In this document: positions 1 through 26,241 of the stretch, one piece after another | Numbering within the stretch: the first letter of the stretch is position 1 | Layout: every line of letters begins with the position of its first letter | Virus record (IMG/VR): IMGVR_UViG_3300020601_000068 | Coordinates: 1-26,241 of that record | Reading direction: 5' to 3' (one strand) | DNA: 26,241 bases | From: a virus | Notes under the pieces: generated by a model | What the model was told of the DNA's origin: nothing | Databases searched by the model: none | What the model saw: only the letters and a program-made list of their open reading frames with translations | Made by a program: the position numbers and the translations under genes

Positions 1-149
1 TAATTGACTATATTGAAGACTCGGATAATGGTCCCGCAACATTACGAGTATTACTCGACCCGGAAGCAAAAAGAAATCTAATTGAGTTGGGGTTTATATC
101 ATCACTTAAAAGATCAATAGAAGAATTTGAGGAAAGTTTAAAGAAATGA
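1..149 (+). CDS. C-terminal end of an unidentified protein (5' end outside window)
   Basis: An open frame enters from the left edge (first full codon at position 3) and runs 48 codons to a TGA at 147-149. The visible tail is acidic and ends in a charged helix-like stretch (EEFEESLKK). The stop overlaps the thyX start as ATGA, so the two genes are probably translationally coupled in one rightward transcript. Too little is visible to name a family. It is real coding sequence in my view because of the stop/start overlap and the uninterrupted frame. Confidence 0.6.
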   Translation, partial: IDYIEDSDNGPATLRVLLDPEAKRNLIELGFISSLKRSIEEFEESLKK

Positions 150-835
150 AAGCAACACTAATTAGTTTTTCAAAACCAACGAGGGAGTTATATGATCAAG
201 GGTTGTATGACGCGCAGGACCTTATTGCATACTGCGCCAGAGTTAGTAATCCGGCCAATCAATTTAATACAGCGACTGCTGAAAAACTGCTCGGATACTT
301 GGCCAAGCACAAGCACTGGTCCCCATTTGAAATGGTCTCAGCCTGTATTGAAGTTGAAACAACCCGAGACATTGCCCGTCAGTTACTACGACACCGTTCG
401 TTCTCCTTTCAAGAGTTCTCACAAAGGTACGCAGATCCAACTAAAGATTTGGAAATGGTACTTCGCGAACCACGACTTCAGGATCAGAAAAATAGACAAA
501 ATAGTGTAGAGGTTGATATGTCTACTGATGAAGGTCGACGTTTGGCCTGGATGTGGGAAGCACAACAAATTAAGGTTCGTGATGCTGCTCTTGAAGCATA
601 TCGCTGGGCTATTGATAATGGTATTGCCAAGGAACAGGCCAGAGCCGTACTACCAGAAGGACTTATGATGTCCAGACTACAGGTCAATGGTACCATTAGG
701 TCGTGGATCCATTACATCGAACTACGGTCATCTAATGGTACCCAAAAGGAACACATCCAAGTCGCTCAGGCGTGCGCTCAGGCGATTACTCAGGCCTTTC
801 CGATGATCACATCGTATGTAGAAAGTAATACCTGA
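146..835 (+). CDS. thyX: Flavin-dependent thymidylate synthase ThyX
   Basis: 229 aa, normal ThyX length. It makes dTMP from dUMP using methylene-tetrahydrofolate, with FAD and NADPH, in the cytoplasm; phages carry it to supply thymidine for DNA synthesis. The signature RHRxxSxxxxSxR is present as RHRSFSFQEFSQR at residues 82-94, which binds dUMP and FAD. An upstream HWSPFE (57-62) is the usual ThyX start of the flavin-binding region, and the C-terminal part has the expected LPEGLMMSRLQVNGTIRSW block (168-186). Start at 146: a GAGGA lies at 129-133 and the ATG overlaps the previous stop. Its GC content is ordinary (27 of 60 bases at 541-600). A ribonucleotide reductase gene at the other end of the window fits a nucleotide-metabolism role. 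Confidence 0.97.
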   Translation: MKATLISFSKPTRELYDQGLYDAQDLIAYCARVSNPANQFNTATAEKLLGYLAKHKHWSPFEMVSACIEVETTRDIARQLLRHRSFSFQEFSQRYADPTKDLEMVLREPRLQDQKNRQNSVEVDMSTDEGRRLAWMWEAQQIKVRDAALEAYRWAIDNGIAKEQARAVLPEGLMMSRLQVNGTIRSWIHYIELRSSNGTQKEHIQVAQACAQAITQAFPMITSYVESNT

Positions 836-842
836 GTATTAC
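825..842 (+). repeat. Perfect hairpin spanning the thyX stop codon
   Basis: GTAATAC (825-831) and GTATTAC (836-842) are perfect reverse complements around a 4-nt loop CTGA that contains the thyX stop (833-835). No T-run follows, so it is not a standard intrinsic terminator. It may be an mRNA-end or processing hairpin. Confidence 0.5.
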
Positions 843-851
843 ACAAATCTT

Positions 852-863
852 ATACGAAAGTAT
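852..863 (+). promoter_or_regulatory. Operator-like repeat, copy 1 (ATACGAAAGTAT)
   Basis: The 12-mer ATACGAAAGTAT occurs three times, here and at 13099-13110 and 13144-13155, always close upstream of an early promoter. The copies at 849-865 and 13141-13157 share 17 identical bases (CTTATACGAAAGTATTA). As RNA it would form a 4-bp stem closed by a GAAA tetraloop; as DNA it could be a protein-binding site. The site ends 24 nt before the -10 box of P1. Confidence 0.5.
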
Positions 864-865
864 TA

Positions 866-893
866 TGTACATCCTCTCTAGACGTGGTATAAT
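866..893 (+). promoter_or_regulatory. Early-type promoter P1 (extended -10)
   Basis: A perfect TATAAT at 888-893 is preceded by TG one base away (TGGTATAAT), an extended -10 element. The best -35 is weak: TGTACA at 866-871 with a 16-base spacer. The block around the -10 (TAGACGTGGTATAATA) closely matches P2 and P3. It reads into the small ORF at 927. Confidence 0.75.
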
Positions 894-926
894 AGACACA
901 TACCAACCAAAAAGAGGATGTGTCAA

Positions 927-1025
927 ATGAAACGATTCTTATTAGATACCATGGCGGCAGTGATTCTATTTACAGCAATTGCCTTGCCATTTGGCTTATA
1001 TTTTGCTTTTGTAATGACTGCTTAA
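927..1025 (+). CDS. Small single-pass membrane peptide (32 aa)
   Basis: A short ORF encodes 32 residues starting MKRFLLDTM, then a continuous hydrophobic stretch (about residues 9-31) that would form one transmembrane helix. An AGAGGA ribosome-binding site lies at 914-919, eight bases before the ATG. It is the first gene after P1 and sits 12 bases before the next gene. Small membrane peptides are common in early regions of T4-like phages, but I do not recognise this one and give it no function. Confidence 0.65.
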   Translation: MKRFLLDTMAAVILFTAIALPFGLYFAFVMTA

Positions 1026-1037
1026 GGAGTATTTAAT

Positions 1038-1361
1038 ATGTCTAAGTTACTAATCTCTACCCAGTATATGGAAAACTATGGTTCTTCTAGTGATCCCTAT
1101 TGGAAGATGAAGGGTGGTTCTGAGTATGTGGTCAAGGGTCTAGATTTTGATGCCGACTACGAATGGGCAGAAGCTCGTGTTGACCAAATCCTGACCAAGA
1201 TTCGGGATCAAGTTGAAATCTCCAACCCTATGTGTGAGGAATATATCCTCGGTTGGTCTATTGTTGCCGATGACTATTTAACTGAATTCGAACGCAGTCA
1301 ACTCGAGTTCGACGGCAAGATTGATTTTCCCGCCAAAGTTTTGGAGGTTTGTAATGGCTAA
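1038..1361 (+). CDS. Hypothetical early protein (107 aa)
   Basis: Starts MSKLLISTQYMENYG after a good AAGGAG ribosome-binding site just upstream. It is an acidic, soluble protein of mixed alpha/beta character with no signal peptide or membrane segment and no motif I can name. It is the second gene of the P1 transcript and overlaps the next gene by 8 bases, which suggests coupled translation. Base composition and codon use resemble thyX, unlike the AT-rich accessory genes elsewhere in the window. Confidence 0.75.
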   Translation: MSKLLISTQYMENYGSSSDPYWKMKGGSEYVVKGLDFDADYEWAEARVDQILTKIRDQVEISNPMCEEYILGWSIVADDYLTEFERSQLEFDGKIDFPAKVLEVCNG

Positions 1362-1557
1362 TTGGTTTAATACTCTAAACGAAGCACTTGAAGCCGAGAG
1401 CTTATTACATACATGGGATTCGTTGTATTCTCCCATCAAATACGACTCTACTGCCCATTACACATATCAGGACGGTACTAAGTATGGTCATTACATCTCA
1501 ATCTATAGAGACGAGAGAGGTATGTACGAACGGCCGATTCACTACTCCAGAAACTGA
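1354..1557 (+). CDS. Hypothetical early protein (67 aa)
   Basis: 67 residues rich in Tyr, His and Asp, beginning MANWFNTLNEALEAE. The ATG at 1354 is preferred over an in-frame TTG further upstream because a GGAGG box (1343-1347) sits 6 bases before it. It overlaps the preceding gene by 8 bases. No recognised domain. It is the last gene before P2. Confidence 0.75.
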   Translation: MANWFNTLNEALEAESLLHTWDSLYSPIKYDSTAHYTYQDGTKYGHYISIYRDERGMYERPIHYSRN

Positions 1558-1575
1558 AAAAAGATAAAAAAAGTG

Positions 1576-1604
1576 TTTACATTCCGAGCTGGACGTGTTA
1601 TAAT
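1576..1604 (+). promoter_or_regulatory. Early-type promoter P2
   Basis: TTTACA (1576-1581), a 17-base spacer and TATAAT (1599-1604), with TG one base upstream of the -10 (TGTTATAAT). This is the best sigma70-type promoter in the window. The spacer end GGACGTGT resembles P1. It drives the HTH gene at 1684 after an unusually long leader of about 70 bases. Confidence 0.85.
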
Positions 1605-1630
1605 ACTAACTTAAACATAGGGAAAGGGTG

Positions 1631-1662
1631 ACCCCACCTTTTTCTGTGACGTAAACTGGGGT
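1631..1662 (+). repeat. Leader inverted repeat between P2 and the HTH gene
   Basis: ACCCCA (1631-1636) can pair with TGGGGT (1657-1662) across a 20-base loop, in the untranslated leader of the P2 transcript. A short ATTTTATA follows, so it could act as a weak attenuator, but the loop is long and the structure is only moderately convincing. Confidence 0.35.
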
Positions 1663-1683
1663 ATTTTATAATGAGGAAATTAT

Positions 1684-1929
1684 ATGTCTAAAACTGCAAA
1701 ACTCGAATCTTACCTGCAAACTGGCGCTTCAGTGACTGCCAAGCAAATCAAGTCAATGTTCAAATTGGCTAACCCAACCGCAGCTGTAAGTGAGTTGCGC
1801 CGTAAAGGTGTTTGCATCTACTCTAATGAAGCAACATTGTACACTGGTGCAAAAACCACCAAGTACCGTGTCGGCCGTCCTTCAAAGGCTATGGTCGCCG
1901 CTGCTTTCCAGGCCGGTTTTACTGCCTAA
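1684..1929 (+). CDS. Small helix-turn-helix DNA-binding protein
   Basis: 81 aa. Residues about 5-45 (KLESYLQTGASVTAKQIKS, then ANPTAAVSELRRKG) have the pattern of a winged helix-turn-helix: a scaffold helix, a short helix after SVTAKQI, and a recognition helix around AAVSELRRKG, followed by a wing-like turn. The tail (GRPSKA) is basic. It would be a cytoplasmic DNA-binding protein, perhaps a regulator of phage early genes. A GAGGAA ribosome-binding site lies about 8 bases before the ATG. It is the only gene between P2 and a strong terminator, so it forms its own transcription unit. It is a candidate to bind the operator-like repeats near P1 and P3 or the palindrome at P4, but that is only inference. 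Confidence 0.75.
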   Translation: MSKTAKLESYLQTGASVTAKQIKSMFKLANPTAAVSELRRKGVCIYSNEATLYTGAKTTKYRVGRPSKAMVAAAFQAGFTA

Positions 1930-1932
1930 TAG

Positions 1933-1956
1933 AAAAGGGACTTCGGTCCCTTTTTT
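1933..1956 (+). terminator. Intrinsic terminator with UUCG loop
   Basis: GGGAC (1937-1941), loop TTCG, GTCCC (1946-1950), then six Ts; the preceding AAAA can extend the stem with the T-run. It closes the HTH unit. The C(UUCG)G loop is typical of T4-like phage terminators. The next gene starts only 4 bases after the T-run. Confidence 0.92.
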
Positions 1957-1959
1957 AAT

Positions 1960-2268
1960 ATGTCTGATAAAATAGATTATAAATTTAATGAAGGTCGACT
2001 CATTGAAGAGTTTAGATCTTACATTGATTCAACATACGGCGCACATTATTCTGTCAATAAATTTCAAGCGACAGAGTTTGTGATTGATGGTGGTCATGGT
2101 ACCGGTTTTTGCATTGGTAATGTGTTAAAATATGCACAACGATATGGCAAAAAAGGTACACATATTGATGCACGTAAAGATTTAATGAAAGTACTACACT
2201 ACGCATTAATTCAATTATACATACATGATATGGTAAATAAACCCACAACCAACCGAAAGGAAAAGTAA
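1960..2268 (+). CDS. DUF3310-like protein
   Basis: 102 aa. The middle (FQATEFVIDGGHGTGFCIGN, then VLKYAQRYGKKGTHIDARKD) follows the pattern of the small phage family DUF3310, with an acidic helix, a glycine turn and the characteristic N(V/I)LKY-R...GK...D-DL-K. Members are sometimes called nucleotide kinase-like but have no proven activity. The start is odd: the ATG lies 4 bases after the T-run of a strong terminator and has no ribosome-binding site, so expression needs read-through or the terminator stem itself in the leader. It ends TAATG, overlapping the next start. Confidence 0.75.
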   Translation: MSDKIDYKFNEGRLIEEFRSYIDSTYGAHYSVNKFQATEFVIDGGHGTGFCIGNVLKYAQRYGKKGTHIDARKDLMKVLHYALIQLYIHDMVNKPTTNRKEK

Positions 2269-2732
2269 TGAAACTATCACCTAACTTCAGCCTTGCTGAA
2301 ATGATTAAAAGCGATACGGCACTTCGTCTTGATATGGAAAATGAGCCGGATGATGACCATATTACCAATATGCAAGCACTTGCTGAAAACGTTCTACAAA
2401 AAGTCCGTGATCACTTTGGTAAAGGCGTAAAAGTGAACTCAGGTTTCCGTCATCCAGATGTTAATGCAAAAGTCGGTGGCTCAAAGACATCAGACCATTG
2501 TAAGGGTATGGCAGCAGACATTGAGATTCCTGGTATTGCTAATGCAGACCTGGCACAATGGATTGTTGATAACTGTGAGTTCCGTCAAGTGATTCTAGAG
2601 TTCTATACACCTGGTATTCCTGACTCTGGATGGGTTCATGTATCATATAACCCAGATGATAACAAGAAACAAGTTCTAACTGCCATGAAAGAAAATGGCA
2701 AAACGGTTTATAAACCTGGCTTGATTGCTTAA
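2268..2732 (+). CDS. M15-type zinc peptidase, probable endolysin
   Basis: 154 aa, a single catalytic domain of the D,D-carboxypeptidase/L-alanyl-D-glutamate peptidase type (Peptidase M15A). It would cut peptide bridges of the host peptidoglycan. Visible features: SGFRHP (58-63) near the substrate site, SDHCKGMAADIEIP with zinc ligands H77 and D84, and WVHVSY with the third ligand H124. E111 in VILEFY may be part of the active site. There is no signal peptide, so release to the periplasm would need a holin or similar pore. The start overlaps the previous stop (TAATG), with AAAGGAAAA just upstream. It lies far from the spanin-like pair at 23738-24551. It could instead be a virion-associated peptidase. 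Confidence 0.88.
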   Translation: MKLSPNFSLAEMIKSDTALRLDMENEPDDDHITNMQALAENVLQKVRDHFGKGVKVNSGFRHPDVNAKVGGSKTSDHCKGMAADIEIPGIANADLAQWIVDNCEFRQVILEFYTPGIPDSGWVHVSYNPDDNKKQVLTAMKENGKTVYKPGLIA

Positions 2733-2744
2733 TTTATCATAAAA

Positions 2745-2789
2745 CATTCATTATGGCAAAAACCATTATAGTAATTGCCATAATGAATG
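2745..2789 (+). repeat. 15-bp perfect inverted repeat before the radical SAM gene
   Basis: CATTCATTATGGCAA (2745-2759) and TTGCCATAATGAATG (2775-2789) are perfect reverse complements around a 15-base loop. The structure fills most of the gap between the peptidase and radical SAM genes and ends 10 bases before the latter's ATG. No T-run follows. It may be an RNA-processing or mRNA-stabilising hairpin, a translational control element or a protein-binding palindrome. Confidence 0.75.
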
Positions 2790-2799
2790 GATATATTTA

Positions 2800-3900
2800 A
2801 TGAATAAGTCATTTTGCCCGATGGCATTTAAAGAAATCTACACTGATAATAGTGGCCAGTATAGATTATGTTGTCATGCAAAACAGAATAACGATTTAAA
2901 AAAATATAATTCATCAAATACTTTACCGTTTGAATTTTTTACATCAGAAGAAATGGAAAATATTCGAAATGATATGTTTGAGGGTAAACTTATTGATGAT
3001 TGCGAAGTTTGTTATAACCTAGAAAAATTAACAGGTAAATCTCATAGAACATTAAAACAATTAGAAAAATACGGATATGATACTGAGTTAAAAAATATTG
3101 GATTAAAATTAAGAATTAATGGTTCATATTGCAACTTGGGTTGCTATATGTGTCATCCCTATAATTCTTCAACTCGTCGAAATGAATTAAAAACTGTATT
3201 TGGTCCAAATAATAAATGGCAGAAAGATAATTTTAAATTTAAAAGTTTAAATAAAATTGAATGGAAAGATGCCGTAGCTGATATATTAAAAAATATTAAT
3301 TTAATCGACCGTCTGCATTTAACTGGTGGTGAACCATTATTATTGCCAAAGATGTGGGAATTAGTTGAGTTAATACCCGGTAAATATGCTAAAGATATTA
3401 ATTTGACATTTGATACTAATTTAACAAAATTAAATTATAAATCATATGATATTAATTTTTTAATTAATAAATTTAAATCAGTAAGTTTTTCTGTATCATG
3501 TGATCATTATGGCCAAAAACTTGCCTGGATGAGATATCCAATTAATGTAAGCGAATTTGAAGAAAATTTAGTAAAATCAAAACACATCATTAGTCAATTG
3601 GCCTGTACAGTATCATTATTAAATATTAATGATTTAAATGAAATTGAAAGTTATTATAAAAATAAATTCAATTTAAAAATGAATTTTGACTGTATTGTTA
3701 GTTGGCCAAAAGAATTATCAATAAGAAATTTGCCTGAAGATAAAAAGAATGAATATATTGAAAAATATTCACATCTATCTTTTGTTGTCGGTGAATTAAA
3801 AAAATCTCCTTATAAAGGAGATATGTTAAAAGAAGCAGAAGATTATTTAGATAAATTATCCACCCATCGCAATTTTAATTGGAGAGATTTGTGGAAATAA
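2800..3900 (+). CDS. Radical SAM protein with N-terminal SPASM/twitch-like cysteines
   Basis: 366 aa. The radical SAM core is shown by C111-x3-C115-x2-C118 (CNLGCYMC), which holds the 4Fe-4S cluster that cleaves S-adenosylmethionine, and by GGEP at 176-179. A second cysteine set precedes the core: C6, C24/C25, C68 and C71 (FCPMAF, RLCCHA, CEVC), resembling SPASM/twitch auxiliary-cluster motifs but placed at the N-terminus. The substrate is unknown; SPASM relatives often modify peptides or proteins. The gene is very AT-rich (12 G/C in 60 bases at 3241-3300), unlike its neighbours, which suggests recent acquisition. A weak GGAT precedes the ATG. It is bounded by a large hairpin and a bidirectional terminator, so it looks like an independent cargo gene. 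Confidence 0.88.
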   Translation: MNKSFCPMAFKEIYTDNSGQYRLCCHAKQNNDLKKYNSSNTLPFEFFTSEEMENIRNDMFEGKLIDDCEVCYNLEKLTGKSHRTLKQLEKYGYDTELKNIGLKLRINGSYCNLGCYMCHPYNSSTRRNELKTVFGPNNKWQKDNFKFKSLNKIEWKDAVADILKNINLIDRLHLTGGEPLLLPKMWELVELIPGKYAKDINLTFDTNLTKLNYKSYDINFLINKFKSVSFSVSCDHYGQKLAWMRYPINVSEFEENLVKSKHIISQLACTVSLLNINDLNEIESYYKNKFNLKMNFDCIVSWPKELSIRNLPEDKKNEYIEKYSHLSFVVGELKKSPYKGDMLKEAEDYLDKLSTHRNFNWRDLWK

Positions 3901-3924
3901 AAAGGACCTTTCGGTCCTTTTTTT
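3899..3924 (+). terminator. Bidirectional terminator between convergent units
   Basis: GGACC (3904-3908), loop TTTC, GGTCC (3913-3917), followed by seven Ts and preceded by five As. It can stop rightward transcription after the radical SAM gene and leftward transcription after the gene ending at 3923. Confidence 0.92.
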
Positions 3925-4438
3925 AATTTGCCAGAGGATTATCTAATGCTGATTGTAGCTTTTTATTTAATCTATCTTCAACATCTTTAATCTTTTGATC
4001 CGTAGTATCTCTTAATTGAGATGCTTTGGTATCATATTGATTCTGTAGCGCGTCACGTTTATTATCAAAACGCTCTTCAGCATTCTGAACAATCTGCCGA
4101 GTGGCCTGTTCATTCTCTCTCAAGAGTTTCTCAACACGCCGTACATTAGTATCTAGAGTTGCAATTTGATCACGAAGATCATCTTTGATTGCCCTAGAAT
4201 AATCTACAGCTTTCTCTACTTCTTTTTGAGCCGCATTAAGTTTTTGTTCAATTAACTGGTTGCGGTTTTCAATTTCCGTAGTGTCAATGTTTTGGATAAT
4301 CTCTTTCATATCCATATAGTCTTTATAGATCTCAAAGCCACCCCAAGCAGCACCACCCAAAGTAGACAGTGCAGTTAGTAGGGCGAACATCTTACCGCCA
4401 GTGAACTTGACTCCACCAAACTCTACTTCTGTTGACAT
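3923..4438 (-). CDS. Membrane-anchored coiled-coil protein
   Basis: 171 aa. A short N-terminal segment is followed by a hydrophobic stretch (about residues 16-35, MFALLTALSTLGGAAWGGF) likely to be a transmembrane anchor, then about 130 residues of charged, heptad-like sequence (for example EKLLRENEQATRQIVQNAEE) that should form a long coiled coil. No catalytic motif. Strong AAGGAG ribosome-binding site before the ATG. It is the last gene of the leftward unit and ends in the bidirectional terminator. The architecture resembles inner-membrane spanins or tethering proteins, and a lipoprotein gene lies two genes upstream, but I cannot assign a role. Confidence 0.75.
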   Translation of the reverse strand: MSTEVEFGGVKFTGGKMFALLTALSTLGGAAWGGFEIYKDYMDMKEIIQNIDTTEIENRNQLIEQKLNAAQKEVEKAVDYSRAIKDDLRDQIATLDTNVRRVEKLLRENEQATRQIVQNAEERFDNKRDALQNQYDTKASQLRDTTDQKIKDVEDRLNKKLQSALDNPLAN

Positions 4439-4447
4439 TTAAACTCC

Positions 4448-4678
4448 TTATAATACCTGTGTTATGCCATAAACTGCCGATACCAACATACTCTTTAATT
4501 CAAGAACAGCAGCGTCTTCAACGAGCTCATCCGTATTAGCAATGTCTTGCAGTAATTCTTTAAACTCTTCGGCTGTGATCTCTCCACGGTCATAAGCCAA
4601 CTTAGTATCATTAATGATACATGCTTTCTCTTCAAACCATGCGTTACCACAACTCATTAACTTTGCTAATTCATCCAT
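4448..4678 (-). CDS. Hypothetical small acidic protein (76 aa)
   Basis: 76 residues, acidic and mainly helical, with DRGEITAEEFKELLQDIA in the middle, a pattern like a small EF-hand-type or helical hairpin but without a clear calcium loop. No signal peptide or membrane segment. Its ATG overlaps the stop of the lipoprotein gene (TAATG), so the two are translationally coupled. No function is assigned. Confidence 0.7.
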   Translation of the reverse strand: MDELAKLMSCGNAWFEEKACIINDTKLAYDRGEITAEEFKELLQDIANTDELVEDAAVLELKSMLVSAVYGITQVL

Positions 4679-5040
4679 TAGAATCTCCCCAGAACAGACT
4701 TAGCTAATGCCTCGCCTTGTTTGTCCAATATACGTTGCTTGAGTTTACAGTATGCAGGTGACAATTCTTTCTTTTCTGCAAAAGGTTTAACTGTCTCATT
4801 CATCTTTTCTGCAATCTCAAGAACATCTTTAGTTCCCTTTGCTTGACTGTATAGAACAAACCACGACATATCATCAGCAAGGTTAATTACTTGATAACGA
4901 TAGTCCCCATCGCAGTTAATTGATTTAGCACTCTGCCAAATATCAACTGCACGATGGGATTGGTTGTCATCCCAGAAGCTAGGAATCATTGCGCAGCCAC
5001 TCAAGGCTACTACACTTAGTGCAACCAATAACTTCTTCAT
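4678..5040 (-). CDS. Predicted lipoprotein (120 aa)
   Basis: The N-terminus MKKLLVALSVVALSGC is a typical lipoprotein signal peptide with lipobox LSGC at residues 13-16, so the mature protein should start at Cys16, carry lipid and sit in the host envelope. The mature part is about 105 residues, charged and helical, with two further cysteines (C43, C97) that could form a disulfide. It lies in the leftward late unit, 3 bases after the EF-hand membrane protein and overlapping the next gene. It might be a phage lysis or exclusion lipoprotein; nothing in the sequence decides this. Confidence 0.82.
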   Translation of the reverse strand: MKKLLVALSVVALSGCAMIPSFWDDNQSHRAVDIWQSAKSINCDGDYRYQVINLADDMSWFVLYSQAKGTKDVLEIAEKMNETVKPFAEKKELSPAYCKLKQRILDKQGEALAKSVLGRF

Positions 5041-5043
5041 GGC

Positions 5044-5373
5044 TTACTTCTTATCGCCGCCCATTTTACCTTTGATAGCATCAGCACCAAAGAAGGCAGA
5101 AACCAAAACAGCAATAGATGCAAAGTATGTTGGAGCAATATCAGCAATCAACTTAGCCGCAGTATCCAAACCCAATAAAGATGTTAGTGCAATACCGACT
5201 GGGTAGACGAGTAGGCCAGCCAATGAAAACCATGCCATCTTACGAATAGCATCTCGCTGTGCATCTGCATCTTCAAGTTCCTTGCGCTTGAACTCAATAT
5301 ACATTTCTCGTTCTACATCATCAATAATACCATCACCATTGAGATCTAGGGGTTTTCCGGTTTCATCTGTCAT
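5044..5373 (-). CDS. Two-pass membrane protein with an EF-hand-like loop
   Basis: 109 aa. Near the N-terminus is DLNGDGIIDDVE (about residues 9-20), with the D-x-[DN]-x-D-G spacing of a calcium-binding EF-hand loop. A charged helix follows, then two hydrophobic segments (about 47-66 and 79-97) likely to cross the membrane. The size and two-helix design are compatible with a holin, but the acidic N-terminal loop is not typical and no holin family is recognised. It sits between the nuclease gene (1-base gap) and the lipoprotein gene. Confidence 0.75.
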   Translation of the reverse strand: MTDETGKPLDLNGDGIIDDVEREMYIEFKRKELEDADAQRDAIRKMAWFSLAGLLVYPVGIALTSLLGLDTAAKLIADIAPTYFASIAVLVSAFFGADAIKGKMGGDKK

Positions 5374-5374
5374 A

Positions 5375-5812
5375 TCATTCTCCTTTTAGTTTTACTTTAC
5401 CTTCAGCGATCAACCGAGCACGATTGACCATGTGTTGAGCTTGAACATCTTCTTTAGACCCTCCGAAGTAAGGAACACAATGTCCTTCTTCAATCATAAT
5501 TTCAGTTACCATTCTTCCGTCTGGTGCAACAAAGTCTCCTAGGATGCGACCGAATTTACCCTTTGCATCTTCACCGCTCTTATCTACTTGGGTCTTCAGT
5601 ATAGCTGTTTCACCAAGTAACTCTTTTAGTCTGTACTTTGCCGCCAGACCAAAAATCTTTTCTTCTTCGTCAGAAGTTCTTGATTCTGGTGTATCAATAC
5701 CCATAATACGTACACGTTCATCGTGTAACCAAACACCAAAACCTAAATCAATATCCACGTCAACGGTATCACCATCAACCACTCTGTTTACTTTTGCTCT
5801 ATATTCGTACAT
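5375..5812 (-). CDS. Staphylococcal nuclease-like (thermonuclease) protein
   Basis: 145 aa, one SNase (OB-fold) domain. It should hydrolyse DNA and RNA phosphodiesters with calcium. The match is clear: VVDGDT at 11-16, VRIMGIDTPE at 34-43 giving R35, D40 and E43 (the spacing of catalytic R35/E43 of staphylococcal nuclease), and GKFGRILGD at 85-93 giving the second catalytic arginine, R89. There is no signal peptide, so it would act in the cytoplasm or be packaged. An AGGAG ribosome-binding site precedes the ATG. Possible roles are host DNA breakdown or DNA processing; it stands among envelope-type genes, which is unexplained. Confidence 0.93.
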   Translation of the reverse strand: MYEYRAKVNRVVDGDTVDVDIDLGFGVWLHDERVRIMGIDTPESRTSDEEEKIFGLAAKYRLKELLGETAILKTQVDKSGEDAKGKFGRILGDFVAPDGRMVTEIMIEEGHCVPYFGGSKEDVQAQHMVNRARLIAEGKVKLKGE

Positions 5813-5820
5813 TGTATCTC

Positions 5821-6258
5821 CTATTTTACAACAGCAAGAGTAATTGATATCGCAGCAAAGACTAATGCCAATCCACCAACACCAATACTCCCATACATAA
5901 GAATATCAAGGATCATTTTACGTCTTTTAGCTTTTGCTAGATTACGTTCTCTTTCCTCTTCTTCTCTACTTCGTTTCATTTCTGCCTGAAACGCTAACCA
6001 GTCATCCCACATACCACCTCGGCCTTGGTATATCATCATTTCCTTCAATTCTTCTTCTTGAGCGGCTAGTTGTTCTGCGGCCATAAATGCAGATAAGTCA
6101 CTCTTGTATCCATGTTGATGAGCTTTCTTTTGTATTTCAGTTTTTAAACCAAAATATTGAGCCATAGCTTCACCGGCTTCATAGATTTCTCTTCCATTAG
6201 CCAGTGTTTGTTTTATTACGTCGAATGCTGCATTGGCAGCTGCAAGTTCAGCGAGCAT
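5821..6258 (-). CDS. Conserved-type phage protein with C-terminal membrane anchor
   Basis: 145 aa from the chosen ATG at 6258. The longer frame begins 12 codons earlier, but the internal ATG has a GGTGG box 9 bases upstream and gives the start MLAELAAANAAFDVIKQT, which I recall as the typical start of a protein of unknown function in marine T4-like phages. The middle is a charged helical stretch (EEEERERNLAKAKRRK) and the last 30 residues form one hydrophobic segment, so it is probably tail-anchored in the inner membrane. It overlaps the end of the upstream exported-protein gene by 11 bases. Confidence 0.8.
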   Translation of the reverse strand: MLAELAAANAAFDVIKQTLANGREIYEAGEAMAQYFGLKTEIQKKAHQHGYKSDLSAFMAAEQLAAQEEELKEMMIYQGRGGMWDDWLAFQAEMKRSREEEERERNLAKAKRRKMILDILMYGSIGVGGLALVFAAISITLAVVK

Positions 6259-7717
6259 ATTGTGAATCCACCATATCTTTGTAAAGACCACCACCCACTA
6301 GTCCTCTAAATGCCCTTGCATTGTCAACATTCTTTTGGTTCTTATAAATGTCCTTGGGTTTATAAAACGCAGCGTCAACTAATCCAATTTGATATAAATC
6401 AAATCCAATTGGTATTACTTGTAAAGCCGCAATTGAGACATCTCCTGCTATGTCATTATCCGTAACGTTTGAATTAACCGTACTCTCTGTTGTCTGATTG
6501 TTTTGTTCTTGCAGTACAACGGGTGCTGATTCAAAGAGATTGCCTGTTGGAGAATTTCCTGTTAAGCTAATACTTTGAGTAGCCGATTCTGTTTCAGTTC
6601 TATTAGCTAAAGAATACATCTCACTGGCACTTTGACTTGAGCTACCAATTGCAATGCTTGATTGTTGACTTTGTGCTGATTGAACCGCCAGTTGAGATTG
6701 ACTAGATGCAACTGCAGATGATGCAACTGCTTCTGCCTGCTGTTGGGCCTCTGCAGTTGCCTGAGCTGCCTGCTCATTGGCTTGTTGAACTGCGGATGAT
6801 TCGACCGAAGATATTCTTGATTGCTCGTTTCTTACAATGCTGAGTATTGCACCAACTGAAAGACCATTTCCTACATTCCTAGAAGAGCTTGGATTGGTTG
6901 CTGTGACTACTGGTGATTGAGATGTAGTAACTACAGGAGCGGCCGAAGTAGATATTACCTCAGCTGTTGGTGTAGAAGTTTCAACTGCAGTTATTGGTTC
7001 AGTAGATGTTGTCTCCACCGACTGAGGCATTAACGCGGCAAGAGCATCTAGATAACCTGAGCATGTTGGAGCATGTAATGGATTAGACGCGCATGGATCA
7101 ACTGAGTAATTAACACTTAAAGTAACGTGCATAAACTCAGGTCCATAATAACCAGCCCAGAATCCATCATCCTTTCCTGTTATACTCAACCGAATAGAAT
7201 CAGCACTGGTCAAACTGTATGGATTTTCATATGTCCTCGTACCACTTGGATTAATCCAATCATCAATTCTATAACCATAATTGTATACGTCAGATTCAAG
7301 TACCTTACCTGAAGAGCTTAATAGGTCAACCGTAAAGTATGCGATAGAGTCATAACTACCGGGTTGTTCATCATTGATGTTTGAGTTCTTTACATGCCAA
7401 TGCCAGTTATATCCATTTACTAGTAACCCAGTGCCAGAGTCTGGAAGCACTTGACTTAATGCATATGCTTGACTTATTGTTTGCTGACCATAACTAAAAA
7501 TGATATGATTACTACCAGCGTATCCTCCATTACTAATCCCAGGACACGGTCCACCACTCTGCCCACCCCAAAAGCCATCAGCCGTAGGTGCCCAGCAACC
7601 TGCCCAGGTATTATCCTGAATTATGTTGCCAGTAGTGCCGGTATCTTGTGCGTTAGAATGCGACGCCAAAGACAGCAGCAAGGCCGATGCCAATAAGAAT
7701 CTTTTGATAAGAATCAT
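6248..7717 (-). CDS. Large exported protein with Ser/Thr/Gln/Ala-rich region
   Basis: 489 aa. The N-terminus has a clear signal peptide (about residues 1-23, ending SNA before QD). The mature N-terminal part (about 30-220) is rich in Gly, Trp, Tyr and Ser with two similar patches, DGFWGGQSGGPCPG (48-60) and DGFWAGYYGPE (184-194), probably a beta-sandwich. Residues about 235-420 are low-complexity Ser/Thr/Gln/Ala sequence, and the C-terminus is ordinary again. No enzyme motif is seen. The start lies inside the upstream gene: the frames overlap by 65 bases, and an AGAGG directly abuts the ATG, so translation is likely coupled. It could be a secreted or virion-surface protein; function unknown. 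Confidence 0.8.
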   Translation of the reverse strand: MILIKRFLLASALLLSLASHSNAQDTGTTGNIIQDNTWAGCWAPTADGFWGGQSGGPCPGISNGGYAGSNHIIFSYGQQTISQAYALSQVLPDSGTGLLVNGYNWHWHVKNSNINDEQPGSYDSIAYFTVDLLSSSGKVLESDVYNYGYRIDDWINPSGTRTYENPYSLTSADSIRLSITGKDDGFWAGYYGPEFMHVTLSVNYSVDPCASNPLHAPTCSGYLDALAALMPQSVETTSTEPITAVETSTPTAEVISTSAAPVVTTSQSPVVTATNPSSSRNVGNGLSVGAILSIVRNEQSRISSVESSAVQQANEQAAQATAEAQQQAEAVASSAVASSQSQLAVQSAQSQQSSIAIGSSSQSASEMYSLANRTETESATQSISLTGNSPTGNLFESAPVVLQEQNNQTTESTVNSNVTDNDIAGDVSIAALQVIPIGFDLYQIGLVDAAFYKPKDIYKNQKNVDNARAFRGLVGGGLYKDMVDSQYAR

Positions 7718-8561
7718 CCTCTTTTGTTATTTCGTGTTTAGGGATACGATCAGGCCAGTCAGTCCAAGCTCTTTTTGCTGCTTCACCAATCTGACCTTCA
7801 AAGGGACAGGGGGTACCTGCATGCCACATAGCATCAAAGATTCTTCTATCTTGACACATTACAGTAACAGCAGCAACTTTCATACCCATATCATATAAGA
7901 CTTTGGCATTCTTTAATCTCTCGCAGTTCAAATCTCTTACAGTTGAACCGCCTGAGATACCAAGTATCTGAGTTTGCACAGCACCACTTACACCAGTTGT
8001 ACAGAGATCATTACCACCACCGCTCATCATAGCTGGTGCTACAGCTGTAGGTGGTGGAGACTTCAATGTAGTCTCGTTCTTGTTAATATTAGTCATCGTT
8101 CCAGAATTTTCATTCTTATTAACATTATTGTTATTACTTGTATTAGTATTAACGTTATTGTTGTTTGAAGTACTGGACGATGTATTTGTATTATTATTTG
8201 TATTAACGCTGGTGTTATTATTTGTGTTAGTAGCTGTGGACGTATTATTGTTGTTATACGTCATCTCACCCGAGTTAACGTTATTATTGTTTATCGTCTG
8301 TTCACCACTATTAACGTTATAGTTGGTGTTAGTGTTATCACTCGTCGAGGTATTTGTGTTGGTATTGTTGGACGTGGAGTCCACAGTCGACGTACTTGTT
8401 GAAGTATTAGTCGAGGTATTACTATTCGTTGTGTTTACTGTGCTGGTGCTTGTAGAATTATTATTTGTATCTACAAGTGTAGTCGAGTCATAAACAGTTT
8501 GAGCTGTTACGGTTGATATAGCCATAATAAAGCTAGCACAGATTGCTAGCTTTTTTAACAT
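7653..8561 (-). CDS. Exported protein with long Asn/Ser/Thr tract
   Basis: 302 aa. A signal peptide (MLKKLAICASFIMAISTVTA, cleaved near residue 20) is followed by about 140 residues made almost only of Asn, Ser and Thr (about 30-165). A conserved-looking domain follows (about 180-270) with several cysteines and the phrase AKVLYDMGMKVAAVTVMCQD, a pattern I recall from exported proteins of marine phages. The C-terminus (ILIGIGLAAVFGVAF) is hydrophobic. A good CGGAGAA ribosome-binding site and a late promoter lie just upstream, so this is the first gene of a leftward late unit. The role is unknown; an extended sticky or glycosylated linker outside the cytoplasm is a reasonable guess. Confidence 0.82.
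   Translation of the reverse strand: MLKKLAICASFIMAISTVTAQTVYDSTTLVDTNNNSTSTSTVNTTNSNTSTNTSTSTSTVDSTSNNTNTNTSTSDNTNTNYNVNSGEQTINNNNVNSGEMTYNNNNTSTATNTNNNTSVNTNNNTNTSSSTSNNNNVNTNTSNNNNVNKNENSGTMTNINKNETTLKSPPPTAVAPAMMSGGGNDLCTTGVSGAVQTQILGISGGSTVRDLNCERLKNAKVLYDMGMKVAAVTVMCQDRRIFDAMWHAGTPCPFEGQIGEAAKRAWTDWPDRIPKHEITKEDDSYQKILIGIGLAAVFGVAF
8081..8474 (-). repeat. Low-complexity DNA coding for the Asn/Ser/Thr tract
   Basis: Irregular repeats built from AAT, AAC, ACT, AGT and TCG-type codons give a near-microsatellite stretch inside the exported-protein gene. The opposite strand reads as open Leu/Val-rich frames only because of this composition. Such tracts change length by slippage. Confidence 0.8.
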
Positions 8562-8590
8562 TTATTCTCCGTAGAAAAAGATATATAATC

Positions 8591-8598
8591 TATTTATA
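8591..8598 (-). promoter_or_regulatory. T4-type late promoter, leftward
   Basis: The minus strand reads TATAAATA, the T4 late promoter consensus, 30 bases upstream of the exported-protein ATG at 8561. The same 8-mer lies 26 and 31 bases before the ATGs at 13046 and 14269, the first genes of two other units. Confidence 0.75.
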
Positions 8599-8635
8599 AC
8601 ATTTTATAATGATCGTATATATTTTCAACGAAGTA

Positions 8636-9361
8636 TTATTTTTTTATTAAAATTATAAAATATTTTGTTGGGTCAAATTGCCACCATTTTTCCCCAATGC
8701 GAAAAGAACCAGGATGTTTATGATGATTTGCGTGCCATCCTTCGCCAGCGGTTAAAATATTAGAGATAGGTGAATTTGTTGGTTTTGCATTTTTATGACC
8801 TAATATATTTAATATTCCGTAGCCATGAAATGCAAATACTACAGGAATAGCATAACCAAATATAAACAACATTGGACTAATAATTAAAAATATTAAAACT
8901 ATTGCTATATTTACTGTATAAAAGTTTTTATAGAACCATAATAAAATCTTATTTTTCAATAAACGTTTTATATATTTTCTTTTGATAAAATAATTATAAC
9001 CCCAAGTATTTACATATACTGAAAATGCGCCTTTGTGCTGATATGAGTGTGGGTCCAATTCAGTATCAGAGTATGCGTGATGTTGTTTATGTGTTGCTGC
9101 CCATGTTAATGCTGGACCAGCACCACTAAAAATACCCAATATATTTACTATTATTTCGTAAAATTTTCCAGATTTAAAAGAATGGTGCGAATAATATCTA
9201 TGATAGCCACCAGAGATTGCTACAATGGCAATAATTTGCCACCATAAAAAACTCAACAAAAACATCCACCATTCACCATATATGAATGCTGGAATCAACA
9301 TCAAGTGGCACAGAGCATGATTGATCAATAATTTTGTTGTAGGATTTTTAATTATAAACAT
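8636..9361 (-). CDS. Membrane fatty-acid desaturase
   Basis: 241 aa. It belongs to the membrane di-iron desaturase/hydroxylase family and would introduce a double bond (or hydroxyl) into an acyl chain at the inner membrane. All three histidine boxes are present: HRYYSH (54-59), HKQHH (91-95) and HANHH (210-214). Hydrophobic segments lie at about 14-50, 65-90 and 150-190. The family is usually somewhat longer (270-350 aa), so it is compact but complete in motifs. I chose the ATG at 9361 over an in-frame GTG at 9373; neither has a good ribosome-binding site. It overlaps the upstream TauD-like gene by 14 bases and is the last gene of the AT-rich block (7 G/C in 60 bases at 8941-9000). Confidence 0.92.
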   Translation of the reverse strand: MFIIKNPTTKLLINHALCHLMLIPAFIYGEWWMFLLSFLWWQIIAIVAISGGYHRYYSHHSFKSGKFYEIIVNILGIFSGAGPALTWAATHKQHHAYSDTELDPHSYQHKGAFSVYVNTWGYNYFIKRKYIKRLLKNKILLWFYKNFYTVNIAIVLIFLIISPMLFIFGYAIPVVFAFHGYGILNILGHKNAKPTNSPISNILTAGEGWHANHHKHPGSFRIGEKWWQFDPTKYFIILIKK

Positions 9362-10163
9362 TTTTATAATCACAAGCTATTCTATGTAGTAATCTTTTAT
9401 CCATTCCATCAAAATGCCATCTTTTATGTATACTTAGCCACTGATCGCTAATAACTATATCACCATCATCCCAGTCATGATGATATGCATATTTTTCATT
9501 AAGTACATGATCAATTAGATTTTTCATTATGCTGGAAAATTCATCATTTGATCTATTAGCAAATTCCATAATTTGTAAAAATGGAAAGAATAAACCTTTT
9601 ACACCAGCGTGATTAGACATAACCAAATTATATGGAAGATCTCTATTTACATGTTCTTGGTATCTTAATGTAGGTGATACAGTACCGGCTTTATAACCAC
9701 AATATATTATAATGTCATTTATCTCTTCTTTAATTTTATCTGATAAATCATTATATGCATTGACCATATTGATCCAAGATGTCTTGGATCCTTTGGTACC
9801 TTTTACTCCATATAACCATACAACTGATTTTCTATTAGGTTCACTTGGTTTATTACAGTGCCAATCTAAAGTTTCTTTATGACCAAATAATCCTTCCCGA
9901 CCACGTTCATTTTTTTCACCAGTCACCCTAGCAATACCTGGAATATTGCTAACATCTCTATTCTTTTTTATCATTAATGGATTAGCAAGAGTATTCTCAA
10001 TCTCTCCGGCTACAGAACAAATTCTTAGTTGATCATCGGTTGTCAGATTTTGCTTTTTAAAAACAACGACTGTATGTGTTGCCACATTTCTAAAAACATC
10101 TTGTAATTCCAAATCAGACATAGAATTTATATTCTTGTCATAAAATTTAACCCAATTATTCAT
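9348..10163 (-). CDS. TauD-type 2OG/Fe(II) oxygenase paralogue with HxN triad (A)
   Basis: 271 aa from the ATG at 10163 (TTG and ATG codons further upstream are less likely, since this start aligns with the paralogue at 12478). The fold is shown by TauD-type motifs: LDWHCNK with H102 and N104, the 2OG-binding TSW with T128, and SDQWLSIHKR with H246, followed by R261 in RLLHRIACDY, the 2OG-carboxylate arginine. The first triad position is His-Cys-Asn, where TauD has His-x-Asp. Two nearby paralogues share this Asn. The substrate is unknown. Gene ends overlap on both sides (8 and 14 bases). AT-rich, like its neighbours. Confidence 0.85.
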   Translation of the reverse strand: MNNWVKFYDKNINSMSDLELQDVFRNVATHTVVVFKKQNLTTDDQLRICSVAGEIENTLANPLMIKKNRDVSNIPGIARVTGEKNERGREGLFGHKETLDWHCNKPSEPNRKSVVWLYGVKGTKGSKTSWINMVNAYNDLSDKIKEEINDIIIYCGYKAGTVSPTLRYQEHVNRDLPYNLVMSNHAGVKGLFFPFLQIMEFANRSNDEFSSIMKNLIDHVLNEKYAYHHDWDDGDIVISDQWLSIHKRWHFDGMDKRLLHRIACDYKNVYN

Positions 10164-10998
10164 AGCAATTCTCATAATCAAAAGAAAGTCTATATAAAAA
10201 TCTATTGCCTTTCACTTCATTTCTTTTGTGGATGCTGTGAAATTGATCCATAAAGATAAAATCGCCTGGCTTCCACGTATTATGGTGGTACATATATTTT
10301 TCTTGGAATACATGTTGCATTAGATATTGTTTAAGCCATACCTCATCTAATGCAATACCATTTCTTCTCCACATTTTAGTTATGTAATGAAAACTAAAAT
10401 ATAAACCCTTAGCACTATCATAAGGATGCTTATATACTAAAGATTTTGTTACGCCTTTAGGATATATTCTACTATTATCAAACATCCGAAGTTCTTTATC
10501 GTCTTTGTCAAGATGATAAAACGTATTATTCTGAAACATAAATGTGCAATCTACATCATTTACTATTTCCTTAATATCAGCAGGTAAATCATTATACGCT
10601 TGCCTTGTATCACAAAAACTGGTTATGCTATCAATACCAGGTTTTATACAATATAATGCAACACAACATTCTTTACCTGAAGGTCGTGCATTCCCATTTG
10701 AATGCCAATCCAATTCTTTATCGGCAAATATTCCAATTTTCTTACCTTCTTTTCTCTCATTGGTAACTCTGAATAGACCTGGATGTTCTGGGTGCATAAA
10801 AAACTGATTAGGTTTTAATACAGTACCAATGGTTTCACATACTCTTAGTATTTCGGATTCATTTAGATTTTGATTTCTAACAACAATAATATTATCATTA
10901 GCAATTGACTTGCCAAAAGATTTAATTTCATCTTTAGACATTTCATTAAAATCAAGATCGGTATATTCAACCGCTACATTATTAATTCTTTTTTTCAT
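10156..10998 (-). CDS. TauD-type 2OG/Fe(II) oxygenase paralogue with HxN triad (B)
   Basis: 280 aa, the most diverged of the three paralogues. Motifs in order: LDWHSNG with H99 and N101, SITSF with T126 (2OG site), a longer central insert (about 155-195), and MDQFHSIHKR with H257, then R270 in RFLYRLSFDY. The metal triad again has Asn in place of Asp/Glu. The ATG overlaps the previous stop as ATGA and no ribosome-binding site is seen, so it is probably translated by coupling. The different central part suggests a different substrate from A and C. I infer an enzyme or enzyme-like protein acting in the same pathway as its neighbours. Confidence 0.82.
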   Translation of the reverse strand: MKKRINNVAVEYTDLDFNEMSKDEIKSFGKSIANDNIIVVRNQNLNESEILRVCETIGTVLKPNQFFMHPEHPGLFRVTNERKEGKKIGIFADKELDWHSNGNARPSGKECCVALYCIKPGIDSITSFCDTRQAYNDLPADIKEIVNDVDCTFMFQNNTFYHLDKDDKELRMFDNSRIYPKGVTKSLVYKHPYDSAKGLYFSFHYITKMWRRNGIALDEVWLKQYLMQHVFQEKYMYHHNTWKPGDFIFMDQFHSIHKRNEVKGNRFLYRLSFDYENCYE

Positions 10999-11660
10999 TT
11001 TAAAATAGTTTCATTATTTGGAATATCGTCAAAAAATACACCAGTTATTACAACAATCCTCCAACCAGCATTATTAACAACTCTATGAGGCCAACCTTGA
11101 TTAATAAAATAAGTTTTACCTTCTTTCATTAAATTGGATTGCACACCTTCTTTATTTTTTGTTTCAAAAAAACTTTCAGCTGATTGAACCACTGTTTGTG
11201 TTCTACATAAAACACTAGTATCAGTGTCTATATGCCAATTCAATTCGTGATGTGGTGCCATAACAGAGATTCTTGTTCTATAATATTTACCGACACCATA
11301 CAGGTTATCAAAATATTTTTTAATTTCTGAGCAATCTATATCATCTCGCCATTCAGTATATAAGGTTTCATCCATAATTTGTGTAATACCATCAGGCAAT
11401 TTCTGCAATACAATTTGTCTATAATTTGATTCAACACCTTGCTTAAAATTTTCAACTGATTCACAGTGTTTTGATACCTCATATAAATCACCGCCAAGAT
11501 CATCTATTATATAAGTTTTAACAATATTTTTTACTGCTTGTATACATGAATTATCTACATGCTCATCAATAATGACACATTCATTAACTTGAGTACGTCT
11601 GGGTCCGTGAGAGGATACTACTCTTTGTTTTTTAGAATTTTTAATTGGGCACTGCTGCAT
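10995..11660 (-). CDS. Aspartyl/asparaginyl hydroxylase-like 2OG/Fe(II) oxygenase
   Basis: 221 aa. The C-terminal half is a cupin-type oxygenase domain: HHELNWHIDTD gives H143-x-D145, GWPHRVVN gives H192 and WRIVVI gives the 2OG-binding R201. This is the complete canonical triad, unlike the three TauD-type neighbours. The layout (HxD, then H about 47 residues later, then R 9 further on) fits the aspartyl/asparaginyl beta-hydroxylase group, members of which hydroxylate peptides or lipids. The N-terminal 100 residues are not recognised. It starts 5 bases after the upstream gene, without a ribosome-binding site, and overlaps the next start by 4 bases. Confidence 0.82.
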   Translation of the reverse strand: MQQCPIKNSKKQRVVSSHGPRRTQVNECVIIDEHVDNSCIQAVKNIVKTYIIDDLGGDLYEVSKHCESVENFKQGVESNYRQIVLQKLPDGITQIMDETLYTEWRDDIDCSEIKKYFDNLYGVGKYYRTRISVMAPHHELNWHIDTDTSVLCRTQTVVQSAESFFETKNKEGVQSNLMKEGKTYFINQGWPHRVVNNAGWRIVVITGVFFDDIPNNETILK

Positions 11661-11665
11661 ATAAT

Positions 11666-12478
11666 TTATGTATAAGTAAATAACGGATAGACATTTCTTG
11701 GATCAAATGCAACTCTGTGTATAACTCGCTCATCCATTTTATCAAACGCCCAGCGTTTATGTTGAGATAACCATTGTTCATTAAACACAATATCACCATC
11801 TTCCCAATCATGATGATATATGTATTTTTCTTGGACACAATGATTTTTAAGGTATTCTTTCCAAAAATTAAATTCCTCAGGGCCGTGATCCACAAATTCA
11901 AAGGTTTGAAAGAAAGGAATAAACAAGCCGGTCTTACCTTCTTCATTTGTTCGTACTAAAGGTAATGGGTTTTCATAGTTTATATGTTCTTTATGAAATG
12001 GTGAATCTGTATATAGTCCTCGTTTATAACCACATATAATTTTTATATCCAAAAGCTTGTTTTGAATATCTTTAGGCAAGTCTGACCACGCTTCAATTGT
12101 ATTTAAAAATGAAGTTCTAGAACCCTTGGTGCCTTTAACACCATAGATTGCAATAATTGGTTTACGGTCCGGATTACTTGCTTTATTTACATGCCATTCA
12201 AGAACTTCTTTATGCCCGAAAATGCCTCTAAGACCTTTTTCGTCTTTTTTACCTGTAACTCTTACAATACCATCAATGACAGATATTCCCTCCGTCCTTC
12301 CAGGAAACCAAGTTGGTTGAACATCACCAGCAACTTTAGCAATTCTTAATTGTTCTTCTGGTGAAAGACTTTGATTTTTCAACACAACAGTGGTGTGTTT
12401 ATAAACATCTCGAATTAAATTTTTTATTTCATCATCAGAAAATTCTTTTAAATCACCTTCTATCAATTTAGCATTCAT
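11666..12478 (-). CDS. TauD-type 2OG/Fe(II) oxygenase paralogue with HxN triad (C)
   Basis: 270 aa, the closest relative of A: both share GVKGTKGS, the GLFGHKE/GIFGHKE phrase, EKY-YHHDW-DGDIV and QWLS-HKRW-FD-MD. Motifs: LEWHVNK with H96 and N98, RTSF with T122, NEQWLSQHKR with H240 and R255 in RVIHRVAF. Asn again replaces the metal-binding acid. A GGAG box 8-9 bases before the ATG lies within the end of the upstream gene, which it overlaps by 11 bases. A and C probably arose by duplication, with B diverging earlier or arriving separately. Confidence 0.85.
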   Translation of the reverse strand: MNAKLIEGDLKEFSDDEIKNLIRDVYKHTTVVLKNQSLSPEEQLRIAKVAGDVQPTWFPGRTEGISVIDGIVRVTGKKDEKGLRGIFGHKEVLEWHVNKASNPDRKPIIAIYGVKGTKGSRTSFLNTIEAWSDLPKDIQNKLLDIKIICGYKRGLYTDSPFHKEHINYENPLPLVRTNEEGKTGLFIPFFQTFEFVDHGPEEFNFWKEYLKNHCVQEKYIYHHDWEDGDIVFNEQWLSQHKRWAFDKMDERVIHRVAFDPRNVYPLFTYT

Positions 12479-13046
12479 TTAATAATCTCCACTTTTCAAC
12501 GTCCATATTCGGTAAATTTACTTCTTTATCACCATATACACCTAAATTTTGCCATGAATTTGGTGTTGTTTGATATAACCCAGGCAAAAGTTTCCAATTG
12601 TGTCCTAATAATCTATTACACTTTTTAAAAAATTGTTCCAAGTTACCTCGGTGTGTTAATTTTTCCATAGTAATAATTAATGCTTCGGTTTTATTAGCAA
12701 CAAATTTCATTTGTTCTTGAAGCATAATCATTACTGGTGCTTTAGTATTTTCATATTCATATCTTATAGTTTTTCGTCTAATATCTGGATGATAAAAAGT
12801 TCTTGACATTAATCTAATACAATTATATTTTTTAAATTTTATCTCATCAACGGCCGCAAATGCCATAACTTTTTTATCAGCATTTACCATAATGGTCCAA
12901 TGCGAATATTGTTCAAGTGTGTTTATGATATTGCTTTTATTGTTTTTATCAAACCAACTTGAATTTTTATCATTAAATTTATTATAATGTTGTATCTGTG
13001 AAACAAATTCAGCTTTACCAATATCTTCCAATGATATTAATTTCAT
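12468..13046 (-). CDS. GNAT-like protein, first gene of the oxygenase block
   Basis: 192 aa. The centre (WTIMVNADKKVMAFAAVDEI, then RLMSRTFYHPDIRRKT) has the beta-strand, helix and loop pattern of a GNAT acyltransferase: a strand with AFAAV, an R-x-x-SR strand and a possible acyl-CoA-binding turn near RRK. The usual R/Q-x-x-G-x-G/A pyrophosphate loop is not clear, so activity is uncertain. It is the first gene after the late promoter at 13072-13079. A weak AGGT lies 7 bases before the ATG. Standing with a desaturase and oxygenases, it could be the acyl-transfer step of a shared pathway, but this is inference. Confidence 0.55.
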   Translation of the reverse strand: MKLISLEDIGKAEFVSQIQHYNKFNDKNSSWFDKNNKSNIINTLEQYSHWTIMVNADKKVMAFAAVDEIKFKKYNCIRLMSRTFYHPDIRRKTIRYEYENTKAPVMIMLQEQMKFVANKTEALIITMEKLTHRGNLEQFFKKCNRLLGHNWKLLPGLYQTTPNSWQNLGVYGDKEVNLPNMDVEKWRLLNEC

Positions 13047-13071
13047 AATATTAACCTATAAATTATTTAGC

Positions 13072-13079
13072 TATTTATA
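13072..13079 (-). promoter_or_regulatory. T4-type late promoter for the oxygenase block, leftward
   Basis: The minus strand reads TATAAATA 26 bases before the ATG at 13046. It would drive the six-gene block late in infection. It lies back to back with the early promoter P3, which reads the other way. Confidence 0.75.
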
Positions 13080-13098
13080 ATTAAAACTTTTGTATTAA

Positions 13099-13110
13099 AT
13101 ACGAAAGTAT
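13099..13110 (+). promoter_or_regulatory. Operator-like repeat, copy 2 (ATACGAAAGTAT)
   Basis: Second copy of the 12-mer, between the leftward late promoter and P3. It starts 45 bases before copy 3, so the pair could hold a dimer or looped complex in the divergent control region. Confidence 0.5.
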
Positions 13111-13143
13111 CACCAAAACTTTTTTGCCTATTTGTGCATTCTT

Positions 13144-13155
13144 ATACGAAAGTAT
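13144..13155 (+). promoter_or_regulatory. Operator-like repeat, copy 3 (ATACGAAAGTAT)
   Basis: Third copy of the 12-mer. The 17 bases at 13141-13157 are identical to 849-865. Measured to the -10 box, this copy is 10 bases (one helical turn) further from P3 than copy 1 is from P1. Confidence 0.55.
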
Positions 13156-13167
13156 TACAAAAAAGTA

Positions 13168-13195
13168 TTTACTTTTAAACTAGCTGTGTTATAAT
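13168..13195 (+). promoter_or_regulatory. Early-type promoter P3
   Basis: TTTACT (13168-13173), a 16-base spacer and TATAAT (13190-13195) with an extended -10 TG (TGTTATAAT). The block TAGCTGTGTTATAATAC matches P1 and P2. It drives the DUF932 gene. Confidence 0.82.
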
Positions 13196-13230
13196 ACATC
13201 TATGACCAACACAACTAAGGAGTATTTGTA

Positions 13231-14187
13231 ATGGCACATATGATGGAAACAATGGCATACGCTGGTGAAACCCCATGGCATGGTTTGGGTGAAAAGGTCT
13301 CCAATGACCTGTCTCCTACACAGATGATGAAAAAGGCCGGTTGCGACTGGACCGTACATGAAGTTGAAAGCTTCATTGAATTCAATGACCAAAAAATCCC
13401 TACTGGTCAAAAATCCCTAGTTCGGGGCACTGATGGCAAAGTTCTCACTAATGTGGGTGCTGATTGGAAACCAGTTCAGAATGAGCAGGCCTTTGAGTTC
13501 TTCTCTGAGTATGTATACGCCGGCGATATGGAGATGCATACGGCAGGTTCACTCAAGGGTGGACAGATGATCTGGGCTTTGGCTAAGGTCAAAGAATCTT
13601 TTGAATTATTTAAAGGTGACGAAGTTGAATCTTTTCTATTATTTTCTAACCCACATCAATATGGTAAGTCAATTGATGTTCGCTTTACTCCTATCCGTGT
13701 CGTATGTAATAACACTCTGACACTGGCTCTGGAAAAAGAAACCCAACGTGGTGTTCGTGTCGGCCACCGTACTGAGTTCAACGGCGATATGGTAAAAGAA
13801 CAACTGGGCATTGCTCACGAAAAGTTCTCTAAGTACAAAGAGATGGCTCAGTTCTTGGGCAGTAAACGATTCACTATGGATTCATTGGTTGAATACTACA
13901 ATACGGTATTCCCACGGACATCTGATAAACGAATCCGTGACATGGCTTTATCAGCCGAAACACTCTCACGTCCTGCAAAACAGGCCTTTGATGTTCTAGA
14001 GACTCAACCTGGTGCGAAATTTGCTGAGGGTACCTGGTGGCAGGCATTTAACTCAGTCACCTTTATGACTGACCACTTGCAAGGCCGTAGCCAAGAGAAC
14101 CGACTCTACTCAAGTTGGTATGGTTCTAACCAACTGCGAAAACGACTAGCGCTCAATGCGGCAGTTGATTTTGCCGAAATGGCATAA
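13231..14187 (+). CDS. DUF932 family protein
   Basis: 318 aa, the usual size for this phage and plasmid family. Typical features are the N-terminal AYAGETPWHGLGEKV (residues 10-24), followed by DWTV, and the central DVRFTPIRVVCNNTLTLAL. The family is widespread in phages and plasmids; no biochemical activity is established to my knowledge. No membrane segment. A strong AAGGAG ribosome-binding site precedes the ATG, and the GC content is high for this window (31 of 60 bases at 13741-13800), the opposite of the adjacent oxygenase block. It is a one-gene unit between P3 and a strong terminator, and with its two upstream repeats it looks like an early, highly expressed gene. Confidence 0.92.
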   Translation: MAHMMETMAYAGETPWHGLGEKVSNDLSPTQMMKKAGCDWTVHEVESFIEFNDQKIPTGQKSLVRGTDGKVLTNVGADWKPVQNEQAFEFFSEYVYAGDMEMHTAGSLKGGQMIWALAKVKESFELFKGDEVESFLLFSNPHQYGKSIDVRFTPIRVVCNNTLTLALEKETQRGVRVGHRTEFNGDMVKEQLGIAHEKFSKYKEMAQFLGSKRFTMDSLVEYYNTVFPRTSDKRIRDMALSAETLSRPAKQAFDVLETQPGAKFAEGTWWQAFNSVTFMTDHLQGRSQENRLYSSWYGSNQLRKRLALNAAVDFAEMA

Positions 14188-14192
14188 GGACT

Positions 14193-14213
14193 GGGGCTTC
14201 GGCCCCTTTTCTT
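14193..14213 (+). terminator. Intrinsic terminator with UUCG loop
   Basis: GGGGC (14193-14197), loop TTCG, GCCCC (14202-14206), then TTTTCTT. It ends the DUF932 unit 6 bases after the stop codon. Same C(UUCG)G design as the terminator at 1937. Confidence 0.92.
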
Positions 14214-14230
14214 ATTGTATTCAAAAAATG

Positions 14231-14238
14231 TATAAATA
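14231..14238 (+). promoter_or_regulatory. T4-type late promoter, rightward
   Basis: TATAAATA, 31 bases before the ATG at 14269 and 18 bases after the terminator's T-run. It starts the long rightward late unit. Confidence 0.78.
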
Positions 14239-14268
14239 TAGTAGGTTCAATCATTATCACTTATTAAA

Positions 14269-15360
14269 ATGAAAACGTTTAAAGGATACCTCTCAGAAAT
14301 GTACTCATTCTTTCCCAAGTCCGTTGGAGAGATAGACAAAAGTCTTAAATCATTTCCGGCCGAGAATAAAACCGATATTTTAAATCTTTATACTTACCTT
14401 AAATCGGTTGATAAATCCATTGAAAGTCCTATTAACGTTGATATGAATATCCCAGGCGTAGTGAATGTGGCACGTGCATTCTCTGGCGTTACTGATATTG
14501 AAACCATTAAGAAGGGTGCGAAACTTAAGAAGATTAAAATTAAGTTTGGCAATGGCTCTTCTGGTAATAGAGGTGCTAATAATAGAGGTAATTTGTTTGA
14601 ACCACAATTTGCCGCTGCCCTTATGGATTGGTGGGCAGGTAATCCAGTTAACGATACTGAAATGTTGGCAGTGATTAAAGACCTGGATAAAACCTATGGT
14701 TTATCTAAAGCAAAAACATTTAAAGTTGATGTCGTTGGTGGTGAGAATACTAAACGCCCACTTACATTCGGCAAGGATATTACTCTTGCCAATCCCAAAG
14801 GTACCGGATTTAACGTCGGTAAATCAGTAACGGATATTACACTTACAAAGAATAAGGAAGAGATTTACCTCAGCTTGAAGCTTGGCGGCACTACCACATT
14901 CTTTAACGTAGGTGTGAGAACAATTTTAAGTCCTGCTGATATTAAAACAGGTAGTATTTCTAATAAAGACGGTTTGAAATTACTTGGTATGTTTGGCATT
15001 GATCCAGTTAAGTTCTGTGAAGTGTTTAACGGCAAATCAAAGGGCTCTATTGATAAATCAGCACCATACAATAAAACAGCAATCTCTAAGCTCTTGCAAT
15101 CTGGTATCGGATATAATTACCATGTTGTTCATAAAATGGGTAAGAAAATTCTGAGTAAACAGATGAGCGAAGAGGCAATGAAAAAAGCCGCAAAGATTAC
15201 TTCACCCATCACAATTTACTATGGTGGTAAGGGTGGTAATGGCAAACGTGTTGATATTGAATTTGAATCAGGTTCGTATAAATTTAAACTCAATATGAGG
15301 GATACCCAAGGTTCTGACGGTTATCCTACTCGATTAATGTGTGATTTCACACACAAGTAA
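14269..15360 (+). CDS. Probable internal-head or virion protein with capsid-targeting-like N-terminus
   Basis: 363 aa. It begins MKTFKGYLSE followed by MY, very like the 10-residue capsid-targeting peptide of T4 internal proteins, which the prohead protease removes after (L/I)-x-E. The rest is a soluble, mixed alpha/beta, Lys/Gly-rich protein without a motif I can name; NRGNLFEPQFAAALMDWW (105-122) and VTDITLTKNKEEIYLSLK (about 186-203) recall phage nuclease-like or restriction-endonuclease-like folds (acidic and lysine residues on strands), but this is weak. It has no ribosome-binding site and is the first gene after the late promoter. I infer it is packaged in the head. Confidence 0.75.
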   Translation: MKTFKGYLSEMYSFFPKSVGEIDKSLKSFPAENKTDILNLYTYLKSVDKSIESPINVDMNIPGVVNVARAFSGVTDIETIKKGAKLKKIKIKFGNGSSGNRGANNRGNLFEPQFAAALMDWWAGNPVNDTEMLAVIKDLDKTYGLSKAKTFKVDVVGGENTKRPLTFGKDITLANPKGTGFNVGKSVTDITLTKNKEEIYLSLKLGGTTTFFNVGVRTILSPADIKTGSISNKDGLKLLGMFGIDPVKFCEVFNGKSKGSIDKSAPYNKTAISKLLQSGIGYNYHVVHKMGKKILSKQMSEEAMKKAAKITSPITIYYGGKGGNGKRVDIEFESGSYKFKLNMRDTQGSDGYPTRLMCDFTHK

Positions 15361-15371
15361 GGAATAATAAA

Positions 15372-16100
15372 ATGGGACTAGGCGCAAAATATATTGAAGA
15401 TGATTTTTTAAATATTGCTCGTGGCAACGTAAAGGGTGTATCAAGTATCCATAAGTTTGGTGCCGTCCCTGCAATGTCAATAAATGCAACCGGCACTATT
15501 TGGGATGTTGATGATACCTTATATCCATGGAGTGCTTTTAACACACCTGGTGTATTAACTATTCCTGCAGTAAACCCAGCAGATAGTGGTGACAGTGTAA
15601 AAGTATACGGACTTGATGCTAATTTTAATTTAATTGAAGAAGATTTTATTATTTCAAGTTCTGGTACAGTTACTGGTACAAAAACTTTTGCTAGAGTATA
15701 TAGAGCCTATTATTATGATAGCACGACGAATGTTGGTAATATTAATATTCTACGTGGTGGGGTTTTAGTGGCACGCATTACTGCTGGTAAAGCTCAAACA
15801 CTAATGTCCGTTTATACAATTCCTGCAGGTTACACTGGTTATCTAATGCAAGGTACTGCTTCAATTCAATATGGTGGTGATGCTACAATTGAAATGTATG
15901 TACATTATTATGGACAAACAGCGTTCAGAATTGGCCACACCGCCGAGGTTGCTGGTACCGGTATGCCGTATAATTATAAATTTACAGTACCCACTGCAAT
16001 ACCAGAGAAATCCGACATTGACATAAGAGCAAAATGCAGAGCAAATAATTCCAAAATTACTGCAGCATTTGATATAATATTGGTGAGCAATACAATATGA
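15372..16100 (+). CDS. Probable virion structural protein, beta-rich
   Basis: 242 aa, beginning MGLGAKYIEDDFLNIARGNV. The composition is that of phage structural beta-proteins: many Thr, Ser, Gly and Tyr, few charges. TGTIWDVDDTLYPWSAF (40-56) and the repeated hydrophobic strands after it resemble proteins seen among tail-fibre or baseplate genes of marine myoviruses, from memory only. It has no capsid-targeting-like start, unlike its neighbours. An AAGGAA ribosome-binding site precedes the ATG; its stop overlaps the next start (ATGA). More AT-rich than the genes around it. Confidence 0.7.
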   Translation: MGLGAKYIEDDFLNIARGNVKGVSSIHKFGAVPAMSINATGTIWDVDDTLYPWSAFNTPGVLTIPAVNPADSGDSVKVYGLDANFNLIEEDFIISSSGTVTGTKTFARVYRAYYYDSTTNVGNINILRGGVLVARITAGKAQTLMSVYTIPAGYTGYLMQGTASIQYGGDATIEMYVHYYGQTAFRIGHTAEVAGTGMPYNYKFTVPTAIPEKSDIDIRAKCRANNSKITAAFDIILVSNTI

Positions 16101-17323
16101 ATTTTAGTGAATTTATTACCGAACAGAAGAATACTCATATGCCCCATATAGAGGACAAAGTCCTTTATGGTGGTGTCAAAGGTACTCGTGAAGCAATCAT
16201 TGCTCTTCGTTCTCTTAGAGATATGTTGGCCGGAACCCATGAAGGTAAGATCTCTATAAAATGGGATGGTGCACCAGCAATATTTGTTGGCACCGATCCA
16301 AGTGATGGAAAGTTCTTTGTAGCCAAGAAAGGTATCTTTAATAAGAATCCCAAGGTATATAAAACCCCAGCGGATGTTGATGCTGATACAAGTGGTGACT
16401 TGGCTGAGAAGCTTAAAGCTGCATTGAAACATCTACCGGCTCTTGGTATTAAAGGTATTATTCAAGGTGATTTTCTTTTCTCTAAAGCAGATGTAAATAC
16501 AGAAAAGATTAATGGCAAATCCTATGTGACGTTCCATCCAAATACACTTGTCTATGCAGTACCCGCAAATACCGATGCTGCCAAAGCAGTAAAAGCAGCA
16601 GAAATTGGTATTGTTTGGCATACTACCTATACTGGTAATAGCTTTGAAACACTTAAGGCATCATATGGTGTTGATGTCACAAAGTTTAAAAAATCAACTA
16701 AGGTCTGGTCACAAGATGCTATGCTCAAAGACATGACCAAATATACAATGTCAAAAGCCGATACCAAAGAAGTTAATGATTACCTATCAGAAGCTGGTAA
16801 GATTTTTAATTCAATTGCAAGTACAACATTAAGAGAACTTGAACAGAATCAAAAACTTGCACAGACGGTTGAAACATTTAATAATACTTTTGTTCGCTCT
16901 GGTACTGTGGTTACCGACACAAATAAACATGTAAATAATCTTATTGCATATATTAAAAATAAATACCAAAAAGAAATTGATAAAGCAAAGAGTGAAAAAG
17001 GTAAACAATCACAAGCTTTAAAGATGAAAGATACGCTAAAATTTTTCTCGGTATCCAACAAGAAAAACTTGAAATTAATGTTTGATCTTCAAAAAGTTAT
17101 TATATTAGCGAAATTAAAACTTATAAATATATTAAGCAAACTATCCTCAACAGAAACATTTCTTAAAACTAAAAATGGTTTTAGGGTTACTGGCCAGGAA
17201 GGGTTTGTGGCAATAGACACACTTGGTGGTGATGCAGTGAAGATCGTTGACCGTATGGAATTTTCATACGCCAACTTCTCACAGGATATATTAAAAGGAT
17301 GGGATAAACCAACGAGGACATGA
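16097..17323 (+). CDS. Covalent nucleotidyltransferase-like protein (ligase fold, DUF6267-like)
   Basis: 408 aa. It begins MNFSEFITE then QKN, a capsid-targeting-like start with an I-T-E cut site. The body shows an ordered set of motifs like DNA/RNA ligases: motif I K55-W-D-G58 in SIKWDGAPAIF (K55 would carry AMP), motif III-like QGDFLF (123-128), motif IV-like EGFV (368-371) and motif V-like AVKIVD with K382. A long helical insert (about 185-355) separates III and IV. I recall similar proteins in cyanophages as DUF6267, without proven activity. It could seal or adenylylate nucleic acid or protein. The ATG overlaps the previous stop. If packaged, it would be injected with the DNA. Confidence 0.75.
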   Translation: MNFSEFITEQKNTHMPHIEDKVLYGGVKGTREAIIALRSLRDMLAGTHEGKISIKWDGAPAIFVGTDPSDGKFFVAKKGIFNKNPKVYKTPADVDADTSGDLAEKLKAALKHLPALGIKGIIQGDFLFSKADVNTEKINGKSYVTFHPNTLVYAVPANTDAAKAVKAAEIGIVWHTTYTGNSFETLKASYGVDVTKFKKSTKVWSQDAMLKDMTKYTMSKADTKEVNDYLSEAGKIFNSIASTTLRELEQNQKLAQTVETFNNTFVRSGTVVTDTNKHVNNLIAYIKNKYQKEIDKAKSEKGKQSQALKMKDTLKFFSVSNKKNLKLMFDLQKVIILAKLKLINILSKLSSTETFLKTKNGFRVTGQEGFVAIDTLGGDAVKIVDRMEFSYANFSQDILKGWDKPTRT

Positions 17324-17766
17324 TGTTAGATTTTAAAGACTTTATTGTAGTTGACTACAGACCGGGTGAACCGGACATTATCAAATATAGAGCACAACGT
17401 AGACGTCACATCGGCGAAGAAGTTGAGACAGAAGCTCTAACAGTGCCCCAGCGTTTACAACGCAAGCGGCAAATGACAAAATACAAAGGTAAGATTGCAC
17501 TCGGCCGAGCAAGAGCCAAGCGTCGTATGGCCTCTAAAGATAAGTTAGAGAAAAGAGCCATCAGACAAGCGCGTATGGCAATCTTTAAGAAACTTACTAA
17601 AGATATTCCTAAGGGTGATTTGACATATCAGCGTAGAGCTGAAATTGAGAAACGCCTTGAGAAACCTGCTATCAAGCAGCGCATTAAAATGATTGCACGG
17701 AAATTGTATCCTCAAGTCCGTAAGAATGAAGTTGAACGAAAGCGCCGAGCATCCAGTAATGATTAA
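17323..17766 (+). CDS. Very basic, internal-head-type protein
   Basis: 147 aa, extremely rich in Arg and Lys (for example GRARAKRRMASKDKLEKRA), mostly helical. I recall this pattern, including the run from EALTVPQRLQRKRQM to the C-terminal KMIARKLYPQVRK, from conserved proteins of T4-like marine phages. It would bind DNA, perhaps condensing it in the head. Two adjacent ATGs exist at 17320 and 17323; the second lies 5 bases after GAGG and is preferred. The start MLDFKDFIVVD resembles the capsid-targeting pattern but lacks the final Glu. It overlaps both neighbours. Confidence 0.78.
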   Translation: MLDFKDFIVVDYRPGEPDIIKYRAQRRRHIGEEVETEALTVPQRLQRKRQMTKYKGKIALGRARAKRRMASKDKLEKRAIRQARMAIFKKLTKDIPKGDLTYQRRAEIEKRLEKPAIKQRIKMIARKLYPQVRKNEVERKRRASSND

Positions 17767-18916
17767 TTCATTCAAAAATTACCTCGTTGAAGAGGAAAAG
17801 ACAGTTTATTTTACCTTTGGTAGAATGAATCCTCCTACTATTGGTCATGAAAGTCTGCTGAAAAAACTATCAGAAAAAGCAGGTAATAATCCATACCGTG
17901 TATACCTATCACAATCACAGGATAAAGTTAAAAATCCTTTATCATATAAAGACAAAATAAAATTTGTCCGTAAGATGTTTCCTCGTCATGCACGATCTGT
18001 GATGATGAACCCCAAGGTTAAAACTTTCCTTGAAGCAGCAAGTGCACTATATGACGAAGGTTATAAAAATCTTGTCATGGTAGTAGGTTCCGATAGAATT
18101 AATGAAATGGACCTTCGTTTAAAGCAATATAATGGCGTTAAGGGTCGCCATGGTTTCTATAACTTTGCTCGCATCAATGTTGAATCTGCTGGTGAAAGAG
18201 ATCCAGATGGTGACGCAGTAAGTGGTGCATCTGCCACCAAACAAAGACAATTTGCTAAGTCTAATGACTTCACAAGATTTGCCCAGGGTTTACCTAAAGG
18301 CATGAATAATCAGGATGCTAAGGGCATTTTTAATGCTGTTAGATCTGGTATGGGTCTTACAGAGACTACTGACTTTAATAACCATATTAAACTCAAAAAG
18401 GTTTCCGAGACTAGAGAAAAATATATTCAGGGTGATCTTTTTAAAGTTGGTGACAAAGTAAAGATCATCGAATCAAATAAAGTTGCAACTGTTAAACATC
18501 TTGGCTCAAATTATGTTATAATAGACCAGGATGGTCAATCTAAAAGAATGTGGTTGGAAGCAGTTAAAAAAGTTCCACATGCTTTAAACCCCACACTGTC
18601 ATTAAAACACATGATGGGTCATGCCAAAATGCGGTTTGATAAAGACAATGATGGCGATGTAGATAATCTGGATAAATACACTCCGGATGAAATTGCTGGC
18701 ACTGAAAAAGATATTACCAAAAAAATGTTTGCTAAAGGCGAAAAAGAAAAGCAACATACAAAAATTGGTAAAGCTTATGAAGCAACTTCTGCTGTTGATT
18801 TGGTCAAGAAAAGAATTGATCAGGAAAAGCAGACTGATGCCAAAAGACACGATCGAATGCTAGATAGAGCTCGATTAAGTGATACCAAAACAATTAACAA
18901 GAACACCAAGGGATGA
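17759..18916 (+). CDS. NMNAT-like nucleotidyltransferase with KOW-like and EF-hand-like parts
   Basis: 385 aa from the ATG at 17759, chosen because it gives MINSFKNYLVE (capsid-targeting-like, L-V-E) and overlaps the previous gene by 8 bases. Domains: 15-175 is a cytidylyltransferase/NMN-adenylyltransferase fold with FGRMNPPTIGH (20-30, the T-x-G-H form of the HxGH motif) and SGASATKQR (155-163, the ISxTxxR-like motif). Residues about 228-262 resemble a KOW/SH3 barrel (VGDKVKI, then GSNYVIID). Residues 294-302 are DKDNDGDVD, an EF-hand-like loop. The C-terminus is charged helix. It would join a nucleotide to a phosphorylated partner; NAD synthesis is one option. I infer head packaging. Confidence 0.82.
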   Translation: MINSFKNYLVEEEKTVYFTFGRMNPPTIGHESLLKKLSEKAGNNPYRVYLSQSQDKVKNPLSYKDKIKFVRKMFPRHARSVMMNPKVKTFLEAASALYDEGYKNLVMVVGSDRINEMDLRLKQYNGVKGRHGFYNFARINVESAGERDPDGDAVSGASATKQRQFAKSNDFTRFAQGLPKGMNNQDAKGIFNAVRSGMGLTETTDFNNHIKLKKVSETREKYIQGDLFKVGDKVKIIESNKVATVKHLGSNYVIIDQDGQSKRMWLEAVKKVPHALNPTLSLKHMMGHAKMRFDKDNDGDVDNLDKYTPDEIAGTEKDITKKMFAKGEKEKQHTKIGKAYEATSAVDLVKKRIDQEKQTDAKRHDRMLDRARLSDTKTINKNTKG

Positions 18917-18925
18917 GGACATAAA

Positions 18926-20560
18926 ATGCCATTAAAAGTATCAGATGGAATGGGTGCGTGGATTGATGATTTTAAAAAATCAGATGCTCCGCAATTTAAA
19001 GGTAAATCTGCCAAGGAGCGTAGGGATCAAGCCATTGCTGCTTATTTGTCTGCAAAAAGAGACCAAAAAGAAGCAACTGGTGAGCAACCACCATTCGAAG
19101 GCCCTTATCTTAAAAAGAAAGTGGCCACACCCGGTAAACAGGGTTATGGTCCATCTGCTGCTAAGCATTTAGCTAAAATGGGGTTGAAGAAACAACTGGA
19201 TAAGAAACCGGTAAAAGAATCAACAGCCGCATATGCCGCATCTCTGGAAAAAGAGAAAGAGAAACGTCTTACGACTAACGACCAGGATAAACTTGCTCGA
19301 CTTCGTCGGATGATGGATCGTGAGAAAACTAAAGTTACTCGTGAACCTAAAGGTGAATACGATCGTAAAGTTACTGGTTATTTGAAAAAGAAATATAATA
19401 AAGAAGAAGTTGAACTTGGTGAAGAAACAACCTTTGAAGTAGAAGTAGAAGGTTTGCCCACGATGTATGTGAAGGCAAAATCACCTGGTGAAGTTAAAGC
19501 CAATCTACGTAAGATTGTAAAACAACCATCAATGATTACTGGTGTGTCACGTGTTACTGATGCGGAGATGAAAAAGGTCTTCCGCGACAAAGCACAGGGT
19601 CGCGAGAAAGATGATGATGATCTTGATGAAGCAATCAAAAAAGATAAGCGTGAAGAGATTGCTGAAGATATGAAATCTGCCGCAGCAGAACTAAGCAAAT
19701 ACGCCAATGCGTATGGCGGTATGGATAAAGCTGATTTCCAAAAAGCCGCAAAGCACATGAAAGCTGGCGATCACAAATCTCTTCATAAACAAATTAGTAA
19801 ACTTGACACCGATCCTAGAGATAAGATTCTTACTACGCTGCACAAGCATGGCAATGATATTAAGCGTTATGGATATGCAACAGAAGAAGTTGAACAGATT
19901 GACGAGCTAAGAAAAAGTACTTTGCGCTCTTACATAGATAAAAAATCGGATGATCACGAGTCTAATAGAAATGCTGTAGCTGATGCACGTGATGCTCTAC
20001 GCAAGCACCAAAGGAACAAACCTTCCCTTGATGCTCCTCTTAAACATCAATTTGACCATGACGCTAAGAAACGTGAACTAGAGAGAGATGTCAATGCTGC
20101 ATCGAGAACTGCTACACGTTCAAATGTAAACATTCTTAAAGCAAAGAAACGTTTGAACAAAGAAGAAGTTGAGCAAGTTGATGAGTTGTCACAAAACACA
20201 TTAAGACAATATCACGGTAAATCGGCGTTGGATATTAGAAAAAAGAGAGATCAATTAAACAAAGGTACACTGTCTACGGCTGACCACAAAAAAGCTCAAA
20301 GACGTGTAACTGGTATTAACCGCGCTGCCAATAAGATGGAAGAAGTTGAAGAAGGAACCGGCAGTCTTAAACCCGGTTGGATGTTAAAGGCTGATCCTAA
20401 ACTTGGTGCTGCTGTAAAAGCAAAACAAGATCTTGCCAAAAAACGTCAAGCCACATATGGTGACAAATCAGCTGGACAGTCAGTTATGGATAAACTGAGA
20501 AAAGAAAAAGCATCAATGTGTGAACAGTGTGGTAAAGTTCATGAAGGTAAATGCTCATAA
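18926..20560 (+). CDS. Lys/Glu-rich repeat protein with C-terminal zinc-knuckle-like motif
   Basis: 544 aa, highly charged and helical. Two related segments begin EEVEQIDELRKSTLRSY (about residue 320) and EEVEQVDELSQNTLRQY (about 413); further EEVE phrases occur near 158 and 472. A compact domain (about 165-225, with TFEVEVEGLPTMYVKAKSPG) looks like one found in marine T4-like phage proteins. The tail has C532-x2-C535-x3-H539-x3-C543, like a zinc knuckle. The IDE and VDE phrases resemble prohead-protease cut sites, so the protein might be processed into pieces inside the head. A GAGG box 7 bases before the ATG supports the start. Function is otherwise unknown. Confidence 0.75.
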   Translation: MPLKVSDGMGAWIDDFKKSDAPQFKGKSAKERRDQAIAAYLSAKRDQKEATGEQPPFEGPYLKKKVATPGKQGYGPSAAKHLAKMGLKKQLDKKPVKESTAAYAASLEKEKEKRLTTNDQDKLARLRRMMDREKTKVTREPKGEYDRKVTGYLKKKYNKEEVELGEETTFEVEVEGLPTMYVKAKSPGEVKANLRKIVKQPSMITGVSRVTDAEMKKVFRDKAQGREKDDDDLDEAIKKDKREEIAEDMKSAAAELSKYANAYGGMDKADFQKAAKHMKAGDHKSLHKQISKLDTDPRDKILTTLHKHGNDIKRYGYATEEVEQIDELRKSTLRSYIDKKSDDHESNRNAVADARDALRKHQRNKPSLDAPLKHQFDHDAKKRELERDVNAASRTATRSNVNILKAKKRLNKEEVEQVDELSQNTLRQYHGKSALDIRKKRDQLNKGTLSTADHKKAQRRVTGINRAANKMEEVEEGTGSLKPGWMLKADPKLGAAVKAKQDLAKKRQATYGDKSAGQSVMDKLRKEKASMCEQCGKVHEGKCS

Positions 20561-20775
20561 TGAAATCATTTAAGGCATATACCGTTGAAGGTAGATTTGA
20601 TAAGTATATTACTAAATCTACTCCCACAACGCCGGGGATTAAGAAAGTTTCTAATCCTGCTGGTCGCTCTGGTGATCACACTGAATGGGAAGTTACTGGC
20701 AAAACTAGTGCAGATAGAAGAACATTCAAGAAAAAGAAAGATGCCATGGAATATTTGGCGGACATATCCAAATGA
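20560..20775 (+). CDS. Small basic protein with capsid-targeting-like start (71 aa)
   Basis: 71 residues beginning MKSFKAYTVE then GRF. The ATG at 20560 is preferred over one 9 bases upstream because MKSFK-YT matches the next gene and because it overlaps the previous stop as TAATG; the GAAGG box is, however, better spaced for the earlier ATG. The rest is basic with TEWEVTGKTSADRRTFKKKK, suggesting a small beta/alpha unit that may bind nucleic acid. It overlaps the next gene by 4 bases. Probably a head-interior protein by context. Confidence 0.7.
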   Translation: MKSFKAYTVEGRFDKYITKSTPTTPGIKKVSNPAGRSGDHTEWEVTGKTSADRRTFKKKKDAMEYLADISK

Positions 20776-21146
20776 AATCATTTAAGACATATACAGAAGA
20801 GATGAGCCACAAGTTGGATTGGGGTTTACCCTCAGCTACGGCTCATGCCAAGAAAATGACACCAGGTCAAACTGAGGCAACCTATCAAGGTAAAAAAGTG
20901 CCGTTGAATAAACCTATGGCCGGTGACATTAAAAAATCTAAAGTATATGTTGATCCAGATGGCGATGGCAAAGCAACCAAGGTTAATTTTGGCCATGGTG
21001 GTACATCTGCTAAAAAAGCAGGTGAGAAAACAATGCGAATTCGTAAGAGTAATCCTGCGGCCAGAGCATCGTTCCGTGCACGCCATAATTGTGATAATCC
21101 AGGACCAAAAGATAAAGCACGTTACTGGAGCTGTAGAGCTTGGTAA
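20772..21146 (+). CDS. Probable head protein with conserved C-terminal RHNCDNPGP domain
   Basis: 124 aa. It starts MKSFKTYTEE then MSH, again capsid-targeting-like. Residues 56-63 (VDPDGDGK) resemble a calcium loop. The C-terminal part, VNFGHGG, then MRIRKSNPAARASFRARHNC and DNPGPKDKARYWSCRAW, is a domain I recall as widely conserved in T4-like and other large phages, with two cysteines (C107, C121) and a histidine (H105) that might bind zinc. Basic overall. It overlaps the previous gene as ATGA and precedes a 31-base gap. Structural role inferred. Confidence 0.78.
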   Translation: MKSFKTYTEEMSHKLDWGLPSATAHAKKMTPGQTEATYQGKKVPLNKPMAGDIKKSKVYVDPDGDGKATKVNFGHGGTSAKKAGEKTMRIRKSNPAARASFRARHNCDNPGPKDKARYWSCRAW

Positions 21147-21177
21147 TACATAAACATATATTCAATAGGAACATTTG

Positions 21178-21462
21178 ATGGCTACGGATAATCCGCAAAC
21201 GCAACGACTAGATCGCATTGAAGAAAAGATAGATAAACTATCGGATGCAGTTATTGCTATTGCTCGAACAGAAGAAAAATTGGCCAGTCTCCAAGCTGAC
21301 CACAATAAGAACTATGATCGTATGAATCGATTCTCTGAAAAATTGGATAGTATTGAATCTTGTGTTCAAGATCAAGCTAGAACAATTGGCGTTATTAATA
21401 GAGTATTTTGGATATTTCTAATATCAGTCGCTGGCGCTATGGCAGCAATGTATATCAACTAA
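21178..21462 (+). CDS. Small coiled-coil protein with C-terminal membrane anchor
   Basis: 94 aa. Residues 1-70 form a charged coiled-coil-like helix (RLDRIEEKIDKLSDAVIAI, then LQADHNKNYDRMNRF), and the last 22 residues (VFWIFLISVAGAMAAMYI) are one hydrophobic segment. This resembles the haemolysin XhlA-type phage membrane proteins linked to lysis, but similarity is only in layout. The ATG at 21178 is preferred over a TTG just before it, because AGGA ends 7 bases upstream. Confidence 0.75.
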   Translation: MATDNPQTQRLDRIEEKIDKLSDAVIAIARTEEKLASLQADHNKNYDRMNRFSEKLDSIESCVQDQARTIGVINRVFWIFLISVAGAMAAMYIN

Positions 21463-21471
21463 GGATAAAAA

Positions 21472-22257
21472 ATGGAAAAACAAACTAATGTCCGCGAGGG
21501 TTGGGATGATATGCTCAAAGCCGTACGCGATAAAAACAAACAACAACCCAATGGTGGTGCTGGTAAAAAACAAGGCACTCGTTACGGTGGTGGTAAACAA
21601 GTTCCTGATAAAGACCCCGGCCGTCCTGTAAAAGAGAAATTGGACCCAGTCGGCAAGGCCGATGCAGATATTAATAATGATGGTGTTGTGGATAAATCAG
21701 ATAAGTATCTACACAATCGTCGTAAGACAATTAAAAAGGCCATGGGTACTAAGGGCGAAACTGCTACGATGAATCCCAAGCTGTCAACTGGTTCAGTAAA
21801 AGAAGCTACGAATGAATCGGTTACATCTGCCGATAAGAAACCTGAAGCATATGTCGCTGCTGATGATAAAACAAAATACCGTATGGTATCAAAGGATAAG
21901 AATATGGTTAAAACCGAATCACGGATCAGAGAATCTTTGCTCTCAGTATTAGAGAAAAAAGACCCACACACTAAGGGTTCAATTGCACAACCTATGGATG
22001 ATAATCTTTCTGGCGAAGGCGCTAAGAAAATGAAGAAAGATCATGAGCCTGAAGTTAAGCTTGATGTGAAAGATGTTCATCCTGACACAGAAAAAGCAGT
22101 GGATGTTGTTGGTAAAGCCAAAGCCCGTGCTGGTGATAATCAACAAGGTGACAAGAAGATTGTTAACCCCGTTGATGATGTTACCAAAAAGGCTGGTTAT
22201 AAGACAGAAACTTTCATTGATCGCATTTCTGCCATTTATAAATCAATGCTAAAATAA
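21472..22257 (+). CDS. Highly charged protein with dockerin/EF-hand-like loop
   Basis: 261 aa, hydrophilic, probably largely disordered, rich in Lys, Asp and Gly. Residues about 64-80 ([17 protein letters not shown]) have the D-x-N-x-D-G-x-V-D pattern of a dockerin or EF-hand calcium loop. The C-terminus ([17 protein letters not shown]) is a short amphipathic helix. An AAGGAT box precedes the ATG. The layout, with no fold-forming core, is like scaffold-core or internal head proteins of T4-like phages; there is no direct proof. Confidence 0.72.
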
Positions 22258-22272
22258 TAGAGGTTCTATATT

Positions 22273-22446
22273 ATGCAAATGTTAAATGAAGCGCCACCCA
22301 ATAATACAGGCCTTGAGAATATGAGTGTTCCTCAACTCATGGCTTTGGCTGAACAATTGGGTGTTCAAATTGATGCTCGGACCCCACACCATGAGATGTT
22401 GGCAGAGTTACAGGAAATTTTGATTTTAACAAAGATGTATGGATAG
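22273..22446 (+). CDS. Hypothetical small helical protein (57 aa)
   Basis: 57 residues beginning MQMLNEAPPNNTG, followed by a short helical domain (VPQLMALAEQLGVQIDA, then HHEMLAELQEILIL). The pattern of a helix, a G-V turn and a second helix after THxE is like a SAP/HeH-type helical pair, but weak. An AGAGG ribosome-binding site lies 9-10 bases before the ATG. It ends 2 bases before a perfect hairpin. Confidence 0.7.
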   Translation: MQMLNEAPPNNTGLENMSVPQLMALAEQLGVQIDARTPHHEMLAELQEILILTKMYG

Positions 22447-22448
22447 GA

Positions 22449-22480
22449 TATATAAGGTTGTGTTAAAATAACCTTATATA
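22449..22480 (+). repeat. 11-bp perfect inverted repeat in an intergenic gap
   Basis: TATATAAGGTT (22449-22459) and AACCTTATATA (22470-22480) pair perfectly around a 10-base loop. The hairpin nearly fills the gap and ends 4 bases before the next ATG, which has no ribosome-binding site of its own. No T-run follows. Confidence 0.65.
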
Positions 22481-22484
22481 ATCT

Positions 22485-22865
22485 ATGCTTGTTTTTTCTG
22501 AGTTGACTGAAGAGAACTTGTTTCTCTATGCTGCAAAGCATTATTATAGTCCGACATTTACTGATGCTGATGAGTTTAATGATGATTTAAATAGGTTTAA
22601 ATACATTAAACGATTAGTGAATAGGTATTTGTCAGGTGAGGAATTACCAGATAGACTGATAATGAATCACCTTATTGTAGTTTCCAATGTTTTTGGCATT
22701 GAAGCTATGCTTGAGATACTTGGACTTAAATTAGAAAAGAAGCATTGGGCGGTGATTAAACCATTTCTAATTTTCTTAAAGTATATAAAGAACGACCAGT
22801 ATACTGAAATTGAAATGGATAAAGTAGTGATACAAAAGATAAGAGAAGTACATGGGAATCGTTAA
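22485..22865 (+). CDS. Conserved-type T4-like phage protein (126 aa)
   Basis: 126 aa, mostly helical. It starts MLVFSELTE then EN, similar to MNFSEFITE of the gene at 16097. The phrase DEFNDDLNRFKYIKRLVNRY (residues about 28-47) followed by LIMNHLIVVSNVFGIEA is one I recall from cyanophage proteins of unknown function. No enzyme motif. It overlaps the next gene by 14 bases. Because the hairpin abuts its ATG, its translation may be controlled by that structure. Confidence 0.75.
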   Translation: MLVFSELTEENLFLYAAKHYYSPTFTDADEFNDDLNRFKYIKRLVNRYLSGEELPDRLIMNHLIVVSNVFGIEAMLEILGLKLEKKHWAVIKPFLIFLKYIKNDQYTEIEMDKVVIQKIREVHGNR

Positions 22866-23439
22866 AAGAGCAGCAGATTTAGCTTATACAATTAGGTTTG
22901 TTACCCTAATGTCGACTCCGTTTGAGAGTATGGATGCTTATAAGTTGGGCATTATTGATGCCGAAGGTAAACGTGTTAAGAGTGTAAAATTAGATTCTGA
23001 TGAAAAGAAAAGTGCATACACACCATTCATTAGATTGGCTGTGAATGTAAAACGGCTTTTATCAAATGTACCTGGTGGTAGTAGTTCGTTGGGTAGTTTT
23101 GCCGCCGCATTATATCTCATTAAAGAAAACTATAAGCTTGAAGATAAACAACTTGAGAAGATTGTTTCCAAGTTGGGTATTGAATCCCTTGACTTTATCC
23201 TTGAAAAATCCGAATGGTTTATTACTCGTGATGAAATGTTAAGTCATGGACTATATAGACTTAAAAATGAAAAGATGATTAACTCTACATATGATGTAGT
23301 TTGTAATCAAAAAGATCCCATTAGAGTAAATGAAAATGCCTATCCTGTTGGCCAAGTGTTTGGAATAAATATATACAAAGCAAAGCACTTGGGTAGTAAC
23401 CAAGATATTTTCATCACAGCAAACGAGATTTACAAATGA
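22852..23439 (+). CDS. Conserved-type T4-like phage protein (195 aa)
   Basis: 195 aa beginning MGIVKRAADLAYTIRFVTLM. The core phrases PFESMDAYKLGIIDAEGK and NVPGGSSSLGSFAAALYLIK are familiar from T4-like cyanophages, where the product is of unknown function or called structural. No membrane segment or catalytic motif. It overlaps both neighbours (14 and 4 bases), in a cluster whose order resembles that in marine myoviruses. Confidence 0.78.
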   Translation: MGIVKRAADLAYTIRFVTLMSTPFESMDAYKLGIIDAEGKRVKSVKLDSDEKKSAYTPFIRLAVNVKRLLSNVPGGSSSLGSFAAALYLIKENYKLEDKQLEKIVSKLGIESLDFILEKSEWFITRDEMLSHGLYRLKNEKMINSTYDVVCNQKDPIRVNENAYPVGQVFGINIYKAKHLGSNQDIFITANEIYK

Positions 23440-23732
23440 GCGAAAAAAAAGGCCTCTGGTATAACATCCATAAAAAACGTGAGCGCATTAAAAAAGGCTC
23501 TGGTGAGAAAATGCGAGCGCCTGGTTCAAAAGGTGCCCCTACTGATGCAGATTTAAAATCGGCCGCAGAAAGTATGATGACTACTGCCGATGCTGGTATT
23601 CCTCAGGATACTAAAACAATGGGTCCACGGCTTAAGACTACGGTAATGCATGACCGGCGACGTCGTAAGGATGGCCATCCAGTTTTATTGAAAAGATTTA
23701 GAAAATATATTGAAGATAAAAATATAGGTTAA
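23436..23732 (+). CDS. Basic conserved-type phage protein (98 aa)
   Basis: 98 aa. It begins MSEKKGLWYNIHKKRERIKK followed by GSGEKMRAPGSKGAPT, a pattern I recall as common in large-phage structural or head-associated proteins. Residues 75-95 (HDRRRRKDGHPVLLKRF) are strongly basic and may bind DNA. Its ATG overlaps the previous stop as ATGA. Role unknown. Confidence 0.75.
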   Translation: MSEKKGLWYNIHKKRERIKKGSGEKMRAPGSKGAPTDADLKSAAESMMTTADAGIPQDTKTMGPRLKTTVMHDRRRRKDGHPVLLKRFRKYIEDKNIG

Positions 23733-23737
23733 TCGTT

Positions 23738-24217
23738 ATGTTTGCCATTGGTCCTATTATTAAGGCAGTGTCAACACTTGTTATTGTGTTAGTCGTTGCT
23801 GGTGGTTTATATTATATTTCTGATTTAAAAGCAGCACTTGCAATATCGCAAATGAATGAGCAGAAATTAGAAGATGGTATTAAAGCACAAAATGAATTGC
23901 TTGAATCAATGAAGAAAGACATTGCTTCAATTCAAAAAGCAAATGAAGATCTAAAAAAAGAGAATGAACAACAAAAGCAAGACGTTGATGCTCTTGCTCG
24001 TAAATTTGACAAAAGAGACTTTGGCGCATTTGCTTTAGCAAATATTGAAAAAGCTCAACAACTTATTGATCGTGGTGTTATGAATGCACTCAGATGTTTG
24101 GAATTAGCCAGTGGCGCTCCATTAACAGAAGAGGAAAAAAATGCACCCTCACCTATAGAGGCTAATCGTGAATGTCCTGCGCTTATTAACCCTAGTTACA
24201 ATTCCCTTACTAATTAG
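23738..24217 (+). CDS. Probable inner-membrane spanin (i-spanin)
   Basis: 159 aa. One N-terminal transmembrane segment (about residues 7-27, VSTLVIVLVVAGGLYYI) is followed by a long coiled coil (about 35-95, KLEDGIKAQNELLESMKKDI and onwards) and a C-terminal globular part with two cysteines. This is the layout of i-spanins, which span the periplasm and fuse the two host membranes in the last step of lysis. The strongest support is the next gene, a lipoprotein that overlaps this one in another frame, as in classical Rz/Rz1 pairs and T4 pseT.3/pseT.2. Confidence 0.8.
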   Translation: MFAIGPIIKAVSTLVIVLVVAGGLYYISDLKAALAISQMNEQKLEDGIKAQNELLESMKKDIASIQKANEDLKKENEQQKQDVDALARKFDKRDFGAFALANIEKAQQLIDRGVMNALRCLELASGAPLTEEEKNAPSPIEANRECPALINPSYNSLTN

Positions 24218-24551
24218 TGGCTGTGCTTCTTGGATATTTGGTAGTACGCCTGATGTAAAAGAAGTCCAAATCCAAACCAAACAGGTTGAAAGAACACCCC
24301 TCAATTTAGCTGAGCCAGCACCACTAAAGGCTCGTGACTTTCGTTTCATTATTATCACTCGAGATAATGCTGAAATGATGTTTGATGAACTGGAAAAGCA
24401 AGGTGCAGATCCAGTAGTCTTCGCCCTCACCGATGATGGTTATACACAACTATCATTAACAATAGCAGAAATTAGAATATTATTGGCATCTCAAAAATCC
24501 ATTATTGCCAAATATAAAGAATATTACGAGCCACCAGCCCCTGCTGAATAA
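24168..24551 (+). CDS. Probable outer-membrane spanin lipoprotein (o-spanin)
   Basis: 127 aa with a GTG start, supported by AGAGG (24157-24161) 6 bases upstream. The N-terminus has a lipoprotein signal ending in LISGC (residues 15-19), so Cys19 should be lipidated and anchored in the outer membrane. The mature part contains RDFRFIIITRDNAEMMFDE and DDGYTQLSLTIAEIRILLAS, which I recall from spanin-type lipoproteins of T4-like marine phages, and ends in a Pro/Ala-rich tail. It overlaps the i-spanin gene by 50 bases in a different frame. Together they would disrupt the outer membrane. Confidence 0.82.
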   Translation: MNVLRLLTLVTIPLLISGCASWIFGSTPDVKEVQIQTKQVERTPLNLAEPAPLKARDFRFIIITRDNAEMMFDELEKQGADPVVFALTDDGYTQLSLTIAEIRILLASQKSIIAKYKEYYEPPAPAE

Positions 24552-24576
24552 TAATTTCTTATTTAAAAATTTAATT

Positions 24577-25311
24577 ATGAGAACCTTTTTTGAATTAGAT
24601 AAACAAGGACGTGAACTTATACATGGTCGTGAACCACAGAGACCAAAATATCATGAAATGCCAAAAGAAATAACATTTCCAACATCGGAAGATATGGCAT
24701 GTGAAGCACAACTTTCTGCAATAGGGACGTGGGAAGCACTTAGATTTAAAATTGATAGTGCTGAATGGAGAAAAAATGAAAAAGCCGTAGTAGATTTATG
24801 GCGACCATTTCAACCAAAACCCGGTATTTCTAATGATAGAGAAAGTATTTTATTATATGGTGCTGAAGGTGCACATCCGACAGATCCATGCGGATTAGCA
24901 CAAATGGCTAGAAATACTTGTGTAAAACCAAAAGAAGATTCAATGACATATCCTACAAGTGCTAAAGATATGTTTACATGTTTAAATAATATTTTTGATT
25001 ATTTTGATTTTGGTAGAACATTTGCTGTAAGATTAAATCAAGGTGGTCATTATCCACAACATAGAGATCATTTATTACTTACCCGGCCTACATTTAGATT
25101 AATTGCTTTTTTAGGAGATTCAACAGGAGCCCTAAAATGGGAGGTTGAAGAAAAAAGAGTCCATATTGAACCTAATCATTTATATTATGTTGATACAAGA
25201 AAAATGCATAGCTTATGGAGTGGCGAGCACAAAAGCACTATGGTTGTATTCAATGTAATAAAAAATTGGGAAAATGTTTTAAAAGTGCTTTCAGTATTAA
25301 AATATCAGTAA
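24577..25311 (+). CDS. 2OG/Fe(II) oxygenase-like protein (AT-rich cargo gene)
   Basis: 244 aa from the ATG at 24577. A TTG-initiated extension reaches back into the previous gene, but the ATG is more likely; neither has a ribosome-binding site. Residues 145-228 look like the cupin oxygenase core: RLNQGGHYPQHRDH gives H162-x-D164, and TRKMHSLWSG gives H211. The arginine expected about 10 residues after H211 is missing (HKSTMVV lies there), so 2OG binding is uncertain. The closest type is the aspartyl/asparaginyl hydroxylase-like group, as at 10995. Low GC (12 of 60 bases at 24961-25020) ties it to the accessory genes at 2800 and 8636-13046. Confidence 0.72.
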   Translation: MRTFFELDKQGRELIHGREPQRPKYHEMPKEITFPTSEDMACEAQLSAIGTWEALRFKIDSAEWRKNEKAVVDLWRPFQPKPGISNDRESILLYGAEGAHPTDPCGLAQMARNTCVKPKEDSMTYPTSAKDMFTCLNNIFDYFDFGRTFAVRLNQGGHYPQHRDHLLLTRPTFRLIAFLGDSTGALKWEVEEKRVHIEPNHLYYVDTRKMHSLWSGEHKSTMVVFNVIKNWENVLKVLSVLKYQ

Positions 25312-25312
25312 A

Positions 25313-25333
25313 TAGTGATATACAAGATCACTA
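25313..25333 (+). promoter_or_regulatory. Palindromic, operator-like site over promoter P4
   Basis: TAGTGAT (25313-25319) and ATCACTA (25327-25333) form a perfect 7-bp inverted repeat with a 7-base centre. The centre and right arm cover the -35 box of P4 and the bases after it, where a repressor would block RNA polymerase. Confidence 0.5.
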
Positions 25334-25347
25334 GAATGATATATAAT
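25319..25347 (+). promoter_or_regulatory. Candidate promoter P4 before nrdA
   Basis: TATACA (25319-25324), a 17-base spacer and TATAAT (25342-25347). There is no extended -10 TG, unlike P1-P3. It would start nrdA transcription about 50 bases before the ATG. Confidence 0.6.
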
Positions 25348-25404
25348 AACTCTTCCACATAAAACAAATACACATGCCCGCAATGGGCAGCAGAGGAATA
25401 TAGT

Positions 25405-26241
25405 ATGGCAATTCAATTATCAAGAGACCGAGACGACCTATTAACAGATTATGCGGTCGGCATGTTAAAAGACTTTTACATGCGTGACTATGAAAAATCC
25501 CCCCAAGAAGCATATTCAAGAGCAGCACAAGCCTGGTCAACCTATAAAGGAACCATGGATGAAGCTCTTGCAACACGTTTGTATGAATACGTTAGCAAAA
25601 AATGGTTTATGTTTGCTAGTCCTGTTCTTTCAAATGCTCCTAATGGTGTAAAGAAAGATAAAGGTCTACCAATCTCTTGCTTCTTGACCTATGTTCCAGA
25701 TACACTTGAAGGACTAATTTCACATTCATCTGAATTGCGTTGGCTCTCCGTATTTGGTGGTGGTGTTGGTGGGCATTGGTCAGACGTACGCACAGTGACG
25801 GATAAAGCTCCTGGACCTATGCCATTTCTGCATACCGTAGATGCCGATATGATCGCTTACCGGCAGGGTAAGACACGTAAGGGTTCATATGCTGCTTATA
25901 TGGATGTATCACACCCCGAGATTGTAGAGTTCTTAAACATGAGAATTCCCACTGGTGATGTGCAGCGTAAAGCATTGAACTTGCATAATGCTATTAATAT
26001 TAGCGATGCATTTATGGATGCTGTTACAAAAAATGAACAGTGGGAATTAAAAGATCCTGCATCAGGTATTGTATCAGAAACAATGAGTGCCCGTAAGTTG
26101 TGGGAACGTATTATTGAAGTTCGTTTTCGTACTGGTGAGCCTTACCTTAATTTTATTGATCGTGCAAACGAATACCTACCACAACCACTGAAAGATAAGG
26201 GTCTTAAAATCCATGGTTCAAACCTTTGTAATGAAATTCAT
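25405..26241 (+). CDS. nrdA: Ribonucleoside-diphosphate reductase large subunit (3' end outside window)
   Basis: 279 codons are visible and the frame is open at the right edge. The enzyme reduces ribonucleotides to deoxyribonucleotides in the cytoplasm. Diagnostic points: SPVLSNAPN (72-80), LPISCFL with C92 (the redox cysteine equivalent to E. coli C225), FGGGVGGHWSDVR (117-129), and GSNLCNEIH at the end, giving N273, C275 and E277, the catalytic N-x-C-x-E set. The N-terminus is short (only about 65 residues before KKWFMFASP), so the ATP-cone regulatory domain is absent, as in several phage reductases. A GAGGA box lies 7 bases before the ATG. A small-subunit gene may follow outside the window. 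Confidence 0.93.
   Translation, partial: MAIQLSRDRDDLLTDYAVGMLKDFYMRDYEKSPQEAYSRAAQAWSTYKGTMDEALATRLYEYVSKKWFMFASPVLSNAPNGVKKDKGLPISCFLTYVPDTLEGLISHSSELRWLSVFGGGVGGHWSDVRTVTDKAPGPMPFLHTVDADMIAYRQGKTRKGSYAAYMDVSHPEIVEFLNMRIPTGDVQRKALNLHNAINISDAFMDAVTKNEQWELKDPASGIVSETMSARKLWERIIEVRFRTGEPYLNFIDRANEYLPQPLKDKGLKIHGSNLCNEIH

Follow-up and report, generated by a model that had tools for sequence, protein, structure and literature searches.

Three minus-strand genes in the window, by which is meant the whole analysed stretch of 26,241 nucleotides of marine phage DNA, probably encode working TauD-fold oxygenases of the Fe(II)/2OG type which carry a neutral His-x-Asn...His triad and belong to a phage oxidative gene cluster; judged from the sequence, this reading has a probability of about 0.6. 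A very large enzyme superfamily is defined by its 2-His-1-carboxylate metal site; the His-x-Asp/Glu motif of that triad is replaced by His-x-Asn (HxN) in all three genes and throughout their clade. The genes are as follows.

11666-12478, minus strand: TauD-A, 270 aa, HxN, PF02668 match of 91.7 bits
10156-10998, minus strand: TauD-B, 280 aa, HxN, PF02668 match of 82 bits
9348-10181, minus strand: TauD-C, HxN, PF02668 match of 93 bits; 277 aa when read open from TTG, or 271 aa if translation starts, as is likelier, at the ATG at 10163

All three scores lie far above the curated PF02668 cut-off of 27 bits. On the taurine dioxygenase equivalog NF007104 the genes reach at most 35.8 bits against a cut-off of 313, and profile searching gave no match to PF05118, the AspH family, for any of them; the GenBank label “taurine catabolism dioxygenase” which is attached to such phage genes overstates what they are. 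The metal-free AF2 model of TauD-A (pLDDT 94.9) has the jelly-roll fold of the TauD family, and its top Foldseek matches are AAD-1, RdpA/FT_5, PlaO1 and E. coli TauD (E 1e-17 to 1e-16), with a TM of about 0.71-0.76 to AAD-1 and TauD.

The first-pass annotation had reported HxN in place of His-x-Asp/Glu in three TauD-type genes, and the bases bear this out in each case: cat-gta-aat at 12193-12185 encodes H96-V-N98 in TauD-A (WHVN), cat-tca-aat at 10704-10696 encodes H99-S-N101 in TauD-B (WHSN), and cac-tgt-aat at 9860-9852 encodes H108-C-N110 in TauD-C (WHCN; residues counted from TTG, equivalent to H102/N104 from the ATG used earlier). Alignment against solved structures, by single sequence as well as by profile, pairs the Asn with D101 of TauD. 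The retention of the other site residues was also correctly described, since the distal His (H240 at 11761-11759 in TauD-A, H257 in TauD-B, H252 in TauD-C) and the 2OG Thr (T122, T126 and T134 respectively) are present in all three genes. The Arg that had been named as the 2OG holder must be reassigned: it aligns with R270 of TauD rather than R266, and lies 15 residues after the distal His (R255 in TauD-A, with an Arg at H+15 also in TauD-C). The Arg that holds the C5-carboxylate of 2OG, TauD R266, instead corresponds to the H+11 position (R251 in TauD-A). Both Arg positions are invariant in the clade. TauD-A and TauD-C are 48% identical. The three genes, which had been called tandem paralogues, are not strictly in tandem, because an AspH-like gene at 10995-11660 separates TauD-A from the other two. 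Recent tandem duplication can be ruled out as the origin of the copies, since TauD-B falls in another lineage and L004 contains a separate orthologue of each copy.

The proposal that a conserved Asn in diverged copies is not random decay is upheld by a collection of homologues, in which HxN is kept through a phage clade. Among 92 distinct phage relatives there are 77 with HxN, 4 with HxH, 10 with HxD and 1 that could not be read, and a second phage subfamily, typified by a protein of Prochlorococcus phage P-HM2, has HxN in 60/60, while the nearest sampled relatives from bacterial genomes have HxD in 35/35. Across both subfamilies the Asn is kept in more than 130 distinct phage proteins; the persistence of the motif across many contigs rules out sequencing error or local decay. 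An apparent loss of the motif in L199 and L200 was an alignment artefact, both having WHSN. The distal His is found in 91/92 phage rows, the remaining row being a gap. Over 74 clade rows (TauD-A numbering), W95, H96, T122, H240, R251 and R255 are invariant and the N98 column holds 68 N, 4 H and 2 D, which places it 22nd of 251 columns by conservation and first among the Asn columns; the next Asn columns slip easily (N126, 49 N/24 D; N178, 45 N/23 H). The codon at N98 varies (AAT 56, AAC 19) although the residue is constant. A single-sequence viral scan with TauD-A as the query returned no matches, and a DNA comparison over the window's initial 12 kb gave no near phage relative.

Every substitution at the third-ligand site in the phage set is to His or Asp and never to Ala, Gly or Ser. 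No newly conserved acid that might stand in for the Asp appeared in the 74-row column survey, and a misalignment hiding an acid is ruled out by this result together with the single-sequence, profile and multiple alignments, none of which supplies a carboxylate as the alternative-alignment objection raised at the outset would require. The refuting condition set earlier, mixed D/E/N among homologues with the Asn only here, is borne out as to the mixing of D and N in the wider phage TauD set, but the Asn is not restricted to these genes. The residues that are newly conserved in the clade include R73, K241, R242 and H222. A Gln five residues before the distal His occupies 71/72 rows of this sub-clade, where bacterial relatives have Asn in 27/30. 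A strict coupling of HxN to this Gln was considered and rejected: P-HM2-type proteins keep Asn at that position, and two nested HxD rows, along with L010, have the Gln.

On the tree, the HxN proteins form one phage clade within which two reversions to Asp and one change to His are nested. Few changes suffice, and a single origin of HxN is not rejected (AU p 0.086). TauD-B lies apart, in an old phage lineage of the WHSNG type that forms its own clade in the tree (22 rows, SH-aLRT 99). In the wider phage TauD set, Asp is confined to distinct subfamilies and to two nested rows on long branches. The return of Asp in these two rows implies that the Asn is dispensable in some contexts.

In the favoured reading of these patterns, the metal would be held by two His, with a neutral amide in place of the carboxylate as the third ligand; the side-chain oxygen of the Asn would probably sit on the metal, perhaps weakly, and in one sub-clade His would take over its role to give a 3-His triad. 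The metal would presumably be Fe, and 2OG would be held by the conserved Arg and Thr. A precedent for such an exchange of N and H among iron ligands is given by His545 of rabbit ALOX15 and Asn544 of human ALOX12 (PMC11593649). Against this reading, characterised enzymes tolerate the loss of the carboxylate poorly: the D101A variant of TauD is inactive, and for Asp414 of P4H Glu is reported as the sole substitute that preserves activity (PMC2767507). The two nested rows that went back to Asp count on the same side. As far as the sequence goes, the Asn may either tune the iron or admit another ligand.

The site may instead be open, with the Asn off the metal and water or an external anion in its place, so that the products would be those of hydroxylation with a water ligand or of anion transfer. 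In AspH, hydroxylation proceeds with two His and with water where the acid would be (PMC13168262), Fe/2OG halogenases have a vacated site (PMC11301626), and the newly conserved basic residues R73, K241 and R242 accompany the change to Asn. This account is nevertheless unlikely: known vacated sites hold small residues, while the residue here is N, H or D, a residue that can be swapped for His looks like a ligand, and AspH apparently shows no halogenating activity on EGF-like domains (PMC13168262).

Strict conservation could also fit a protein that only binds, that is, a non-catalytic TauD-fold protein which serves as a sensor or scaffold by binding 2OG, a metal or some other ligand. Such a role is suggested by the occurrence of several copies per phage and by the loss of a ligand which is required in tested relatives (PMC2767507), but a non-enzymatic function is disfavoured by the invariance of all the remaining catalytic positions (the two metal His, the two Arg and the Thr) in spite of the deep divergence of the clade, and the location of the genes in oxidative gene clusters also speaks against it; we regard it as quite improbable.

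Use of another metal (Cu, Mn or Co, for instance) or of another co-substrate would remove the proteins from the Fe/2OG enzymes altogether. A neutral triad, including the HxH...H form of one sub-clade, could suit other metals, and 3-His sites are known from cofactor-independent dioxygenases, but the positions of the 2OG-binding Arg and Thr are invariant, and we consider this very unlikely. Also very unlikely is the reading in which the proteins are ordinary 2-His-1-carboxylate hydroxylases that mature by deamidation of Asn to Asp. The fast-deamidating Asn-Gly context is present in 22/69 HxN rows counted, TauD-B included, so deamidation, which had been listed as a possible refutation, could favour at most this subset; most HxN rows, including TauD-A and TauD-C, have Gln, Lys, Arg or others after the Asn, and P-HM2-type proteins have Glu. 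Asp is moreover one transition away, yet Asn has been kept, and a His sub-clade exists.

The favoured reading, that of working oxygenases with a neutral triad, is also consistent with the surroundings of the genes, which form a minus-strand operon whose members overlap. The other features referred to here are the following.

12468-13046, minus strand: GNAT-like protein, 192 aa, operon gene 1, assigned from an AF2 model (pLDDT 92.7) and Foldseek
10995-11660, minus strand: AspH-like 2OG oxygenase with HxD (LNWHIDTD), weak PF05118 match (E 0.023), not a TauD
8636-9373, minus strand: membrane diiron fatty-acid-desaturase-like protein, the operon's last gene, PF00487 E 5.5e-14
13072-13079, minus strand: T4-type late-promoter-like motif TATAAATA, lying 26 bases upstream of the ATG that opens the operon
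2800-3900, plus strand: radical SAM protein, PF04055 E 5.7e-9, not adjacent to the TauD genes here

The AspH-like gene, which sits between TauD-A and TauD-B and falls in family 0 of the neighbourhood clustering, has a relative (L065) that matches PF05118 at E 3.7e-4. Its HxD had been offered as proof that the change to Asn is lineage-specific, an argument that fails on its membership of another family. HxD paralogues of the TauDs occur within the same gene clusters. The GNAT-like protein resembles GNAT acetyltransferases in Foldseek (E about 1e-4, TM about 0.5) with no significant Pfam match, and its family recurs in 28 loci in the neighbourhood clustering; its alignments are very diverse. The histidine boxes of the desaturase-like protein are invariant (H58, H63, H95, H98, H99, H193, H214, H217 and H218). 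Radical SAM family 2 recurs beside HxN TauDs, with 54 copies in 29 loci, and TauDs, AspH-like oxygenases, diiron desaturase, GNAT-like protein and radical SAM together make up a recurrent phage oxidative gene cluster. The window has 4 copies of the late-promoter-like motif, a number no higher than expected by chance (46/100 shuffles). The TauD proteins may share a pathway with their operon partners (AspH-like oxygenase, diiron desaturase and GNAT-like protein), and would join them in oxidising a small molecule.

To our knowledge, the characterised natural exceptions to the carboxylate triad (halogenases and AspH) all vacate the site of the acid. No description of a 2-His-1-Asn facial triad was found in the literature, of which coverage was incomplete, and the clade points to a natural, uncharged form of a very common enzyme metal site that seems to have escaped testing so far. 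If the neutral ligand is real, this deeply conserved clade would show why the carboxylate is needed, and could bring new reactivity to light. A more ambitious and rather doubtful proposal is that these proteins represent a neutral-triad Fe/2OG-type class (2-His-1-Asn, with a 3-His sub-clade), common in marine phages, whose chemistry goes beyond that of the carboxylate triad through another oxidation outcome, anion transfer or another metal, within a phage biosynthetic pathway. Nature itself offers points of comparison in the switches from N to H and from N to D, with relatives such as L014 (HxH) and L039 and L041 (HxD), and in the HxD paralogues of the same clusters. The clade is also open to experiment through cultured phages: Mosig (protein QOI69039.1, host HTCC1062), P-HM1/P-HM2 (P-HM2 protein ADO99782.1, host MED4) and MED4-213.

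Several known systems share part of this anatomy. The TauD/TfdA family (PF02668; E. coli TauD, AAD-1/RdpA, AAD-2) has the family, the predicted fold, both His, the Thr and the Arg at H+11/H+15 in common with the present proteins, but uses an Asp ligand where these have Asn, and the sub-clade also has the Gln 5 residues before the distal His. The “taurine catabolism dioxygenase” of Prochlorococcus phages P-HM1/P-HM2 (T4-GC447), which appears by name only in a 2010 comparison (PMC3037559), is likewise a phage TauD with WHSN; it differs in its length of about 350 aa, in the Asn before its distal His and, in P-HM2, in its position amid DNA-replication genes. The Fe/2OG halogenases (SyrB2, BesD, WelO5) have also lost the carboxylate naturally while retaining the two His and the 2OG site, but in them the acid has given way to Ala or Gly with an open site for the anion; the phage set has nothing but Asn, His or Asp at this position, and thus retains a side chain that could bind metal. 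AspH is likewise a 2OG hydroxylase without a carboxylate ligand (PMC13168262), although it belongs to another family and has water in the acid's place. The lipoxygenase iron site, finally, offers the same interchange of Asn and His at one neutral iron-ligand position (PMC11593649), in an unrelated fold which works without 2OG and supplies five protein ligands.

Six minus-strand genes of the window, a viral record of 26,241 bases from IMG/VR, run from 13046 down to 8636; they overlap or almost touch one another, and three of them, here called TauD-A, TauD-B and TauD-C, each far exceed the cut-off for the TauD family (PF02668), while none reaches the taurine-dioxygenase equivalog level. The features of the operon and the promoter-like motifs are as follows.

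Operon genes and T4 late promoter-like motifs in the window
12468-13046 (-), GNAT-like protein, first gene of the operon
11666-12478 (-), TauD-A, PF02668 match
10995-11660 (-), AspH-like oxygenase between TauD-A and TauD-B, carrying His-x-Asp (HxD)
10156-10998 (-), TauD-B, PF02668 match
9348-10181 (-), TauD-C, PF02668 match
8636-9373 (-), membrane diiron desaturase, sixth gene of the operon
13072-13079 (-), TATAAATA, T4 late promoter-like motif, 26 bases upstream of the operon's first ATG
8591-8598 (-), TATAAATA, further copy directly upstream of a gene
14231-14238 (+), TATAAATA, further copy directly upstream of a gene

Three of the four TATAAATA motifs in the window lie directly in front of genes, the position expected of T4-type late promoters, and the total in the window shows no excess over chance. 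A secreted-looking protein (7653-8561, minus strand), a relative of phrog_20531, has a long Asn/Thr/Ser-rich repeat region.

The first-pass annotation had claimed that all three TauD paralogues carry His-x-Asn (HxN) at the metal-binding His-x-Asp of TauD with the rest of the site kept, and both parts hold: the motifs read WHVN, WHSN and WHCN at base level, and the distal His, the Thr equivalent to TauD T126 (in TauD a contact of the co-substrate 2-oxoglutarate, 2OG) and Arg residues 11 and 15 positions after that His are retained. These Arg residues align with TauD R266 and R270, whose roles they presumably share. Aligned with solved structures, both as single sequences and as a profile, the proteins place their Asn at the position of the Asp ligand in TauD, AAD-1/RdpA and AAD-2, and the AlphaFold2 model of TauD-A is confident (pLDDT 94.9), with Foldseek matches to AAD-1, FT_5/RdpA, PlaO1 and E. 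coli TauD. Judged by sequence and predicted fold, the HxN proteins are members of the TauD family that fail its defining 2-His-1-carboxylate feature.

To map how the Asn is distributed, the three TauDs were aligned and the alignment was used to scan viral contigs; the search patterns left out the motif itself, and the scan gave 80 loci. Once identical sequences had been removed and three loci from bacterial bins added, the phage-type set comprised 92 rows, in which the position at the Asp ligand is N in 77, H in 4, D in 10 and a gap in 1. The nearest bacterial TauD proteins, taken from 299 sampled genomes of one phylum and from relatives in another scan, are D in 35/35 rows, essentially from one phylum. 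Of the hits from bacterial bins, three (L084-L086) lack the D; their contigs are short, and the gene families flanking L084 and L086 match those around the phage genes, which makes them look like phage fragments. A separate scan covered a second phage subfamily, the Prochlorococcus phage P-HM2 type, and gave N in all 58 readable distinct rows, with WHSN in both of the two rows that did not align. Cultured carriers of HxN are Pelagibacter phage Mosig (WHSN) and P-HM2, and close relatives occur in P-HM1 and MED4-213.

In a first tree of 112 rows, built with the trait column left out, the trait states fit in 5 changes against a shuffled mean of 36.6; a second tree, to which the P-HM2 group was added, needs 6. 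One 50-row phage clade of the second tree (SH-aLRT 94) contains all HxN and His-x-His (HxH) rows together with four that are HxD, and the AU test on that tree does not reject HxN having arisen once (p 0.086). The HxH variants form one sub-clade (SH-aLRT 99-100; L014:5926-6840, L016:6001-6843, L018:3840-4733, L084:3335-4189) whose motif may combine with the distal His into a 3-His site; the residues for 2OG are retained. Two HxD rows, L039 and L041, are nested deep among the HxN proteins of the clade and look like reversions to Asp. TauD-B belongs to an old lineage apart from that of TauD-A and TauD-C, and contig L004 holds a distinct orthologue for each of the three; the Asn is therefore older than the multiplication of the genes here.

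Conservation counts from related sequences measure persistence along a tree and are not independent trials; read in this way, N98 (TauD-A numbering) ranks 22 of 251 columns over 74 clade rows and is the top Asn column. Other Asn columns readily slip to Asp or His in the same rows (N126, 49 N and 24 D; N178, 45 N and 23 H). The N98 codon drifts (AAT 56, AAC 19) and the residue is kept, though Asp is one transition away. Deamidation of the Asn to an acid would fit at most the Asn-Gly subset, which makes up 22 of the 69 HxN rows counted. In a rival reading the position would form an open anion or water site, as in halogenases, where Ala or Gly replaces the acid and the space so freed takes up halide (PMC11301626), or in AspH, whose site consists of two His and a water (PMC13168262); at N98, Ala, Gly and Ser have zero occurrences. 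AspH lacks the acid, whereas the operon's AspH-like gene has HxD. The replacements found at N98 are His and Asp alone, each a metal-binding residue; no column of the clade holds a newly conserved acid. Another metal in the site is a further rival. Conserved gains of the clade over bacterial relatives include R73, H222, K241, R242, S120, S123 and Q235; Q235 lies five residues ahead of the distal His, at a site that is Asn in the relatives. The site is important in VioC, whose equivalent Asn311 and ligand His316 share an ordered water (PMC11301626). Gln is not obligatory before the distal His, because the P-HM2 type retains Asn there.

Recurrent families around the HxN genes are AspH-like proteins (128 copies in 51 loci), radical SAM proteins (54 in 29), desaturases (33) and GNAT-like proteins (28). 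In a reciprocal test, which is independent only in part because many contigs are shared with the first set, 35 desaturase-found loci had AspH-like genes in 29, GNAT-like genes in 27 and HxN TauDs in 22 within 7 kb; HxD TauDs from other subfamilies occur at 17 of these loci. In Mosig (L125, 48487-65281) the cluster directly adjoins tail-fibre genes and holds AspH-like, desaturase and HxN TauD genes along with genes annotated as nitroreductase, aminotransferase, FMN reductase, methylase and GNAT, which looks like small-molecule biosynthesis. The AspH-like phage oxygenases are a very large, poorly named family, often with several members per locus (10995-11660 and 24505-25311 in the window). The radical SAM proteins found repeatedly near HxN TauDs (window 2800-3900; families 2, 11 and 13) include some with weak B12-binding matches. 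Another conserved neighbourhood, downstream of the TauD gene in L022-L029 and L012, includes a radical SAM protein of 506 aa with a weak B12-binding match, a methyltransferase-like protein, several small oxygenase-like proteins and, by eye, a sulfotransferase-looking gene.

A natural His-x-Asn TauD clade was not found described in the literature searched, whose coverage is incomplete and hence no proof of priority; phage TauD genes were previously known by name (PMC3037559). In a survey of 2OG oxygenases from phages that relied on structures, Gln came directly behind the two His in conservation but was assigned to a carboxylate triad (PMC12774648); this Gln may mark a further phage family whose ligand is neutral.

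TauD D101A has no activity, and for Asp414 of P4H, Glu is the sole replacement reported to retain activity (PMC2767507). The HxN proteins could accordingly be imagined as non-catalytic binders; because the 2OG-binding residues are intact, the best reading of sequence and model is that they are functional oxygenases with a 2-His-1-Asn or 3-His site. Asn or His would then be a neutral ligand in contact with the metal, the charge of the iron-2OG complex would be shifted by one unit, and altered redox and oxygen chemistry would therefore be expected. The N/H interchange in the phage TauDs resembles the swap at one iron-ligand position of lipoxygenase, His545 in rabbit ALOX15 and Asn544 in human ALOX12 (PMC11593649), a likeness which suggests that the neutral ligand still touches the metal.
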